From Glycomyces sp. YM15 (GTDB lineage: Bacteria > Actinomycetota > Actinomycetes > Mycobacteriales > Micromonosporaceae), in NCBI RefSeq assembly GCF_016918015.1, contig NZ_JAERMK010000004.1, positions 1 to 64,000 on the forward strand: a stretch of DNA of 64,000 nucleotides, given 5' to 3'. Below, in pieces: positions 1-64,000 of the stretch. The number at the start of each line of letters is the position of its first letter. Position 1 is the first letter of the stretch. Under the pieces are notes generated by a model. The model was not told where the DNA came from. It saw only the letters and a program-made list of their open reading frames with translations, and made no database searches. A program made the translations under genes and the position numbers.

Positions 1-102
1 GGCCTGTGCCTTGACGTGGCGGCGGCTGCGACCGCCAACGGCTCCAAGGTCCAACTCTGGTCCTGCCACGGCGGCACCAACCAACGCTGGACCCTCACCT
101 AA
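1..102 (+). CDS. C-terminal end of a ricin-type lectin (CBM13) protein, partial
   Basis: Frame 1 is open from the first base to a TAA at 100-102 and gives 33 residues with the ricin B-trefoil signature: a CLD-type strand, ANGSKVQLWSC, then NQRWTLT. The same closing repeat ([11 protein letters not shown]...NQQWTLR) ends the GH12 enzyme at 16609-17760, so this is probably the last beta-trefoil repeat of a secreted carbohydrate-active enzyme whose catalytic part lies to the left. The catalytic family cannot be told from this fragment. Confidence 0.85.
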   Translation, partial: GLCLDVAAAATANGSKVQLWSCHGGTNQRWTLT

Positions 103-114
103 ACCGATCCGACC

Positions 115-147
115 GGCGGGCCCCGAGCAGCACGTTCGGGGCCCGCC
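115..147. terminator. Strong intrinsic terminator after the CBM13 protein
   Basis: A perfect 12-bp G+C-rich inverted repeat (arms 115-126 and 136-147, 9-nt loop) starts 13 nt after the stop codon. There is no long T tract, as is usual in high-GC actinobacteria. It could also stop transcripts arriving from the minus-strand operon that ends at 322. Confidence 0.75.
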
Positions 148-321
148 TTCGTCCTGTTCCCCGGCCATCGCAGGACGCTGATGTCAGACCCAGGTGGGCA
201 GGTCCCCTTCGGCGTAGTCCGGTCCACCGACCGAGTCGAGTTCGATGAACGCGGCGCCGTACGCGCCGGTCGGTGGAGCGCCGCTCGGAGGAATCGCTCT
301 TGTGGACTCCGGAACCGCCTG

Positions 322-1383
322 TTACGGGGCCAGCGTGATGGCGCCGACCTGCGCCTGCAGGCTGAGCTCGGCGGCTTTCAGCGCGTGCGCCTGGGTCATG
401 GCGGTCTCGGTGCGGTCGAGGCAGTCGCGTATGAGCTGCCCGAAGTAGGGGAACCCGGTCATGCCGTTCGCGTCGAACCGGTACTGGGCCTCCTGGTTCA
501 CGAGGAGGACCTGGCCGGAGCCGTTGTCGGTGCCGATGTCGATGTACTTGCGCAGCTCGAGGTAACCGTCGGTTCCCAGTAGGAGTGTGCGGCCGTCGCC
601 GAAGACGCCGAGCCCGTCGGGGGTCAACCAGTCGACGCGCACGTATCCGGTCGTGCCGTTGTCGAGGATGACGTGGGCGTCGCCGAAGTCCTGCAGGCCG
701 GGGGTGTCGGGGTGGGCGTAGTTCGCGATCGTGGAGGTGGACACGCGCCCGTCGGCCGCGCCCGTGTAATAGAGCATCTGCTCGAAGTTGTGGCTGCCGA
801 TGTCGCAGAGGATCCCGCCGTACCGGGCGGGATCGTAGAACCAGTCCGGCCGCCCGTCGCCGACGCGATGGGGGCCGAAGCACACGACCTGCAGCACCTC
901 GCCGATCGCGCCGCGCTCGATGAGCTGGCCGGCGAGGATCGCGGCCTCGGCGTGGATCCGCTCGCCGTAGTACACCGCGTACTTGCGCCCGGTGCGGGCG
1001 GTCGCTTCGCGGACTGCCTCGAGCTGCGCGAACGTGGTCATCGGCGCCTTGTCGACGAACGCGTCCTTGCCGGCCTCGATGGCGCGCAGACCGATCGGGG
1101 CCCGCTCGGAGGGGATCGCCGCCGTCGCGACGAGGCGCACGTCGGGGTCGCCGAGCACCTCCTGCTCCGACGAGGCGATGCGCGCGGTCGGGTACCGCTG
1201 CGCGAACGCGGCCGCCCGTTCGGGGTCGTCGTCGAACACCCATGTCACGGTCGCACCGGCACCGATGAGGCCATCGGTCATGCCGAAGATGTGGCCGTGG
1301 TCGAGGCCGATGGCGGCGAACGCGAACTCGCCGCGCTCGACGACGGGTTGCGGGAGGGGGTCGAACGTGTACGGATGGTTCAT
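322..1383 (-). CDS. Gfo/Idh/MocA-family oxidoreductase
   Basis: 353-residue NAD(P)-dependent sugar or polyol oxidoreductase-like protein, predicted cytoplasmic. The N-terminal nucleotide-binding half begins near residue 18 (FAAIGLDHGHIFG), although the usual GxGxxG is degenerate. The conserved lysine region reads GKDAFVDKAPM, near the place of the family's EKP motif, and the C-terminal half carries a GGILCDIGSHNFEQ stretch typical of the family's substrate domain. The start at 1383 (MNHPYTF) is chosen because it overlaps the preceding cupin gene's stop by 4 bp. It is last in the operon 3238-322. The substrate is unknown; the neighbouring LacI regulator points to a sugar or sugar-acid derivative. 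Confidence 0.85.
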   Translation of the reverse strand: MNHPYTFDPLPQPVVERGEFAFAAIGLDHGHIFGMTDGLIGAGATVTWVFDDDPERAAAFAQRYPTARIASSEQEVLGDPDVRLVATAAIPSERAPIGLRAIEAGKDAFVDKAPMTTFAQLEAVREATARTGRKYAVYYGERIHAEAAILAGQLIERGAIGEVLQVVCFGPHRVGDGRPDWFYDPARYGGILCDIGSHNFEQMLYYTGAADGRVSTSTIANYAHPDTPGLQDFGDAHVILDNGTTGYVRVDWLTPDGLGVFGDGRTLLLGTDGYLELRKYIDIGTDNGSGQVLLVNQEAQYRFDANGMTGFPYFGQLIRDCLDRTETAMTQAHALKAAELSLQAQVGAITLAP

Positions 1384-2111
1384 CGGGAGCGCTTCTCGAC
1401 GTCGGTGACGTCGTAGGTGCGCAAGCGGCCGCACATGCCGAATCCGCGCTCTCCCGCGGACGGGATCGCCTGGTGCACACGGGCCTCGCCCAGGTGCGCG
1501 ATGTCGCCGCGAGCGACCGCCTCGGTCAGCGCGAGCGATTGCTCGGCCTGCGCGAGCGGGCGTTCGCGCACGAGCCGGCTCCAGCCCGCGGCGCGGTCCT
1601 GGACGAGGGCGCCCGCTGCCACGTGGAAATCCTCGAGTGGTCCGCGGTTCCCTGCGGTGACCGCGTCGCGCAGGGCCTCGAATCCGTTCACGGCGAGATC
1701 GCGGCGCTTCGCCGCGCGTTCGGCCCGGCCGTGCTCGTCGCCGAGGGAGGCCGCTTTCGCGTACGCGGCGGGGTCCGCGACGATCGCGGAAGGGAAGGTC
1801 ATGACCGCGTCCCCGGCCTCGGGCAGGCCGGCGTTGCTCATCAGTACGACGACCTTCAGTCCCCCGCGGTTGACGGCGCGGTGGATCGTGCCGGGGGTGA
1901 ACCATACGACCGATCCCGCTTCGAGCTCGGTCTCGTGGAAGCCGTCGCCGTCGATCGTCTGGAGCGCGCCGCGGCCCTCGGCGACGATGTACGCCTCGGT
2001 CGAGACGAGGTGCATGTGGGGGCTGCCGCCGCAGATGCCGTCGGGCGCGGCGCCTTCATAGACGTCGAGATGGGACAGCGAGGTCCCGCCGGGGAACGAC
2101 GACTGGCTCAT
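1380..2111 (-). CDS. Cupin-domain protein
   Basis: 243 residues. The N-terminal half (about 25-110) has the cupin fold pattern: HMHLVSTEAYIVAEGRG (cupin motif 1 with His-x-His and a downstream Glu) and a second motif ending in PGTIHRAVN. It may be a sugar isomerase, epimerase or metal-dependent dioxygenase-like enzyme. The C-terminal half is helical with no recognised domain. The gene overlaps its neighbours by 4 bp on both sides, so it is translationally coupled to two Gfo/Idh/MocA enzymes and probably acts in the same carbohydrate pathway. No signal peptide. Confidence 0.8.
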   Translation of the reverse strand: MSQSSFPGGTSLSHLDVYEGAAPDGICGGSPHMHLVSTEAYIVAEGRGALQTIDGDGFHETELEAGSVVWFTPGTIHRAVNRGGLKVVVLMSNAGLPEAGDAVMTFPSAIVADPAAYAKAASLGDEHGRAERAAKRRDLAVNGFEALRDAVTAGNRGPLEDFHVAAGALVQDRAAGWSRLVRERPLAQAEQSLALTEAVARGDIAHLGEARVHQAIPSAGERGFGMCGRLRTYDVTDVEKRSR

Positions 2112-3238
2112 GACGCCGCCTCGGCGAGCGAGCGCTGCTTCTCGTGGAAGCGCGGAGCCCGCTCCACGAGCCTCCCGGCCCGGTAGTAGGGGTCGTCGGC
2201 CTCCAGCGGCAGCGCTACGAACGCCCGCTCGATGCCGGCCTTGTAGATAGCCGTGACGACTTCGATCGCCGCGCGACCGTCCCGCCCGTCCGCGATCGGC
2301 GCCCGCCCGTCGCGGATCGCGGCGAGGAGATCCCCGATCTGCCCCTCATGCCCGTGGTGACGCAGCGGCTCGCGCTCGGCGACCACCGCCTCGATGGCCG
2401 CCACCAGCTCGGGATCGCCGCCCTGCGCGGGGAACCCGCCGCCGTCGGACCGTTCGGCGATCACGTTCCACGGCTGGGACACCCGGGCCTTCTCCCCCTG
2501 GATGACGATCTCCTGCTCCTCACCGTGGTGGACCACGGAGCTCGTCAGCTGGGCCAGGCCCCGCTCGTACCGGAACACGGCGACCGAGAGGTCTTCGACC
2601 TCGCTGTTGCCGTGCTGCGCGTTCGCGAGCATCGCCGTGATCTCGGTCGGGCTCCCCAGCAGCCACAGCAGCAGGTCGATGTGGTGGATCGCGTGGTTGA
2701 GCGTGCAGCCGCCGCCTTCCTTCTCCCAGGTGCCGCGCCACCACAGGTCGTAGTAGGGCAGGCCCCGCCACCACGCCGAGTCCACGCGCACATGCGAGAT
2801 GGCTCCGAGGAGTCCTGAGTCGAGGACGCTCTTGAGGGAGGCGAGGTCGTCGCGGAAACGGTTCTGCGCCACCACCGAGAGGAGCTTGCCCGAGCGCTCC
2901 TGCGCCGCGAGCATCGCATCGCACTCCTCGAGCGACGGGGCCATCGGTTTCTCCACCAGGACGTTCACGCCCGCGTCCAGCGCGGCGACCGCCAGCGCCG
3001 CATGCGTCGACGGCGGCGTCGCGATGCTCACCAGGTCGAGGTTCGCCTCCGCGATCATCTGCAGGGGGTCGTCGTATCCGACCGCGGCCGTCAGCCCGAA
3101 CGACGCGGCCTTCGCTGAGGCCTTGCCCGGCATCACATCGGCGAGCGCGACGATCTCGCACTCCTCCGGGAACGCGAGATATCCGCCGACATGCGCGCCG
3201 GCGATCCCGCCGGTCCCGATGATTCCAATCCTGAGCAT
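2108..3238 (-). CDS. Gfo/Idh/MocA-family oxidoreductase
   Basis: 376-residue NAD(P)-dependent dehydrogenase-like protein. It starts with a clear Rossmann motif (LRIGIIGTGGIAGAH), has the classic VLVEKPMAPS catalytic lysine motif near residue 100, and a GGGCTLNHAIHHIDLL stretch in the substrate domain with the family's His pair. I prefer the ATG at 3238, because the Rossmann strand begins directly after it; an in-frame ATG at 3250 would add four residues, and neither has an ideal Shine-Dalgarno. It is first gene of a three-gene operon with the cupin protein and a second Gfo enzyme, divergent from the LacI regulator at 3351, which is probably its local repressor. Confidence 0.9.
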   Translation of the reverse strand: MLRIGIIGTGGIAGAHVGGYLAFPEECEIVALADVMPGKASAKAASFGLTAAVGYDDPLQMIAEANLDLVSIATPPSTHAALAVAALDAGVNVLVEKPMAPSLEECDAMLAAQERSGKLLSVVAQNRFRDDLASLKSVLDSGLLGAISHVRVDSAWWRGLPYYDLWWRGTWEKEGGGCTLNHAIHHIDLLLWLLGSPTEITAMLANAQHGNSEVEDLSVAVFRYERGLAQLTSSVVHHGEEQEIVIQGEKARVSQPWNVIAERSDGGGFPAQGGDPELVAAIEAVVAEREPLRHHGHEGQIGDLLAAIRDGRAPIADGRDGRAAIEVVTAIYKAGIERAFVALPLEADDPYYRAGRLVERAPRFHEKQRSLAEAAS

Positions 3239-3253
3239 GCTTCCTCGCATTTT

Positions 3254-3280
3254 CTACTACGTATTACTAAGACGTAGTAG
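3254..3280. promoter_or_regulatory. Candidate LacI operator in divergent promoter
   Basis: A perfect 9-bp inverted repeat, CTACTACGT...ACGTAGTAG, with a 9-bp spacer lies in the short gap between the Gfo/Idh operon and the LacI gene. It is much more A+T-rich than its surroundings and a partial third copy (GTAGTA, 3281-3286) follows. By position it should control both directions. Binding by the adjacent LacI protein is inferred. The spacing is wider than a usual LacI palindrome, so binding by another regulator is possible. Confidence 0.55.
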
Positions 3281-3350
3281 GTAGTATGAGCACGGCACAC
3301 CCGCCGGGTCAAGGCCTGAGCGCGGGATTCCCGAGATGGAGGATGCAGGC

Positions 3351-4352
3351 ATGGGGAAACGCCCGACCAGTCACGACGTCGCGAGACTCGCCGGAGTCTC
3401 GCAGTCGACCGTCTCGTTCGTGTTCACCGGGCGCGCCGGCATCTCGACCGCCACCCGCGACAAGGTCATGAGCGCGGCCGCGGAACTCAACTACCGCCCC
3501 AACCTCGCCGCACGCTCCATGCGCACGCAGCGGACCGGGCGGCTCGCGATCGTCATCCCCTTCCCGGGGCTGAGCCTCGGACCGCTCCTCGAGGGCGCGG
3601 TGACCACCGCGCGCGAGACCGGCTACATGGTCGAAGTCGTCAACCTGCCGCAGGACCCTGACGAGCATGCGCAGGAGGTCGACGCGATCCTCAACTCGTT
3701 CGAGTACGAGGGGGTCCTCTCGTTCTCCCCGATACCGACCCCGCGGATGTCGTCCGCGGCGGCCGCTCCCGCGTTCCTCGCCCTCACCGAGTTCGACGAG
3801 GAAATGCACGCCACGGGCGCGTTCAGCGACGCGCGTCCGCTCGTGGAGATGATGGAACATCTCGTCGGCCTCGGGCACCGGCGGTTCCTGCACATCGCGG
3901 GCCCTGCCGACTACCCCGCAGCGGTCGCACGCCGCGATGCCTACCTCGCGACCGTCGATCGGCTCGAGTTGGAGTCCGTCGGTGTCGTGGGCGGCGACTG
4001 GAGCGGCATCCATGCTGGGGAATGTGTCGGCGAGCTGCCGGACGACGTTCCCCCGCTCGCGATCATCGCCGCGAACGACGTCCTCGCGGCAGGGGCCATC
4101 CGGGCTTCTCTCCAACGTGGATGGTCCGTTCCCGGGGACGTGAGCGTGACCGGCTGGGACGACGTGCCACTGAGTCTCCACTTCCTCCCGTCCATCACAA
4201 CGGTCTCCCAGGATCGGCGGCGCCTCGGCGCCTACTCGATGCGCCGCCTGATCGCCGCGATCCGCAGGGACGAGGCGCCCGAACAGGAAGCGGACCTGCA
4301 GCAGGTCATCTGGCGCGAGTCGATCGCACCGCCCCGCCGGCCCGGCGCCTGA
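3351..4352 (+). CDS. LacI-family transcriptional regulator
   Basis: 333 residues. The N-terminal helix-turn-helix is textbook (TSHDVARLAGVSQSTVSFV...), followed by the hinge helix region (YRPNLAARSMR) and a periplasmic-binding-protein-like effector domain ending in WDDVPLS...ITTVSQDRRRLG. The ATG at 3351 is chosen over 3336 because a GGAGG (3338-3342) sits 8 nt upstream of it. It is transcribed away from the Gfo/Idh-cupin operon across the palindrome at 3254-3280 and so is the likely sugar-responsive repressor of that operon. The effector is unknown. Confidence 0.92.
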   Translation: MGKRPTSHDVARLAGVSQSTVSFVFTGRAGISTATRDKVMSAAAELNYRPNLAARSMRTQRTGRLAIVIPFPGLSLGPLLEGAVTTARETGYMVEVVNLPQDPDEHAQEVDAILNSFEYEGVLSFSPIPTPRMSSAAAAPAFLALTEFDEEMHATGAFSDARPLVEMMEHLVGLGHRRFLHIAGPADYPAAVARRDAYLATVDRLELESVGVVGGDWSGIHAGECVGELPDDVPPLAIIAANDVLAAGAIRASLQRGWSVPGDVSVTGWDDVPLSLHFLPSITTVSQDRRRLGAYSMRRLIAAIRRDEAPEQEADLQQVIWRESIAPPRRPGA

Positions 4353-4686
4353 TCGCGTTCAGCGGCAGGCGGCGCCGTGGAAGCGGTCGTTCCTGCAGCG
4401 CCGACACCGGTTCGCACTCCGGTCGCATGGAACCGGTCGACCTGCAGGGCCGATCGCCTGCGGCGGTCCATGGCGCATCGGCGTGCGAGAATCACGTCCA
4501 CGACGGGAGCATGACGATCCGCGAGCGACGCGTCCCGGACCTCGCGCAGGTGCAGGGCCGCCGTTCGGAAAGCCAGGGCGCGCAACAGCAACTGGGCCCA
4601 ATTCGCGTTGATCGTCGGCGGCTCGCCCGCGGCGAAGAGGACGTTGCCGAGCAGGTCGCCACGGATGAGCCGCGATGGCGACTCGG
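4353..4686. other. 334-bp gap between convergent genes; one doubtful minus ORF
   Basis: No recognisable gene. On the minus strand a reading frame opens with TTG at 4690, overlapping the NlpC/P60 stop codon as TTGA, and runs to 4232. Its first 70 or so residues (LTESPSRLIRGDLLGNVLF...) look protein-like, but the rest is Arg/Ala-rich and runs antisense into the lacI gene. I do not call it as a gene. No strong terminator hairpin was seen between the two converging genes. Confidence 0.35.
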
Positions 4687-5682
4687 TCAATTCCCAACAC
4701 GCCGATAACCGTCGACGGGCAGGAAGTCGAGGGAGGCGACCTTCACGGTGTCACCCGGTTTGGTGGCGTGGACTACCTGGTTCCGGCCGACGTAGATCGC
4801 GACGTGTCCCAAGTTGTGCGAGAAGACCAGATCGCCAGGGGCGAGGTCGCCGCGGTCGAGCGGTTCGGACGCGGCCCATTGCGATTGGGACGTGCGGGGA
4901 AGATCCACTCCCGACTGCGAATAGGCGGCTACGACCAGGCCCGAGCAGTCGTAGGCGTTCGGGCCGGCCATTCCTGAACCGTACGGCTTCCCCACCTGGT
5001 CGTAGGCGAAGGCAACTGCCGAACTCGTGGTGGCTGGAGCCGGTCCGGGGTCTGCTGAAGTCGAGGTTGAGCGGGTGGCCGCTTCCCCGCGTTCGCGCTC
5101 GCGTTCGCGCCCGCGCTCGCGCTCGCGTTCCTCTGCTTCCTCGAGCGCGTCCCGTGCCGTTCGAATGACCTCGGACAGATCCTCGGACCGGTGGGTGAGT
5201 CGAGTGAGCATCGGAGCGATCACGACGAGGCGTTCGCGGGCTCGCTCGGAGGCCTCGTAGCGGAGGGCTTGCTCGGTCCGCAGCTCGGCCAGCGGCTCGA
5301 ACTTGCTCGAAAGGTCACCGCTCGCAGCGTCGACCGCTTCGGTGGCCCGTGTGAGTTGGGCTTCGATCGTGCCGAATTCCAGATTGGCCTGCTCGATCAG
5401 AGCGCTCAGTTCCGACTGTTCGGCTGCGAGTCGTTCCGTCTCATCCTTGACGGAAGCGCGATCCTGCAAGAGATCGTCGACGTGCGCCCGGATCTCGGAA
5501 CTGTCGGCCCGGGCGAGATCGATGTCATCAGCATGCGCTGGCGTCCCAGCTACGGCGATTACCGCCGTGAAGTGCGCCAACACCAGTGCGGCCCTCCTGC
5601 GGACCGTCGCAGCATGGACGAGGGGGCACTTCCGCGGTGAGACGAGATCGGGTTCGAGCTGTTTCGGCACGGACATCGTCAT
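4687..5682 (-). CDS. Secreted coiled-coil NlpC/P60 peptidoglycan hydrolase
   Basis: 331 residues, likely cleaving cell-wall peptide stems. After a basic N-terminus and hydrophobic segment ending APAHA-like (GTPAHADD, near residue 50) comes a long coiled coil (about 55-190), then an unusual Arg/Glu run (ERERERGRERERERGE), a Ser/Thr/Pro linker, and a C-terminal NlpC/P60 domain. The catalytic Cys lies in NAYDCSGLVVAAY (about 246) and the His in LGHVAIYVG (about 293). The architecture matches RipA/RPF2-type actinobacterial wall hydrolases, where the coiled coil restrains activity. The start at 5682 is supported by GGGAGG at about 5694-5699; longer in-frame starts would spoil the signal sequence. 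Confidence 0.88.
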   Translation of the reverse strand: MTMSVPKQLEPDLVSPRKCPLVHAATVRRRAALVLAHFTAVIAVAGTPAHADDIDLARADSSEIRAHVDDLLQDRASVKDETERLAAEQSELSALIEQANLEFGTIEAQLTRATEAVDAASGDLSSKFEPLAELRTEQALRYEASERARERLVVIAPMLTRLTHRSEDLSEVIRTARDALEEAEERERERGRERERERGEAATRSTSTSADPGPAPATTSSAVAFAYDQVGKPYGSGMAGPNAYDCSGLVVAAYSQSGVDLPRTSQSQWAASEPLDRGDLAPGDLVFSHNLGHVAIYVGRNQVVHATKPGDTVKVASLDFLPVDGYRRVGN

Positions 5683-6202
5683 CGGCTCATTCGCCTCCCA
5701 CCGAACCGTCGGCCGGACGTGATGGGGCGCAATGTGAATGAGTTGCGATGGCATCCATGGATGTCCTCCCTGCTGCGATCCGGCAGCCCCCCTCATGAGG
5801 GCGCCGCTTTCTCCCTACGCTGACGCGGTCTCGCAGCATTCGAAGGAGTTCTCGGAAGTTCGACACGTCGAGTACCGATCGTCGTATGGTGTCCGGTTTC
5901 ACGCCGCATCACGGGTTTGCCGGAAACGCCTTGATGTTAGGTGAGCAGCTTTCATGTTGAACTCGTCGAATTGCGAGAGTCCCTTGTAAAGGATCGCCCT
6001 GGCTGACTGGATCGTCGGGGCGTCCCGAGGCGTCCGGCCCAAGGCAGGAGGCTCTGCGGGTGTCGTACGGCGAGCCTCGCTCGCCGAACTACAGGAGGGG
6101 ACGTTGATTTCGAGCGTGGATTCGCGAATTCGGTGACGTTCCTGCGGTTCATGAATAGCCTCGGAAACGTCAGATTTGCAACTCCAATGGAGGGTGACGT
6201 CG
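5683..6202. other. 520-bp intergenic region with a hairpin, no gene recognised
   Basis: This gap separates two divergently transcribed secreted-protein genes and should contain both promoters. A perfect 8-bp stem with a 3-nt loop lies at 6068-6086. It is followed by an AGGAGGGG (6093-6100) placed 3 nt before a TTG that opens only a 10-codon frame (6104-6136), possibly a leader peptide but unproven. A 10-bp palindrome, ATTCGCGAAT, is at 6120-6129. No other supported ORF. Confidence 0.4.
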
Positions 6203-6871
6203 ATGAAGATGTCCAAGAAGAAACGAGCAAAGATCATTCGCCGCGTGGCGACGGGAGCGGTCGCCGCGTCGGCCGTGGGCGTGGCGGTCGCGGGGGTCGC
6301 CGTCGCCGCTCAGCGGACCGAACAAGTCGTTCCCAAGCTCCCCGCGCCGGGCGCGACCATCGAGGTGGATCTCGCCTCGAAGGGGCTCGAGCTGATCTTC
6401 GTGGGCCAGAAGGTCAAGACCGGCCCGCTCAAGGGCAAGGCCACGTTCGAGGTCGAGCCGAACAAGGGCGACCCGTCCTCGGTGCAGACGAGGATCACCG
6501 AGTTCTACCTGACCTCGCCGGCCAAGCAGGGCGGCATCACGATCGCCATCGAGCCGGCCAACCGGAACAACAAGGAGCGGTCCGTGCTGCGGCACAACCG
6601 TTCGGAGTCGACGAAGTTCCAGCACACCCTCAAGGTGCCGCTCAACATCACGGTCCGGTACCCCGAGGTCTTGGGGCTGCCGGCCGACACCGAGGAGCCG
6701 CTGACCCTGAAGGCGCAGGACGCGGCCGTCCTCGTCGCGAAGCTGAACGGCTTCCCGGCCAGGGGAGCCCGCTACAAGCTCAAGGACACGACCGAGCTGT
6801 CGCTCCCTGGCCAGCAGGGCAGTGACGTGGCGACGATCGTGAAGTTCCCGATCAGGCTGGAAGGCTTGTAG
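6203..6871 (+). CDS. Hypothetical exported protein
   Basis: 222 residues, not recognised. The N-terminus (MKMSKKKRAKIIRRVATG...) is strongly basic and followed by an Ala/Val-rich hydrophobic stretch to about residue 32, typical of a signal peptide or membrane anchor. The remainder is beta-rich with conspicuous Lys/Glu and no catalytic motif or cysteine. The ATG at 6203 has a GGAGGG (6189-6194) 8 nt upstream. It stands alone between long gaps, which suggests a single-gene unit. A wall-associated or extracellular role is inferred only from the signal sequence. Confidence 0.7.
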   Translation: MKMSKKKRAKIIRRVATGAVAASAVGVAVAGVAVAAQRTEQVVPKLPAPGATIEVDLASKGLELIFVGQKVKTGPLKGKATFEVEPNKGDPSSVQTRITEFYLTSPAKQGGITIAIEPANRNNKERSVLRHNRSESTKFQHTLKVPLNITVRYPEVLGLPADTEEPLTLKAQDAAVLVAKLNGFPARGARYKLKDTTELSLPGQQGSDVATIVKFPIRLEGL

Positions 6872-7350
6872 GGCGCGACCACGAAGCCGGTGAGGCTCCG
6901 GCGAGCGGCTGTCGCACGACGACGGGTGCTCGCCGGAGACCGCAACCTGCGCCGCCTCCTGCTGTCCGAGCCGCATGCCTCCGGGCATCGACTGGTCGAC
7001 CGTGTGCTTGGACGGCAGCCGCATTCGGACGAAGCGGGGCCGCGCCGGAACCGGGCCCTCGTCAGCACACCGCGGACGTCCAGGCTCGAAGCACCACATC
7101 GCCTGCGACAGCGCAGGTATCCCGCTCACGTCACCCGCGCAGGGAAGGTGCCCGACATCATTGCGGCGCCGAACCTCGTGAAGTCCATCCCACACCTTGC
7201 CGGCGTGTGGGCCGGCCGCGCCTCCGCCAGGACACGATCCCGGCTGATGGCGGTGACGATTCAGCTGCGTTCCGGGCCCGACTGCGCGCCACGCGGACTG
7301 GCTTCCAGCCGCGACACGCCTTCGAGGCCCCGTGGCCCGGGTATGGGATG
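6872..7350. other. Long gap between convergent genes, nothing recognised
   Basis: About 480 bp with no supported coding frame on either strand: the frames that cross it are antisense extensions lacking ribosome-binding sites. A weak 7-bp hairpin (7189-7195 with 7205-7211) is visible. The region could hold a degraded gene, but I see no family motif. Confidence 0.4.
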
Positions 7351-7379
7351 GGCCGCCGACGCGAGAAGCGTCGGCGGCC
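7351..7379. terminator. Intrinsic terminator of the GH5 endoglucanase gene
   Basis: A perfect 12-bp inverted repeat (7351-7362 and 7368-7379, 5-nt loop GAGAA) begins 15 nt beyond the minus-strand stop codon of the GH5 gene. Its position and stability fit a factor-independent terminator. Confidence 0.8.
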
Positions 7380-7393
7380 GTGGGCGGTCTTGG

Positions 7394-9451
7394 TTACAGG
7401 GCCGAGCCGGTGATGCTCGTGCCGTTCTTGGTGATCTGGTACGCGACTTCGCCGGTGCCCCAGAAGTGGAACGTCAGCGTGACGGTCTGACCCTCCTCGA
7501 GTTCATTGAGCAGTGCGGGCTTGAGGAGGATGGTCCCAGCCTCGTAGTCGGGCTGGAAGGTCGACCAGAACTCCTTGAAGGGCGTCCAGTCGCCGGGCCC
7601 GGTCGCGGTTCCATCGGCGTACTCGGACTCCATGGTGGCGAGTCGGTCGCCGTTGAACTCGGTCGGGATCGCGAACGACTCGGTCGTCCCGGTCGCGTCC
7701 GTCAATGTCGGCTCGTCGTAGGTGATGATGTAGATCTGCCACGGCATTCCGGCCGAGAACCGGGCTTCGATCGTGGTGTTCACGCCGTAGGCCCGGTCAC
7801 CGGACAGGTTCGTGAGCGCCGCGGCGGTCAAGGTGAGCGTGTCGCCCTCGACGGTGTAGTCGGCGCCCTCGGTCAGGGCCGTGTCGCCGTGCCACAGACC
7901 TTCGAAATCGAGGCCGTTGGGGTTCAGGGTGAGCGACTGGGGCTCGATCGCATCGGTCTTGTCGACATAGATCGAGTCGAATGAGGCCGTACCGGAGCGG
8001 GTGGTCGCGTTCGACATGAGCCATTCATGGAGGTGCTGGTCGCGCATCTCGAGCGTCTCGCGGTTGACGAACGAACCGGCGTCCCAGAGCATCAGGGTCA
8101 TCCCCTTGTCGCGGGCCTGGAACTGGACCTCCTCGTAGAACTTCAGCAGCTCGCCGTGCTGGATGATGCCCGGACGGGTGTAGTCGTAGGCGAGGGTGCC
8201 CCATTCGCCGACGATCACCGGGATCCCGTTGTCCACGAAGGTGTCGTGGGCGCGACCGAACGTGCCGTGGATGTCGGCCAAGACGTTCTCGTCGACCTTG
8301 GTGCCGCCTGCGATGTTGACGCTGAAGGGCCAGTAGCCGTAGAAGTGGACGGTAGCGGCGATCATGTCGTCGTCGAGCGCGTCGATCGTGGCCTTGAGCG
8401 AGTCGAGGCGGGCCTGATCACCGTTGGTGTGGAGGGTGGGCAGCACCAGGAGCCGGTCGGCGTTCTTGCCGCCGGAACCGCGCACGATCTCGTAGAACAG
8501 GCGGTTGAGTTCGTCGTTGTAGACGTCGCCTTCCTCGTGGGTGGTGTCGGCGAACTGGGGTTCGTTGTTGCTCTCGAGCACCAGCAGCTCGGAGTGGTCC
8601 TTGAAGTGCTCGGCCAGCTGGGTCCAGACCGCGTCGAACTTCGCGACGACGCCGTCGTGGTCGGTGGGCATGGTGTTGATCCACATCCACGAGTCGTGGT
8701 GCACGTTCAGCAGGACGTAGAGATCGCGCTCGATCGCCCAGTCCACGACCTCGGTGACGCGGTCCAGCCTCGCCTGGTCGATCGTGTGGTCGGGGCCCTC
8801 GCCGATGTAGTCGGTCCAGGTGACGGGCAGGCGGATCGACTTGTATCCGGCCGCCTTGACCGTGTCGAGCAGCTCTTCGGTGATCAGCGGGTTGCCCCAG
8901 GAGGTCTCCTCGGGGATCGCGTCGAGCGTGTTGCCGACGTTCCAGCCCGGCTCCATGGCCGCGACCGTCTCGACCGCGTTCAGCTCGTCCGCGGGGGGCG
9001 GGGTGGTGGAGGGGTCGCTGACGGTGCCGTCGCAGAGGACGCCGTTGAGCTTGAACGAGGTCGGGGCCTCGTTCGCGCCGGACCAGGAGCCGGCGAAGCC
9101 GAAGGAGACCTGCTTGTCGGTCTTGACCTTGGCGTTGTAGCTGAGGCTCTTCGCGGTGACGTCGGCACCGGAGGAGGCGATGTCGGCGGCCCAGCCGTGG
9201 GTGACCTGCTGACCGGACGGGAAGGCCCACTTGAGCTCCCAGCCGTCGACCGGGTCGCCGAGGTTGGTCACCTTCACGTCGGCGATGAAGCCGCCGTTCC
9301 ACTCCGAGGTGACCTTGTAATCGACCAGGCAGCCCTGGGGGCTGGCGTTGGCGCTGACGATGCCGACCGCTCCCGCGGTCAACAACGCCAGGAGGGCGGC
9401 GCAGACCGCTGCGAGACGCAGCCTGGTTCTGCCTTGCGAGGTAAGTGTCAT
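7394..9451 (-). CDS. Secreted CBM2-GH5 endoglucanase/xyloglucanase with X2 and CBM46-like modules
   Basis: 685 residues. Order: signal peptide (1 to about 37, ...IVSANA), family 2 cellulose-binding module (about 41-142, starting GCLVDYKVTSEWNGGF), Pro/Thr linker, GH5 catalytic barrel (about 165-478), CBM_X2/Ig-like module (about 490-580), and a C-terminal CBM46-like module. The GH5 motifs are WNVGNTLD, LNVHHD, acid/base Glu297 in ESNNEPQF and nucleophile Glu416 in VIVGEWGTL. This layout matches GH5 subfamily 4 enzymes such as Bacillus Cel5B, which often hydrolyse xyloglucan as well as beta-1,4-glucan. The ATG at 9451 is chosen because the signal peptide begins there. A near-consensus promoter lies upstream at 9528-9556. 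Confidence 0.93.
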   Translation of the reverse strand: MTLTSQGRTRLRLAAVCAALLALLTAGAVGIVSANASPQGCLVDYKVTSEWNGGFIADVKVTNLGDPVDGWELKWAFPSGQQVTHGWAADIASSGADVTAKSLSYNAKVKTDKQVSFGFAGSWSGANEAPTSFKLNGVLCDGTVSDPSTTPPPADELNAVETVAAMEPGWNVGNTLDAIPEETSWGNPLITEELLDTVKAAGYKSIRLPVTWTDYIGEGPDHTIDQARLDRVTEVVDWAIERDLYVLLNVHHDSWMWINTMPTDHDGVVAKFDAVWTQLAEHFKDHSELLVLESNNEPQFADTTHEEGDVYNDELNRLFYEIVRGSGGKNADRLLVLPTLHTNGDQARLDSLKATIDALDDDMIAATVHFYGYWPFSVNIAGGTKVDENVLADIHGTFGRAHDTFVDNGIPVIVGEWGTLAYDYTRPGIIQHGELLKFYEEVQFQARDKGMTLMLWDAGSFVNRETLEMRDQHLHEWLMSNATTRSGTASFDSIYVDKTDAIEPQSLTLNPNGLDFEGLWHGDTALTEGADYTVEGDTLTLTAAALTNLSGDRAYGVNTTIEARFSAGMPWQIYIITYDEPTLTDATGTTESFAIPTEFNGDRLATMESEYADGTATGPGDWTPFKEFWSTFQPDYEAGTILLKPALLNELEEGQTVTLTFHFWGTGEVAYQITKNGTSITGSAL

Positions 9452-9527
9452 TGTGATGCTTTCTGCCGGTTGAAGGGGTTCTCGAGCCGTGAGCCTGACG
9501 GGGGTCCTCACGGCTACTACCTCGAAA

Positions 9528-9556
9528 GATTAAGTTTGCTCGCACAACTTTGTCAA
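9528..9556 (-). promoter_or_regulatory. Sigma70-type promoter of the GH5 gene
   Basis: On the minus strand TTGACA (9556-9551) is followed after exactly 17 nt by TTAATC (9533-9528), placing the start point about 70 nt before the ATG at 9451. The -35 is a full consensus match in an A+T-rich island. Confidence 0.6.
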
Positions 9557-9801
9557 TACATAGATGCCTCAATGTTTATTTTCTGACGTTTTGCGAGGTA
9601 AACTGCTATTTCAAGTGGTACAGGAGCATCCGACGACCCTGCCGAGCGCCCGCGTCGAAGCGGGTGCCACTCCCCCGCCGAAGCGTCGCGCGATCGCGGT
9701 CGAGGTATCCCCGTCCGCCGGGTGACCTCGACCTGCGCCCTCTCCGGGTCGCGCGGACTGCGGCCATACGCCGACCTTAGAAAGCGATCCGGAGTCACTA
9801 C

Positions 9802-9823
9802 TTGTCGAAAACCACGGACTTGT
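9802..9823. promoter_or_regulatory. 22-bp element shared by both araC promoters, copy 1
   Basis: The 22 bp match the element at 15440-15461 at 20 positions (core CACGGACTTGT, with TTGTCGA at the left). Both copies sit 80-95 bp upstream of paralogous AraC genes, while the flanking DNA has diverged. This suggests a conserved binding site, most simply for the AraC proteins themselves, reachable from the divergent GH genes too. Confidence 0.55.
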
Positions 9824-9850
9824 GGATCATTTCCACGGTCGTCGCCATCG

Positions 9851-9865
9851 AGCGAACCGGTTCGG
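9851..9865. promoter_or_regulatory. LacI-type palindrome upstream of araC copy 1
   Basis: AGCGAACCGGTTCGG matches the AGCGAACCGGTTCGCT operator that brackets the ABC-importer promoter at 23.2 kb (14 of the first 15 bases, one arm imperfect). It lies 50 bp before the AraC start at 9915. It would place this regulator under the LacI protein encoded at 23280-24287, an inference from sequence alone. Confidence 0.5.
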
Positions 9866-9914
9866 GAACTGCATACGGCTGGACTATTCCGCGAATCTGT
9901 GGTTGATTTCCAGG

Positions 9915-10688
9915 ATGCGTGAAGTGACCATCCGCCTCGACGAGCCACCGGAAGTGGTGAACGCCGGCTTCGCCATCCACGGCTTGAACGGCCCCGACGG
10001 GCCCTTCCGGCTCCCCGACCTGTGGCAGTTCCACCTCTACCAGTACGAGGCCGACCTGCACGTCGATGGTTCCCTCCACCGCATCAAGCCCGGGCGCGTC
10101 AGCCTCATCCCCGCCGGGACCGATGTGGAGTACCACCACCGCGGCCGCTCTGAGCACCTGTACGTGCACCTTCGGCCCTCGCCAGGGGGAACACCGCACA
10201 CCCTGCCGCTCATCCAGGACACCGGCCCTGTCGGCCCGGTGCTCGCCCAGATGTTCTGGCAGGCGATCACCACCGTCGCCGACTCCCCCGCCCAAGCCGC
10301 CGCCGAGGTGTGGGCCGCGCTGTGGCGAACGGTGCGGCTGCAGTCGAAAGAACCTGGCAGCAACGAACATCCCGCGGTGGCCGCCGCCTTCGCCTTCATC
10401 GAGCAGCGGCTCCCGCGGTCGGTCAAAGTCCCCGAGGTCGCCGCCGCCGTGGGCGTCTCACCCAACCACCTCACGACACTCGTCAAGGACGCCACCGGAT
10501 CCACACTGGTCGCCTACATCCGCCACCGCAGGATGGTGCGCGCTGAGCACCTGCTACGCGAGTCGACGCTCTCGATCCCGGCGATCGCCGCATCGGTCGG
10601 CATCCCCGACCTCCAGACCTTCAACAAGGCCTGCCACCGCGAATTCGGCGCGTCTCCTCGCACCGTTCGCGACAGCGCCCGGCGCTGA
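9915..10688 (+). CDS. AraC-family transcriptional regulator (copy 1)
   Basis: 257 residues. The N-terminal cupin-like sensor domain (about 1-90, LPDLWQFHLYQYEADLHVDG) carries RIKPGRVSLIPAGTDVEYHHRG. The C-terminal AraC domain has two helix-turn-helix motifs (VPEVAAAVGVSPNHLTTLVK and IPAIAASVGIPDLQTFNKACHREFG). The start at 9915 (MREVTIRL) aligns exactly with its paralogue at 15540 (MHDVTIFL). The two proteins are very similar along their whole length. It lies between the GH5 and GH2 genes and probably controls plant-polysaccharide enzymes; the effector is unknown. Confidence 0.9.
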   Translation: MREVTIRLDEPPEVVNAGFAIHGLNGPDGPFRLPDLWQFHLYQYEADLHVDGSLHRIKPGRVSLIPAGTDVEYHHRGRSEHLYVHLRPSPGGTPHTLPLIQDTGPVGPVLAQMFWQAITTVADSPAQAAAEVWAALWRTVRLQSKEPGSNEHPAVAAAFAFIEQRLPRSVKVPEVAAAVGVSPNHLTTLVKDATGSTLVAYIRHRRMVRAEHLLRESTLSIPAIAASVGIPDLQTFNKACHREFGASPRTVRDSARR

Positions 10689-10774
10689 TCACCGTCCATT
10701 TTCGTCTGATGATCTTGCGGAGGAGTGGTTCGAATTGTGGACAGCGCTCCGCAAGGAGCTCCAGCGGGTGCGGT

Positions 10775-10819
10775 GAACGATGCGGCCCAACGGTCTCAGA
10801 CCGGTGGACCGCATCGTTC
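10775..10819. terminator. Bidirectional terminator between AraC copy 1 and GH2
   Basis: An 11-bp perfect inverted repeat (10775-10785 and 10809-10819) encloses a smaller hairpin (CGGTCTCAGACCG). It lies 86 bp past the plus-strand AraC stop and 2 bp before the minus-strand GH2 stop codon at 10822, an ideal place to end both converging transcripts. Confidence 0.7.
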
Positions 10820-10821
10820 GT

Positions 10822-13797
<2,976 letters not shown>

Positions 13798-15405
13798 TCA
13801 CAGCTGGCGTAGCGACACGATCTCCCACGGCTGCAAAGTGACCGTGAACCGCAGCCGTCCTTCGGCGTCCGCCTTGCGAACTTCCTGCGGCGTCTGCCTG
13901 GCCGCGGTGCGCAGCACGGCCAGTTCTTCGCGGTTCGGCGGTTCCGGTTCACCGATCGAACGCCATGCCGCGAGCGCGTCGCCCCGGGACGGGCCCACGG
14001 TCTCGGCCAGCAGGCGGCATCCGGGTTCGAGGCCGCCGAGCTCGATGTCGAGTGCCCGCGGTCCGCCGACTGCGAGCGTCGCCTCGGCCACCTCCCGCCC
14101 CGGCTGGGACAGCGGCACCGACCGGGTCATCTCGCCGGGGTAGTGGTAGGCCAGGCAGGCGACCTTGCCGGTGGCGGCGTCGCGGGTGACGACGGCACCG
14201 TCGACGCGGGCCAGCAGCTCGTCCCCGAGGGTGTGCAGGAACCGGTAGGCGTGGAAGCTGGGCTTGACGACGCCCTGGTGGTTGATCATGCCGAACCCGC
14301 CGTGGAAGATCGTCGGCCCGGCCCCCGCCTCCTCGAAGACATCGGTGAAGGTCCAGTAGGCGAGGGAGTCGGCCAGCCCGATCGATTCGAGGTTGGCCCG
14401 CACGATGAACGTCGCGGCCTGCGGGTAGTCGTGGGTGTGGTCGCGCGAGGAGGGAGTCGAGTTCCATTCCGTCAGATGGATCTCGGCCTCGGGGAAGGCG
14501 CTGGCGTCGACGATGCGGCGCAGGACGGCGAGGTCGGCCGCGGTGGCGCCGGCGTGACGGGCATAGGTCGCGCCGTTGCCGTGCTCGTCGAACGCCCAGT
14601 CGGTCGGATAGGGGTGGCAGGAGATGAAGTCGACCGGGAGCCCTTCGGTGGCGCAGTGGTCGAGGAAGTGCTCGATCCACACCGGACGCCATTCGAAGTC
14701 GTCGAGGTCTTCCGGCCCGCTCACCACTGCCGGGGTGATGGTGCGGTCCTCTGCCTCGCCGTCGAATCGCGCGTCGGGCACGAAGTTCGTGGTCGAGGGC
14801 CCGCCCACGCGCAGCGCCGGGTCGAGGGCCTTCAACGCCCGCACCGTGGCGGCGTACAACTCGTAGTACTCCGAACGCGTGCCGCGGAAGAACCCGTCGA
14901 GGTTGGGTTCGTTCCACACCTCGAAGAACCAGCGCCGCACTTCCTCCGCCCCGTACCGGGCCTGCCAGTGCGCGACGGTCGCGGTCACGAGATCGGCCCA
15001 CGCGTCGAAGTCGGTGGGCGGCGAACCGTGCCCGCCCCACCAGAACACCGTCTTCTTCTCGCGGGCGAGGTCGCCCGGGGAGAACCCGAACTCGACGAAC
15101 GGGCGCACCCCGGCCTCCAGCATCCGGTCGAAGACCTCGTCGATGTACTGGAAGTTGTACTCCGGTCCGTCCTCGCCCGTCTTGTAGACGAACATGTCGT
15201 CGTGGAAGAGGCCGTGGAAGCGCACGTAGCGGAAGCCGCATTCGTCTACGGCGGTGCGCAGGTGCTCCTGCCAGTTCGCACGCAGACCCTCCGCCGCCCG
15301 CCCGGCCCCCACCACCAGGTTCCAGTGATGATGCAGCGGTTCGCCGTGTGCGCGGGCGTCCGCTTCAATGCGGACGGGTTTCGATGGTTGACCGTGTTCG
15401 TTCAT
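13798..15405 (-). CDS. GH39-family glycosidase, beta-xylosidase-like
   Basis: 535 residues, close to the usual GH39 length. A (beta/alpha)8 barrel (about 25-370) with the clan GH-A pair: acid/base Glu166 in FEVWNEPNLDGF and nucleophile Glu313 in IHLTEWNS. FRYVRFHGLFHDDM near the N-terminus is also typical, followed by a C-terminal beta domain. No signal peptide, so it is intracellular. The ATG at 15405 has no Shine-Dalgarno, but TTAATC ends 7 nt before it, the geometry of a leaderless transcript. It is the first gene of the GH39-GH2 operon, divergent from AraC copy 2, its likely activator. Known GH39 activities are beta-xylosidase and alpha-iduronidase. Confidence 0.9.
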   Translation of the reverse strand: MNEHGQPSKPVRIEADARAHGEPLHHHWNLVVGAGRAAEGLRANWQEHLRTAVDECGFRYVRFHGLFHDDMFVYKTGEDGPEYNFQYIDEVFDRMLEAGVRPFVEFGFSPGDLAREKKTVFWWGGHGSPPTDFDAWADLVTATVAHWQARYGAEEVRRWFFEVWNEPNLDGFFRGTRSEYYELYAATVRALKALDPALRVGGPSTTNFVPDARFDGEAEDRTITPAVVSGPEDLDDFEWRPVWIEHFLDHCATEGLPVDFISCHPYPTDWAFDEHGNGATYARHAGATAADLAVLRRIVDASAFPEAEIHLTEWNSTPSSRDHTHDYPQAATFIVRANLESIGLADSLAYWTFTDVFEEAGAGPTIFHGGFGMINHQGVVKPSFHAYRFLHTLGDELLARVDGAVVTRDAATGKVACLAYHYPGEMTRSVPLSQPGREVAEATLAVGGPRALDIELGGLEPGCRLLAETVGPSRGDALAAWRSIGEPEPPNREELAVLRTAARQTPQEVRKADAEGRLRFTVTLQPWEIVSLRQL

Positions 15406-15439
15406 AAGCCGAGATTAAGAACCGATGCTGTCGCCCTAG

Positions 15440-15461
15440 TTGTCGATAATCACGGACTTGT
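15440..15461. promoter_or_regulatory. 22-bp element shared by both araC promoters, copy 2
   Basis: Near-identical (20/22) to 9802-9823. It lies between the divergent GH39 start (15405) and AraC copy 2 (15540), so one bound regulator could control both directions. Confidence 0.55.
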
Positions 15462-15539
15462 AGTCTGTTTTCACGACATTGGATAACGCACCAGGTCGAC
15501 TCCGTAGACAATTCGATTGATGTGTGGTTCATTTTCAGG

Positions 15540-16313
15540 ATGCATGACGTGACTATCTTCCTCGAAGAACCACCGGAGGTAGTGAACGCCGGCTTCGCCA
15601 TCCACGGCCTGAGCGGGTCCGGCGACCATTTCCGACTCCCTGACCTGTGGCAGTTCCACCTCTACGAGTACGAAGCCGACCTGGAAGTCGACGGCACCGC
15701 CCACCGGATCAAGCCGGGCCGCGCCAGTCTCATTCCTGCCGGAGCCGAGGTCCGCTACCGCTATCGGGGCCGATCGGAACACCTCTACGTGCACCTTCGG
15801 CCCTCGCCACGAGGAACGCCGCACACCCTGCCCCTCATCCAGGACGCCGGGCCCGCGGCACCCGCGATCGCGGAGCGGCTGCGCCAAGCCATCGCCGCTG
15901 TCGCCGACTCGCCCGGCCAGGCCGCCGCCGAAGTCTGGTCCGCGCTGTGGCGAACGGTGCGACTGCAGCCGAAAGAGCCTGGAGCAGGGCTTCACCCCGC
16001 CGTTTCCGCAGCTTTCGCCCACATCGAGCGGCGCCTGCCACGGCGGATCACGGTTCCCGAGGTCGCGGCTGCCGTGGGCGTCTCGCACAACCACCTCACT
16101 CGGCTGGTCAAGGAGGCCACGGGTTCCACATTGGTCGCCTATGTGCGCCATCGCAGGATGGTGCGGGCTGGGCACCTGTTGCGCGAGTCAACACTCTCGA
16201 TCCCGGCGATCGCCGAGTCGATCGGCTTTCCCGACCTGCAGTCGTTCAACAAGGCCTGCCACCGCGAGTTCGGCATGTCGCCCCGCTCGGTCCGCGACAC
16301 GGCCCGGCACTGA
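15540..16313 (+). CDS. AraC-family transcriptional regulator (copy 2)
   Basis: 257 residues with the same architecture as the protein at 9915-10688: cupin-like N-terminal sensor (LPDLWQFHLYEYEADLEVDG, RIKPGRASLIPAG) and a C-terminal double helix-turn-helix (VPEVAAAVGVSHNHLTRLVK; IPAIAESIGFPDLQSFNKACHREFG). The ATG at 15540 is preferred to 15522 by alignment with the paralogue; both are preceded by TTTCCAGG/TTTTCAGG. It is divergent from the GH39-GH2 operon and likely its regulator. The pair looks like a local duplication that split control of the GH5 and GH39-GH2 units. Confidence 0.9.
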   Translation: MHDVTIFLEEPPEVVNAGFAIHGLSGSGDHFRLPDLWQFHLYEYEADLEVDGTAHRIKPGRASLIPAGAEVRYRYRGRSEHLYVHLRPSPRGTPHTLPLIQDAGPAAPAIAERLRQAIAAVADSPGQAAAEVWSALWRTVRLQPKEPGAGLHPAVSAAFAHIERRLPRRITVPEVAAAVGVSHNHLTRLVKEATGSTLVAYVRHRRMVRAGHLLRESTLSIPAIAESIGFPDLQSFNKACHREFGMSPRSVRDTARH

Positions 16314-16575
16314 CGACGGTCTTCGCGTGCCAGATCGGCTCATCCGCTTCGCGAAGACTGCGCCACAGCCGTTCCCTGAAGGTCCGACCGACGAAGGACT
16401 CGATCAGACCGGCGAGCACCGGGTCACCGGTGTGCGCGGACACATTCATCGAATCTTTATTTGTTTGTTTACACGTTCAAACATTGACTCGAACATCGAG
16501 ACATTGCAGACTGTCTATATCACGCGCTCGGAATCCATCAGCGCGTTTGGACATGGATCTGCGCGCCGACGGTAA

Positions 16576-17760
<1,185 letters not shown>

Positions 17761-17784
17761 CCCACCTGTCCTGATCCACGCCCA

Positions 17785-17809
17785 TGGGGGCCCGGCAACC
17801 GGGCCCCCA
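17785..17809 (+). terminator. Terminator of the GH12 gene
   Basis: A perfect 11-bp stem (17785-17795 and 17799-17809) with a 3-nt loop, 24 bp after the GH12 stop codon. Confidence 0.8.
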
Positions 17810-17935
17810 CCGTTTCATCCGGCCGCGAAGTACCGTTTCACGACCCGAGGTCGCGGCCTCATCATCGCCGAACTGCGCGCAGAACGCCCACCCCGATCGG
17901 AACAGCGGACCATTGCCCTGCTGTCAGTCGCGCCG

Positions 17936-17967
17936 AAGGGCGGGGCGCCGATCGGCGCCCCGCCCTT
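17936..17967 (-). terminator. Terminator of the GH31/ABC-importer operon
   Basis: A perfect 32-bp palindrome (two 16-bp arms, so a 14-bp stem with a 4-nt loop when folded) 11 bp beyond the minus-strand GH31 stop. Read on the minus strand it begins with AAGGGCGGGG and ends with CCCCGCCCTT. Confidence 0.8.
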
Positions 17968-17978
17968 GACCGTCCGGA

Positions 17979-20000
17979 TCAGATCGTGCCGATCAGTTCA
18001 GGCAGGGCGCCGTTCTTGACGAACACCGGGATGACGTCGATCGGGGCGTCCACCGCGAGCCACTGCCCGCCCTCGTGGGCGGTTCCCGTCCGCAGCTCCG
18101 TCCATGAAGCGCCTTCCGGGAGGTAGACGCGGCGGCTCGTCGCGTGCGGGTCCACCACCGGGGCCACGAGCACATCGGGGCCGAACATGTACTGGTCGGC
18201 CAGGTCCCAGCAGACCGCGTCCGAGGGGAACTCGTGGAAGACCCCGCGCATGACCGGCTGCCCGTCGGTGTGCGCCTGGTCCATGAGCCGCCTCGTGTAC
18301 GGCCGCAGCGCCTCCCGCAGCCGCACATAGCGCACCAGGATCTCGTAGACCTCCTCGCCGAAGCTCCACAGCTCGTTCGGGGCGCCGGAGTTGTTGCGCG
18401 GCGAACCGTCGGCCGCGGTCACCCGCTCACTGGGCTGCCGGTCGCCGTGCATGCGCATGACCGGGCAGAACGCCGCGAACTGGAACCAGCGGACCAGCAA
18501 CTCCCGGAATCCGGGGTCCTCGATGTTGCCGCCCCCGAAACCGCCGATATCGGTGGTGAACCACGGGATCCCCGCAACGCCCATATGGATACCAGCGGTG
18601 ATCTGGCGGCGGAAGTCGGCCCAGTCGGAGTGGATGTCGCCCGACCACACCAGCGCGCCGTAGCGCTGGGACCCGGCCCACGCGCAGCGCACCAGGTTCA
18701 CGATCTCGTCCTGCCCCGCGGCCTTCTGCCCCTCGTAGAACATGCGCGAGAACGCCTGCGGGTAGACGTTGCCGACCTCGACGTTCGGGCCCGCGTGGTA
18801 GCGGTAGTTGTCGAAGTCGTAGACCCCGTACTCCGGTTCGGCCTCGTCGAGCCAGAACAGCTTGATCCCCAGGTCATGGTAGTTGCGCTTGATGACCTCC
18901 CAGACCTGTTCGCGCGCAAGGGGATTGGTCGCGTCCACGAACATGCTCGGCCCCTGGAAACTCATCTGCACGCCGTGCCCGCGCTCAGTGCGGACCAGGA
19001 GGTTGTCCTTCTTGAACGCCGCGAAGTTCTCCGACTGGACCGAGACCTGCGGCCACACCGAGACCATGAGCTCGACGCCCATCTCCTGGAGTTCCCTGAC
19101 CATCGCGGCGGGATCGGGCCAGAACTCCTCCTCGAAACGGAAGTCGCCCATCTTGGGCCAGTGGAAGAAGTCCGCGACGATCACATCGAGCGGCAGGCCG
19201 CGGCGCTTATGCTCACGCGCGACCTCAAGCAGCTGCTCCTGGTTCCAGTACCGCAGCTTGCACTGCCAGTAGCCCAGGCCGTAGTCGGGCATCACCGGGG
19301 CGTGCCCGGTCGCGTTCGCGTAGGCGGCGCTGATCTTCGCGGGGGTGTCTCCGGCGGTGATCCAGTAGTCGAGCTGCCGGGTGGACTCGGCGATCCACTC
19401 GGTGCGGTTGGCGGCGAAGGTGGCGCTGCCGATCGCCGGGTTGTGCCACAGGAAGCCGTACCCGGCGCTGGAGAGCACGAACGGCACGCTCGCCTGCGAG
19501 TTGCGATGCGCCAGTTCGAACGTGGAACCCTTGATGTCGAGGATGTCCTGCTGGTACTGGCCCATCCCGTACAACTTCTCCCCCGCCGGCGGCTCGAACG
19601 CCGCCCGCAGCCGGTGCGCGCCCCCGGACAACGGCCGAAACTCCCGAGCGATGAGCTTGAGCGCCCCGCCGCTGCCGAGCTCCCGAAGCAGCACCCTCCC
19701 GCTCGCGTCACGGAACTCCACCGAGCAGCCGAAGACGTCGTACTCGGTCTGCCAGTCCCAACCGCCCCACGCACGCAACACCACGGTGATCGCGCCGTTG
19801 ACAAGCGTCGCGACCTCCCCGTCCACAGTGATCTGGACCTCGACGGGCTCGGGCTCGAGCAACGCGAAGTCCGTGTCGAGCACCTCCCCCGACCGGGTGC
19901 TCCGCACCCGCAGCGAATCGCGGCCCCAGGCCTGGACAACGAGCGTCTCGCCGTCACCACGCCAGATGATGGCGTCCTCGGAAGTCTCGAACGTGTTCAT
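17979..20000 (-). CDS. GH31 alpha-xylosidase-like glycosidase
   Basis: 673 residues, no signal peptide, so intracellular. An N-terminal beta-sandwich (about 1-235, with KLYGMGQYQQD) precedes the barrel. The nucleophile is Asp385 in KLFWLDEAEPEYG and the acid/base is Asp455 in VWSGDIHSDW; the WLDEAEPE form is typical of GH31 alpha-xylosidases rather than alpha-glucosidases. The start at 20000 (MNTFETSED) is taken 20 bp after the permease gene; the longer open frame upstream is only antisense-like permease overlap. As last gene of the importer operon it would strip alpha-1,6-xylose from imported xyloglucan oligosaccharides. Confidence 0.9.
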   Translation of the reverse strand: MNTFETSEDAIIWRGDGETLVVQAWGRDSLRVRSTRSGEVLDTDFALLEPEPVEVQITVDGEVATLVNGAITVVLRAWGGWDWQTEYDVFGCSVEFRDASGRVLLRELGSGGALKLIAREFRPLSGGAHRLRAAFEPPAGEKLYGMGQYQQDILDIKGSTFELAHRNSQASVPFVLSSAGYGFLWHNPAIGSATFAANRTEWIAESTRQLDYWITAGDTPAKISAAYANATGHAPVMPDYGLGYWQCKLRYWNQEQLLEVAREHKRRGLPLDVIVADFFHWPKMGDFRFEEEFWPDPAAMVRELQEMGVELMVSVWPQVSVQSENFAAFKKDNLLVRTERGHGVQMSFQGPSMFVDATNPLAREQVWEVIKRNYHDLGIKLFWLDEAEPEYGVYDFDNYRYHAGPNVEVGNVYPQAFSRMFYEGQKAAGQDEIVNLVRCAWAGSQRYGALVWSGDIHSDWADFRRQITAGIHMGVAGIPWFTTDIGGFGGGNIEDPGFRELLVRWFQFAAFCPVMRMHGDRQPSERVTAADGSPRNNSGAPNELWSFGEEVYEILVRYVRLREALRPYTRRLMDQAHTDGQPVMRGVFHEFPSDAVCWDLADQYMFGPDVLVAPVVDPHATSRRVYLPEGASWTELRTGTAHEGGQWLAVDAPIDVIPVFVKNGALPELIGTI

Positions 20001-20020
20001 CAGGTTGTCACTCGATTCTG

Positions 20021-20830
20021 CTAGTTCTTGACGGCGCCGGCGGTCACGCCGGCGGCGACGTATTTCTGTGCCACCACCAGCAGCACCGCCGCCGGGATCG
20101 AGGCGACCACCGCCGTCGCCATCATGGGGCCCCACTCCTGGTTCTGGGCGCCGATGTAGTTATAGATGCCCATTGTGATCGGTCGGAGCAGGCCGCCCTC
20201 GCGGTTGAGCGTCGAAGCGAAGATGAAGTCCGACCATGCCCATAGGAATGCGAACAGCGCCGACGTGATGATCGCATTCCGGGAGACCGGCAGGACGATC
20301 GACCGGAAAGTCCTCCAGTGCGAGGCGCCGTCGATCTGAGCCGCTTGGAGCAGTTCGCGGGGGATGCCCGCCATGAACGCGGTCAAGAGGAGGACTGCGA
20401 ACGGGACCGCGATCGTGGAGTCCGCCAGGATCAGCCCCGGGAGGGTGTCGAGCAGCCCGACGGTGTTGTAGATCGAGTAGAGGCCGAGCGACATGACCAC
20501 AGCCGGGACCATCTGCGCCACGATCAACGCGAAACCGATGCTGCGGCGTCCGGGCACGGCCATGCTGGCGAGCGCGAAGGAGGCCGGCGCCGCGATCGCG
20601 AGGGTGAGCACCACGGTCCCCGTGCCGATCAGGAGGCTGGTGCCGAGGTACGGGAGCTGGTCACGGAAGACGACGGCGTAGTGGTCGACGGTGAAGTCGA
20701 CCGGCACGAGGTCGCCGCCGCGGATGCTCTCGCGTTTCGTGAACGAGACGTTGAGCATCCAATAGAGAGGAAAGAGCATGAGCGCGGTCATGGCGAGCGC
20801 GATGGGGTTCTTCCACCAGGTGCGAGACAT
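20021..20830 (-). CDS. Sugar ABC transporter permease, MalG-type
   Basis: 269 residues with six predicted membrane helices, beginning WWKNPIALAMTALMLFPLYWMLNVSF. The cytoplasmic EAA loop that contacts the ATPase is present (ELLQAAQIDGASHWRTFRSIVLPV). It partners the MalF-type permease, separated by a single base. CUT1 importers in actinobacteria usually share one ATPase (MsiK) encoded elsewhere, which explains the absence of an ATPase here. Confidence 0.92.
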   Translation of the reverse strand: MSRTWWKNPIALAMTALMLFPLYWMLNVSFTKRESIRGGDLVPVDFTVDHYAVVFRDQLPYLGTSLLIGTGTVVLTLAIAAPASFALASMAVPGRRSIGFALIVAQMVPAVVMSLGLYSIYNTVGLLDTLPGLILADSTIAVPFAVLLLTAFMAGIPRELLQAAQIDGASHWRTFRSIVLPVSRNAIITSALFAFLWAWSDFIFASTLNREGGLLRPITMGIYNYIGAQNQEWGPMMATAVVASIPAAVLLVVAQKYVAAGVTAGAVKN

Positions 20831-20831
20831 G

Positions 20832-21782
20832 TCAGTGCTCCTGCTTCCGTTGGGCCGCGATGTAGATCAACCCGAAGGCGAGTGCGGCCAGCAGCAGTAT
20901 CGTCCCGACGGCCGAGGCTTCGGAGTAGCGGATGACCCCCGAGGCGCCCTTGCCGACCGACATGCCGTACGCCCAGGTGGCGAGCGTCTGGGACGTGCCG
21001 GTCCCCATTGACATGATCCAGATGATGTCGACGACCTTGAGCGTGTACACCAGGCCGAGGAGCAGGGTGATGAGCGTGACCGGGCGCAGCATCGGGAGGG
21101 TGATGCGCCAGAACTGCTGCCAGGGGGTGGCGCCGTCCATCGACGCGGCCTCGTACAGCTCCTTCGGGATGCCCTGGAGTCCCGAGTAGAGGATCACGAG
21201 GTTGAACGGGATGCCCAGCCAGATGTTCGCGATCGCCACCGACATCAGGGCGTTGTCCGCACTGAGCCACCACACCGGATCGGCTCCGAACAGACCGAGG
21301 AACGAGTTGAGGAGCCCGGCGTCCGGATTCATCATCCACTGCCAGGTGGTGCCCGAGACGATGATGGGCAGCAGCCACGGGACGAGGAACATGCCGCGAA
21401 GCGGCGCGGCCAGCCGGAACCCGCCGCGGTGGAAGAACACCGCGATCGTCAGCCCGATCAGGTACTGGAAGGCGAGTGAAACGGCGGTGAACACCGTGGT
21501 CTGCCACACGATCGTCCAGAACTGCGGGTGGTCGAACACGTCTCGGTAGATCTCGAGGCCGACGAACGGGGCACCGCCGTTGATGAAGGTGCCGCGGTCG
21601 AAGCGGTGCAGGCTCATCGTCAGGTTCTGGACGAGGGGGTAGGCGTAGAAGAGAAGGAGGTAGAGCACCAGCGGGATGACGAACGCGATCGCCGCCCAGT
21701 GGGCGCCGCGGCGTTTCGGCTTCACGGTCGCGCGCTCGGGCGTGGTCGGCGCCGCCGCGGTTCTCGTGGTCAGCGTGGTCAT
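20832..21782 (-). CDS. Sugar ABC transporter permease, MalF-type
   Basis: 316 residues. After a cytoplasmic N-terminus rich in Thr/Lys, the first helix begins near residue 28 (AAIAFVIPLVLYLLLFYAYPLV), followed by five more. The EAA loop reads ELYEAASMDGATPWQQFWRITLPML. The ATG at 21782 is chosen because the upstream extension of the open frame has no hydrophobic start and runs into the binding-protein gene. It lies 62 bp after the binding-protein gene. Confidence 0.92.
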   Translation of the reverse strand: MTTLTTRTAAAPTTPERATVKPKRRGAHWAAIAFVIPLVLYLLLFYAYPLVQNLTMSLHRFDRGTFINGGAPFVGLEIYRDVFDHPQFWTIVWQTTVFTAVSLAFQYLIGLTIAVFFHRGGFRLAAPLRGMFLVPWLLPIIVSGTTWQWMMNPDAGLLNSFLGLFGADPVWWLSADNALMSVAIANIWLGIPFNLVILYSGLQGIPKELYEAASMDGATPWQQFWRITLPMLRPVTLITLLLGLVYTLKVVDIIWIMSMGTGTSQTLATWAYGMSVGKGASGVIRYSEASAVGTILLLAALAFGLIYIAAQRKQEH

Positions 21783-21844
21783 TCGAGTATCGCTCCGATC
21801 CGGTTGCGGTCGGTCGGCCCGCCCGAGGGCGGGCCGACGGCCCG

Positions 21845-23101
21845 TCAGAATCCGCCCGCGTCCTGGAACGCGGCCTCGACGGCGGCCTGGTCGCCCGCGG
21901 CGTTGAGCGCGGCCTGGATCGCCCCGGAGAGCGAGGCGGAGGCGTCGACGTACTCGCTGCCGAGATCGGTGGTGCGGCCCTGGGCGCCCTCGACCGCGGC
22001 GATCCACGGCTCCCACAGCGGCGACTGGGCCGCCTGCTCGGCGCGGACGTCGGGCTTGGCAGAGAGGTAGCCGAGCGTCTCATTGGTCTGGAACGCGGCC
22101 TCGCCTTCGGTCAGGCAGGCGATGACGGAAGCAGCGTTCGCGTAGTGGTCGGAGGCGTTCTCGGACTGGATCGGGGCCACGGCGAATTCGCCGCCGGTCG
22201 GCACCGGTGCGACGCCGCCGCCCCTCGTCGGGATCGGGATGACGCCGACCTCGAAGTTCGCTTCGGCCGCCGCCGCGGCGAACCATGAGCCGTTCTCGGC
22301 GAAGGCGTATTCGCCGGTGAGGAACAGGTCCCATGCCGCCGACTGGTTGTCGGTGGCCGCCGACTTGGGGGCCAGGCCTTCGCCGATCCAGTCGGAGAGG
22401 AGCTGTCCGGCGGCGACGGCCTCGTCCGAGGAGATGTCGGACAGGTCGGCGCCGGCGCCCCAGAACCAGGGAAGGAACTGGAAGACGCCCTCTTCCCCGG
22501 TGACGCCGGAGAAGGTGATGCCCTTGCCGCCGTCTGCGACGACCTGGGCCATCGCGGCGTTCAGGGAGTCCCAGTCGGTGACCGAGGCCGGGTCGACGCC
22601 GGCTTCGGCCAGCAGGTCGGCGTTGTAGTAGAGGCCGAGAGCGTTGGAGCCGAACGGCACGCCGTAGGCGGTGCCGTCGACGACGCCGGGGCCCATCAGG
22701 TTCTCGTCCACGCCACTGGTGTCGATGCCCGCCTGCGCTGCGGTCGCCAGCATTCCGGCGCCCACGGCCTCGGGCATCATCGGGTTGTCGAGCAGCACCA
22801 CGTCGGGGGCGCCACCCTCTTTCACCGCGGTTGTGAGCTGGTTGAACAGGTCGGTCTGCGGAGCGCTGGTGCGGACGATCGTCGAACCTTCGGGTGCGCA
22901 GGACTTGACGTGCGCGTCCCACGCGGATCCGTCGGCGTGCTGGGGGTAGGGGTCCCAGAAGACGATCTCCGCAGTCGTGGAGCCTTCGCTCGCGTCGCCG
23001 CTCTCGCCTGGTTCAGGCGTGCCGCCGGAGCAGGCTCCCAGGGCGCCCATCGTCAGTGCGGCGCCGGCGGCGAGGCACCGGCGCAGAGTCGTGTTCGTCA
23101 T
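21845..23101 (-). CDS. Sugar ABC transporter solute-binding lipoprotein
   Basis: 418 residues. The signal peptide ends in a perfect lipobox (MGALGAC, Cys24), so the mature protein is anchored outside the membrane. The rest is an extracellular binding protein of the CUT1 type (EIVFWDPYPQ; PDVVLLDNPMMPEA; GKGITFSGVTGEEGVFQFLPW). ATG codons at 23119, 23107 and 23101 are all in frame; 23101 is preferred because GAAGAGG lies 9 nt upstream. It is first in the operon with two permeases and the GH31 enzyme, so the ligand is probably a xylose-decorated oligosaccharide. Confidence 0.92.
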   Translation of the reverse strand: MTNTTLRRCLAAGAALTMGALGACSGGTPEPGESGDASEGSTTAEIVFWDPYPQHADGSAWDAHVKSCAPEGSTIVRTSAPQTDLFNQLTTAVKEGGAPDVVLLDNPMMPEAVGAGMLATAAQAGIDTSGVDENLMGPGVVDGTAYGVPFGSNALGLYYNADLLAEAGVDPASVTDWDSLNAAMAQVVADGGKGITFSGVTGEEGVFQFLPWFWGAGADLSDISSDEAVAAGQLLSDWIGEGLAPKSAATDNQSAAWDLFLTGEYAFAENGSWFAAAAAEANFEVGVIPIPTRGGGVAPVPTGGEFAVAPIQSENASDHYANAASVIACLTEGEAAFQTNETLGYLSAKPDVRAEQAAQSPLWEPWIAAVEGAQGRTTDLGSEYVDASASLSGAIQAALNAAGDQAAVEAAFQDAGGF

Positions 23102-23166
23102 GTTCATCGGCCTCTTCATCGAGTCGGTTTCGCCGGTGACTCGCTGGCTCGAGGGATTCCGATAGC

Positions 23167-23231
23167 CAGCGAACCGGTTCGCTGACGATGATGCCAGACC
23201 GAATGGCCGCCGTCAAGGCGAACCGGTTCGC
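23167..23231 (-). promoter_or_regulatory. Importer promoter bracketed by two LacI operators
   Basis: On the minus strand TTGACG (23216-23211) and CATCAT (23193-23188) are separated by 17 bp. One perfect palindrome (GCGAACCGGTTCGC, 23218-23231) abuts the -35 from upstream, and another (AGCGAACCGGTTCGCT, 23168-23183) lies 4 bp after the -10. Two operators flanking a promoter suggest tight repression, perhaps by looping or cooperative binding of the LacI protein at 23280-24287. Confidence 0.8.
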
Positions 23232-23279
23232 TGGCTTGTTCGCCGGTCGAGCGTCGGCGCTACGTCCCCGGACGTGGCC

Positions 23280-24287
23280 TTACGCCACGGTTGCGACGCT
23301 GCCCTTGGCCTCGAGGTGCGGGACGACGAGCCGCTTCTGAGCAGGGCTCTCGGGCGAGGCGATCCGCTTGGCGAGCATCTCGACCGCGGCCTGGCAGACG
23401 GCCACCGGCTCGGACTCGACCGAGGTGAACGACAGGACGTAGAGCCGCGCGAGCTCGGCCGCGTGCAGCGAGACGACGCTCCGGTCGGCGGGCACTTCGA
23501 GCCCGAGGTCGTGAAGCGCGAAAGGCAGCATCGCGACGGCGGCGTCGTTGTGGATCAGCAGCGCACGGGGGTTCTCGGGGTCCTGAAGCACGGCGCGAAG
23601 ACTCGCGCGCACCTGCTCTGGCCCCACCGGCACGGCGACGGGGACGAGCCGCAGGCCGCGTCGTTCGGCCCGCTCGCGGGCCGCACTGGCGAACCGGTTC
23701 GCGTAGGTGCTGCCCGAGGCGTACAGCTCTTCGGGCCATTCGACGAACAGCGCTTCGCGGTGGCCCGCGTCGGCGAGGTGGTCGACCAGCATTGAGGCCC
23801 CGGCGGCGAAGTCGAGGTCGACCGCGTCGACACCACGGGTGTCCTGGGGCATGCCGAGCAGGACCGCGGGGTAGCGCGCCTGGTTGATCGGTTCCAACCG
23901 CGGGTCGTCGTCGACCACGTTGAGCAGGATCAAGCCGTCGACCTGGCGGCCGGAGATCGCCCGCCGCACCGCCTCGACGCCGTCGGGCTCGGTCAGCAGC
24001 ACGACCGAGTAGCCCTGCTCGCGCGCCGCGTCGGACAGGGCGATCAGGTACGCCGCCAGCGCCGGGCTGAACTCGGCTTCGTGGAAGCCGACGACGACGC
24101 CCAACGCCATGGTCCGCGAGGTCGCCAGCGCCCTGGCTCCGGCGTTGACCGAGAACTGGAGCTTGGCCACCGCCGCGTCGACCTTGGCCCGCGTCTCGGG
24201 GCTGACGTATTTGCGGCCGGTGAGGACCGAGGAGACGGTGCTGCGCGACACTCCGGCCTCACGTGCTACATCGCCGATCGTGGCCAC
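23280..24287 (-). CDS. LacI-family repressor of the oligosaccharide importer regulon
   Basis: 335 residues. The DNA-binding domain starts at once (ATIGDVAREAGVSRSTVSSVLTGRKYVSPETRAKV), then a hinge and a two-lobed effector domain (GLILLNVVDDDPRLEPINQARYPAVLLGMPQ). Its gene is immediately upstream of the importer operon, and CGAACCGGTTCG palindromes occur at its own promoter (24322-24337), at the importer promoter, ahead of the enzyme gene at 27534, ahead of AraC copy 1, and inside its own coding sequence. This pattern identifies it as the probable repressor. The inducer is likely an oligosaccharide brought in by the importer. Confidence 0.92.
   Translation of the reverse strand: MATIGDVAREAGVSRSTVSSVLTGRKYVSPETRAKVDAAVAKLQFSVNAGARALATSRTMALGVVVGFHEAEFSPALAAYLIALSDAAREQGYSVVLLTEPDGVEAVRRAISGRQVDGLILLNVVDDDPRLEPINQARYPAVLLGMPQDTRGVDAVDLDFAAGASMLVDHLADAGHREALFVEWPEELYASGSTYANRFASAARERAERRGLRLVPVAVPVGPEQVRASLRAVLQDPENPRALLIHNDAAVAMLPFALHDLGLEVPADRSVVSLHAAELARLYVLSFTSVESEPVAVCQAAVEMLAKRIASPESPAQKRLVVPHLEAKGSVATVA
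23689..23702. promoter_or_regulatory. Operator-like palindrome inside the lacI coding sequence
   Basis: GCGAACCGGTTCGC, a perfect 14-bp match to the promoter operators, lies about 590 bp into the lacI gene, where it encodes part of YANRFAS. It could act as an auxiliary operator or transcriptional roadblock, about 490 bp from the importer operators. Confidence 0.5.
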
Positions 24288-24321
24288 GCTGCTCCTTCCG
24301 CTCCTCGCTCGAACTCGGTCC

Positions 24322-24337
24322 AGTGTACCGGTTCGCT
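24322..24337 (-). promoter_or_regulatory. Autoregulatory operator of the lacI gene
   Basis: AGTGTACCGGTTCGCT keeps one perfect half of the operator and a degenerate second half. On the minus strand its degenerate half forms a TACACT -10-like hexamer about 35 bp before the lacI start, so bound repressor would cover the promoter. The weaker site fits mild autorepression. Confidence 0.6.
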
Positions 24338-24357
24338 AGAGGTCGGCCCGCGACTGA

Positions 24358-24390
24358 GTGGCGGCGGCAGGCTGAGCCGGCCGCCGCCAC
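24358..24390 (-). terminator. Terminator of the large CBM-rich glycosidase gene
   Basis: Perfect 10-bp arms (24358-24367 and 24381-24390) with a 13-nt loop, 9 bp beyond the minus-strand stop of the gene at 24400-27534 and before the lacI promoter. Confidence 0.7.
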
Positions 24391-24399
24391 AAGGGATGA

Positions 24400-27300
24400 T
24401 CAGACCGTGACGCAGAAGGTGGCGTCGGCGCGGTCCGTCGCATTCACGATCGGATCGAGCTGCAGCTCGAAGCCCGAGTGTCGCAGGTGCTGATCCGGGA
24501 AGTTGTACGACTGGAATGACGTACACCACTCATCGGCCAGACCGTCGACCATTCGGAACGTCGCGTCCTTGTCGAACAGCGCCGTGCCGTCGTCGGGCGC
24601 CAGCACGAGTTCGTAGAACGAGTGCCGCAGGTACTGGCCCGGGTGGTTCACCGATTCGAACGACACGTACCCGGCCGAGCCGTCCGCCAGGCCCGGCACC
24701 ATCCGAAAACGCGCGTCGTCCTCGGGGGTGGGGTTCGGTTCCAGACGGACATTCGAGTTCGTATGCCGCACCAGACGATCCGGGTAGTTGAGCGATTGCA
24801 GTTCACGCCAGGCGACATCGCCGAACAGCGGGGTCACCGCGATCCGGTCGAGGTTGGGCGCGAAGCGCGAGCGCAGCAGTACGCCCGGCCAGGTGTCGGA
24901 GGCGTAGCTGGTCCCGTCGAACTGCGGTTTCTCCTCGCCGCGCACGACGATCGAGTTGACTCCGGCTTTGAGGTCGACCGGGACGGTGAGTTCCCAGAAG
25001 TTGTTCTCGTGGAAGGAGTGCGGGAAGACCACGCGGACCGGCTCGGCGCCGTTGATCGACACCAGGGCGTACCGGGCCACCGGGTCGGGGTTGTAGTGCG
25101 TGGCGGGCGACTGCTCCTCGTTGGAGTACCGGAAGGTCAGCGCGTACCTGCCGGCTTTCGACACCTCGACGTCGTTGAACGTCAGGGTGTTCCCGTTGCC
25201 GGGATCGCCGCCGATGCCCGTGACCGCGGCCCCGCCGGAGGCGAGGGACAGGCTCGTGGCCTCGGCGCTCCCGGCGACCGTGCCGTCCTCCGCCTCGTAG
25301 ACGGCCCCGGTGGTCTCACTGGAAGGCGTCACGACGAGTCGGTCCACCTCGAGCCCTTGCGCGCCTTTGACGGTGACCTGGTTGATGCCGCCGAGCAGGA
25401 AGGCGTCGACGATGCCGCCCTGCCCGGTCGTCACCGTCTCACCGTTGACTTCGAGCTCGACCTTCCGGTCGCCGCGCGAGGCGATGTCGAGACGGGCGGT
25501 GGCGTCGTCCGGAGCGTAGACCCAGAAGGTCGCCTCTCCGCCGGACGGTACGGTGGCGGCACCCGGACCCGAGCCGTTGTGTCCGCTCATGTAGGTGGGG
25601 GCCGCGCCGCCGTCGAGCTCGGCGAACTCGGCCTCGTACACGTCGCCGGTGTAATCCGGGTGGGGCAGTGACAGGTCGATCTTGTCGAGGATGACGTCGC
25701 CGGTGATGGCTCCGGTCCCGTCGAGGCTGCGGGTGGCCAGGGTGATGACGTGGTCCCCGGCGGTGAGTTCGACGGTGGTGTCGGTGTGGTCCCACACGAC
25801 CCACTTGTAGCCCAGGCTCAAGAAGAGCTCCTGCTCTGTGGCGGCGTCGCCGTCGACCCGCAGGAACATGTTCGTCGGCCCCTGGTCCTGCACTTCGGCG
25901 TCGGTGTTGAGGGAGCTGGCGAAGACGCTGAGGTCGTATACGCCGTCTTGGGGGACGCTGACGTTGAACTCGATCGCGTTGTTCGAGCCGGTCCGCATCC
26001 CGCCGACGTTGTAGCCGCCGGAGGTGTAGAACTTCGCCACCGCCGAAGGGGAACCTTCGGGGCCGTTGCGTTGCAGGCCCGTACCGGTCCACGTGGCGTT
26101 CTCGGCCTCGTACGTCGCCTCCCAGGCCTTCTGCGGGACGGCCGCATCGCCGGGAGCGACACTCGGGGTCACGATGACCTCGTAAGCGGACTCCGCGTTG
26201 AGCGCCGGAAGGCCGCCGGAGCCGAAGGTCAGTTCGGCGGTGCCGCCTGAGACCGCCAGGTCGACTTCTGCCACAGTGGAGGGTTGGGCCGAGTCGCCGA
26301 TCTGGCCGCTCCAGCCGATCTCGCGAACGACCGCGTGCACGTTCTGGCCGAAGACCCCGGACGGGACGTTGTCGAGCGCGAGCGTGTACGCCCCGCTCGC
26401 GCCGCCGAGCAGGACGCGGGCCTGCCGCTTGTCGGTGTCGAGGGCCGCGACGCCTTGAAGGGTGTAGCTGACGCCAGGCCGCGGCGGCGTGACCGCGACG
26501 GTCTGCGCACCGTGCATCTGGCTGTAGGCGTGCAGGAGCCACCACTGGCCGTTGGCGCGGTTGGCCTGCACGGCCGAGTCGGAGAGGTTGCCGTCGATGT
26601 TCCAGTAGGCGATGTCGCCGTAGACCTTCTTGTCCTCCAGCGCGGAGATCCACTGGATCATCTGGCCGGGCACCGAGGTGTGGTAGTTGTACGCGTACTC
26701 GGTGATGTTGATCGGCAGTTCGGTGCCCGCATAGGGCGTGCCGGCGAAGAGCTCGGCCTCCCAGGCCCGATATTTGTCCACGTTGGACCTGATGGTGGCG
26801 GGAGCGGACAGCTCGTGCCACACCACCGCGTCCGGCACCGTCCCGGCTTGGACGGTGTGCGCCATGAAGCCTTCGACCTGGTTGTAGAGGGTGCTGGTGT
26901 TCGGTCCGCCGATGCGCGCCTCCGGCAGGATCGAGCGGATCTCCGCGTAGGCGCGGTCCCAGGCCGCGAAGAAGTATTGCGGGTCGTTCAGCCAGCTGAC
27001 GCGGTTGTAGCTCCAGGTGCCGGTGCCGAACATGTTGCCCTCGGGCTCGTTGTACGGCATGAAGACGACGTTGTCCTGCTGGTCCGCCGGCAGGCCGGCC
27101 ACCTGCTCGACCTGCAGCCGGATCTTCTCCATGTAGAGGTCGAGCTTCTCCTCCGGGGTGTCGCCGGGCCACTGGTAGGGGAAGCCGCGGTGGACGTCCG
27201 TCATGTAGATGTAGACGTCGCCGTTCGAGGCCTCCACCATCGGGCCGAGGACTTCGAGCGCGTCCGCGCCCGGGTGCTGCGGTCCGTCCTGGGCCTTGGT

Positions 27301-27534
27301 GGCGACCGTGGTCAGATCGATGCCGTCGATGAGGTTCTCGGAAGGGAGTCCCTCGTCGTACAGGCCGTAGAGGGTGCCCGACGCTCCTCCGAGGAAGTCG
27401 CCGGTGGTCTGGCCGAGATCGACCCTGATGACATCCGCTTCCTGGCCGGCGGCGGGCACCGCGGCCAAGGGGATGATCGCGGCCGCCGCGATGACGCTGC
27501 ATATTCGCGCGGCTCGCCGTGCTCGTACGTTCAT
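24400..27534 (-). CDS. Secreted GH39-like glycosidase with CBM35/CBM6-like modules and C-terminal AbfB domain
   Basis: 1044 residues. Signal peptide about 1-30 (ICSVIAAAAIIPLAAVPAAGQ). A clan GH-A barrel follows (about 35-400) with the acid/base candidate in VVFMPYNEPEGN and the nucleophile candidate in ELPINITEYAYNY, most like GH39-type enzymes. Then come at least three beta-sandwich modules opening with YEAENATW, YEAEFAEL and YEAEDGTV, the usual start of CBM6/CBM35. The last 150 residues form an AbfB (CBM42) arabinose-binding beta-trefoil with three repeats (LQSLNYPDRLVRHTN, FESVNHPGQYLRHSF, FQSYNFPDQHLRHSG). A GAGG precedes the ATG at 27534. The activity is unassigned; an arabinose-decorated substrate is likely. 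Confidence 0.88.
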   Translation of the reverse strand: MNVRARRAARICSVIAAAAIIPLAAVPAAGQEADVIRVDLGQTTGDFLGGASGTLYGLYDEGLPSENLIDGIDLTTVATKAQDGPQHPGADALEVLGPMVEASNGDVYIYMTDVHRGFPYQWPGDTPEEKLDLYMEKIRLQVEQVAGLPADQQDNVVFMPYNEPEGNMFGTGTWSYNRVSWLNDPQYFFAAWDRAYAEIRSILPEARIGGPNTSTLYNQVEGFMAHTVQAGTVPDAVVWHELSAPATIRSNVDKYRAWEAELFAGTPYAGTELPINITEYAYNYHTSVPGQMIQWISALEDKKVYGDIAYWNIDGNLSDSAVQANRANGQWWLLHAYSQMHGAQTVAVTPPRPGVSYTLQGVAALDTDKRQARVLLGGASGAYTLALDNVPSGVFGQNVHAVVREIGWSGQIGDSAQPSTVAEVDLAVSGGTAELTFGSGGLPALNAESAYEVIVTPSVAPGDAAVPQKAWEATYEAENATWTGTGLQRNGPEGSPSAVAKFYTSGGYNVGGMRTGSNNAIEFNVSVPQDGVYDLSVFASSLNTDAEVQDQGPTNMFLRVDGDAATEQELFLSLGYKWVVWDHTDTTVELTAGDHVITLATRSLDGTGAITGDVILDKIDLSLPHPDYTGDVYEAEFAELDGGAAPTYMSGHNGSGPGAATVPSGGEATFWVYAPDDATARLDIASRGDRKVELEVNGETVTTGQGGIVDAFLLGGINQVTVKGAQGLEVDRLVVTPSSETTGAVYEAEDGTVAGSAEATSLSLASGGAAVTGIGGDPGNGNTLTFNDVEVSKAGRYALTFRYSNEEQSPATHYNPDPVARYALVSINGAEPVRVVFPHSFHENNFWELTVPVDLKAGVNSIVVRGEEKPQFDGTSYASDTWPGVLLRSRFAPNLDRIAVTPLFGDVAWRELQSLNYPDRLVRHTNSNVRLEPNPTPEDDARFRMVPGLADGSAGYVSFESVNHPGQYLRHSFYELVLAPDDGTALFDKDATFRMVDGLADEWCTSFQSYNFPDQHLRHSGFELQLDPIVNATDRADATFCVTV

Positions 27535-27597
27535 TTTCGCCTCACTCTCAACATTGAGAAGTCCGCCGCTCATCGACACTTCGAGCAGTGTCACTTG

Positions 27598-27667
27598 AGC
27601 GAACCGGTTCGCTGAACAACGTACCGGCTCTGATCAGCGGAAGCAAGAGCTTGGCGCACCGGTTCGG
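27598..27667 (-). promoter_or_regulatory. Promoter with LacI operators for the large glycosidase
   Basis: On the minus strand TTGCTT (27646-27641), a 17-bp spacer and TACGTT (27623-27618) form a promoter. A perfect AGCGAACCGGTTCGCT operator (27598-27613) follows the -10 by 4 bp, and a half-conserved copy (around 27654-27667) lies just upstream of the -35. The layout mirrors that at 23167-23231. Confidence 0.75.
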
Positions 27668-27833
27668 AATCGTGACCCGGCGACTCGCCGTCCTCCACCG
27701 GCGGATTTCACCCGATCAACGCTGAAGTACCCGACGCCCGATCCCGCATCCGGTCCGTGAGGGCGGCGGTACCGCCGGCCGGCCGCCCTGACCAGACCCC
27801 CGTCGGGCCGGTCGCGTCGATACCATCGAAACC

Positions 27834-28781
27834 ATGCCCCAAGCGATCGAACAGTTGAACAAGGAACTGGCCGAAGCGAGAGAACTGTTGCACCGCAAAC
27901 AGCACCACGAGCAGGTGTTGGCCCGGACCGAGCAGCAGGTGGCCTCCGCCGAAGCGGCGCTGAAACTCGCCGAAGAGCGAGCGGCCGGCGAGCAGAAGGA
28001 CGTCGACCAGCTGGAGCGAGTGTCGTTCAGAGCATTGTGGGCGATGGTCAGCGGCTCCCGGGAGGAGCGAATCGATATCGAGCGGACCGAGGCAGCGGCC
28101 GCACGGATCCGGGTGCAGCAAGAGCGGGCCCGAGTCCGCTGGCTGATCCAGGACCGAGCGTCGCTCGAGACCGCCGGCGCCGAATTCGAGGCTGCGGAGG
28201 AACGGTTCCGCGAACTGCTGGCGGACAAGGAACGGACCGTGCTCATGCTGGGTCTGCCCGCAGGCGGCGAACTCGAGGCGATCGCAGCCCAGACGGCCGA
28301 TCTGCGCGCCGAGCGGCGCGAACTCCAGGAGGCCTGCGACGCCGGGCGGCAGGCGCTAGCACGGGTCAACGAGATCGGGCGCCTGCTCAGCAGCGCCGGC
28401 ACCGCCTCCGGCTGGGACCTGCTCGGAGGCGGCGAGCTGGTTAGCCAGTTCAAGTACGACAAGCTCGACTCGGCGGGCCGCGCTGTGGCCTACGCGCAGC
28501 GGGCGCTCGACGCGTTCAGCCGCGAGCTGGTCGACGTCGGTGTCGAGCAGCGTCACCGCGCCCCCGCGATCCCGAACAACTGGCTGACCGATGTGCTGTT
28601 CGACAACATCCTGACCGACGCGGTGCGCAGTGGGCAGATCCGCGACGCCACCGAGCAGTTCAGGGCCATCCGCGACTCGGTCCGGACGACGATCCGGTCA
28701 CTGCGGGAACGGGACGCGGAGGCCGATCGAAGTCTCGTCCGGCTGCAGACCCGCAGGGAAACGCTGCTCGTCGAAGACTGA
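27834..28781 (+). CDS. Coiled-coil protein of unknown function
   Basis: 315 residues, not recognised. Nearly all of the first 190 residues are Glu/Ala/Arg/Leu-rich heptads (EQLNKELAEARELLHRKQHHEQVLARTEQQVASAEAALK), and the C-terminal 60 residues are again helical (RDSVRTTIRSLRERDAEADRSL). A short less-helical section contains PNNWLTDVLFDNILTDA. There is no signal peptide or membrane segment. No Shine-Dalgarno precedes the ATG, but TACCAT (27821-27826) ends 7 nt before it, which suggests a leaderless transcript. A structural or scaffold role is possible; nothing around it gives a function. Confidence 0.75.
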   Translation: MPQAIEQLNKELAEARELLHRKQHHEQVLARTEQQVASAEAALKLAEERAAGEQKDVDQLERVSFRALWAMVSGSREERIDIERTEAAAARIRVQQERARVRWLIQDRASLETAGAEFEAAEERFRELLADKERTVLMLGLPAGGELEAIAAQTADLRAERRELQEACDAGRQALARVNEIGRLLSSAGTASGWDLLGGGELVSQFKYDKLDSAGRAVAYAQRALDAFSRELVDVGVEQRHRAPAIPNNWLTDVLFDNILTDAVRSGQIRDATEQFRAIRDSVRTTIRSLRERDAEADRSLVRLQTRRETLLVED

Positions 28782-28826
28782 CGCGTCGGCGGCGTACCCA
28801 GCCCTCGGCCGTGGGCAGAGTGTCGG

Positions 28827-29387
28827 CTATCCGGTCGGCACGGGTTCGGTCTCGAACTCGACGCCCACCTCGTTCGCGAGCTTGAGGGCGCCCATGAAGA
28901 CCGCGTACGGCCCGATGCCCCAACGCGACAGCGCGACAATCGCGGTGCCTCGGACACGACGAGCACCGATCATGGTGCAGTCGACCGTGATCGGGCGGGT
29001 CCGACCGACGATCGAGAGATCCCCATCGACAGCGAACGCGTCGGGCGACCCGCTGATGTGAGTGGACACGAACCTGATATCCGGGTATTTCACGGCGTGC
29101 AGTAGCTGGTCGCCGCGCAGGGCCCGCACGATTTCCGCGCGATCGCCGTCCGTGAGGGGCTTGAGTCCCCCGGTGCCCTCGATGACGATCAGCGAGTTGA
29201 CCTCGACTGCCATGGCCACGCTGCTCGAAGCGGGTTCGGTGGTATCGACCGAAGCCCTCCCGTGCCAACTCGAGGCTTCGATCGTCAGATCATGCCCAGC
29301 TCGCCGTCCCAGACCGGTACGACCGGTATGCAGGCTCAGCCGTCCGTGATCGGACCCGAAGACGTACGTGCCACCGTCTATTGCCAT
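28827..29387 (-). CDS. YceI-family protein
   Basis: 186 residues with the YceI lipocalin-like pattern: DGGTYVFGSDHGRLSLHTGRTGLGRRAGHDLTIE at the start, a central VKYPDIRFVSTHIS strand (the family's S..F.P.I.F.S motif) and a DGDLSIVGRTRPITVD stretch. YceI proteins bind long isoprenoid chains in a beta-barrel. No signal peptide is present, so this is a cytoplasmic version. The ATG at 29387 is chosen over longer frames because GGAG lies 8 nt upstream and the domain starts at once. Confidence 0.85.
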   Translation of the reverse strand: MAIDGGTYVFGSDHGRLSLHTGRTGLGRRAGHDLTIEASSWHGRASVDTTEPASSSVAMAVEVNSLIVIEGTGGLKPLTDGDRAEIVRALRGDQLLHAVKYPDIRFVSTHISGSPDAFAVDGDLSIVGRTRPITVDCTMIGARRVRGTAIVALSRWGIGPYAVFMGALKLANEVGVEFETEPVPTG

Positions 29388-29598
29388 TCCAAGTCTCCAG
29401 GTAGCAGGGTCCAGAAATGCCTGCGCCAGCATGCCAGATCCCATAGCCGCCTGCGTCGCGTCCCGATCAGCGACGCCCTGACCGTGCACATCCGCGACAT
29501 CGAGCGGCGCTCTCGTCCGTGCAATGGATGCGCAGCCTCTCCTGGAATCTGTCGATGACGAGCGGCGCAACGCAGGCTCCGCAGCGTCGAACGCCTTC

Positions 29599-30327
29599 TC
29601 AAAGGGCGGCCGCCGCAATGACCATGATCGCTCCGCCCGCCGCGAGCAGCAGGGCGGCGTTCTCCACGTGGCGGGCGTGGACGCGGGGCGCAAGGACACT
29701 GCCGAGAACGGCGCCCGCCCCGACCGCCGCGAGGATGCTGGCCCAGACGGAGAATGGGACCGCGACGCGGGGTGCGGCTGCAATGGCGATGACGTTGGTG
29801 ACGGCGGAGGCGGCTTGCACGGTCGGCACGAACGTCGGTCCGCGCCAGGCGGTTCCGGCCGCGTAGACCGCCAGCGGCGGTCCGCTCAAGCCGGCGGCGA
29901 CGCCGAAGGCCCCCGCGGCGGCTCCCGCCGAGATCCGGGCCAGCGTCGTGTCCCGCATCGGACGACCGTGCGCTCGAAGCCAGTACGTCAACGCGATCGC
30001 GGCCAGCACGATGACCCCGATGGCCGTTTGGACCACCGTCGGATCGACGCTTCGGAGCCGGTGCGCGACCGGGACGATCACGATCGCGGCGGTGGCGGCG
30101 ATCGTGACGGCGCGGCGCAAGTCGACGAATCGGATCGCGCTCGCGAGAATCGTCAGGTTCAGCACGAGCGCGGCGATGTTGCTCAGCGGCACCGCGGTGG
30201 CGGGCCCGAAGACGAGGCTGAGCGCGGGCGCGCTGATGAGCGCGATGCCGATGCCGGTGATCCGCTGGGAGACGCTGCCGATCGCGACCACGATGCCGAC
30301 CAGCGCGAGGGTGAGGGGGTCGATCAC
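29599..30327 (-). CDS. TSUP (TauE/SafE)-family membrane exporter
   Basis: 242 residues, about seven or eight hydrophobic helices, starting PLTLALVGIVVAIGSVSQRITGIG, the form of the first TSUP helix and its re-entrant glycine-rich loop, repeated at GAFGVAAGLSGPPLAVY in the second half. The family exports sulfite, sulfoacetate or related anions. It lies 3 bp after a HutC-type GntR regulator, itself after a LysR gene, and near a YeiH exporter, all of which point to sulfite or organosulfonate handling. Confidence 0.85.
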   Translation of the reverse strand: MIDPLTLALVGIVVAIGSVSQRITGIGIALISAPALSLVFGPATAVPLSNIAALVLNLTILASAIRFVDLRRAVTIAATAAIVIVPVAHRLRSVDPTVVQTAIGVIVLAAIALTYWLRAHGRPMRDTTLARISAGAAAGAFGVAAGLSGPPLAVYAAGTAWRGPTFVPTVQAASAVTNVIAIAAAPRVAVPFSVWASILAAVGAGAVLGSVLAPRVHARHVENAALLLAAGGAIMVIAAAAL

Positions 30328-30330
30328 CGA

Positions 30331-31053
30331 TCAGGCCGGCGGTTCGCGCGTCAGTCTGGTGGCGAAGGAGATCAGGTCGCCCCGGTAGTGGAGCAGCTCG
30401 TAGTCGATCGGGCGCTGACCGGTCGTGTACGTGGTCCGCGCTATGCGCAGCACCGGTGCGCCCGGCTCGGTCTCCAGCCTGGCGGCCAACCCGCCGTCGG
30501 CGACGATCGCCTCCAGCCGGTAGGTCGCCTCGATGAGCGGGATGCCGTACTTGTCCTCCAGCAGCCGGAAGATCGGTTCCTCGCTCAGGTCCTCCGAAGC
30601 GACTCGGGCGCCGATCTCCTCGGGCAGCCAGGTCTGGTCGAACGAGACCGGGTGGCCCTCGGCGAGTCGGACCCGCTCGATGAACCTCGCCTTGCCTCCG
30701 GCGGGAAGCCCCAGTGCGGCGGCCGCCTCGCGGTCGGCCGTCCGGACTTCGGAAGTGGTCACTCGGGCCGACGCACCGAGGCCGACGGCTTCCATGTCCT
30801 CGACGAAGCCGGTGAGCGCGGTCAGCTGCTGCTCGATCCGGGGCCGGGCGACGAAGGTCCCACGGCCCTGCTCGACGACGACCAGTCCGCGAGCCGCGAG
30901 GTTCTGGATCGCGTGTCGCACCGTGATCCGGCTGACCGCGAACTGCTGGATCAGTTCGTCCTCGGTGGGGAGTCGGTCGCCGGGTCGGAGGTCGTCGCGG
31001 ATGCGGAGGGCGAGGGCGTCCTCGATCTGGGCGTACAAGGGCTGTCGCGGCAT
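30331..31053 (-). CDS. GntR-family regulator, HutC subfamily (UTRA domain)
   Basis: 240 residues. The winged helix-turn-helix is at the N-terminus (PGDRLPTEDELIQQFAVSRITVRHAIQNLAARGLV...GRGTFVA) and a UTRA ligand-binding domain follows (about 90-240; RLAEGHPVSFDQTWLP, ending YELLHYRGDLISFATRLTR). It sits between the LysR gene (15-bp gap) and the TSUP exporter (3-bp gap). A second HutC regulator (33239-34042) heads the other arm of the locus, and the two proteins share the C-terminal pattern, so they may sense related ligands. The A+T-rich 31056-31079 gap may carry its own promoter. Confidence 0.9.
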   Translation of the reverse strand: MPRQPLYAQIEDALALRIRDDLRPGDRLPTEDELIQQFAVSRITVRHAIQNLAARGLVVVEQGRGTFVARPRIEQQLTALTGFVEDMEAVGLGASARVTTSEVRTADREAAAALGLPAGGKARFIERVRLAEGHPVSFDQTWLPEEIGARVASEDLSEEPIFRLLEDKYGIPLIEATYRLEAIVADGGLAARLETEPGAPVLRIARTTYTTGQRPIDYELLHYRGDLISFATRLTREPPA

Positions 31054-31068
31054 GGATTCAACATAACA

Positions 31069-31968
31069 TCATAATGAATTTCCCAGGCGCGCCGCTCGCA
31101 TCACCGCCCGAGCGACCTCAGGCAGCGTGTCGTGCGGGCGGACCACCGCCCAGAAGTCCCTTCCGAGATCGAGGCCGGTGACCTCGACGCCCACCAGCCG
31201 GCCCTCGGCGAGTTCGGGCCGCAGGCTCAGTTCGGAGAGGACGACCGGACCGACGCCGGCCGCCGCGGCCGCCTTCAAGGCGGCGTTCGAGGCGAGGGTC
31301 GTGCCCGGGGTCAGGGTGAGGCCGTGCGCTGCGAGCGCGGATTCGAGGGTGTCCCGGGTTCCCGATCCGATCTCGCGGACCAGTACACCGGCCTCCGCGA
31401 GTTCACGCGGTCCGATGCCGTCCCGGTCGGCCCATGGGTGCGAGGGAGGGACCGCCACCAGGAGCCGGTCGCCGCCGATCCGGTGCCGGCGCAGACCGGG
31501 GAGGCGAGTCGAGGTCTCCACGAACCCCAAGGCCGCCTTGCCTTCGCGGACCAGGGCGGCGACCTCGGTGGAGTTCCCGACGGTGACCGTGAGGTGGACC
31601 TCGGGATGATGCCGCGTCATGTCGGCGAGCCAGGCCGGCGCGCGGTGCTCGGCGATCGTCATGCTCACCGCCACCGACATGTCGTGGCGCTGGGTCGTGC
31701 GGAGCATGGCGACCGAGGTCGTGAAGTTCTGCGCGGCGCTGAGCAGGAGGGTCGCCCAGTCCACCACCACCTTGCCGGCGGGGGTGAGCGCGGTGCCCCG
31801 GTTCGAACGGATCAGGATCGGGACGCCGAGCTGCCGTTCGAGACGGGTCATCCGGCGGCTCGCCTGGGGCTGGGAAAGGCCGTGTGCGGCGGCCGCCGCC
31901 CCGATGCTCCCGTGGGTGGCGACGTCGGCGAGCAACTGGAGATCCGCCAGGTCGGGGACGCTTGCCAT
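31069..31968 (-). CDS. LysR-family transcriptional regulator
   Basis: 299 residues. N-terminal helix-turn-helix (LADLQLLADVATHGSIGAAAAAHGLSQPQASRRMTRLERQLG) and a periplasmic-binding-type effector domain (VHLTVTVGNSTEVAALVREGKAALGFVE...). The ATG at 31968 is chosen as the start of the DNA-binding helix; the longer open frame upstream overlaps the divergent gene. It is separated by 71 bp from the divergent YeiH exporter gene, the same pairing as enterobacterial yeiE-yeiH, where the regulator responds to sulfite. It probably controls that exporter and the TSUP arm. Confidence 0.9.
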   Translation of the reverse strand: MASVPDLADLQLLADVATHGSIGAAAAAHGLSQPQASRRMTRLERQLGVPILIRSNRGTALTPAGKVVVDWATLLLSAAQNFTTSVAMLRTTQRHDMSVAVSMTIAEHRAPAWLADMTRHHPEVHLTVTVGNSTEVAALVREGKAALGFVETSTRLPGLRRHRIGGDRLLVAVPPSHPWADRDGIGPRELAEAGVLVREIGSGTRDTLESALAAHGLTLTPGTTLASNAALKAAAAAGVGPVVLSELSLRPELAEGRLVGVEVTGLDLGRDFWAVVRPHDTLPEVARAVMRAARLGNSL

Positions 31969-32039
31969 GCGTGGAGTGTATGGCAGGGATGCCGAATCGA
32001 CGACTACCGCACGACCGCGGCCGCTCATAACTTGAGCGC

Positions 32040-33044
32040 ATGACCGCACCCCCGGGACCGCTGCTCCCCCGCACCTCCGAACCCGTGATCGCCCTCGGCT
32101 GGTTGACGTTCGGCGTCGCCGGCTCCTGGCTTGCACACCTGCTCGTCCCGGCCGTGGGACTCCTGACCTGGGCGATCGTGCTCGGCCTGGCGGCCGGCAA
32201 CACCCGCGCCGTGCGACAGGGCGTCCGCCTCCCGCTGGCCGCCTTCACCAAACGCCTCCTCCGAGCCGGCGTCGTACTGCTCGGGCTGGGGCTGTCGGTC
32301 GGCGCCGTCCTCTCCCTCGGTTTCCCGATACTCGGGCTGGTGGCCGCGGTCCTGGTGCTCACCCTGGCGGCGACGACGTGGCTCGGGCTTCGCCTGGGGC
32401 TCGGCGGTCCGCGGAGTCTGCTTCTGGGGACCGGGTTCGCGATCTGCGGGGCCTCCGCGATCGCGGCGATGGAGGAGCACGCCGACGCCAGTGAGGAGGA
32501 CGTCGCCGTCGCGGTCGGAATGGTGACCCTCTTCGGGACGGCCGCCATGGTCGCCCTACCACTGCTGCGACATCCGCTGGGGTTGTCGGACGCCGCTTTC
32601 GGCGTCTGGGTCGGCGCCAGCGTGCACGAAGTCGGCCAGGTCGTCGGGGCCGCCAGCGGCGCCGGTGCCTTCGCGCTGGGACTCGCGGTGGTCGTCAAAC
32701 TGACCCGGGTGTTGCTGCTGGCTCCGGTGGTGTTGGCGGTCGCGACGTGGCAGCGTCGGCGGGTCCGGCGCACCGGGGGCGCGGTGCCGCCGGTGATGCC
32801 GATGTTCGTCGTCGGGTTCCTGCTCTGCGTTGCCGTGCGCGCAACGGGATTGCTCCCGGACGGTCTTCTTGCGGCAGTGGGGGTGCTGCAGCAGGTGGCG
32901 CTTGCCGCCGCACTGTTCGGGATGGGTACCGCTGTCCGGCTCCGGGCCTTGGCCGCCCGCAGCGGTCCGGCGCTGGCGGTGGCCGCCGCCTCGACGCTGC
33001 TCATCGCCGGGATCTCCCTGGCGGGCGTCCTGGTGCTGGCATGA
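32040..33044 (+). CDS. YeiH-type putative sulfate/sulfite exporter
   Basis: 334 residues, nine or ten predicted helices. Family hallmarks are the GTGFAICGASAIAA motif around residue 125, followed by a charged stretch (MEEHADASEEDVAVAVGMVTLFGT), and WVGASVHEVGQVVGAAS near residue 195. This is the PF03601 family (YeiH). A -10-like TAACTT ends about 6 nt before the ATG and no Shine-Dalgarno is seen, so it may be leaderless. It is divergent from the LysR gene and 194 bp upstream of the GntR-led operon. The substrate is uncertain; sulfite, sulfonates and taurine have been proposed for the family. Confidence 0.87.
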   Translation: MTAPPGPLLPRTSEPVIALGWLTFGVAGSWLAHLLVPAVGLLTWAIVLGLAAGNTRAVRQGVRLPLAAFTKRLLRAGVVLLGLGLSVGAVLSLGFPILGLVAAVLVLTLAATTWLGLRLGLGGPRSLLLGTGFAICGASAIAAMEEHADASEEDVAVAVGMVTLFGTAAMVALPLLRHPLGLSDAAFGVWVGASVHEVGQVVGAASGAGAFALGLAVVVKLTRVLLLAPVVLAVATWQRRRVRRTGGAVPPVMPMFVVGFLLCVAVRATGLLPDGLLAAVGVLQQVALAAALFGMGTAVRLRALAARSGPALAVAAASTLLIAGISLAGVLVLA

Positions 33045-33238
33045 CGCCGGTCTCGCCTTCCCCCTGGTCATTGGCCGCGGAATCGCCCTGGCGGAACCCG
33101 CCGTATTCGCGGCGGATCTCACTCGACGGCACCATTCCCACTGTTCAAAGCAGGGGTGCAGGTCAGAGAGGGTGGCGTAACCGTCGAGAAACTGCAGCAG
33201 GTGCCAGTGTGAAACCCACCACCCGAAGTATCTGCCAC

Positions 33239-34042
33239 ATGAGAGCCACCAAGACGGGACCGACGGTAGCGGACGGACGACGCTCCGGGCCGGTCCGACG
33301 CATCCGGGACGTGCTGCGCACCCGGATCCTCGAGGGCGTCTACGGCGCCCGGCCGCTGCCGTCCGAGGCCCACTTGGCAATGGAGTTCAACGCCAGCCGC
33401 AACGTGGTCCGCGAGGTGCTCGCGCTGCTCCGCGACGAAGGACTGGTCACCCGGATCCAGGGCTCCGGCACGTTCGTGGTCTCGGCGAAATGCGACCACG
33501 GACTCGACCGGCTCCGCGGACTGGCCGAGACCTTCGAAGCGCGCCACCCGCGCGTCGCCAACCGGATCCTGCTGGCCGAGCTCGTCCCCGCGGTGCCGCT
33601 CGTCGCCGAGCGGCTGGGGGTCGAGCCCGGCGCACCGGTGGTGGTCCTGGAGCGGCTCCGGATCCTCGACGGCGAACCGGTGTCGCTCGACGCCAGCTAC
33701 CTGCCCGCAGATGTGGGCGAGCCGCTGCTGGGCCAGGACCTGGAGCACCGCGACGTCTTCGCGATCATCGAATCCGAACTCGGGCTGCCGCTCGGCGAGG
33801 CCCGGGTCGTCATCGAATCGGTCGCGGCCGATCCGGCCGTCGCCGGAGTCCTGGAGGTCCCCGTCGGTTCCCCGCTGCTCTTCGTGGAGCGGCTCGCCTA
33901 CACCTGCGACGGGCGACCGGTCGACCTCGAGTTCCTCCGCTTCCGCGGTGACCGGATCTCCTTGTCGACCATGATCGTCCGCCGCCCCTTCCACAATCCG
34001 TTCCTCCCAGAGCCCGGCGAACGCCCGGGAGAGAGAAAGTGA
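33239..34042 (+). CDS. GntR-family regulator, HutC subfamily, heading the flavoprotein/KorAB operon
   Basis: 267 residues. Winged helix-turn-helix (ARPLPSEAHLAMEFNASRNVVREVLALLRDEGLVTRIQGSGTFVVS) plus UTRA domain (DGEPVSLDASYLP; ending VDLEFLRFRGDRISLSTMI). The start is uncertain: the ATG at 33239 has no clear ribosome site and an in-frame GTG at 33209 would add ten residues. The stop overlaps the next gene's GTG start (GTGA), tying the regulator to the operon it probably controls. A non-coding stretch of 194 bp separates it from the YeiH gene. Confidence 0.87.
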   Translation: MRATKTGPTVADGRRSGPVRRIRDVLRTRILEGVYGARPLPSEAHLAMEFNASRNVVREVLALLRDEGLVTRIQGSGTFVVSAKCDHGLDRLRGLAETFEARHPRVANRILLAELVPAVPLVAERLGVEPGAPVVVLERLRILDGEPVSLDASYLPADVGEPLLGQDLEHRDVFAIIESELGLPLGEARVVIESVAADPAVAGVLEVPVGSPLLFVERLAYTCDGRPVDLEFLRFRGDRISLSTMIVRRPFHNPFLPEPGERPGERK

Positions 34043-35820
34043 GTGACCCGATGGAGATTCCCCACGTGGCCGACCGGCGCCATCTCGAATGCGACGTGCT
34101 CGTCGTCGGCGGCGGCACCGCCGGCACGATGGCAGCGCTCACCGCGGCGCGCCACGGCGCTTCGGTGCTGATCATGGAAAAGGCCCACGTCCGGCACTCC
34201 GGTGCGCTCGCGATGGGCATGGACGGGGTCAACAACGCCGTCGTGCCCGGCAAGGCCACCCCCGAGGACTACGTCGCCGACATCACCATCGCCAATGACG
34301 GCATCATCAACCAGCGGACGATCTACCAGACCGCGACGCGCGGCTTCGAGATGGTGCAGCGCTTGGAGTCCTACGGCGTGAAGTTCGAGAAGGACGAGCA
34401 CGACGAGTACGCCGTCCGCAAAGTGCACCGCTCCGGCAGCTACGTCCTGCCGATGCCTGAAGGCAAAGAGGTCAAGAAGGTCCTCTACCGGGAGCTCCGG
34501 TCCCGAGGCGTCCGCGCCAAAGTCCAGATGACCAACCGGGTGATGCCGGTCCGAGTGCTCACCGAGAACGGCAGAGCGGTCGGCGCGGTCGGCTTCGACA
34601 CCCGCAGCGGCGAGTTCGTCACCGTCGCGGCCGGGGCGGTCATCCTGGCCGCCGGCGCGTGCGGCCGCCTCGGCCTCCCCGCCAGCGGCTACCTCTACGG
34701 CACCTATGAGAACCCGACCAACGCCGGCGACGGCTACGCGATGGCCTACCACGCGGGCGCCGAACTCAGCGGCATCGAATGCTTCCAGATCAACCCGCTC
34801 ATCAAGGACTACAACGGCCCGGCCTGCGCCTACGTCGCGAATCCCTTCGGCGGCTACACCGTCAACGGCGAAGGCAACCGGTTCGTCGACTGCGACTACT
34901 GGTCGGGCCAGATGATGGCCGAGGTGAAACGCGAGATCGACAGCTCCCGCGGGCCCATCTACCTGAAGCTGAGCCACCTCCCCGACGCCACGATCTCGGA
35001 GATCGAGGGGATCCTGCACACCACCGAGCGGCCCACCCGCGGCACCTTCCACGCCGGCCGCGGCACCGACTACCGCGAACGCGACATCGAGATGCACATC
35101 TCGGAGATCGGACTGTGCAGCGGCCACTCGTCATCGGGCGTGTGGGTCGACGAGCACGCCCGAACCACCGTGGCCGGCCTGTACGCCGCGGGCGACATGG
35201 CCTGCGTGCCGCACAACTACATGATCGGCGCCTTCGTCTACGGGGACATCGCCGGTGAAGACGCGGCGGCCTACGCGAAGGGCGCGGCTCGCCCCGAGCT
35301 GCCCGAGGACCAGATCGCCGCCGCCCACGAACTGATCTACAAGCCCGCGTCCAATCCGGACGGTCCGCCGCAGCCCCAGGTGGAGTACAAACTCCGGCGG
35401 TTCGTCAACGACTACCTGCAACCGCCCAAGACGGAGCGGCACCTGTCACTGGGGTTGGAGGCGTTCGAGCGGATGCGCACCGACATCGACCAGATGGGCG
35501 CGCGGACGCCGCACGAGCTGATGCGCTGCGCTGAGGTCACCTTCATCCGCGACTGCGCCGAGATGGCCGCCCGCGCCTCCATGACCCGCACCGAGAGCCG
35601 CTGGGGCCTCTACCACTCCCGCGACGATTGGCCGCTCCAGGACGATGAGAACTGGTTCTGCCACTTGAACCTCAGCAAAGACTCGTCCAGCGGGGAAATG
35701 CGGTTCGACCGGCGGCCGGTGGCGCCGTACATCGTGCCGGTCCCCGGATTCGTCAGGCCCGACGGCGTCCCGGACGCGGCCGCGCCGCGCGCCGGCGAGC
35801 TCGCGGCGGCCTGGCGATGA
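34039..35820 (+). CDS. AprA/fumarate-reductase-like FAD flavoprotein
   Basis: 593 residues. The FAD Rossmann motif is at residues 16-30 (CDVLVVGGGTAGTMAALTA), followed by an EKAHVRHSGALAMGMDG loop, an ILAAGACGRLGLP strand and a C-terminal VAGLYAAGDMACVPHNY FAD motif. The helical end (ESRWGLYHSRDDWP...DNWFCHLNLS) resembles the alpha subunit of adenylylsulfate reductase more than succinate dehydrogenase. It starts with GTG overlapping the GntR stop, and its stop overlaps the HEAT gene's start. With the small two-cluster ferredoxin at 36769 it would form an AprAB-like two-electron enzyme. The substrate is unknown; sulfite or an organosulfur compound is inferred from the flanking exporters. Confidence 0.85.
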   Translation: MSDPMEIPHVADRRHLECDVLVVGGGTAGTMAALTAARHGASVLIMEKAHVRHSGALAMGMDGVNNAVVPGKATPEDYVADITIANDGIINQRTIYQTATRGFEMVQRLESYGVKFEKDEHDEYAVRKVHRSGSYVLPMPEGKEVKKVLYRELRSRGVRAKVQMTNRVMPVRVLTENGRAVGAVGFDTRSGEFVTVAAGAVILAAGACGRLGLPASGYLYGTYENPTNAGDGYAMAYHAGAELSGIECFQINPLIKDYNGPACAYVANPFGGYTVNGEGNRFVDCDYWSGQMMAEVKREIDSSRGPIYLKLSHLPDATISEIEGILHTTERPTRGTFHAGRGTDYRERDIEMHISEIGLCSGHSSSGVWVDEHARTTVAGLYAAGDMACVPHNYMIGAFVYGDIAGEDAAAYAKGAARPELPEDQIAAAHELIYKPASNPDGPPQPQVEYKLRRFVNDYLQPPKTERHLSLGLEAFERMRTDIDQMGARTPHELMRCAEVTFIRDCAEMAARASMTRTESRWGLYHSRDDWPLQDDENWFCHLNLSKDSSSGEMRFDRRPVAPYIVPVPGFVRPDGVPDAAAPRAGELAAAWR

Positions 35821-36734
35821 GCGCGCAGAGCGGCCGGATCCTGGCCCTGCTGGAACTCGTGGACGAAGCCCCGGACGTCGAAGACCTGTCCGCCTACCTC
35901 GCCGATCCGGACCCGGAGGTGCGGCGCACCGCCCTCTCGGTGCTGAGCGAGGCCGCCGGCGACTGGGCGGAGGCCTCACCGGTGTTCGCCTCGGCACTCC
36001 TGGACGACGAGGCGGCCGTGCGCCTTCGCGCAGCCGACCTGCTGCGCGAACTGCGAGAGGTCATCGAGCCGAGCCCCGCGTTCGAGTCCGGCCTGCGGGC
36101 GGCCCTCGACCACCCCGAGGCCGCGATCCGGGTCGCGGCGATCGGTGCACTGTGGCGGCACCGCCTCACCGGCGAGGCGGAACTCGGCGCGGCCCTGCGC
36201 GACCCCGACGAGCGGGTGCGCCGCGAAGTGGTGCTCGGGATGGTTTCGCTGGACGATCTCGACGGCCTCGCCGTCGCCTCCGCCGACGCGTCGCCCCGGG
36301 TGCGGATCGCCGCCGCCCGTGGTGTGGGCGCCGTCGGCGACCCGCGCGGGATCGCCACCCTCACCCGGATGCACGACGATGAGGATTCGCTGGTCCGTGC
36401 CGCCGCATTGGGCGCACTGGCGCAGACCGGCTGCACCGACGACGCGGCCGGTCTCGCGGTCAGGGCCCTCGACGATCCCTCCTGGGAGGTCCGCCAGGCC
36501 GCGGCGACCGCGCTGGCCGAATCGAGCGTTTCAGCCACTGTGGACCCGCTCATCACGGCCTCGACCGATCCGAACCTCGATGTCAGGAAGGCCGCTGTCA
36601 AGGCGCTCATGCCTCGACTGGCCGACCACCCGCAGGTGCGCGAGGCCCTGCTCCGCGCCCAAGGAGACGTGGACGCCGATGTCCGCGCCTACGCCCGCAT
36701 AGCCCTGGAAGCCCACCCCGACCCCCGCGGCTGA
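35817..36734 (+). CDS. HEAT-repeat protein
   Basis: 305 residues made almost wholly of about nine alpha-helical HEAT-like repeats, each with a D..VR..A...L core: DPEVRRTALSVL, EAAVRLRAADLL, EAAIRVAAIGAL, DERVRREVVLGM, SPRVRIAAARGV, DSLVRAAALGAL, SWEVRQAAATAL, NLDVRKAAVKAL, DADVRAYARIAL. No signal peptide or catalytic motif. Such solenoids bind partner proteins. Its place between the flavoprotein (4-bp overlap) and the small Fe-S protein suggests that it helps to assemble, load or scaffold that pair. Confidence 0.88.
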   Translation: MSAQSGRILALLELVDEAPDVEDLSAYLADPDPEVRRTALSVLSEAAGDWAEASPVFASALLDDEAAVRLRAADLLRELREVIEPSPAFESGLRAALDHPEAAIRVAAIGALWRHRLTGEAELGAALRDPDERVRREVVLGMVSLDDLDGLAVASADASPRVRIAAARGVGAVGDPRGIATLTRMHDDEDSLVRAAALGALAQTGCTDDAAGLAVRALDDPSWEVRQAAATALAESSVSATVDPLITASTDPNLDVRKAAVKALMPRLADHPQVREALLRAQGDVDADVRAYARIALEAHPDPRG

Positions 36735-36768
36735 ATCTTCGGCCGCACCCCCCACGAGAGGAACCATC

Positions 36769-36996
36769 ATGGCTCAAGCGAACTTCCGCGCCGACGTCCC
36801 GGTCACCGTCGACGAGGCCAAGTGCATCGACGGCTGCACCCTCTGCGTCGACATGTGCCCGTTGGACTCCCTGGCGATCCACCCGGAGACCAAGAAGGCC
36901 TACATGCACGTCGACGAATGCTGGTACTGCGGCCCCTGCGCCGCCCGCTGCCCCGTCGACGCCGTCACCGTCAACATCCCCTACCTGCTCCGCTGA
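36769..36996 (+). CDS. AprB-like 2[4Fe-4S] ferredoxin-type protein
   Basis: 75 residues. Two four-cysteine clusters: CIDGCTLCVDMCP (a C-x3-C-x2-C-x3-C variant) at about 18-30 and CWYCGPCAARCP at about 48-59. This uneven first motif and the CWYCGPC second motif resemble the beta subunit of adenylylsulfate reductase in minimal form, without its long C-terminal tail. It would pass electrons to or from the AprA-like flavoprotein two genes upstream. A GAGAGGAA ribosome site precedes the ATG, and the binding-protein gene starts 12 bp downstream. Confidence 0.88.
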   Translation: MAQANFRADVPVTVDEAKCIDGCTLCVDMCPLDSLAIHPETKKAYMHVDECWYCGPCAARCPVDAVTVNIPYLLR

Positions 36997-37008
36997 AGGA
37001 GGCCGATC

Positions 37009-38418
37009 ATGAACACGAACCGGAAGATCGGGGCCGCCTTCGCCATCGGCGCACTCCTGAGCACCACCGCCTGCGCCGCCGCCGGAGCCGAGGACGGCGT
37101 CGTCCCGGTGGCCGTCGGCTACCAGTCCAAGACCATCAACACGGTCACCGCGGGCACCCTGATGAAAGAACTCGGGCTCTTCGAGGAGCACCTCGACGCC
37201 GCCGCCGAGAAGACCGGCGAGACGTACGACCTGACCTGGCACGACTTCGCCTCCGGGCCGCCGCTGACCGCCGAGATGATCGCCGGAAAAGTCCACATCG
37301 GATCGATGGGCGACTTCCCGCTCTCGGTCAACGGCGCCAAGACCGCCGAGTACGACGACGTCAAGACCAGCTGGGTGAGCGTCACCGGCTACAACCTCAG
37401 CGGCTCGCTGAACCAGATCGTGGTCCCGAACTCGTCCGACGCGACGACGCTCACCGACCTGGAGGGCAAGGTCATCTCGACCAGCCTCGGCTCGACCGCG
37501 CACGGCAACCTGGTGAGCGCGCTCGCAGCGGCCGGCCTGTCGCCCGACGACGTCGAACTGCTCGGCCAGGACCCGCCGGTCGGCGTCACCGCCCTGGAGT
37601 CGGACCAGGTCGACGCACTCGCGCAGTTCGTCCCGTTCCCCCAGCGCGTCATCTTCTCCGGTGAGGGCCGGCTGCTGCACGACGGCGACACAGGGGTTCC
37701 CACCTTCCACGGCGTGGTCGCGTCGGACGCGTACACCGATGAGCATCCCGAAGTGCTGCAAGCGTTCCTGGCCGCGCAGCAGGAGGCCGAGGAGTTCCTT
37801 CACGAGCATCCGCTGGAAGCCGCGATGATGGTCGCTGAGGCCACCGGGCTCCCGCCGGAGGTGGTCTACCTCTACAACGGCCCGAACGGGGCGGTCACCT
37901 TCGACATGACCATCAAGGACGTACTCGTCGGCGCGGTCGAGACCGGCCTGCCGTTCCTGCAGGAACTCGGCGCTCTCGAAACACTCGACCTCGACGAGTT
38001 CGTCGATGAGGATCCGCTGCGCGAACGCTACGGCGCGGCATACGAGGAGACCAAGGCCTCGCTGGCCAACCCGTCGGCGATCACCGGCCACGACGAGATC
38101 TGCGACCTCGACGTCGCCGACCCCGCCACCGCCTCCGAGGCCTGGCCCGCAGGCGAGGAGTCCACGCAGGTCGCCGCCACCCCGACCTGCCTGCTCCGAC
38201 TGGTCGCGCAGGGCGGCGAGTACCGAGCGCTCTACGTCCCTGACACCTCCTCGGGGAACCGGATCTTCGGCGAGCACGCGACCTGGGTGAGCGACCCGAG
38301 CGCGGACGAGAACGCGACCCTGCTGCCGTTCGGCACCGTCGCCGACGCCGACGCGTACGCCATCGAACATGCCGGCTCGCAGGTCATCGATTACCAGACC
38401 GCTCTCACCAGCGTCTGA
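37009..38418 (+). CDS. SsuA/TauA-like ABC substrate-binding lipoprotein with NosL-like C-terminus
   Basis: 469 residues. A lipoprotein-type signal (GALLSTTAC, Cys22) is followed by a nitrate/sulfonate/bicarbonate-type binding fold (about 35-330: [62 protein letters not shown]). The family is normally about 320-350 residues. The extra tail (about 385-469), including [20 protein letters not shown] and [20 protein letters not shown], resembles the end of NosL-type metal-binding lipoproteins. No HisXXMet-type copper site is obvious. It is coupled to a permease and ATPase downstream, so it imports a small anion, perhaps a sulfonate. Confidence 0.82.
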
Positions 38419-38442
38419 CCGAGCGGAAGGAACCGAACCCCC

Positions 38443-39309
38443 ATGACGACCACACAGGAACGGCCGACGGCCGATCTCCTCTCGACCCCCGAGACGACCG
38501 GGGCCCGGGCGGCGACGGTGCCGCCGAACCGCTCGCGCCTCCGGGCGATCCGCCGGCTCCTGCCGGCGGTCCCGATCCTCGCCGCCCTCGCGGCGTGGCA
38601 GCTGCTCACCCACCACGACGTGGTCGCATGGCTGCGATTCGACAAGCTGCCCGGCCCCGCGGAGGTCGGCGCCTCGATCCAGCTGCAACTGGAGACGCCG
38701 GTCTTCTACCGGCACGTCCTCGCCAGCCTGGGGCGCATCCTCACCGGCTTCGCGCTCGCCGGCGTGATCGGCGTACTGGTCGGGATCGCCATCGGACGGT
38801 CGAGAACGACCGCCGCATTGGTCCGGCCCCTGATCGAGGTGGCGCGACCGGTCCCGGCCATCGCGCTGGTCCCGATCGCCATCCTGCTCTTCCCGACCGG
38901 CGAACAGGGGATCGTGTTCATCACCGCTTTCGCGGCGTTCTTCCCGATCACGGTGGCGACGATCCACGCCATGAAGACACTCCCTCCGGTATGGACCGAC
39001 GCGGCCCGGACGCTCGGAGCGAACCGCTGGCAGGTGCTCGTGCACGTGGTCTTCCCCGGCGCGATGCCGTCCATCTTCTCCGGACTGTCAGTGAGCATGG
39101 GCGTCGCCTGGATCTGCGTCATCAGCGCCGAGATGATCTCCGGCCAGTTCGGCGTCGGCTACTGGACCTGGATGTCCTACTCGCTGCTCGACTACGCGGG
39201 CGTGGTCACCGGGATGCTCACCATCGGCCTGCTCGGCTTCACGACCTCGTGGGCGATCGAGCGGATCGGCCGCCGGGTCAACCGGTGGCTGCCAGGGGAG
39301 GGCATGTGA
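38443..39309 (+). CDS. SsuC/TauC-type ABC transporter permease
   Basis: 288 residues. A cytoplasmic N-terminal tail (about 1-40) and six helices, with the BPD_transp_1 pattern [28 protein letters not shown] and the EAA-type loop [30 protein letters not shown]. This is the nitrate/sulfonate/taurine class. It begins 24 bp after the binding protein and overlaps the ATPase start by 4 bp. Confidence 0.9.
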
Positions 39310-40079
39310 GCACCGCGATCGCGACCGGGGCCCGCGTCGAACTCCGCGACGTGCGCATCGACTACGCCGACGGCCCCGCGGCCGAAATCGACCTCGTCGT
39401 CGAACCCGGCGAGGTGGTCATCCTGCTGGGGCCCTCGGGCTGCGGCAAGTCGACCATCCTCCGCGCCCTCGCCGGCCTCCAGCCCGTCGCCGCAGGCGCG
39501 GCCCGCGTCGACGGCGAACCACACGACCATCCCGACACCAAGTGCGCCATGGTCTTCCAAGAAGACGCCCTGCTGCCGTGGCGGACCGCGCGGCGCAACG
39601 TCGAGTTCGCGCTCGCCATGCGCGGCGTGCCCCGCAGACAACGGCGCGGCATCGCCGCCGGCCTGCTCGACCAGGTGGGCCTCACCGGATTCGCCGACCA
39701 CCTGCCGCGGCGGCTCTCGGGCGGCATGCGCCAGCGCGTGCAGCTGGCCCGGACCTTGGCCGCCGAACCGCGAGTGCTGCTCATGGACGAGCCGTTCGGA
39801 GCGCTCGACGCCCAGACCCGCTTGGAGATGCAACGACTCCTCGTCTCGGTCTGGCGGCGCCACCGCACCACGATTCTGTTCGTGACCCACGACGTCGACG
39901 AGGCGCTCCTGCTGGGCGATCGGGTGGTCGTCCTGACCTCCCGCCCCGCCCGGGCGGCCCGCATCGTCGACGTGGCCCGCCCACGGCAGGCGGGCGCCCA
40001 GCTCGGGCCGGAGTTCGCCGGTCAGCGCCAGGAGATCCTCGCGCTACTCGGCCACTCCCCCGACCTCCCCCAGTCCTGA
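39306..40079 (+). CDS. SsuB/TauB-type ABC transporter ATPase
   Basis: 257 residues with all ABC motifs: Walker [11 protein letters not shown]-loop [13 protein letters not shown], signature [15 protein letters not shown], Walker [13 protein letters not shown] and switch histidine [12 protein letters not shown]. The start is the GTG at 39306, overlapping the permease stop (GTGA). Unlike the sugar importer at 20-23 kb, this importer carries its own ATPase, as nitrate/sulfonate-type systems do. Confidence 0.93.
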
Positions 40080-40109
40080 CCCCAGAAGCCTTCAGGAAGG
40101 TTCCCTCCC

Positions 40110-40448
40110 ATGACCTTTGTCATCGGTTCCGCTTGCGTCGACGTGACGGACCGGGCCTGCGTCGAAGAATGCCCGGTCGACTGCATCTACATCGGAGCGC
40201 GCAGCGCCTACGTCAACCCCGACGAGTGCATCGACTGCAGCGCCTGCGAACCGGTCTGCCCGGTGGAGGCGATCCTGCCCGCCGACGACGTCCCCGACGA
40301 GGAGGCCGAGTTCATCGCCGACAACGCGCGGTTCTTCCACGAGCTGCTGCCGGGCCGAAGCGAACCGCTGGGCCGCGTCGGCGGGGCGAAGCGGATAGGC
40401 GAGATCGGCGTGGACACGCCCTTCATCGCCGGATACGAGGCGTCATGA
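40110..40448 (+). CDS. Ferredoxin, FdxA-like
   Basis: 112 residues. The N-terminal half has the seven-iron ferredoxin pattern: CVDVTDRACVEECPVDCIYIG followed by CIDCSACEPVCPVEAI, suggesting one [3Fe-4S] or variant cluster and one [4Fe-4S] cluster. An acidic C-terminal extension (DDVPDEEAEFIADNARFFHELL) is typical of actinobacterial FdxA. Its stop overlaps the korA start by 4 bp, so it is the probable electron acceptor of the KorAB enzyme. Confidence 0.9.
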   Translation: MTFVIGSACVDVTDRACVEECPVDCIYIGARSAYVNPDECIDCSACEPVCPVEAILPADDVPDEEAEFIADNARFFHELLPGRSEPLGRVGGAKRIGEIGVDTPFIAGYEAS

Positions 40449-42292
40449 CCACCATTGAGACCGACAAGGTGGTCGTCCGGTTCGCCGGGGACTCCGGCGA
40501 CGGGATGCAGCTGCTCGGAGACCGGTTCACCCACCAGACCGCCGCCTTCGGCAACGACCTGGCGACGCTGCCCGACTACCCGGCCGAGATCAGAGCTCCT
40601 CAAGGCACCGTCCATGGCGTGTCGTCGTTCCAGGTGCACTTCGCCGACACCGACATCCATACACCCGGCGACGCTCCTGACGTGCTGGTCGCGTTCAACC
40701 CGGCAGCGCTCAAAGCCAACATCGGGGACCTGCGGGCCGGAGCGGTGGTGATCTGCGACCCCGACGAGTTCACCAGACGCAACCTGGCCAAAGCCGGGTA
40801 CCCGACCGATCCGCTCGAAGACGGATCGCTCGACCACCTCACCGTGCATCGGGTCGCCATGGGCGCGATCACGCTCGGCGCCGTCGCACCTATCGGTTTG
40901 GGACGCAAGGACGCACTGCGGTCGCGCAACATGTTCGCCCTCGGACTGCTCTCGTGGATGTACGGCCGCCCGACCGCCGGCATCGAGGAAGCGCTGCAAG
41001 CGAAGTTCAAGAAGAAGCCCCAGGTCGCCGAGGCGAATGTGCTCGCGTTCCGCGCCGGCTGGAACTACGGCGAGACCACCGAGCTGTTCGCCACGACCTA
41101 CCGCGTCGCACCCGCGGCACTGCCCGCCGGCGAGTACCGCCAGGTCAGCGGGAACGCCGCCCTGGCACTCGGCATCCTCGCCGCGGGCTGGGTCGCCGAG
41201 ATGAAGGTCGTGCTCGGGACCTACCCCATCACCCCCGCCTCCGACATCCTCCACGAGCTCGCCCGACACAAGAACTTCGACCTGCTCACCATCCAGGCCG
41301 AAGACGAGATCGCCGCGATCGGCGCGGCCCTGGGAGCCTCGTTCGGCGGCGCGCTCGGCGTCACCACCACCTCCGGTCCGGGGATCGCCCTCAAATCCGA
41401 GACCATCGCCCTCGCGGTCATGACCGAACTGCCGCTGCTGATCGTCGACGTCCAGCGCGGCGGCCCCTCCACCGGGCTGCCGACCAAGACCGAGCAGGCC
41501 GACCTGCTGCAGGCGCGGTTCGGACGGCACGGCGAGTCGCCGGTACCGATCGTGGCACCTCGGTCCCCATCGGACTGCTTCGACGCCGCCGTCGAAGCGG
41601 CCAGGATCGCGGTCACCTACCGCACCCCGGTGCTGCTGCTCTCCGACGGCGCGCTGGCCAACGGCTCCGAGCCGTGGCTGCTGCCCGACGTAGCCGCACT
41701 GGCGCCGATCGACCCCGGTTTCGCGACCGGGCCCAACGCGACCGACGGCAGCGGCGACTACTGGCCCTACCTGCGCGACCGCGAGACGCTGGCGCGGTCC
41801 TGGGCGATCCCCGGGACGCCCGGCCTGCAGCACCGGATCGGCGGCTTGGAGAAGGCGGACCGGACCGGCGCCATCTCCTACGATCCGCAGAACCACGAGG
41901 TGATGGTCCGCACCCGGCAGGCGAAGATCGACGGCATCGCCGTGGCCGACCTCGACGTCGACGACCCGGACGCGAGCCGGCTGCTGGTACTCGGATGGGG
42001 ATCGACGTACGGCCCGATCCGGGCCGCGGTGCGCCGGCTGCGGTCCCAGGGTCACACCGTGGCGCAGGCGCATCTGCGTCACCTGTGCCCGTTCCCGGCC
42101 AACCTCGACGCCGTCCTCGCCTCCTACGACCGGGTGGTCGTCCCCGAGATGAACCTCGGCCAGCTCGCGCTGCTGCTCCGGGCCCGCGAGAAGACCGACA
42201 TCATCAGCCACACCAAGGTCACCGGGCAGCCGTTCAAAGCCGACGAACTCGAGGGCGTCCTGCTCGAACAGATGGAAGGGGTCCCGGCATGA
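40445..42292 (+). CDS. korA: 2-oxoacid:ferredoxin oxidoreductase, fused gamma-alpha subunit
   Basis: 615 residues. The gamma domain comes first (about 1-190: VVVRFAGDSGDGMQLLGDRF) and the alpha domain follows (about 215-615: GNAALALGILAAGWVAEMKVVLGTYPITPASDI, with the conserved YPITPAS motif and TTTSGPGIALKSE). This is the two-subunit type that decarboxylates 2-oxoglutarate or a related 2-oxoacid to its CoA ester while reducing ferredoxin. It overlaps the ferredoxin upstream and korB downstream by 4 bp each. Aerobic actinobacteria usually keep kor as a housekeeping gene; here it is embedded in the flavoprotein/importer operon, so a specialised 2-oxoacid substrate is possible. Confidence 0.93.
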   Translation: MTTIETDKVVVRFAGDSGDGMQLLGDRFTHQTAAFGNDLATLPDYPAEIRAPQGTVHGVSSFQVHFADTDIHTPGDAPDVLVAFNPAALKANIGDLRAGAVVICDPDEFTRRNLAKAGYPTDPLEDGSLDHLTVHRVAMGAITLGAVAPIGLGRKDALRSRNMFALGLLSWMYGRPTAGIEEALQAKFKKKPQVAEANVLAFRAGWNYGETTELFATTYRVAPAALPAGEYRQVSGNAALALGILAAGWVAEMKVVLGTYPITPASDILHELARHKNFDLLTIQAEDEIAAIGAALGASFGGALGVTTTSGPGIALKSETIALAVMTELPLLIVDVQRGGPSTGLPTKTEQADLLQARFGRHGESPVPIVAPRSPSDCFDAAVEAARIAVTYRTPVLLLSDGALANGSEPWLLPDVAALAPIDPGFATGPNATDGSGDYWPYLRDRETLARSWAIPGTPGLQHRIGGLEKADRTGAISYDPQNHEVMVRTRQAKIDGIAVADLDVDDPDASRLLVLGWGSTYGPIRAAVRRLRSQGHTVAQAHLRHLCPFPANLDAVLASYDRVVVPEMNLGQLALLLRAREKTDIISHTKVTGQPFKADELEGVLLEQMEGVPA

Positions 42293-43389
42293 CCGTGGTC
42301 GACATCGAAATGCCATCCGGAGGACGTTCGGGGACCGCGCTGGTCCCACGCGATCCGAACCCGCAGAAGGCCGCCGACTACCGGTCGGATCAGGAGGTCC
42401 GCTGGTGCCCCGGCTGCGGCGACTACGTCATCCTCAGCACCGTTCAGGCGATGCTCCCCGAGTTGGGGCTGCGCAGGGAGAACATCGTCTTCGTCTCCGG
42501 GATCGGCTGCTCGTCCCGGTTCCCGTACTACCTCGACACCTACGGCATGCACTCGATCCACGGCCGGGCGCCCGCGATCGCCACCGGTCTGGCGGTGGCG
42601 CGGCCGGACCTCTCCGTCTGGGTGATCACCGGCGACGGCGACGCCCTGTCGATCGGCGGCAACCACCTGATCCACGCGCTGCGCCGCAACGTGAACCTGA
42701 AGATCCTGCTGTTCAACAACCGCGTCTACGGGCTCACGAAGGGCCAGTACTCGCCGACGAGCGACAAGGGGATGGTGACGAAGTCGAGCCCGGCCGGTTC
42801 CCCCGACGCGCCGTTCAACCCCGTCTCGCTCGCGCTCGGGGCCGAGGCGACTTTCGTCGCGCGGGCGATGGACTCGGACCGGGAAGGGCTCACCGAAGTC
42901 CTCCGCGAAGCCGCCGAGCATCGGGGAACGGCGCTCGTGGAGATCTACCAGAACTGCCCGATCTTCAACGCCGGCGCCTTCGACACCCTGAAGGACCCGG
43001 AACAGGCGCTGCATCGGCTGATCCGCCTCCGCGCCGGGGAAGAGGTCGAACTCGGGCCGGTCGGCGACGACGGCCGGGCCACGCAGGTCGTGGTCCGCGA
43101 CCGGCGCGGGAGTCTGGCCGTGATGGCGCGCAGTGACGCCAACCCGGGGACGATCCTGGTCCACGACCCGGACGACGAGGACCCGTCCACGGCGTTCGCG
43201 CTCTCCCGACTCTCGACGCAGGACCTCTCGACCACCGTCACCGGCGTCTTCCGGAGCGTGTCTCGGCCCGCGTACGACGACGACGTCCGCGACCAGGCGG
43301 CCCTGGCCCGTGCAGCGCGGCCGCCGTCGATCGCCGATGTGATCGCCGGGCCCGAGACCTGGAACGTCCCCGAGAGGAGCGAGGCATGA
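42289..43389 (+). CDS. korB: 2-oxoacid:ferredoxin oxidoreductase, beta (TPP-binding) subunit
   Basis: 366 residues. The N-terminal WCPGCGDYVI supplies cluster cysteines, GIGCSSRFPYYLDTYGMHSIHGRAPAIATGLA follows, and the TPP/Mg motif GDGDALSIGGNHLIHALRRN...LLFNN is complete. GLTKGQYSPTSDKG is also characteristic of KorB. It starts at 42289 inside the korA stop and overlaps mrp by 4 bp. Together with KorA and the ferredoxin it forms a complete enzyme. Confidence 0.93.
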   Translation: MTVVDIEMPSGGRSGTALVPRDPNPQKAADYRSDQEVRWCPGCGDYVILSTVQAMLPELGLRRENIVFVSGIGCSSRFPYYLDTYGMHSIHGRAPAIATGLAVARPDLSVWVITGDGDALSIGGNHLIHALRRNVNLKILLFNNRVYGLTKGQYSPTSDKGMVTKSSPAGSPDAPFNPVSLALGAEATFVARAMDSDREGLTEVLREAAEHRGTALVEIYQNCPIFNAGAFDTLKDPEQALHRLIRLRAGEEVELGPVGDDGRATQVVVRDRRGSLAVMARSDANPGTILVHDPDDEDPSTAFALSRLSTQDLSTTVTGVFRSVSRPAYDDDVRDQAALARAARPPSIADVIAGPETWNVPERSEA

Positions 43390-44507
43390 GCAGTCTTCGA
43401 GATCGGATCGACGCGGCGCTGGAAACGGTCCACGACCCCGAGATCGGGCGGCCCATCACCGAACTGGGCATGGTCCGCGACGTCGCGCTCGACGGCGGAG
43501 CGGTCACGGTCACGGTGGCGCTCACCGTGTCAGGCTGTCCACTGCGGGAGAAGATCACCGGCGACGTGACCACCGCCGTGGAGCAGGTGGAGGGCGTGTC
43601 GTCGGTCGTGGTCGAACTGGACGTGATGACCGACGAGCAGCGGACCGACCTGCGGAAGCGGCTCAAGGGCGGAGGCGAGGAGCGAGCCGTCCCGTTCGCC
43701 GCCCGCGGCTCGCTGACCCGGGTCTACTGCATCGCATCGGCGAAGGGCGGGGTCGGGAAATCGAGCGTGACCGCGAACCTCGCCGCCGCCCTGGCGCTTC
43801 GCGGGCTCGCCGTCGGAGTGCTGGACGCGGACATCTACGGGCACTCGATCCCGCGAGCACTCGGCGTGCGGACCATGCCGATACAGGTGGAGCAGATGAT
43901 CATGCCGCCGATCGGACACGGCGTGAAGGTGATCTCGATGGGGATGTTCACGGAAGGGAACGCCGCCGTGCTCTGGCGGGGACCGATGCTGCACCGAGCC
44001 CTGGAGCAGTTCCTGGTCGACGTCTACTGGGGCGACCTCGACGTGCTGCTGGTCGACATGCCACCGGGGACCGGAGACGTCCAGATCACGCTCGCGCAGC
44101 TGCTTCCCAGCGCCGAGACCCTGGTGGTGACCACCCCGCACCTCTCCGCCGCCGAGGTCGCCGAACGCGCCGGCACAGTTGCATTGCAGACCAAGCAGCG
44201 GATCGTCGGGGTCATCGAGAACATGGCCTGGGCCGACCTGCCCACAGGGGACGTCTGGGAGCCCTTCGGATCAGGCGGCGGCGCTCAGGTGGCCGAGACC
44301 CTCACCACGACGCTCGGCTACGAGGTCCCACTACTGGGGCGGATCCCGATCGATCCGGGAATCGGCACCGGTGGCGACGAGGGCATCCCGCTCGTCCTGA
44401 AAGAAGACGGCGGTTCGGCGGCTTCGGTGCTCCAGTCGGTGGGCGCCTGGATCGCGGACCGCCCGAGAGGGCTGGCCGGCCGGCGGCTCGCACTGGACAT
44501 GGTCTGA
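43386..44507 (+). CDS. Mrp/ApbC-type Fe-S cluster carrier ATPase
   Basis: 373 residues. An N-terminal MIP18/DUF59 domain (about 1-85) with SGCP (Cys51) is followed by a MinD-like P-loop NTPase: deviant Walker A SAKGGVGKSS at 118-127, LDADIYGHSIPRALG, and LLVDMPPGTGDVQIT. The usual C-terminal CxxC that binds a bridging cluster is absent (ENMAWADLPTGDVWEPFGSGGG). Its location at the end of an operon rich in Fe-S enzymes suggests that it matures them. It is last in the run of overlapping genes. Confidence 0.9.
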   Translation: MSSLRDRIDAALETVHDPEIGRPITELGMVRDVALDGGAVTVTVALTVSGCPLREKITGDVTTAVEQVEGVSSVVVELDVMTDEQRTDLRKRLKGGGEERAVPFAARGSLTRVYCIASAKGGVGKSSVTANLAAALALRGLAVGVLDADIYGHSIPRALGVRTMPIQVEQMIMPPIGHGVKVISMGMFTEGNAAVLWRGPMLHRALEQFLVDVYWGDLDVLLVDMPPGTGDVQITLAQLLPSAETLVVTTPHLSAAEVAERAGTVALQTKQRIVGVIENMAWADLPTGDVWEPFGSGGGAQVAETLTTTLGYEVPLLGRIPIDPGIGTGGDEGIPLVLKEDGGSAASVLQSVGAWIADRPRGLAGRRLALDMV

Positions 44508-44773
44508 GAAGCTGTCGCTGAGCCTGCGCGCCAAGGCAACGGCAGATCGGGCGAGATCGAGGACCTCTATCGGGCGGAGGAGGGCGAGCGAGTGCGGCCG
44601 CGCTTCGGCAGGACCGCCCGCCCCTCCGCGTCCGGCTCATGACCGGGGACCGAAACGGAAACCGCACATGGCGACAGCGATCCCCATAGTCTGGGGCGGC
44701 GGGCGCCCGGCGAGGCATGAACGCCGGCGCGTCGCGGGAACCGACATGAAGGATCAATCGACCGGGGGCCGAC

Positions 44774-45163
44774 ATGGAGTACTGGACAACGATTCGACTG
44801 AGGAAGCCGTTCGTCGACACGGTGGACCTGGTCCGCGAAGCGTTGCAGGAGCAGGGCTTCGGTGTCCTCACTGAAATCGACGTGCGGGCGACCCTTCGCG
44901 AGAAGATCGGCGAGGAGACCGAAGACTACCTCATCCTCGGAGCGTGCAATCCAGTCCTGGCCTTTCAGGCTCTCGAGGTCGACCGGCGAATCGGGCTGTT
45001 GCTTCCCTGCAATGTCGTCGTCCGCGCCGACGGGAACGAGACCGTGGTCGAAGCGGTGGCGCCGCAGATCTTGGTCGACGTCACCGGCGAACCGGACCTC
45101 GCCCCGGTCGCGGCCGAGGCCGGCCGGCGCCTGCGCGCCGCGATTGAGGGCATGCGCCCCTGA
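44774..45163 (+). CDS. DUF302-family protein
   Basis: 129 residues. The pattern matches DUF302: RLRKPFVDTVDLVREALQEQGFGVLTEIDVRATLREKIGEE...YLILGACNPVLAFQALEVDRRIGLLLPCNVVVR. These small alpha/beta proteins are sometimes tied to sulfur or redox metabolism, and the conserved ACNP / PCN cysteines are present. The ATG at 44774 follows a purine-rich GGGGGCCGAC. It is 266 bp downstream of mrp and may be its own unit; the gap between them holds no clear gene. Confidence 0.85.
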   Translation: MEYWTTIRLRKPFVDTVDLVREALQEQGFGVLTEIDVRATLREKIGEETEDYLILGACNPVLAFQALEVDRRIGLLLPCNVVVRADGNETVVEAVAPQILVDVTGEPDLAPVAAEAGRRLRAAIEGMRP

Positions 45164-45496
45164 GCTGGAAGGACCGGTGCCTCTTCGCGGTCCTCCCCGG
45201 TGCCAGGGAACACGGCCGCGAACGCGATCATCACCGGCGGCTGCGCAGCATCGGAGCCCCATCGCCCGCTTCCGCACGCCTGCGAAACGATCATCATCCC
45301 GACGGCGACGAGCCATGTCGCGGACAGGAGCGGACGCGATTCCCCCAGCTTCGCCCCAGGACCCTCCACATCGATTGGAAGCCGTCCGGCGTCCGCGCGA
45401 CGATGTCGGCGGCTCTTGCGGCGAGGGCCGTGGGGACGGAAAGCACCGCCCCGCCCCGCTGAGACGAGTCGCGGGACGAGGCGGTGAGTGAGCGGG
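45164..45496. other. 333-bp gap, no supported gene
   Basis: Located between the DUF302 gene (plus) and the lyase gene (minus). On the minus strand a hydrophobic stretch (ATWLVAVGMMIVSQACGS...PPVMIAFAAVFPG) can be read in about 45190-45320. It resembles part of a membrane protein, but it has no sound start and runs antisense into the DUF302 gene, so I regard it as a possible remnant at most. No clear terminator hairpin. Confidence 0.35.
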
Positions 45497-48400
45497 TCAG
45501 CAGGCGCCGACCTCTTCCCAGACTCCCGCCATCCCGGGTTCCTGGTTGCGGGTCCACCACTCGGCACGCCAGCGCTTGCCATCGTGGACGGCCTCGGCGC
45601 CCTCCTCGTAGATCGCGGACGCGGTCCATTCGGTCAGCCGGTCACCGCCGCAGTACAGCGCGGTCCCGACTTCGGCCCAAGCCGAGTACGGCGACTCGCC
45701 CGGGACCTGGCCGCGCGTCCACCACTGGGCGACATAGACATCGCCTTCGTAGGCAACGCGCGCGCCGGCGGTGTACCTCGTCGTCTCGTCCCACTCGGGC
45801 ACGTTCCAGACCAGGCCGTCGATCGCCGCGTCGATCGCTTCGGCGGCGGCGTCCACTTCGGCTTGGCCGGCGTCGTCGGCCAAGTCCTCACCGGTCGCGA
45901 CGGCCGCGGCGAGTGCGGTCCACGAGTGCGCGGTCCAGTCGGCTTCGTCGAGGAGCTCGGCGCGGCCGAGGAGGAGGTCGACCAGCGTGCGGTCGACGGT
46001 GCGCTCGACGAACACGAGTTCGGCGACGTTGGCGAAGCCCGTGCTGGTCGAATACCGCAGGTAGCGGTAGGCGGTGCCGCTCTCGATGGCGACACTGCCC
46101 CATTCGGCCTTGGTCACTCCGGAGATCGTGGCGAGTGCGTCCCAGGTCGTCCCGTCGTTGGAACCCTGAATCTGGGCACCGTTCATGCGGAGGTGGTTCC
46201 CGGTGCGCGGCAGGTAGTTCACACCCGCGAGCGCGACTTCGCCCCCTTCACCGAGGTCGACCCGAACCCAGCCTGAGGCGCTGGTGGTGTCCGGAGAGGT
46301 GGTCGCGTCGCCGTCGAACGCGCGCCAGCCGTTCGCGGCGGCGTCGGCCTTGCCGTCCCAGGAGACGCTGGAGGCGGTCACGCCCGCGGCATCGGGTTCG
46401 ACCTCGGGGAAGAGCGAGGTCTGCGGCACGAGGAGATCCGCTGCGGCGAGGAGCTGGTTCAGCAGGGCCGTCCGGTCGGCGCCCTCCTCGGCGAGTGCGG
46501 CACGGATTCGCGCGACCTCCTCCTCATAGGTGTAGGCGCTGGCGCGCGTCGCCGTCGAGCTGTCGCGGACGCGGGACTCGAAATACGCGTCGTCGTAGGT
46601 GAAGTCGCCGTAGAACTCGACTTCGGCGAGGTTGCCGTTCCAAGCCCCGGCGTTGTAGATCCGGAAGTGCCGGAAGTGCTGGTCGCCCGCAGCGTCGCGT
46701 TGGAGCCACTTGCCTTGTGCGGCACCGGTCAGGACCTCGGTGAGATCGGTCCAGGACTGGCCGTCGTCGGAGCCTTGCACGATCGTGCCGTTGGCCCGGG
46801 TGGCGCAGCAGGCCCTCGGCAGGAAGTACACCTCGTCGAGGCGGACACTCGCGCCTTCACCGAAGTCGAGCGTGTAGTAGGAGCCGCTGCCGGTGTTCAG
46901 GTCCCCGGCCGTGGTGCCGTCACCGTCGAAGAGGAGGTAGCCGACCTCTTCGGCGCTGAGCCCGTTGCCGGGCCACTGCTTGTCGGAGGCGGTCACGGTG
47001 GCGAGAGCGGTGACGTCGACCCGGTGGTCGCGGTCGCCGCCGAGGAAGAGGGCGGTGCCGTCGGTGGTGCCGTAGAACGTCGGTCCGGGTCGGCCGTTGG
47101 CGTCGGTGTAGCCGATCTCGAGGGTGACCGGACCTGGTTCTGCGCCGTCCAGCGGGACGGACGCGGTCCAGGTGAGACCGTCCTCGGAGGATGCTTCGAC
47201 GACGTTTCCGGAGGCGGTGGCGGTGAGTGAGGCGAGCGGCTCCCTCGCGGTGACGGTGACATCGACGGTGTCGCCCACGGCGACCTTCCCGGCGACGGCC
47301 TGGTCGGAGGCGATCGAGGAGGCGGCGATCAGGTTGCCGATCTCGTGGCGGTCGCCCCATATGTGGAACTCGTTGACCTCGAACAGGTTTCGCACGATGC
47401 CGTACAGGACGTCGGGCTGGGGTTCGAGCATCTGGACCTTGATGTAGCGGAACTGGTCGTCCTGGAGCTCGGGGTCCACGTCCAGGGTGTTGAACTCCTG
47501 CGTGAACGCCGTGGTCCCCGGGGTGAGGCGGGTCCACTCGGTGCCGTCGTTCGATCCGAAGACGGCCGAGTTGGCGAGGCGGTCGGCGAAGATGTTGCTC
47601 TGGAAGCCGAACTTGCTCGCCGAGACCTTGAAGTCGGGCCCGAAGTCGATGGTGTGGGAGAGGTTCTGGGCCTGGCCGTACCAGGTGCCGGTCTGGTTGT
47701 TGCCGTCCACCCAGTTCCAGATGCTGGTGCCGGCGGTCGAGGAGGCCTCCAAACCCGGATAGTCGAGGCTGCCGTCCAGGGCGGATCGGGGCGAGACCAG
47801 TTGCAGCGCAGTCGTGGCGGCGCGGAGCTCGGCGAGGGCCGCGCCGAATTCGGTGTCGGTGCCCCTCTTCCTGAGTGCTTCGGCGGCGTCGTGGGCCGCG
47901 GTGAAAGCCTCCTCGGTGGCCTTGACGTAGAGGGCGTCGGGATCGTAGGCGTCCTCAGTGAGAGCGAGGGCCCCGGCCCGGTCGGCGGCGGCGTCCAGGG
48001 CGAGCCGCCGCGAGACGACGACAGTGCCGTCAGTGGCGGTGATCGTGACCGTGGCGGCGGCCTCGCCGGTCGGCGTCCAGGTGAGCTCCCCGGTCGCCGC
48101 GTCGAGTTCGGCGCCTTCGGGGAGTCCGGTGACGCTGTATGCGATCGGGTCGCCGCCGGTGTCGACGGCGGCGAGGTCGGCGGTGGCGGTGGCGCCGTCC
48201 CAGGCGATCACCCGGTCGGGTGCGTCGGCCGCGAACGACGGCGGGGTCAGCTCGACGGCGGCGTTGGTGTTGATGTGGTCCACGTCGACGGTCGCGCCGG
48301 TGGCCTCGATGAAGAGGATGTCGCCGATGGCGCGGTCGAGCATGACGTAGCGCCATGCCCCGCCGGTGTCGGGGACGATCACGTTGCGCGAGTCCAGTTT

Positions 48401-50044
48401 CAGGACCGCCCGGCCGTCGGTGCGGACGCGGAATCCGATGAGGTTCTTGGAGGTCGAACCGTTGAGGTAGGCGATCTTCGCGCCCTCGGCGGCCGCCGAC
48501 ATCCGGACGTAGCCGGTGTCGCCGTCGGCGATCGTCTCGACGTCGCCGGCCAGGTGGGTGTAGCGGTCTTCGACTTCGAGGATCGTGCCGCTGGCGGGCA
48601 GCGCGGGGACGGCCTCCCCGGCGGCCTCTGCCGGGGCGAACAGCCAGGAGTCACCGCCGCCGTCGCCCACGTTCCAGGCGTCGTTGACGTTGCCGCCGTA
48701 GTAGAACAGCGGCCCGGGCCGCTTCGCGTACGCTTCGGCGAAGTAGGGCGCGATGGCCTCGACGTCCTCCCCGCGTTCGAACGCGTAGTGATAGTAGATC
48801 TCCCAGAAGCTCGCGGTCACATAGCGGCCGCGGTAGGAGTTCGAAATGTGGTTGTAGGTGTCGCGGATCGTGCCGTCGGGCGAGATCGCGTAGGCGACCG
48901 GGGTCCACTCGGTGTCGTAGCCGAGCATGAACTGCCAGAAGTAGTCGGCGGCGGCGAGGATGCGGTCGCCCAGGAACTCGTACGGTCCCACGGCGTCGTC
49001 GGCGGTCGAGACGGTGCCCTCGACGGGGTCCACCTTCGTGCCCTGCCCGATCATCATCCGGGCGAGGATCGTCGCGTTGGTGATGTCGCCGCCGCCGTGG
49101 GCCTGGTCGCGGCCCATCTCGACGTGCTGCACATGGGGGTCGTCGATCGGTTCACCGGTGGCGTCGTTGGTGTCGACCCAGCGGAACAGGCGCGCGATGG
49201 AGCCGTTGAAGCCCTGGTCCTTCGCCGTCGCGTTGACGGTGAACCACTCCACCTTCTCGTCGTAGAGCGCCTTGTCGTCCATGAAGATCGCCCCGGCCAT
49301 CGAACCGAGCAGCGGGTAGTTGTGCTGGTTCATGAAGTGGTCCGGGGAGGACATGAAAGTCGCGATCGAGGGCTCGATCAGGTTCTCGGTGAGCAGGCGC
49401 GTGTCCTCGTCGGTCCACGGGTGCGCCTCGCCCTCGCCGCAGCTGGTGTAGCGCAGCAGCTCGGCGGCGGTGAGCATGCGGTTCAAGGGGATGCCGGTGT
49501 GGATGTGCGAGTCGGTGAAGTACACGTACTTCGCGGGGTCCATCTGCTCCCAGATGCGGATGATGTCGAGCGCGTTCTTGCGATAGACCTCCTCACCGGT
49601 GAGCACGTACATGACCGACTGCGTGTAGGCCTTCAGCCCGTCGGCGATGAACCGGGAGTTGAAGCCCTGGCTGTTGAACGCGTCCGAGGCGGGCTTGCTC
49701 GGGTCGGTGCCGCTGCGGTTCGAGGACGTCACGTTGTCGGCGGCGGCGTAGGAGTGCTTGAGCGCTTCGAACGAGGAGGTCCAGGGTTCGGCGCCCGCGG
49801 CGATCTGGTCGCGGACGTTGGCGAGCACGGGCTCGGTCAAGCCGATACCGGGGTGGGTGAAGCCCGCTTCGGAGACGGTGGAGTGGAACTGCACGTCGCA
49901 CGCTCCGGTCTCCTGGGCCGCGGCCGGTGCGGCCATCGGGGCGAAGGGGGCGAGGCCGAGGGCGAGCGTCAGGGCCGCAATGAGCACGAATGCCCTGCGG
50001 GCTGCGCCGCTCGGGCCGCGGGCAGGTACTGATGGGGTGTGCAC
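45497..50044 (-). CDS. Very large secreted polysaccharide-lyase-like enzyme with CBM32 and chitin-binding modules
   Basis: 1515 residues. The GTG at 50044 is chosen (GAGGAG 6 nt upstream; the frame continues further but without signal character). Signal peptide about 1-44 (FVLIAALTLALGLAPFAPMAAPAAAQ). The next 400 residues match the alginate-lyase superfamily (alpha/alpha toroid): HMFNQHNYPLLGS-like text (SSPDHFMNQHNYPLLGSMAG), VEWFTVNATA and HVEMGRDQAHGGGDI with conserved Asn/His/Tyr. Then come an Ig-like putative-Ig domain (about 640-740), at least three F5/8-type C (CBM32) modules, and two C-terminal CBM5/12 units (VAQWWTRGQVPG and RAEWWTRNQEPG). Uronic-acid polysaccharide is the expected substrate; the exact polymer is unknown. 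Confidence 0.88.
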   Translation of the reverse strand: MHTPSVPARGPSGAARRAFVLIAALTLALGLAPFAPMAAPAAAQETGACDVQFHSTVSEAGFTHPGIGLTEPVLANVRDQIAAGAEPWTSSFEALKHSYAAADNVTSSNRSGTDPSKPASDAFNSQGFNSRFIADGLKAYTQSVMYVLTGEEVYRKNALDIIRIWEQMDPAKYVYFTDSHIHTGIPLNRMLTAAELLRYTSCGEGEAHPWTDEDTRLLTENLIEPSIATFMSSPDHFMNQHNYPLLGSMAGAIFMDDKALYDEKVEWFTVNATAKDQGFNGSIARLFRWVDTNDATGEPIDDPHVQHVEMGRDQAHGGGDITNATILARMMIGQGTKVDPVEGTVSTADDAVGPYEFLGDRILAAADYFWQFMLGYDTEWTPVAYAISPDGTIRDTYNHISNSYRGRYVTASFWEIYYHYAFERGEDVEAIAPYFAEAYAKRPGPLFYYGGNVNDAWNVGDGGGDSWLFAPAEAAGEAVPALPASGTILEVEDRYTHLAGDVETIADGDTGYVRMSAAAEGAKIAYLNGSTSKNLIGFRVRTDGRAVLKLDSRNVIVPDTGGAWRYVMLDRAIGDILFIEATGATVDVDHINTNAAVELTPPSFAADAPDRVIAWDGATATADLAAVDTGGDPIAYSVTGLPEGAELDAATGELTWTPTGEAAATVTITATDGTVVVSRRLALDAAADRAGALALTEDAYDPDALYVKATEEAFTAAHDAAEALRKRGTDTEFGAALAELRAATTALQLVSPRSALDGSLDYPGLEASSTAGTSIWNWVDGNNQTGTWYGQAQNLSHTIDFGPDFKVSASKFGFQSNIFADRLANSAVFGSNDGTEWTRLTPGTTAFTQEFNTLDVDPELQDDQFRYIKVQMLEPQPDVLYGIVRNLFEVNEFHIWGDRHEIGNLIAASSIASDQAVAGKVAVGDTVDVTVTAREPLASLTATASGNVVEASSEDGLTWTASVPLDGAEPGPVTLEIGYTDANGRPGPTFYGTTDGTALFLGGDRDHRVDVTALATVTASDKQWPGNGLSAEEVGYLLFDGDGTTAGDLNTGSGSYYTLDFGEGASVRLDEVYFLPRACCATRANGTIVQGSDDGQSWTDLTEVLTGAAQGKWLQRDAAGDQHFRHFRIYNAGAWNGNLAEVEFYGDFTYDDAYFESRVRDSSTATRASAYTYEEEVARIRAALAEEGADRTALLNQLLAAADLLVPQTSLFPEVEPDAAGVTASSVSWDGKADAAANGWRAFDGDATTSPDTTSASGWVRVDLGEGGEVALAGVNYLPRTGNHLRMNGAQIQGSNDGTTWDALATISGVTKAEWGSVAIESGTAYRYLRYSTSTGFANVAELVFVERTVDRTLVDLLLGRAELLDEADWTAHSWTALAAAVATGEDLADDAGQAEVDAAAEAIDAAIDGLVWNVPEWDETTRYTAGARVAYEGDVYVAQWWTRGQVPGESPYSAWAEVGTALYCGGDRLTEWTASAIYEEGAEAVHDGKRWRAEWWTRNQEPGMAGVWEEVGAC

Positions 50045-50101
50045 GATGGACTCCTCTGTCGATTGCACATTGAACAGGTGACATGGATGGATATTTCGGG
50101 G

Positions 50102-50132
50102 CCGCAGTGCCCGGGGCGGCAGCGCACTGCGG
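50102..50132 (-). terminator. Hairpin between the 82-residue gene and the lyase gene
   Basis: Perfect 9-bp arms (50102-50110 and 50124-50132) 4 bp beyond the minus-strand stop of the small gene. It could terminate or attenuate read-through into the lyase gene, whose start is 58 bp further on. Confidence 0.55.
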
Positions 50133-50136
50133 TGGC

Positions 50137-50385
50137 TCAAGGGTGTTCGAAGGTCACCCCGAGCGGCTCCCAGAGGCCGCCGGGGACGCGCACCCGCGCA
50201 TCGAAGCTCGTGTTCTGCGCGATCCCCTCCGGGACCGGGTAGGTGACCGGCTCGCATTCGGCGGTCGCCTCCTGCGCCGAAGCCCGGCTCGCGGCGGTCG
50301 CCAGGTGGCCCGCGACGGCGGAGGCGCCGCTCGCCGCGAGAACGATGTGTCGGGAGAGGACGGAGCGGGAGGGGTTGTCAGTCAT
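50137..50385 (-). CDS. Short secreted protein, probably a truncated enzyme
   Basis: 82 residues behind an excellent GGAGGAG ribosome site (5 nt spacing). The N-terminus, PSRSVLSRHIVLAASGASAVAG...RASA, resembles an export signal with an Arg but no classic twin-Arg pair. The mature part is only about 48 residues (ECEPVTYPVPEGIAQNTSFDARVRVPGGLWEPLGV) and stops at a regular TGA. This stretch resembles the N-terminal domain of larger secreted polysaccharide-degrading enzymes, possibly GH28-like, though that link is from memory and weak. It either lost its catalytic part or is a stand-alone small binding domain. The strong promoter and shared operator suggest that it is still expressed. Confidence 0.65.
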   Translation of the reverse strand: MTDNPSRSVLSRHIVLAASGASAVAGHLATAASRASAQEATAECEPVTYPVPEGIAQNTSFDARVRVPGGLWEPLGVTFEHP

Positions 50386-50490
50386 GGCTCCTCCTTCGGT
50401 TATGCAGGGGTGTGCGGGGCCGGTAGGACCCGCCTCCGATCGAGGGCGCTCCGCGCTCAGCACCAACTCAAGGACCTTCACAATGATTCC

Positions 50491-50530
50491 CGTGAAGGTT
50501 CACGATATTGATAGACGATGATCTTGTCAA
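50491..50530 (-). promoter_or_regulatory. Promoter with CGTGAAGGTTCACG operator (lyase locus)
   Basis: On the minus strand TTGACA (50530-50525), a 17-bp spacer and TATCGT (50507-50502) form a near-consensus promoter. The operator CGTGAAGGTTCACG (50491-50504; arms CGTGAA/TTCACG) overlaps the -10, so binding would block RNA polymerase. A half-site (CCTTCAC, about 50474-50480) lies downstream. The same operator and geometry occur at the GH95 promoter. Confidence 0.75.
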
Positions 50531-50668
50531 GATCCTCCGGAGGACCCGCGCGAAGTGCGCCGGGTAAGGCGTTGAGCAGGTCCGTGTCGCCCCCCGAAGT
50601 GGCCGACCACCACGCCACCTCGCCTTCCTTCCATCGAGGGTGCCGATGCCATGCACTGCGGTACCTGC

Positions 50669-53008
50669 TCACTTGGCGCCGATCTCGTACGTCCGGCCCG
50701 CCTCGGCCGGCCAACGCCAGCGCTCGCGACCGCGCGCGGCAGTCGCCTCCAGTCGCGGCTCGATCGGCTCGCCCGACGCGTCCGCGACCGAGAACGCCAG
50801 TCCCGCGTCCAGCTCGACCACCAGGTCACCGCCTATGGCGGTGCGAATCCGGGCATGTTCCAGAACGCCTGCGTCCCAGGCAAGGTCGACAGTGCGATCC
50901 CCTCGGGCACGCAAACCCGTCACCGTCCCGGCGTTCCAGGAGTCAGGCAGGGTCGGCAGCAGCGACAAGGCGCCGTCGTGGCTTTGGAGCAGCAGCTCCG
51001 CGATCCCCGCGATCGCGCCCAGGTTCCCGTCGATCTGGAAGATCATGCCGCCGGGCCAGTCGCCGTGCGGGTGCAGGTCAAGGAGCGATTCGGAGCTCAG
51101 CTCGTCGACGAGCGTCCCGAGCGAGCGTTCGGCGAGGACGCGATCACGGAGCCGCGCGGCGAGGCAGAGGACCCAGGCCTGACTCCAGCCGGTGTAGCCG
51201 CTCCCGTGCTCGAGCCGGTACACCAGTGCCTTTCGGACGGCCTCGAACGCGTAGGGATCCTTCGTCTCGGTGATGCGCGTTCCGGGGAAGGCCCCGTAGA
51301 GGTGGGAGAGGTGCCGGTGGTCGAGTTCGCTGGGCAGCAGCGGGCCGGCCCATTCGCTGAGCCGCCCCGCCGCATCGATCGCGGGGAGCCGCAAATGCGC
51401 GAGCGCTTTGCGGCAGCGCTCCGCGAGTCCATCGGCAAGGCCGAGCTGGGCGGCCAGCTGGAGGTACCGGCTCAGCATCTGGGCGGTGAGTTCCTGGTCG
51501 ATCGTGGATCCGGCCGTCACCGTGCCGAAGTCGTCACCGGAGCGGAAGCGGTGCTCCGGTGACGTCGAAGGGCTGACGACCTTGAGCCCGTCGGCGTCCT
51601 CGACAAGCTGGTCCAGGAGGAACTCGGTGACGGCGTGCATGACGGGTGCCGCGGTCGATCGCGCGAAGTCCTCGTCCCACCGGTAGTCGAGGTGATCGCC
51701 GAGGTGCGCGGCGATCCACGCGAACCCGGTCTGCCAGTTCGCCCATTGCGGATCGCCGTGGACCGCCTCGGTGAACCGCCAGAGGTCGGTGTTGTGATGC
51801 ACCGCCGAGCCGGCGGCCCCGTAGACGTTCGCCGCGGTGGCCCTTCCGGCGTCGGCGAGATCACGCGCCAGATCGAACAAGGGCTCGTGCAACTCGGGCA
51901 GCCCTGCGGCCTCGGCGCCCCAGTAGTTCATCTCGACATTGATGTTGGTCGTGTAGTTCGCGCTCCAACCCGGGCGGACGTCGACGTTCCAGATGCCCTG
52001 GAGGTTCGCCGCCTGCGTGCCCGGTCGACTGCAGGAGATGAGCAGGTAGCGGCCGAAGTCGAAATACCGCTGGGCGGCCAGCGCCGCCGGATCACCGGAA
52101 GCGGCGAGGTCGAGCCGCACCCGGTCGAAGAGCGCGGTGTAGTCCTCGACATGCCGCCGCCGAAGCTCAGCGGGCGCTTGGCCGAGCGCGGCGCGAACCC
52201 GCGACTTCGCCGCTTCCGCCAAGCGCGCGAAGTCCGCGCTGGGGCGCTCGCGGTGGCCGCGAAAGCCGCTCGCCGCCGAGACGACGATCCGCTTGCCGAC
52301 TTGCGCCGCGGCGACCGCCCAGCCCATCCCGGCGGCGACGGTGCCGTCGGCCCCCGGCGAGTCCTGTCCGTACTGGACTGCATCGTCTTCCTCGACGTAG
52401 TTCGGCAGTACAAGGCTCGGGGCACGCCCGACTGCGATGAGCCATTCGACGCCCTCCGCTTCCCACGTCGACACCTCGACCCCCGAGTGCGGGGACTCGA
52501 ATCCGAGTCCGATCGGCGTCTCCCCTGGTCCTTCGGCCTCGGCGACGAGCACGCCGTCCGGGGCGCTCACGTAAGCCTCCATGGCCGAGACACTGGTCTC
52601 GACCCGGGTGATCGCTTGCGCGAGGTCGAGCCTCCGCAGGTATGGTCCGGCGGTTTCGCCGCCGCCCCAGTGCCATCGGAGCCTTCCGAGCGGCTGGTAG
52701 GACTCGGTCCAGCCCTCGCCCTGGATCGCTCGTGCGAGCCGGTCGGCCAGATCGTGGTCGCCAGAGGCGATAGCCGATCGCACCTCGGCGAGAAGCACTC
52801 CGGGCGAATCTCCGATTCCCGGTTCGCTGCGGGGCCCACCGGACCAGACGGTGTCGAGGTTCAGGTCGAACTCCTCGATGCCGGGCCGCCCGTACACCGT
52901 CGCTCCCAACGCGCCGTTGCCGAGCAGGAACGCCTCATGGAACTCCTTCGCGGGTCGATCGAGTTCGATCGCCCTGCCCTCTGGAACTTGCGACTCATCA
53001 GCGGCCAT
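50669..53008 (-). CDS. GH95 glycosidase, alpha-L-fucosidase-like
   Basis: 779 residues, no signal peptide, so it acts inside the cell. The N-terminal beta-sandwich starts with the family signature ([33 protein letters not shown]). The alpha/alpha barrel contains [29 protein letters not shown] and later [26 protein letters not shown] and [23 protein letters not shown]95 enzymes remove alpha-1,2-linked L-fucose, or L-galactose, from oligosaccharides such as fucosylated xyloglucan. The gene stands alone with its own promoter and operator (53033-53072). AGGAGT precedes the ATG at 53008. Confidence 0.92.
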
Positions 53009-53032
53009 AGAACACTCCTCGTAGCACCGTTC

Positions 53033-53072
53033 CGTGAAGGTTCACGGTAGCGTGACTACCTGCTGATGGCAA
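53033..53072 (-). promoter_or_regulatory. Promoter with CGTGAAGGTTCACG operator (GH95)
   Basis: On the minus strand TTGCCA (53072-53067), a 17-bp spacer and TACCGT (53049-53044) form the promoter. The operator (53033-53046, extended to 16 bp at 53032-53047) overlaps the -10 exactly as at 50491-50530, which identifies a two-promoter regulon. The regulator gene is not in this window. Confidence 0.75.
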
Positions 53073-53244
53073 GTCTTCGAGACCGTCCCGCCCGACCTGC
53101 TCGCCGCGAACCTCCGCCGTGCCGAGCAGAAGTTCGGATGTCCGGCTGCCTGCCGGAGGGTGGGGTCGCGCGGCGTCCTCATCGCAGGACTCGGTTGACG
53201 CGCGTGGGGTCTGCCGTGTCTCGGCGGACGGTCGCGGGCCCACC

Positions 53245-53309
53245 TCGCATGGAGAAGACCCGCCGCCGACCGGCGTGGAGGCGGTCGGCGGCGGGTCTTC
53301 TCCATGCGA
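53245..53309. terminator. 27-bp perfect stem-loop after the acyl-CoA dehydrogenase genes
   Basis: Arms 53245-53271 and 53283-53309 are perfectly complementary over 27 bp with an 11-nt loop, and the second arm ends 2 bp before the minus-strand stop codon at 53312. It is the strongest inverted repeat in the window. Its place fits a terminator insulating the acyl-CoA dehydrogenase operon from the GH95 promoter, although the length exceeds what termination needs. Confidence 0.75.
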
Positions 53310-53311
53310 AA

Positions 53312-54532
53312 CTACGTGCCTTCCAGGCTGGGGCCATTGAGGCCCACTGGGTCTTGGGCCAGGCCTGTCGAGCGGACCCAGTCGAAGGGGGCGTAGACCG
53401 CGGGGCCAAGGCCCAGGTTTTCGGCCACCAGTTCGCGCAGGCGATTCGAGGCGAAGGCTCCGATGACGTTCATCTGGGCGTCCCGGTAGAGACGTTCGAC
53501 CTCGTGGCCTGCGGTGACGCCGGTGGCGCCATGAATCTGGACGGCGCGTTCAGTGACACCCACCGCCATTTCCGTGGCGTATATCTTCAGCATGGCGATG
53601 AGGCTCCGCGCCGGCCGGCCGGCCGTGCGCTCGGCCGCCGCACGGCGGGCAAGGAGGCGGGCGGCGTCGATCTCGGCCCGCGACAGGGCGATCTGCGCTT
53701 GGACGCCTTCCATGTGCGCCAAGGGCCTTCCGAAGGAGACCCGCGATCCGGCGTGCGCCACCGAAGCGGCCAGCGCCGATTCGGCGATGCCGATCGCGGC
53801 GACGGAAACGAGCAGCCAGCCCCAGGTCATCCCCTCTGAGAGTTCGTCGAGCGGGACGGGGATGACGTCGGCCTCGGCGACGAGTGCGTCGGTGAAGACG
53901 AGTCCGCCCCAGGGCATGCCGCGCAGGCCCATGTGCGGGATCGCGTAGCGGTGGACGCCGGGCTGGTGCAGGTCGACGAAGGCCAGGCACCAGTCGGGCC
54001 CGTCGTCGCCGGCGGCGCGTTCGCGGCGGGCCAGGACGACGGCGAGGTCCGCGTTGGGGGCGTTGGTGATGCGGGATTTCTCGCCGGTGATGGTGAACCC
54101 GGTGCCGGCGGGGCCGGCAGAGCCGGGCGGGCTGGCGGGCCGGACGGTGGTCTGGTAGGTGCCGGCGTCGCTGCCGGCGGCGGTCTCGACGACGCCGAAG
54201 GCCGCGAGGCGGCGGCCGGAGATGAGGGCGTGGAGCAGGGGCCGGTGGGTGCTGTCGCCGTAGGTCGCGATGAGCTTGGCGCACAGAAGGGATGAGACGG
54301 TGGCGGACCAGTAGGTGCTGGGGCAGTCGCGGGCGAGGGCTTCCATCGCGGCGACCTGGGCGTCGCTGTCGGCGCCGCTGCCGCCGTCCTCATCGGAGTG
54401 GAACAGGGCGCCGTAACCGGCGTCGGCGAGCTCCTTCCAGTTCTGGGCCGGGATGTGGCCGGTGGTGTCGGTGTCGGCGGCGCGGGCCGCGATGCCGGGG
54501 TGTGCGGTGCGGGGGTGGTCGATGCGGAGCAT
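53312..54532 (-). CDS. Acyl-CoA dehydrogenase-family protein
   Basis: 406 residues with the three-domain acyl-CoA dehydrogenase layout: helical N-terminal domain (about 1-115), middle beta domain with FGVVETAAGSDAGTYQT and GFTITGEKSRITNAPNAD, and a C-terminal helical bundle ending IHGATGVTAGHEVERLYRDAQMN. FAD-dependent desaturation or a related oxidation of an acyl thioester is expected. It lies 13 bp after a second, shorter dehydrogenase, and the pair is divergent from the LysW operon, so they may tailor its product. Paired dehydrogenases often form heteromers in actinobacteria. Confidence 0.88.
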   Translation of the reverse strand: MLRIDHPRTAHPGIAARAADTDTTGHIPAQNWKELADAGYGALFHSDEDGGSGADSDAQVAAMEALARDCPSTYWSATVSSLLCAKLIATYGDSTHRPLLHALISGRRLAAFGVVETAAGSDAGTYQTTVRPASPPGSAGPAGTGFTITGEKSRITNAPNADLAVVLARRERAAGDDGPDWCLAFVDLHQPGVHRYAIPHMGLRGMPWGGLVFTDALVAEADVIPVPLDELSEGMTWGWLLVSVAAIGIAESALAASVAHAGSRVSFGRPLAHMEGVQAQIALSRAEIDAARLLARRAAAERTAGRPARSLIAMLKIYATEMAVGVTERAVQIHGATGVTAGHEVERLYRDAQMNVIGAFASNRLRELVAENLGLGPAVYAPFDWVRSTGLAQDPVGLNGPSLEGT

Positions 54533-54545
54533 GGTCTCTCCTGTT

Positions 54546-55577
54546 TCAGCCGAGTTCGAGGACGGAGGCGGCGACGACGGCGCGCAGGACTTCGCCGCCG
54601 CCGCCGGTGGCGGCGAAGAACGCGGCGTCGCGGTGGGCGCGTTCGGCGAGGCCGTCGGCGCTGTGCAGGTGCGCCGCGGCGGCGGTGACGGAGCGGACGG
54701 CGGCGGCCGTGAAGAGCCGGGTTGTGGCGGCGTGCTCGTAGGAGGGCCTGGCCCCGGAGCGGGTGCCGACGTCGAATTCGGCGGCGGCGCGGTGGAGCAT
54801 CCCGGCGGCGAGTTCGCATTGGACGGCCATGTCCGCCAGGTCGAGGCGCACGGACTGGGAGTGGGCGAGCGGGCGGCCGAAGCGGTGCCGGTCGCGGGCG
54901 TCGGCGACGGCGTCGCCGAGGAGTGCTCGCATCACGCCTATCCAAGGGGCGCAGGTGAAGACCCAGTCGAGGGCGGCCAGGAGGGGTTCGACCTCGCGGG
55001 CGGCCGCGCGCGGGGTGCCGAGGACGGCGTCATCGCCGAGGCGGCAGGAGTCGACGGTGAGGCGGCCCCAGAGGCAGGACGGCATGGCGCCGGACCCGGT
55101 CGGTTCGACCTGGAGGCCGGGGGTGTCGCGGTCGACGAGGAAGGCGGTGCGCTCTCCGTCGGGGTCGGCCGCGATGACGAGGAAGTGGTGGGCGGCGGGG
55201 GCGCCGGCGACGAGGTCGACCGTGCCGTCGAGGATCCAGTTTTTCTCGGCCCGTTGGGCGTTGACGGTGGGGGCGAGGGACGCGCCTTGGGTCTGGAGGA
55301 GTGAGACGGCGCCGGTCCACTCGCCGGAGGCCATGCGGGGCAGGTAGTGCCGCCGCTGGTCGGGAGTGCCGAAGGCGCGCATGGGGACGGTGGCGAGGAC
55401 GGCGTGGGCGACGGCGGCGAGGCCCAGGCCGGGGTCGCGGGAGCCTTCACCGAATGCTTCGAGGAGTTCGCAGGTCTCGGCGGCGGACAGGCCGCCGCCG
55501 CCGAGGTCGAGGGGCACGAGCGGGCCGGCGAGCCGAGTGGCGGCGTCGGTCGGTGCGGTGATGATCGGAATTGCCAT
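54546..55577 (-). CDS. Acyl-CoA dehydrogenase-family protein, short partner
   Basis: 343 residues (349 if the ATG at 55595 is used; neither has a strong ribosome site). It resembles acyl-CoA dehydrogenases in the middle and C-terminal domains (RRHYLPRMASGEWTGAVSLLQTQGASL; LDGTVDLVAGAPAAHHFLVIA; HRFGRPLAHSQSVRLDLADMAVQ). The N-terminal domain is shortened and the usual LTEPxxGSD flavin-contact motif has become LLQTQGASL. This reduced form suggests a non-catalytic or specialised partner of the 406-residue protein, possibly working on a carrier-bound substrate. Confidence 0.8.
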   Translation of the reverse strand: MAIPIITAPTDAATRLAGPLVPLDLGGGGLSAAETCELLEAFGEGSRDPGLGLAAVAHAVLATVPMRAFGTPDQRRHYLPRMASGEWTGAVSLLQTQGASLAPTVNAQRAEKNWILDGTVDLVAGAPAAHHFLVIAADPDGERTAFLVDRDTPGLQVEPTGSGAMPSCLWGRLTVDSCRLGDDAVLGTPRAAAREVEPLLAALDWVFTCAPWIGVMRALLGDAVADARDRHRFGRPLAHSQSVRLDLADMAVQCELAAGMLHRAAAEFDVGTRSGARPSYEHAATTRLFTAAAVRSVTAAAAHLHSADGLAERAHRDAAFFAATGGGGEVLRAVVAASVLELG

Positions 55578-55739
55578 CGGATCAGTCAACTCCATTTCGA
55601 TAGGAGTCGGCACCGGACGTCGAGAAGCGATGGTGGAAAACGGCGGTGCCGAGGTGATTGCCGGAATGGAAACGATATTAGCCCGAAGGACAACGGGGAG
55701 GAAGCATTGCGGTACGGTTTCATGAAGCAAAGCCGAAGA

Positions 55740-55787
55740 TTGACATTGCATCACATTCCCTTACATACCATCGCAGGTTCCTTACAC
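55740..55787 (+). promoter_or_regulatory. Candidate promoter with direct repeats for the LysW operon
   Basis: TTGACA (55740-55745) is followed after 16 bp by TACATA (55762-55767). Two near-identical direct repeats (TTCCCTTACA at 55756-55765 and TTCCTTACA at 55778-55786) are spaced by 22 bp, two helical turns. Direct repeats on this period are how SARP-type activators of secondary metabolism bind. No such regulator gene is in the window. Confidence 0.45.
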
Positions 55788-55887
55788 GCTCATGACCTGG
55801 CGATAGTGGTGTTCTCACAAGGTATCCGGTTAGGCTCTGCACGTCGTTTCAACCCCCTTCGATTTGCAGCGAATAGGAGGGAAGGCA

Positions 55888-57039
55888 ATGCCGGAAAATG
55901 ATTCCGCCACGCATTCCCGTATTGATGTACCGCATTTGTCCGACGCCACTCTGCGCGATTCCGCGCATATGGCGGGCGTCGAATTCAGTCCCGCCGATGC
56001 GACCTCGATCGCCGAGTTGCTGGTGAGGACCGGCATCGAGCTGGTCGAGGTCGGCATGGTGTCCGGGCCGGGTTCGAAGGACGCCCACTTGATCGAGGCC
56101 GTCCACGCGGCGGTCGGCTCCGAGCGCGCCATGACCCTGGTGGTCGTCCGCGACCGGCAGCAGGTCAAGCAGGCTCTCGACGAGGCCGCCGCCCTCGGCG
56201 TCCACCACGTCATGTACTCCATCCCCACCTCGGAGGAGCACGCGGCCATCAAACTCGGCTCGCCGAGCCCGAAGTTCCTCCAGACCCTGGCGAAGGCCGC
56301 GATCGGCGAGGCGAAGGACCGCGGCTTCCACGTCACCTTCAGCGGCGAGGACGGGGCTCGCACCCCGACCGAGCGGCTCGTCCCCTACGTCGCCGCGGGC
56401 TTCGCGGCCGGCGCGGACCGGTTCCGCCTGGCCGAGACCGTCGCCTACCTGACGCCCTGGCAGATGGAGGCCAAGATCGCCGAGCTCACCGCGATCGACG
56501 GCTCCGAGATCGAGATCCATTCGCACAACATGCTGGGCATGGCCGTGGCGAACTCGCTCGCGGCCGTCCGGGCCGGGGCCCGGTGGGTCTCGGCCACCGT
56601 GGGCGGCATCGGCGAGCGCGGCGGCAACGCCCCCCTGGCCGAACTGCTCATGGCGCTGCGGATCGTCCACGGCGACGAGCGCTTCGACCTGCGCCACCTC
56701 ACCCGGCTCGCGCAGATCGCTCTGCGGGGCTCCGGCCTCGGGGACGCGTTCCAGTCCGGTCCGACCGCCCCGCACGCGTTCGCGTACGAACTGCCCGGCC
56801 AGCTCCAGAACCCGGCGGCATACGAAACGCTGCCGGCCGAGCTGGTCGGCAACGAGCGCCGACTCCGCGTCCGCACCCGCCTCACCACCGCCCTGGTCCG
56901 CTGGGCGCTCGACGAACTGGCCGATTCGGTCGACGTCGCGGACTTCACCGCCTGGCTCGCCGAGCGCCAGGCGGCGCAGGGCGGGCCGGTCCTCGACCGC
57001 GACGCGATCCGCAAGGCCGCCGTCGACTTCCCCGGCTGA
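55888..57039 (+). CDS. Homocitrate/2-isopropylmalate synthase-like (DRE-TIM) enzyme
   Basis: 383 residues. A TIM-barrel aldolase of the HMGL/LeuA/NifV family: the metal and catalytic motif appears as HLSDATLRDSAHMAGVEF (the usual DxTLRDGxQ with changes after the Arg-Asp), the metal His pair as IEIHSHNMLGMAVANSLAA and the conserved loop as GGIGERGGNAPLAEL. It should condense an acyl-CoA, such as acetyl-CoA, with a 2-oxoacid. GGAGGG (55877-55882) lies 5 nt before the ATG. As first gene of the LysW operon it probably makes the 2-oxoacid precursor, as homocitrate synthase does for alpha-aminoadipate, but the altered active-site motif leaves the substrate open. Confidence 0.88.
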   Translation: MPENDSATHSRIDVPHLSDATLRDSAHMAGVEFSPADATSIAELLVRTGIELVEVGMVSGPGSKDAHLIEAVHAAVGSERAMTLVVVRDRQQVKQALDEAAALGVHHVMYSIPTSEEHAAIKLGSPSPKFLQTLAKAAIGEAKDRGFHVTFSGEDGARTPTERLVPYVAAGFAAGADRFRLAETVAYLTPWQMEAKIAELTAIDGSEIEIHSHNMLGMAVANSLAAVRAGARWVSATVGGIGERGGNAPLAELLMALRIVHGDERFDLRHLTRLAQIALRGSGLGDAFQSGPTAPHAFAYELPGQLQNPAAYETLPAELVGNERRLRVRTRLTTALVRWALDELADSVDVADFTAWLAERQAAQGGPVLDRDAIRKAAVDFPG

Positions 57040-57078
57040 ACCCGCCGAACCATCCATCAACACCACTTTGGAGTGACC

Positions 57079-57264
57079 ATGACCGCTGCCACCCTGACGG
57101 GCACCTGCCCCGAGTGCGAGACCGACCTGACCGTCCCCCCGATGGGCGAGGGCGAGACCCTGTCCTGCCCCGAATGCATGCTGACCCTCCGGGTCGAGGC
57201 CGTCGAGGACGGCCGCATGCACCTGCGCATGGTCGAAGTCGCGCTCCGCGACTGGGGCCAGTGA
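57079..57264 (+). CDS. lysW: LysW-type amino-group carrier protein with Gln terminus
   Basis: 61 residues. A zinc-finger-like N-terminal half with two CPEC pairs (TCPECE at about 9-14 and SCPECM at about 29-34) and a short acidic C-terminal half, as in LysW. In known LysW proteins the chain ends in EDWGE and the last Glu side chain is amide-linked to the substrate amino group. Here the codons clearly read Arg-Asp-Trp-Gly-Gln-stop. GGAG lies 5 nt before the ATG at 57079. It is followed by LysX, LysY and LysZ homologues, so the carrier role is well supported although the attachment residue is not. Confidence 0.9.
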   Translation: MTAATLTGTCPECETDLTVPPMGEGETLSCPECMLTLRVEAVEDGRMHLRMVEVALRDWGQ

Positions 57265-57284
57265 GCGGCGTGAGGGGACCTGCC

Positions 57285-58136
57285 GTGAACCTCCGCGTCG
57301 CCGTCGTGGCCGACCGCGTCAGTTGGGAAGAACGCCAACTGATCGCGGCCGCCCCCGACGCGAACCTCGAACTGACCTGGGTCAACGACGAGTCACTGTG
57401 TCTGGGGGCCGAGGGCGCGCCCGCGCTCGCCGCCTACGACGCCGTACTCGTCCGCAGCCGCAGCTACACCCGCGGGGGCCTCATCGCCACCGCTGCCGAA
57501 GCCGCGGGCGTCCGCGTCTGCAACGCCGCCAAAGCCATCCGCGCCTGCGAGAACAAACTCGAACTGCGCACCGAGATGCACCGGGCCGGCATCCCCGCCG
57601 CCGACCACCGGCTCGTCCTGTCCCGCCGCGACTTCGAACTCGCCCTCGGCCAGATCCCACCGCCGTTCGTGCTCAAACCGATTTACGGCGGCATGGGCAA
57701 ACGCGTCACCCTCGTCCGCACCGCCGACACCGCCCAGTCCGTCTACGACTACGTCGAAGACCTCGGGCACGGCTTCGAGCAGGCCATGCTCGTGGAGCCG
57801 TTCCTCGACGGCGGCACCTCGATCCGGTGCTTCGTCGTCGGCCGCGAGATCGTCGCCGCCGCCGAGTTCGCCAGCGCGGGCGGGGACTGGCGCAGCAACG
57901 CCGCGCTGGGCAACCAGACGCGGGCGCTGCCGCGCGACCCCGCGCTCGCGAAGATCGTCGACGACGTGGTCGACGTGCTCGGCCCCGGCGTCTACGGCAT
58001 CGACCTGTTCCGCTCGGGCGGCGACCTCATCGTCAACGAGGTCAACCACGCGCCCGCGTTCAGGGCGGTGGCCGAGTCGACCGGTGTGGACGTGCCGCGG
58101 GCGATCGTCAACCACCTGCGGGAGGAGCTGTCATGA
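57285..58136 (+). CDS. lysX: LysX-like ATP-grasp ligase
   Basis: 283 residues, the size of LysX (about 280), the RimK-family enzyme that attaches the amino acid's alpha-amino group to the carrier's terminal residue. ATP-grasp features: ACENKLELRTEMHRAGIP, PPFVLKPIYGGMGKRVTLV and YGIDLFRSGGDLIVNEVNHAPAF with the metal-binding Asp/Glu/Asn. The start is taken as GTG at 57285 (GAGGGGA 6 nt upstream); in-frame GTGs at 57270 and 57261 are possible, the last overlapping the lysW stop. It overlaps lysY by 4 bp. Confidence 0.92.
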   Translation: MNLRVAVVADRVSWEERQLIAAAPDANLELTWVNDESLCLGAEGAPALAAYDAVLVRSRSYTRGGLIATAAEAAGVRVCNAAKAIRACENKLELRTEMHRAGIPAADHRLVLSRRDFELALGQIPPPFVLKPIYGGMGKRVTLVRTADTAQSVYDYVEDLGHGFEQAMLVEPFLDGGTSIRCFVVGREIVAAAEFASAGGDWRSNAALGNQTRALPRDPALAKIVDDVVDVLGPGVYGIDLFRSGGDLIVNEVNHAPAFRAVAESTGVDVPRAIVNHLREELS

Positions 58137-59191
58137 TCCGCGTGGGCATCGCGGGCGCCTCCGGCCTCGCGGGCGGCGAGCTGATCAGGCTCGTCACCCA
58201 GCACCCCGACCTGGAGCTGACGTTCCTGGGCGGGGCCTCGAACGCCGGAAAGCGGCCCTCCGAACTGCATCCGGGCCTGCGCATCGACCTCGACGGACTG
58301 GTCCTGGAGCCGGTCACGCCCGAGGTGGCCGACCGGGTCGACGTCATGTTCCTCGCGACTCCGGCACCGGTGTCGGCGGTGCTGGCGGCCGACCTGGCCG
58401 ACACGGTGCCTTCGGTCATCGACCTCAGCGGGGCCTTCCGCATCCGCCGTCCCGAGCTGCACGACCGGTGGTATCCGGACGTGCATCGCGGCACGGAGCT
58501 CACCGACCGGTTCGTGTACGGCGTGCCGGAGCTGGTGGGCGATGCGATGCAGGGCGCTTCGCTCATCTCGCTGCCCGGCTGCTTCGCCACGGCGATGACG
58601 CTGGGACTCGCGCCGCTCGTCATGGGGCTCGGCCTCGAACTCGATCGCGTTGTGGTGGACGGCAAGAGCGGGTCCAGCGGCGGCGGTCTGAACCTGCGGG
58701 TGCCCGATCTGCACCCGTTCCGCAGCGGCGCGATCGCGCCGTACGCGCCGGCCGGGCACCGACACGCGGCCGAGGTGGGCGACTTCTTCGAGCGGGCCAA
58801 GCCGGGCGTGCTCGGACGGATCGCCATGTCGGCGTACGGCGTCGGGCACGTGCGCGGGCTCCTGGTGAGCGCGTACGCGTTCACCGAGGCGGAGGTGACC
58901 GAGCGGGAGCTGCAGCGGGCCTACCTGCGGTTCTACAAGGGACGACGGTTCGTGCGGGTGCGGCGGCATCGCGAGACGCTGCTGCCGATGCCGGACCCGC
59001 AGGCCGTGCTCGGCTCGAACTACTGCGACGTCACGGTGGTCCACGACGAGGAGGGCGGGCGGATCGTCGTCCTGGCCGCGCTCGACAACCTCGTCAAAGG
59101 CGCTGCGGGCCAAGCGGTGCAGGCACTGAACCACCGGTTCGGCCTGCCGGAGGAGACCGGGCTGACCATGCACCCGGTGATGCCGGCATGA
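58133..59191 (+). CDS. lysY: LysY/ArgC-like N-acyl-aminoacyl-phosphate reductase
   Basis: 352 residues. The N-terminal NADP-binding motif is GIAGASGLAGGELIRLVTQHP and the catalytic cysteine is Cys150 in LISLPGCFATAMTLGLAPL. PAGHRHAAEVGDF and SAYGVGHVRGLLVSAYAF complete the ArgC pattern. In the LysW pathway it reduces the carrier-bound acyl phosphate made by LysZ to the semialdehyde. Genes lysX, lysY and lysZ overlap in series by 4 bp, which argues for stoichiometric expression. Confidence 0.93.
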   Translation: MIRVGIAGASGLAGGELIRLVTQHPDLELTFLGGASNAGKRPSELHPGLRIDLDGLVLEPVTPEVADRVDVMFLATPAPVSAVLAADLADTVPSVIDLSGAFRIRRPELHDRWYPDVHRGTELTDRFVYGVPELVGDAMQGASLISLPGCFATAMTLGLAPLVMGLGLELDRVVVDGKSGSSGGGLNLRVPDLHPFRSGAIAPYAPAGHRHAAEVGDFFERAKPGVLGRIAMSAYGVGHVRGLLVSAYAFTEAEVTERELQRAYLRFYKGRRFVRVRRHRETLLPMPDPQAVLGSNYCDVTVVHDEEGGRIVVLAALDNLVKGAAGQAVQALNHRFGLPEETGLTMHPVMPA

Positions 59192-59985
59192 GCGGGGCGG
59201 AGGCGACGGCGCTGGTCGTCAAAGTGGGCGGGTCCTGCTTGGAGGAGCTGCCGGACGCGTGGTGGGACGACCTGGCCGAGCACGGGCGCCGGCGGCCGCT
59301 GGTGCTGGTGCACGGCTGGTCGAAGCCGCTGCGGCGGTTCCACGCCCGCCACCGGGACCCGGCCGCGGTGCTGCGCGACCGCTACGGGAACCAGAGCCGC
59401 TGGACCACACCGGAGGTCATCGAGGACGTCAAGGCGGTGAGCCGCGGTATCGGGGACGGGATCTGCGACCGCTTGCGCGAGCGGGGCATCGCCGCGGACC
59501 GGATCCTCGGCAGCGACGGGCTGCTCCACGCCGGACCGGGCGAGCGCTGGTGGTGGCGCGAGAAGCAGCTCGTGGAGATGGCGAACCTGGTCGGTCCGGT
59601 AACCGGGGCCGACCCGACCCTCCTGAAGGACCTGCGACCCGGCATGGCGCGGCTGGTGACCCCGTTGGCCCGCAACAACGTCGGGCAGGAGGTGAACACG
59701 GACGCCGACCGGGCGGCCGCGGCCGCCGCCGCGGCGCTCGGCGCGGCCGAACTGGTGCTCGTCACCGACGTGGCCCACCTGCTCATCGACGGGCAACCGG
59801 TCGTCCAGATCGCCGCGCGGGCGGCGGCCTCGTTCCGCGACGCCGGCGCCACCGGCGGCATGCGCAAGAAGCTCAGAGCGGCCGGTGAGGCGCTGGAGGG
59901 CGGGGTGGGCCGGGTCGTCATCGGCACCGGCTCCGTCACCGACCTGCTCGCCGGGCGCACCGGCACCGTCATCAACCCTGATTGA
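59188..59985 (+). CDS. lysZ: LysZ/ArgB-like amino-acid kinase
   Basis: 265 residues of the amino-acid kinase family. The N-terminal VVKVGGSCLEEL holds the phosphate-binding Lys and glycine turn, LVLVHGWSKPLRRF replaces the common VHGGG, and LVLVTDVAHLLIDGQ and GATGGMRKKLRAAGEAL form the ATP site. It phosphorylates the distal carboxylate of the carrier-bound amino acid. The departures from ArgB (VHGWSKP) fit LysZ-type enzymes, which must accommodate a protein-bound substrate. Confidence 0.92.
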   Translation: MSGAEATALVVKVGGSCLEELPDAWWDDLAEHGRRRPLVLVHGWSKPLRRFHARHRDPAAVLRDRYGNQSRWTTPEVIEDVKAVSRGIGDGICDRLRERGIAADRILGSDGLLHAGPGERWWWREKQLVEMANLVGPVTGADPTLLKDLRPGMARLVTPLARNNVGQEVNTDADRAAAAAAAALGAAELVLVTDVAHLLIDGQPVVQIAARAAASFRDAGATGGMRKKLRAAGEALEGGVGRVVIGTGSVTDLLAGRTGTVINPD

Positions 59986-59995
59986 GGAGGATCCC

Positions 59996-60556
59996 ATGGG
60001 GCGACCCCGCGTGCTCGTCGTGAACAACGGCACCCTGTCCCTACCACAGCTCCGCGCCCGCTTCGAGACGCTGGGCGCCGAGGCCCATGCGGTCCCGGTG
60101 GCCGACGTACCATCCACAGTGAGCGGTCGATATGAGGCGATCGTGCTGAGCGGCACCAAGGTGCGAGCCTACGACACCGAGTTCTACCGGCCGCTCACCG
60201 ACCTGGTGATGGGCGCCGACGTGCCGGTCCTCGGCATCTGCGGCGGCATGCAGCTCATCGCCGCCGCGGCCGGTGGCCGTCTGGCCGAGGGCCCGCAGCG
60301 CGTGGGCGGCCACAAGGCCCACGTCGACAAGGACGAACCGCTGTTCGCCCACGTCGAGTCCACTGTGACCGTGTTCCACCGTCACACGCTCTACCTCCAG
60401 GAAGCGCCGGAGGGCTTCCGGACCATCGGGCGCTCCGACCAGGCGCCCGTGGAGTTCCTCTCCTCCGACGACGGCCGGATCCTCGGCTCCCAGGCGCACC
60501 TGGAGTTCCGCCCCGACGGCCTGGAGATCCTCCGCGGCTTCGCCGACCGCTTCTGA
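59996..60556 (+). CDS. Stand-alone class I glutamine amidotransferase
   Basis: 186 residues. A GuaA/TrpG-like glutaminase domain: Cys82 nucleophile in LGICGGMQLI, His168 and Glu170 in GSQAHLEF. RPRVLVVNNGTLSLPQLRARFE starts the fold. A GAGGAGG ribosome site precedes the ATG at 59996, 10 bp after lysZ. It would release ammonia from glutamine for a partner, perhaps the ATP-using ligase or reductive amination chemistry in the operon. It carries no synthetase domain of its own. Confidence 0.88.
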   Translation: MGRPRVLVVNNGTLSLPQLRARFETLGAEAHAVPVADVPSTVSGRYEAIVLSGTKVRAYDTEFYRPLTDLVMGADVPVLGICGGMQLIAAAAGGRLAEGPQRVGGHKAHVDKDEPLFAHVESTVTVFHRHTLYLQEAPEGFRTIGRSDQAPVEFLSSDDGRILGSQAHLEFRPDGLEILRGFADRF

Positions 60557-60580
60557 CCGCCCCAAACGAAAGGCAGCACC

Positions 60581-61690
60581 ATGATCCACGACAGCAAGCC
60601 CGCGCTCACCGCGCACCTCAACGGCTCCGGCGGCGACATCGAAGGCTGGGTGGTCGTCGACTCGCTGGTCGACGGCCTGGCGATGGGCGGCACCCGCATG
60701 ACCGCCGACGTCACCGAGGCCGAGGTCGCAGGCCTGGCGCGCGACATGACCCACAAGTTCGCGCTCGCCGGCCTGCGCATCGGCGGCGCGAAGGCCGGCA
60801 TCGTCGCGAGCGGCGGCGACCGGGAGCAGGTCTTCCGCACTTTCGGGCGCACCGTAAAGCCTCTGTTGCACGGCGGCGTCCACCTCGGCATCGACATGGG
60901 CGTCACCCCGGCCGACCGGGCCGTCTTCTTCGAGGAGGCCGGCTACGACCCGCGGTACCGCCTCGGTGCGGCCGACATGCCGATGGACTGGCGCACCTAC
61001 TACGAACCGCTCATCGACGCCACCGGCCACGGGGTCGGCACGGCCGTCGTCGCGGCCTTGGAGGCCGGCGGACGGTCCGGTCCTGCCCGCGTCGTCGTGC
61101 AGGGCTTCGGCGCGGTCGGCCGCGCCGTCGCCCGGTTCCTCGACGCGCGCGGGCACGTCGTCACCGGCATCGCCGACATCGACGGGACGCTCAGCGCGCC
61201 GAAGATCCCCGTGGACGACGTCGTCGCCGCCACCGACGAGTTCGGGCGCATCGACCGCTCGCGCCTGCCCGCGCACGTCAAGCGCATGGAGGGCCCGGAG
61301 GCCTGGCTCGACGTCGACGCCGACGTGCTGGTCCTCGCCGCGCAGCCGTACGCGCTCAACGCCGAGAACGCGCACCGGCTGCGGGTCCCACTGGTGGTCG
61401 AGGGCGCGAACCTCGCCTCCAGCGGCGAGGCCAAGGAGAAGGCCGCCGCCGCGGGCGTGGCCCTGGTGCCGGGGGTCATCGCGAACATCGGCGGCGCCGC
61501 CTCGGCGGCGCTCGCGGTCACGCGGGTCGTGCCGTTCGAACTGCCCGCCGCCCAGCGGAAGGCGTGGGTCTTCGACTGGGTGGCGAACAAGGTGCGGATC
61601 AACACGCAGTCGCTGCTGGCGATCGCGGCCGCCCAGCCGGCCGACGCCCTGTCGGAACTGCTCGACGTGCGGCTGAAGGAACTGCGATGA
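60581..61690 (+). CDS. Glu/Leu/Phe/Val dehydrogenase-family protein
   Basis: 369 residues. The catalytic lysine region reads MTHKFALAGLRIGGAKAGI (Lys59 and Lys71; the usual GGAKGGI has Ala for one Gly), and the NAD-binding Rossmann motif is ARVVVQGFGAVGRAVARFLDARG. VVEGANLASSGEAKEKAAAAGVALVPGVIANIGGAA is the family's C-terminal substrate loop. It should interconvert an amino acid and its 2-oxoacid using ammonia, so it could use the ammonia from the neighbouring amidotransferase. It begins 24 bp after that gene and overlaps the ligase start by 4 bp. Confidence 0.9.
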   Translation: MIHDSKPALTAHLNGSGGDIEGWVVVDSLVDGLAMGGTRMTADVTEAEVAGLARDMTHKFALAGLRIGGAKAGIVASGGDREQVFRTFGRTVKPLLHGGVHLGIDMGVTPADRAVFFEEAGYDPRYRLGAADMPMDWRTYYEPLIDATGHGVGTAVVAALEAGGRSGPARVVVQGFGAVGRAVARFLDARGHVVTGIADIDGTLSAPKIPVDDVVAATDEFGRIDRSRLPAHVKRMEGPEAWLDVDADVLVLAAQPYALNAENAHRLRVPLVVEGANLASSGEAKEKAAAAGVALVPGVIANIGGAASAALAVTRVVPFELPAAQRKAWVFDWVANKVRINTQSLLAIAAAQPADALSELLDVRLKELR

Positions 61691-63306
61691 CCGTCGCGAC
61701 ACCTATGTCCATTGAGGACACTTCTGTGCAGTACCGGCGGCGCGGGTGGTGGCGTGAGACCACGTTCCTCGACGACCTGCGCCGCCAGGCGATCGAGCGG
61801 CCCCGCAAGACCGCGATCGCCGGTCGTCGCCTCGACGGGGCCCGCACCGACCTCCTCGACTACGCAGATCTGGAACGGCTGGCCGACCGCTTCGCGGACG
61901 GGCTCATCGAACTGGGGGTGCGCCCCGGGGACGTGGTCGCCGCGCAATTGCCGAACCGCTGGGAGGCGGTCCCGCTCATGTTCGCCTGCATGGCGGTCGG
62001 CGCGATCCTCTGCCCGATCGCACCCGAATGCGAGGGCGAGGACCTGCGCCACCGCCTGGCCCTCACCGAGGCGCGGCTGTGCGTCACCGTCGCCGCATGG
62101 CGCGGGCGACCGCTCGCGGCTCAGATGTGCGCACTGCGGGACGAGCTGCCGCTGGAGCGGATCGTCGTCATCGACGGCCCGCTCCCGCAGGGCGGCATCG
62201 ACTTCCACCGCCATTTCACTGGAAGGACCGGGGCGCGCACCGACCGGGACGCGACCGCGCTCGGCCCCGACGATCCGTTCGTGGTCCTGTTCACCTCCGG
62301 CACCACGGGCCTGCCGAAAGGGGTCGTGCACAGCCAGAACACGGTCTATGCGGGCATACGTGGCTACGCGGACGCGCTCATGCTCGACGACGGCCTGGTC
62401 GCGGCCGTGACGAACCCGCTCGTCCACTACTCCGGGTTCGCCCAGGGGATTCTCACCGGCGTCATGCTCGGCGGCACCGTCCTCTTCCAGGACGGCGCGG
62501 ACCCCGCCGGGATGCTCGGCCTGATCGAACGCCACCGCGCGACGCTCCTCTACGGCCCGCCGCCGACCCACACGGCCATCGCCGCCGCGCAGCGCTCCAC
62601 CCCGCACGACACGACCTCGCTGCGCCACAGCGTGGTCGGGGCGTCGCCCGTGGTACCCGAGCTCGAAGCGGAGCTGCGCACCACCTTCGGCACCCGCACC
62701 GCCTCGCTGTGGGGCATGTCCGAGTTCGGGCCGATCACCGTCAGCCGGCCCTGCTACGACCCCGACTGGGCCGCGCACAGCCACGGGCGGCCCATCGACG
62801 CCATGGAGCTGCGCATCGACGGCGACGCCGCGACCGGCCGGCTGCGGGTGCGCGGCGCGTCGAGGGCCTTGGGCTACTTCGGGAACCAGGACGCCTTCGA
62901 CGCCCAGATCGACGGCGACGGCTGGTTCGACACCGGCGACGTGGCGCGAGTGGACGGTCGCGGCGGCATCCGCATCCTCGGCCGCGCCGGCGACGCGATC
63001 GTGCGCGACGGCGAGGTCGCCCCGGTGGCCGAACTGGAAGCGCTCGCCGCCCGGCACCCGCACGTGGCCGAGGCCGCGCTCGTCGGCGCGCCCGGCACCG
63101 CGTCGATCCTGCTCGCCGCCGTGCCGCGGGACGGAGTCGCGCCTGAGCTGGCATCGGTTCGCGCCCACCTGACCGAACGCGGCGCCGACCCGCGGTTCCT
63201 CCCCGACCGTCTGGAAGTCCTTGCGGCCCTGCCCAAAACGCTCACCGGCAAGGTCCGCAAGACCGCGCTCCGCAAGTGCTACCTCACCCTCCAGGAGACG
63301 CCGTGA
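61687..63306 (+). CDS. AMP-forming acyl/aminoacyl ligase
   Basis: 539 residues of the ANL (acyl-CoA synthetase/NRPS adenylation) superfamily. The A3 phosphate loop is LFTSGTTGLPKGVVHS, A5 appears as SLWGMSEFGPI, A7 as GWFDTGDVARVD, and the catalytic A10 lysine as KTLTGKVRKTALR. It activates a carboxylate as its adenylate, then transfers it to CoA, a carrier or an amine. No carrier domain is fused. Within the operon it could activate the finished amino acid or an acyl partner for coupling. Confidence 0.92.
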   Translation: MTVATPMSIEDTSVQYRRRGWWRETTFLDDLRRQAIERPRKTAIAGRRLDGARTDLLDYADLERLADRFADGLIELGVRPGDVVAAQLPNRWEAVPLMFACMAVGAILCPIAPECEGEDLRHRLALTEARLCVTVAAWRGRPLAAQMCALRDELPLERIVVIDGPLPQGGIDFHRHFTGRTGARTDRDATALGPDDPFVVLFTSGTTGLPKGVVHSQNTVYAGIRGYADALMLDDGLVAAVTNPLVHYSGFAQGILTGVMLGGTVLFQDGADPAGMLGLIERHRATLLYGPPPTHTAIAAAQRSTPHDTTSLRHSVVGASPVVPELEAELRTTFGTRTASLWGMSEFGPITVSRPCYDPDWAAHSHGRPIDAMELRIDGDAATGRLRVRGASRALGYFGNQDAFDAQIDGDGWFDTGDVARVDGRGGIRILGRAGDAIVRDGEVAPVAELEALAARHPHVAEAALVGAPGTASILLAAVPRDGVAPELASVRAHLTERGADPRFLPDRLEVLAALPKTLTGKVRKTALRKCYLTLQETP

Positions 63307-64000
63307 CCGCGCCCGTCGCGATGTCCGCGACCCTCGCCGCCGATGAGGCCCTGGAACGGCGGCGGCGAGGGGGCGAGCGGGTCCTGTCCCTCGCCAGCGG
63401 CGAGATCGGCCTGCCGGTGCCGCCGCTCCTCGAAACGGCACTCGCCGCGGCCGTCGGGCGCACCGCCTACGGCCCCGTCGCAGGCGACCCCGCGCTGAGA
63501 GACGCCGCGGCGGGCTACTGGCACCGCCGCGGCGTCCCGGCCGACCCCGACCTCGTCGTGTGCGGTCCCGGCAGCAAGCCACTGCTGTTCGCCGCCATGC
63601 TCGCGATCGGCGGCGACGTGGTCGTGCCGGTGCCCAGCTGGGTCAGCTACGTGCAGCAGGCGAGGCTCGCCGGGGCCGAAGCCGTCGGCGTGCCGATCAT
63701 CCCGGGCCAGGGCGGCGTGCCCGACCCGGAGCGGCTGGCCGAGGCGGTGGCCCGCGCGCGGGCCTCGGGCCGGGACCCCCGGTCGGTAGTGGTCACCGTG
63801 CCGGACAACCCGACCGGAACCGTCGCGACGCCCGCGACGATGCGCCGCCTCACCGAAGCGGCCCGGGACCTCGACCTGGTCGTCATCGCCGACGAGATCT
63901 ACCGCGACCTCGTCTTCGACCCGGCCCTCCGGCCGCCCTCCCCCGCCGATTCCGCCCCCGAGCGGACCATCGTCACCACCGGCCTCACCAAGCACCTCGC
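63303..64000 (+). CDS. Class I/II PLP-dependent aminotransferase, cut by the window end
   Basis: The first 232 residues are visible; translation starts at GTG 63303 (overlapping the ligase stop). Fold type I signs: LSLASGEIGLPVPP at the substrate end, GPVAGDPALRDAAAGYWHRRG, cofactor-site VCGPGSKPLL, VTVPDNPTGT and VVIADEIYRDLVFD; the probable PLP lysine is in TTGLTKHLA just before the window stops. It would add the amino group to the carrier-bound semialdehyde (the LysJ role) or make an amino-acid precursor. Its usual length is about 390-400 residues, so roughly 40 per cent is missing. Confidence 0.9.
   Translation, partial: MTAPVAMSATLAADEALERRRRGGERVLSLASGEIGLPVPPLLETALAAAVGRTAYGPVAGDPALRDAAAGYWHRRGVPADPDLVVCGPGSKPLLFAAMLAIGGDVVVPVPSWVSYVQQARLAGAEAVGVPIIPGQGGVPDPERLAEAVARARASGRDPRSVVVTVPDNPTGTVATPATMRRLTEAARDLDLVVIADEIYRDLVFDPALRPPSPADSAPERTIVTTGLTKHL

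Follow-up and report, generated by a model that had tools for sequence, protein, structure and literature searches.

The amino-group carrier proteins described in the available text of PMC9303977 and PMC10433800 receive their substrate on the side chain of a C-terminal Glu. An E54A mutant is an arginine auxotroph (PMC10433800, text available in part), in agreement with the canonical acceptor named in a preliminary description of the DNA studied here, a 64,000-nucleotide stretch of Glycomyces sp. YM15 (the window). That description pointed to a LysW-like carrier gene whose last codon specifies Gln. Is this Gln a genuine property of the carrier, and how might a carrier with no encoded acceptor Glu be loaded and unloaded?

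The window carrier and its gene cassette

Reread on the forward strand, the carrier frame translates as MTAATLTGTCPECETDLTVPPMGEGETLSCPECMLTLRVEAVEDGRMHLRMVEVALRDWGQ and stops at TGA. The frame closes with RDWGQ-stop and the last codon is CAG, as had been described. Both CPEC motifs are intact, and their four cysteines are invariant in all 16 sequences aligned. The protein has the two-CPxC zinc ribbon of the LysW/AmCP family and adjoins homologues of LysX, LysY and LysZ, which profile matches confirmed to be complete; it lacks the EDWGE tail with the acceptor Glu, and its scores of 24.9 bits with Pfam PF21344 and 41 bits with NCBIfam NF041070 fall short of the curated cut-offs of 27 and 75, respectively.

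The carrier gene is the second of eight on the same strand. An HMGL-like gene precedes it, and it is followed by genes for a ligase of RimK/LysX type, a reductase of ArgC/LysY type, a kinase of LysZ type, a class-I glutamine amidotransferase (GATase), an ELFV dehydrogenase and, last, an AMP ligase (Table 1). The HMGL-like gene starts at TTG 55864 or, by inspection, at ATG 55888.

Table 1. Features of the carrier cassette and its flanks in the window.
Feature	Position	Strand	Remarks
Two acyl-CoA-dehydrogenase-like genes	53312-54532 and 54546-55754	-	Beside the cassette in a minority of loci
HMGL-like, homocitrate/isopropylmalate-synthase-type carboligase	55864..57039	+	PF00682 172 bits; nifV_homocitr 209 bits, below cut-off
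LysW-like amino-group carrier protein	57079..57264	+	61 residues; CPEC zinc motif present twice; ends in LRDWGQ
Terminal Gln codon CAG	57259..57261	+	Glu is the canonical residue here
LysX/RimK-like ATP-grasp ligase	57261..58136	+	Start GTG 57261 or GTG 57288; GGMGK replaces GSWGR
LysY/ArgC-like acyl-phosphate reductase	58133..59191	+	TIGR01850 326 bits, passes cut-off of 233.6
LysZ/ArgB-like amino acid kinase	59188..59985	+	PF00696 69.7 bits, passes cut-off; NF010659 103.6 of 223 bits
Stand-alone class-I glutamine amidotransferase-fold protein	59996..60556	+	Cys82, His168, Glu170
Glu/Leu/Phe/Val (ELFV) dehydrogenase	60581..61690	+	PF00208, PF02812
AMP-binding acyl ligase	61687..63306	+	PF00501 224 bits
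Class I/II aminotransferase, start of gene	63276..64000	+	PF00155 161 bits; continues in the contig to about 64550, past the window end

GTDB species genomes were scanned for carrier relatives, and the best 80 of 99 loci, read over at most 10 kb to each side, yielded 77 distinct ones. Seventy-two are cassette-related; the other five (L081-L085) hold distant zinc-ribbon proteins without a DWG tail in genomes of Terriglobia or Acidobacteria. LysW lies immediately 5' of LysX in 67 of the 72, and five are stand-alone second copies. The full eight-gene set occurs in the window's order in 62 of the 67 loci. The last two genes are swapped in the Rhodococcus locus, and a contig end cuts the cassette in L049 and L071. 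The stretches fetched from Streptomyces aurantiacus (L046) and S. aureoverticillatus (L070), sisters on the tree described below, carry only the HMGL, LysW, LysX, LysY, LysZ and GATase genes; searched with the window's ELFV protein, these two genomes gave weaker relatives only, the best of 40% identity in one and a partial match in the other. A DapB-type gene (PF01113, PF05173) lies immediately upstream of the HMGL gene in L046.

Neighbouring families were also tallied, with gene calls from a rough codon-position heuristic that makes all counts approximate. The aminotransferase family was found in about 43 stretches, a figure that includes the window's gene twice, and the acyl-CoA-dehydrogenase-like genes in about 12 each, the window included; NCBIfam matches of the latter include prolyl-carrier-protein dehydrogenases (RedW/PigA), far below cut-off. 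A family of ∼255 residues lies beside the cassette in about 40 stretches but not in the window's, and its L042 member weakly matches arylmalonate decarboxylase (PF17645). Another, of ∼300 residues and without a Pfam match, occurs in about 50, and its member in the window's genome is located just beyond the window end. Members of these two recurrent families are spread over L009-L080, for the most part on the minus strand and 2-3 kb upstream, and one lies at 2520-3461 of L005.

Within its own genome the window carrier matched only itself, and relatives were absent from 21 sampled congeners and from the rest of the 61 genomes searched. The absence from the 21 same-genus genomes suggests that the cassette was probably acquired by horizontal transfer. 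A draw of 394 genomes from the window's class contained three cassette-type carriers and one of canonical type.

The terminal Gln is conserved across the clade

A misread GAG at the last codon had been put forward as one way in which the Gln could prove spurious. The best 120 of 165 matches in a first protein search, the window's included, comprise 118 ending in Q and two ending in E. Adding a divergent-profile search, of which the best 120 of 185 matches were used, brought the relatives listed to 146 (again with the window's), 138 of them ending in WGQ, eight in WGE and none otherwise. The WGQ carriers listed span many actinobacterial families. Sequencing error and local oddity are thereby dismissed, and the Gln-ended carrier represents a genuine variant of the amino-group carrier system that extends over the whole clade.

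The expected recurrence of WGQ beside the same LysX clade was also found. Among 68 LysX-adjacent rows (L007 being a second copy of L025), 66 have CAG as the last codon and two have GAG. The stop codon in these rows is TGA in 63, TAG in three and TAA in two; such variation makes conserved read-through unlikely and speaks against the suggested extension of the chain. Trimming, suggested as well, is disfavoured since the residue to be trimmed is conserved. A separate draw of Streptomyces genomes, in which the carrier end alone was read, contained the cassette type in 24 of 392 (E up to 1e-10), with LRDWGQ in all 25 rows, ten of which match a named locus identically over 700 nt.

Glu-ended homologues had been named as a finding that would overturn the Gln. 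They do exist within the same cassette, in Actinopolyspora alba (L074) and Rhodococcus qingshengii (L077), but Gln prevails throughout the clade. Given these two in 67 cassette loci, Gln is strongly preferred at the carrier end and is not obligatory, with Glu persisting in the same setting. A quick tree of LysX, LysY and LysZ was built from 68 rows, of which L008, L077, L080 and the window's sit on long branches; the LysX of L042 has no adjacent LysW, and this row took its Q label from the stand-alone carrier copy of that locus. The Glu of A. alba is nested among Gln rows on this tree, and Rhodococcus (Glu) and Brevibacterium (Gln) form long, unsure branches. The last LysW column (64 Q and two E in 66 rows, L042 and L008 left out) needs two changes, where a LysW column needs 6.9 on average (median 4); 20 of the 61 columns need none, including those of the L, R, D, W and G that precede the terminal residue.

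Five Streptomyces loci (L034, L035, L042, L050 and L053) have a second, stand-alone LysW that also ends in WGQ and is oriented opposite to the cassette. The copy in L050 lies just upstream of an ORF in the family of the window's aminotransferase.

Relation to the iso-maleimycin cluster

The available text of PMC12022981 describes BGC23a of Streptomyces sp. QL37, in which an isopropylmalate synthase gene, lysW and rimK adjoin; one locus number is given there to both an AMP ligase and rimK. Deletion of lysW and rimK together led to loss of iso-maleimycin and lugdunomycin (PMC12022981). Similar clusters are named there for SM11, S. filamentosus and S. shenzhenensis, the last two without strain number. 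Genomes bearing these names are present in our set (L060, L037 and L067, respectively), and each holds one P0001-like LysW, ending in WGQ. The window shares the BGC23a-type order of HMGL/IPMS-type gene, lysW and rimK. The words 'C-terminal' and 'glutamine' do not occur in the main text of PMC12022981 as available, which in that form makes no mention of the Gln end.

From this gene order we infer a window product of the iso-maleimycin type. By sequence and synteny, the window carrier represents a distinct amino-group carrier subfamily of an iso-maleimycin-type biosynthetic cassette, and its function there is supported by the published knockout in the other strain (PMC12022981). These data also bear on the idea that the Gln is neutral or defective, whether as an artefact, a pseudogene or an ending later removed or extended. 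Canonical carriers do need their Glu, as the E54A auxotrophy attests, but the idea is hardly credible: it is already contradicted by the spread of WGQ over actinobacterial families, by the requirement for the lysW-rimK pair, by the single WGQ-ended LysW in each organism with a named cluster, and by the unconserved stop codon.

A GATase stands in place of a LysK-like peptidase

The cassette was compared with canonical carrier loci, a set comprising 40 of 65 listed places (the last two of the 65 being cassette-type carriers). The 40 canonical carriers end in WGE (38) or FGE (2). Likewise, WGE ends 121 of 121 members of the canonical-type family gathered with the Streptomyces EDWGE carrier P0121 (the query included; best 120 of 458 matches). 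This family, to which L008 belongs and which is probably one of vazabitide A-like carriers, has the same carrier-ligase-reductase-kinase set as the cassette; the vazabitide A carrier itself is named Vzb22 in the available text of PMC9303977. Both carrier types coexist in seven Streptomyces genomes (G554, G555, G729, G736, G743, G752 and G754).

Searched with the M20/LysK part of L008, in which the M20 domain was confirmed, 35 of the 40 canonical loci gave a LysK-like M20 match, although the identity is as low as 34-41% in some, which may be M20 peptidases of another kind. The five without one (L147, L149, L158, L165 and L169) likewise showed no canonical-type LysX. None of the 40 carries the cassette GATase or HMGL gene. 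At E 1e-3 the same query matched L008 alone among L005-L085, and at E 1e-2 it had no match in the window. L008, from Streptomyces G317, is itself a canonical EDWGE cluster; it also encodes a fusion of amino acid kinase and M20 peptidase, a sulfotransferase and a transketolase-like ORF; its ORF at 3796-4686, taken by eye for a Family 3 encapsulin, has no Pfam match, and that assignment was dropped.

The GATase is present in 66 of the 67 cassette loci, the exception being a 9.6-kb contig that ends in LysY. It has the class-I fold and the Cys-His-Glu triad of the GMP synthase subunit A and of the γ-glutamyl hydrolases PuuD and GGP1, with Cys82, His168 and Glu170 invariant in 26 of 26 aligned sequences, but it is a stand-alone protein beside a carrier protein and has an SGTK loop in place of SGGP in GMP synthase (GuaA) and PGSP in PuuD. 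Its nearest relatives are the GATase subunits of GMP synthase; the SGTK loop, compared with single PuuD and GuaA sequences, offers a hint of likeness to γ-glutamyl hydrolases. Strict one-to-one coupling of Gln and GATase is excluded, as the Glu-ended L074 and L077 retain the enzyme.

The relationship to GMP synthase would suit an ordinary ammonia donor, serving an imide nitrogen or the ELFV dehydrogenase and unrelated to the carrier end, with the Gln handled by a host deamidase or by other loading. Iso-maleimycin contains a maleimide portion (PMC12022981, available in part), which makes a nitrogen donor plausible. No GuaA-type synthetase was found among the cassette genes profiled, and the ELFV dehydrogenase or the AMP ligase could act as the ammonia-using partner. 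We regard such a role as rather improbable, because L046 and L070, whose stretches lack both candidate partners, still carry the GATase together with the carrier genes, and because it would leave the cassette without a visible releasing enzyme.

The GSWGR motif of the ligase is replaced

RimK is the ribosomal protein S6:glutamate ligase and acts on the main-chain end of S6. The cassette ligase belongs to the same superfamily: it passes the cut-off of the RimK-family model TIGR00768 (159.6 bits; 143.4) and misses that of the LysX model TIGR02144 (145.1 bits; 275.6). Its overall fold is of the LysX/ArgX type, with a match to LysX/ArgX above that to RimK. At the positions of GSWGR, the ligase motif said to recognise EDWGE (PMC10433800, available in part), S, W and R are found in 37 of 37 canonical ligases, whereas G, M/L and K/R are found in 68 of 69 cassette ligases, the other row having a gap. 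Position 254 (Tth numbering) is E, Q or D in 35, 1 and 1 of the 37 canonical enzymes, and G or A in 68 of the 69 cassette enzymes (one gap), as it is G in E. coli RimK. D177 and R193, common to canonical LysX and RimK, are both lost (to S and F), so the cassette ligase is not simply RimK-like. E248 and N250 (Tth numbers), both ATP-grasp residues, do not vary: 68 of 69 have them, again with one gap. These differences track the cassette and not the Q or E state of its carrier, two E rows only being available. Of the 72 named loci, 68 have the ligase, namely the 67 with LysW next to it and L042; the remaining four stretches contain a second carrier copy and stop partway through the cassette.

Three changes thus co-occur: the EDWGE tail becomes RDWGQ, the ligase motif GSWGR becomes GGMGK/R, and the LysK-like M20 peptidase gives way to a GATase. 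The same changes set the cassette apart from LysW/ArgW of lysine and arginine biosynthesis in Thermus, Sulfolobus, Thermococcus and Natrinema, with which it shares the two-CxxC zinc ribbon, the DWG tail, the LysX/Y/Z partners and the ligase fold. Conservation, synteny, the GATase in place of a LysK-like gene and the changed ligase motif are matters of observation, and the earlier contention that some loading step must differ from the canonical one holds.

The main rival to the reading developed below is loading on the main chain. The ligase would join the substrate amine to the α-carboxylate of the terminal Gln in a RimK-like manner, through an ordinary peptide bond, and a separate peptidase would release the product. 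The uncharged Gln side chain would leave only the main chain to be loaded, a direct reason for Gln over Glu, and the RimK-family score, the small residue at 254 and the replacement of the EDWGE-reading motif all favour it. We nevertheless consider it unlikely, if worth serious attention: a stand-by side chain should tolerate other residues, none of which occurs among the relatives listed; the conserved eight genes include no peptidase, and the GATase fold normally cuts γ-glutamyl bonds; and the ligase, better matched in fold to LysX/ArgX, lacks two residues that RimK retains. Pearlin/TglA scaffolds resemble the system in that an amino acid is assembled at the end of a ribosomally made scaffold, but proceed by tRNA-dependent main-chain extension without a LysX-type ligase (PMC9303977 and PMC9016710, as far as available).

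A possible route of loading and unloading

As to the bonds made and broken on the carrier, all of which we infer, we tentatively favour, at somewhat less than an even chance, a reading in which γ-carboxylate loading is kept and the GATase hydrolyses γ-glutamyl amides, which would both uncover the acceptor at the Gln and set the product free. A Gln encoded at the C-terminus is in effect a γ-glutamyl amide of ammonia, so the GATase could open the carrier as well as unload it. By turning WGQ into WGE the GATase would expose the acceptor; the RimK/LysX-type ligase would join the substrate amino group to the γ-carboxylate at the carrier C-terminus; LysZ and LysY would convert the substrate carboxylate to an aldehyde; and the HMGL-type enzyme would then elongate this aldehyde. 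The GATase, in the place of the metallopeptidase LysK, would finally hydrolyse the γ-glutamyl amide and free the product. The carrier would thus be synthesised in a capped form, to be opened only where the cell also produces the enzyme that unloads it. A comparable logic operates in E. coli, where PuuA adds a γ-glutamyl group and PuuD removes it; here it would be transferred to a carrier protein.

This GATase-based route fits the occurrence of only Q or E at the carrier end, the Glu of canonical carriers that lack the GATase, the failure to find LysK and the persistence of the GATase with the carrier genes. By itself it leaves the preference for Q over E unexplained. GATases also make γ-glutamyl thioesters, and a direct transamidation can be envisaged in which the thioester formed with the carrier Gln is passed to the substrate amine without ATP, the ligase only reloading Glu carriers. 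Such thioester chemistry and the tolerance of both Q and E would suit it, but it is very improbable, since an ATP-free route needs neither the near-universal ligase nor its invariant E248 and N250. Taking the readings together, a carrier with no encoded acceptor Glu is probably either loaded on the main chain of its Gln, as a C-terminally extended peptide scaffold, or capped with ammonia and both opened and unloaded by one GATase.

Implications for amino-group carrier systems

No prior report of a Gln-ended carrier, DWGQ included, was found in the open-access literature searched, as far as its text was available; the founding Streptomyces carrier papers lie outside that scope. A large actinobacterial subfamily has replaced the acceptor Glu, the ligase motif said to read that Glu and, seemingly, the unloading enzyme, all within one natural-product-linked cassette. 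That the exchange for Gln has been kept across many soil bacteria points to a putative different route of carrier loading or unloading. Clusters of this kind would be overlooked or wrongly named by genome-mining models in which a terminal Glu or LysK is required, as the position of the window carrier below the curated cut-offs of both LysW models indicates.
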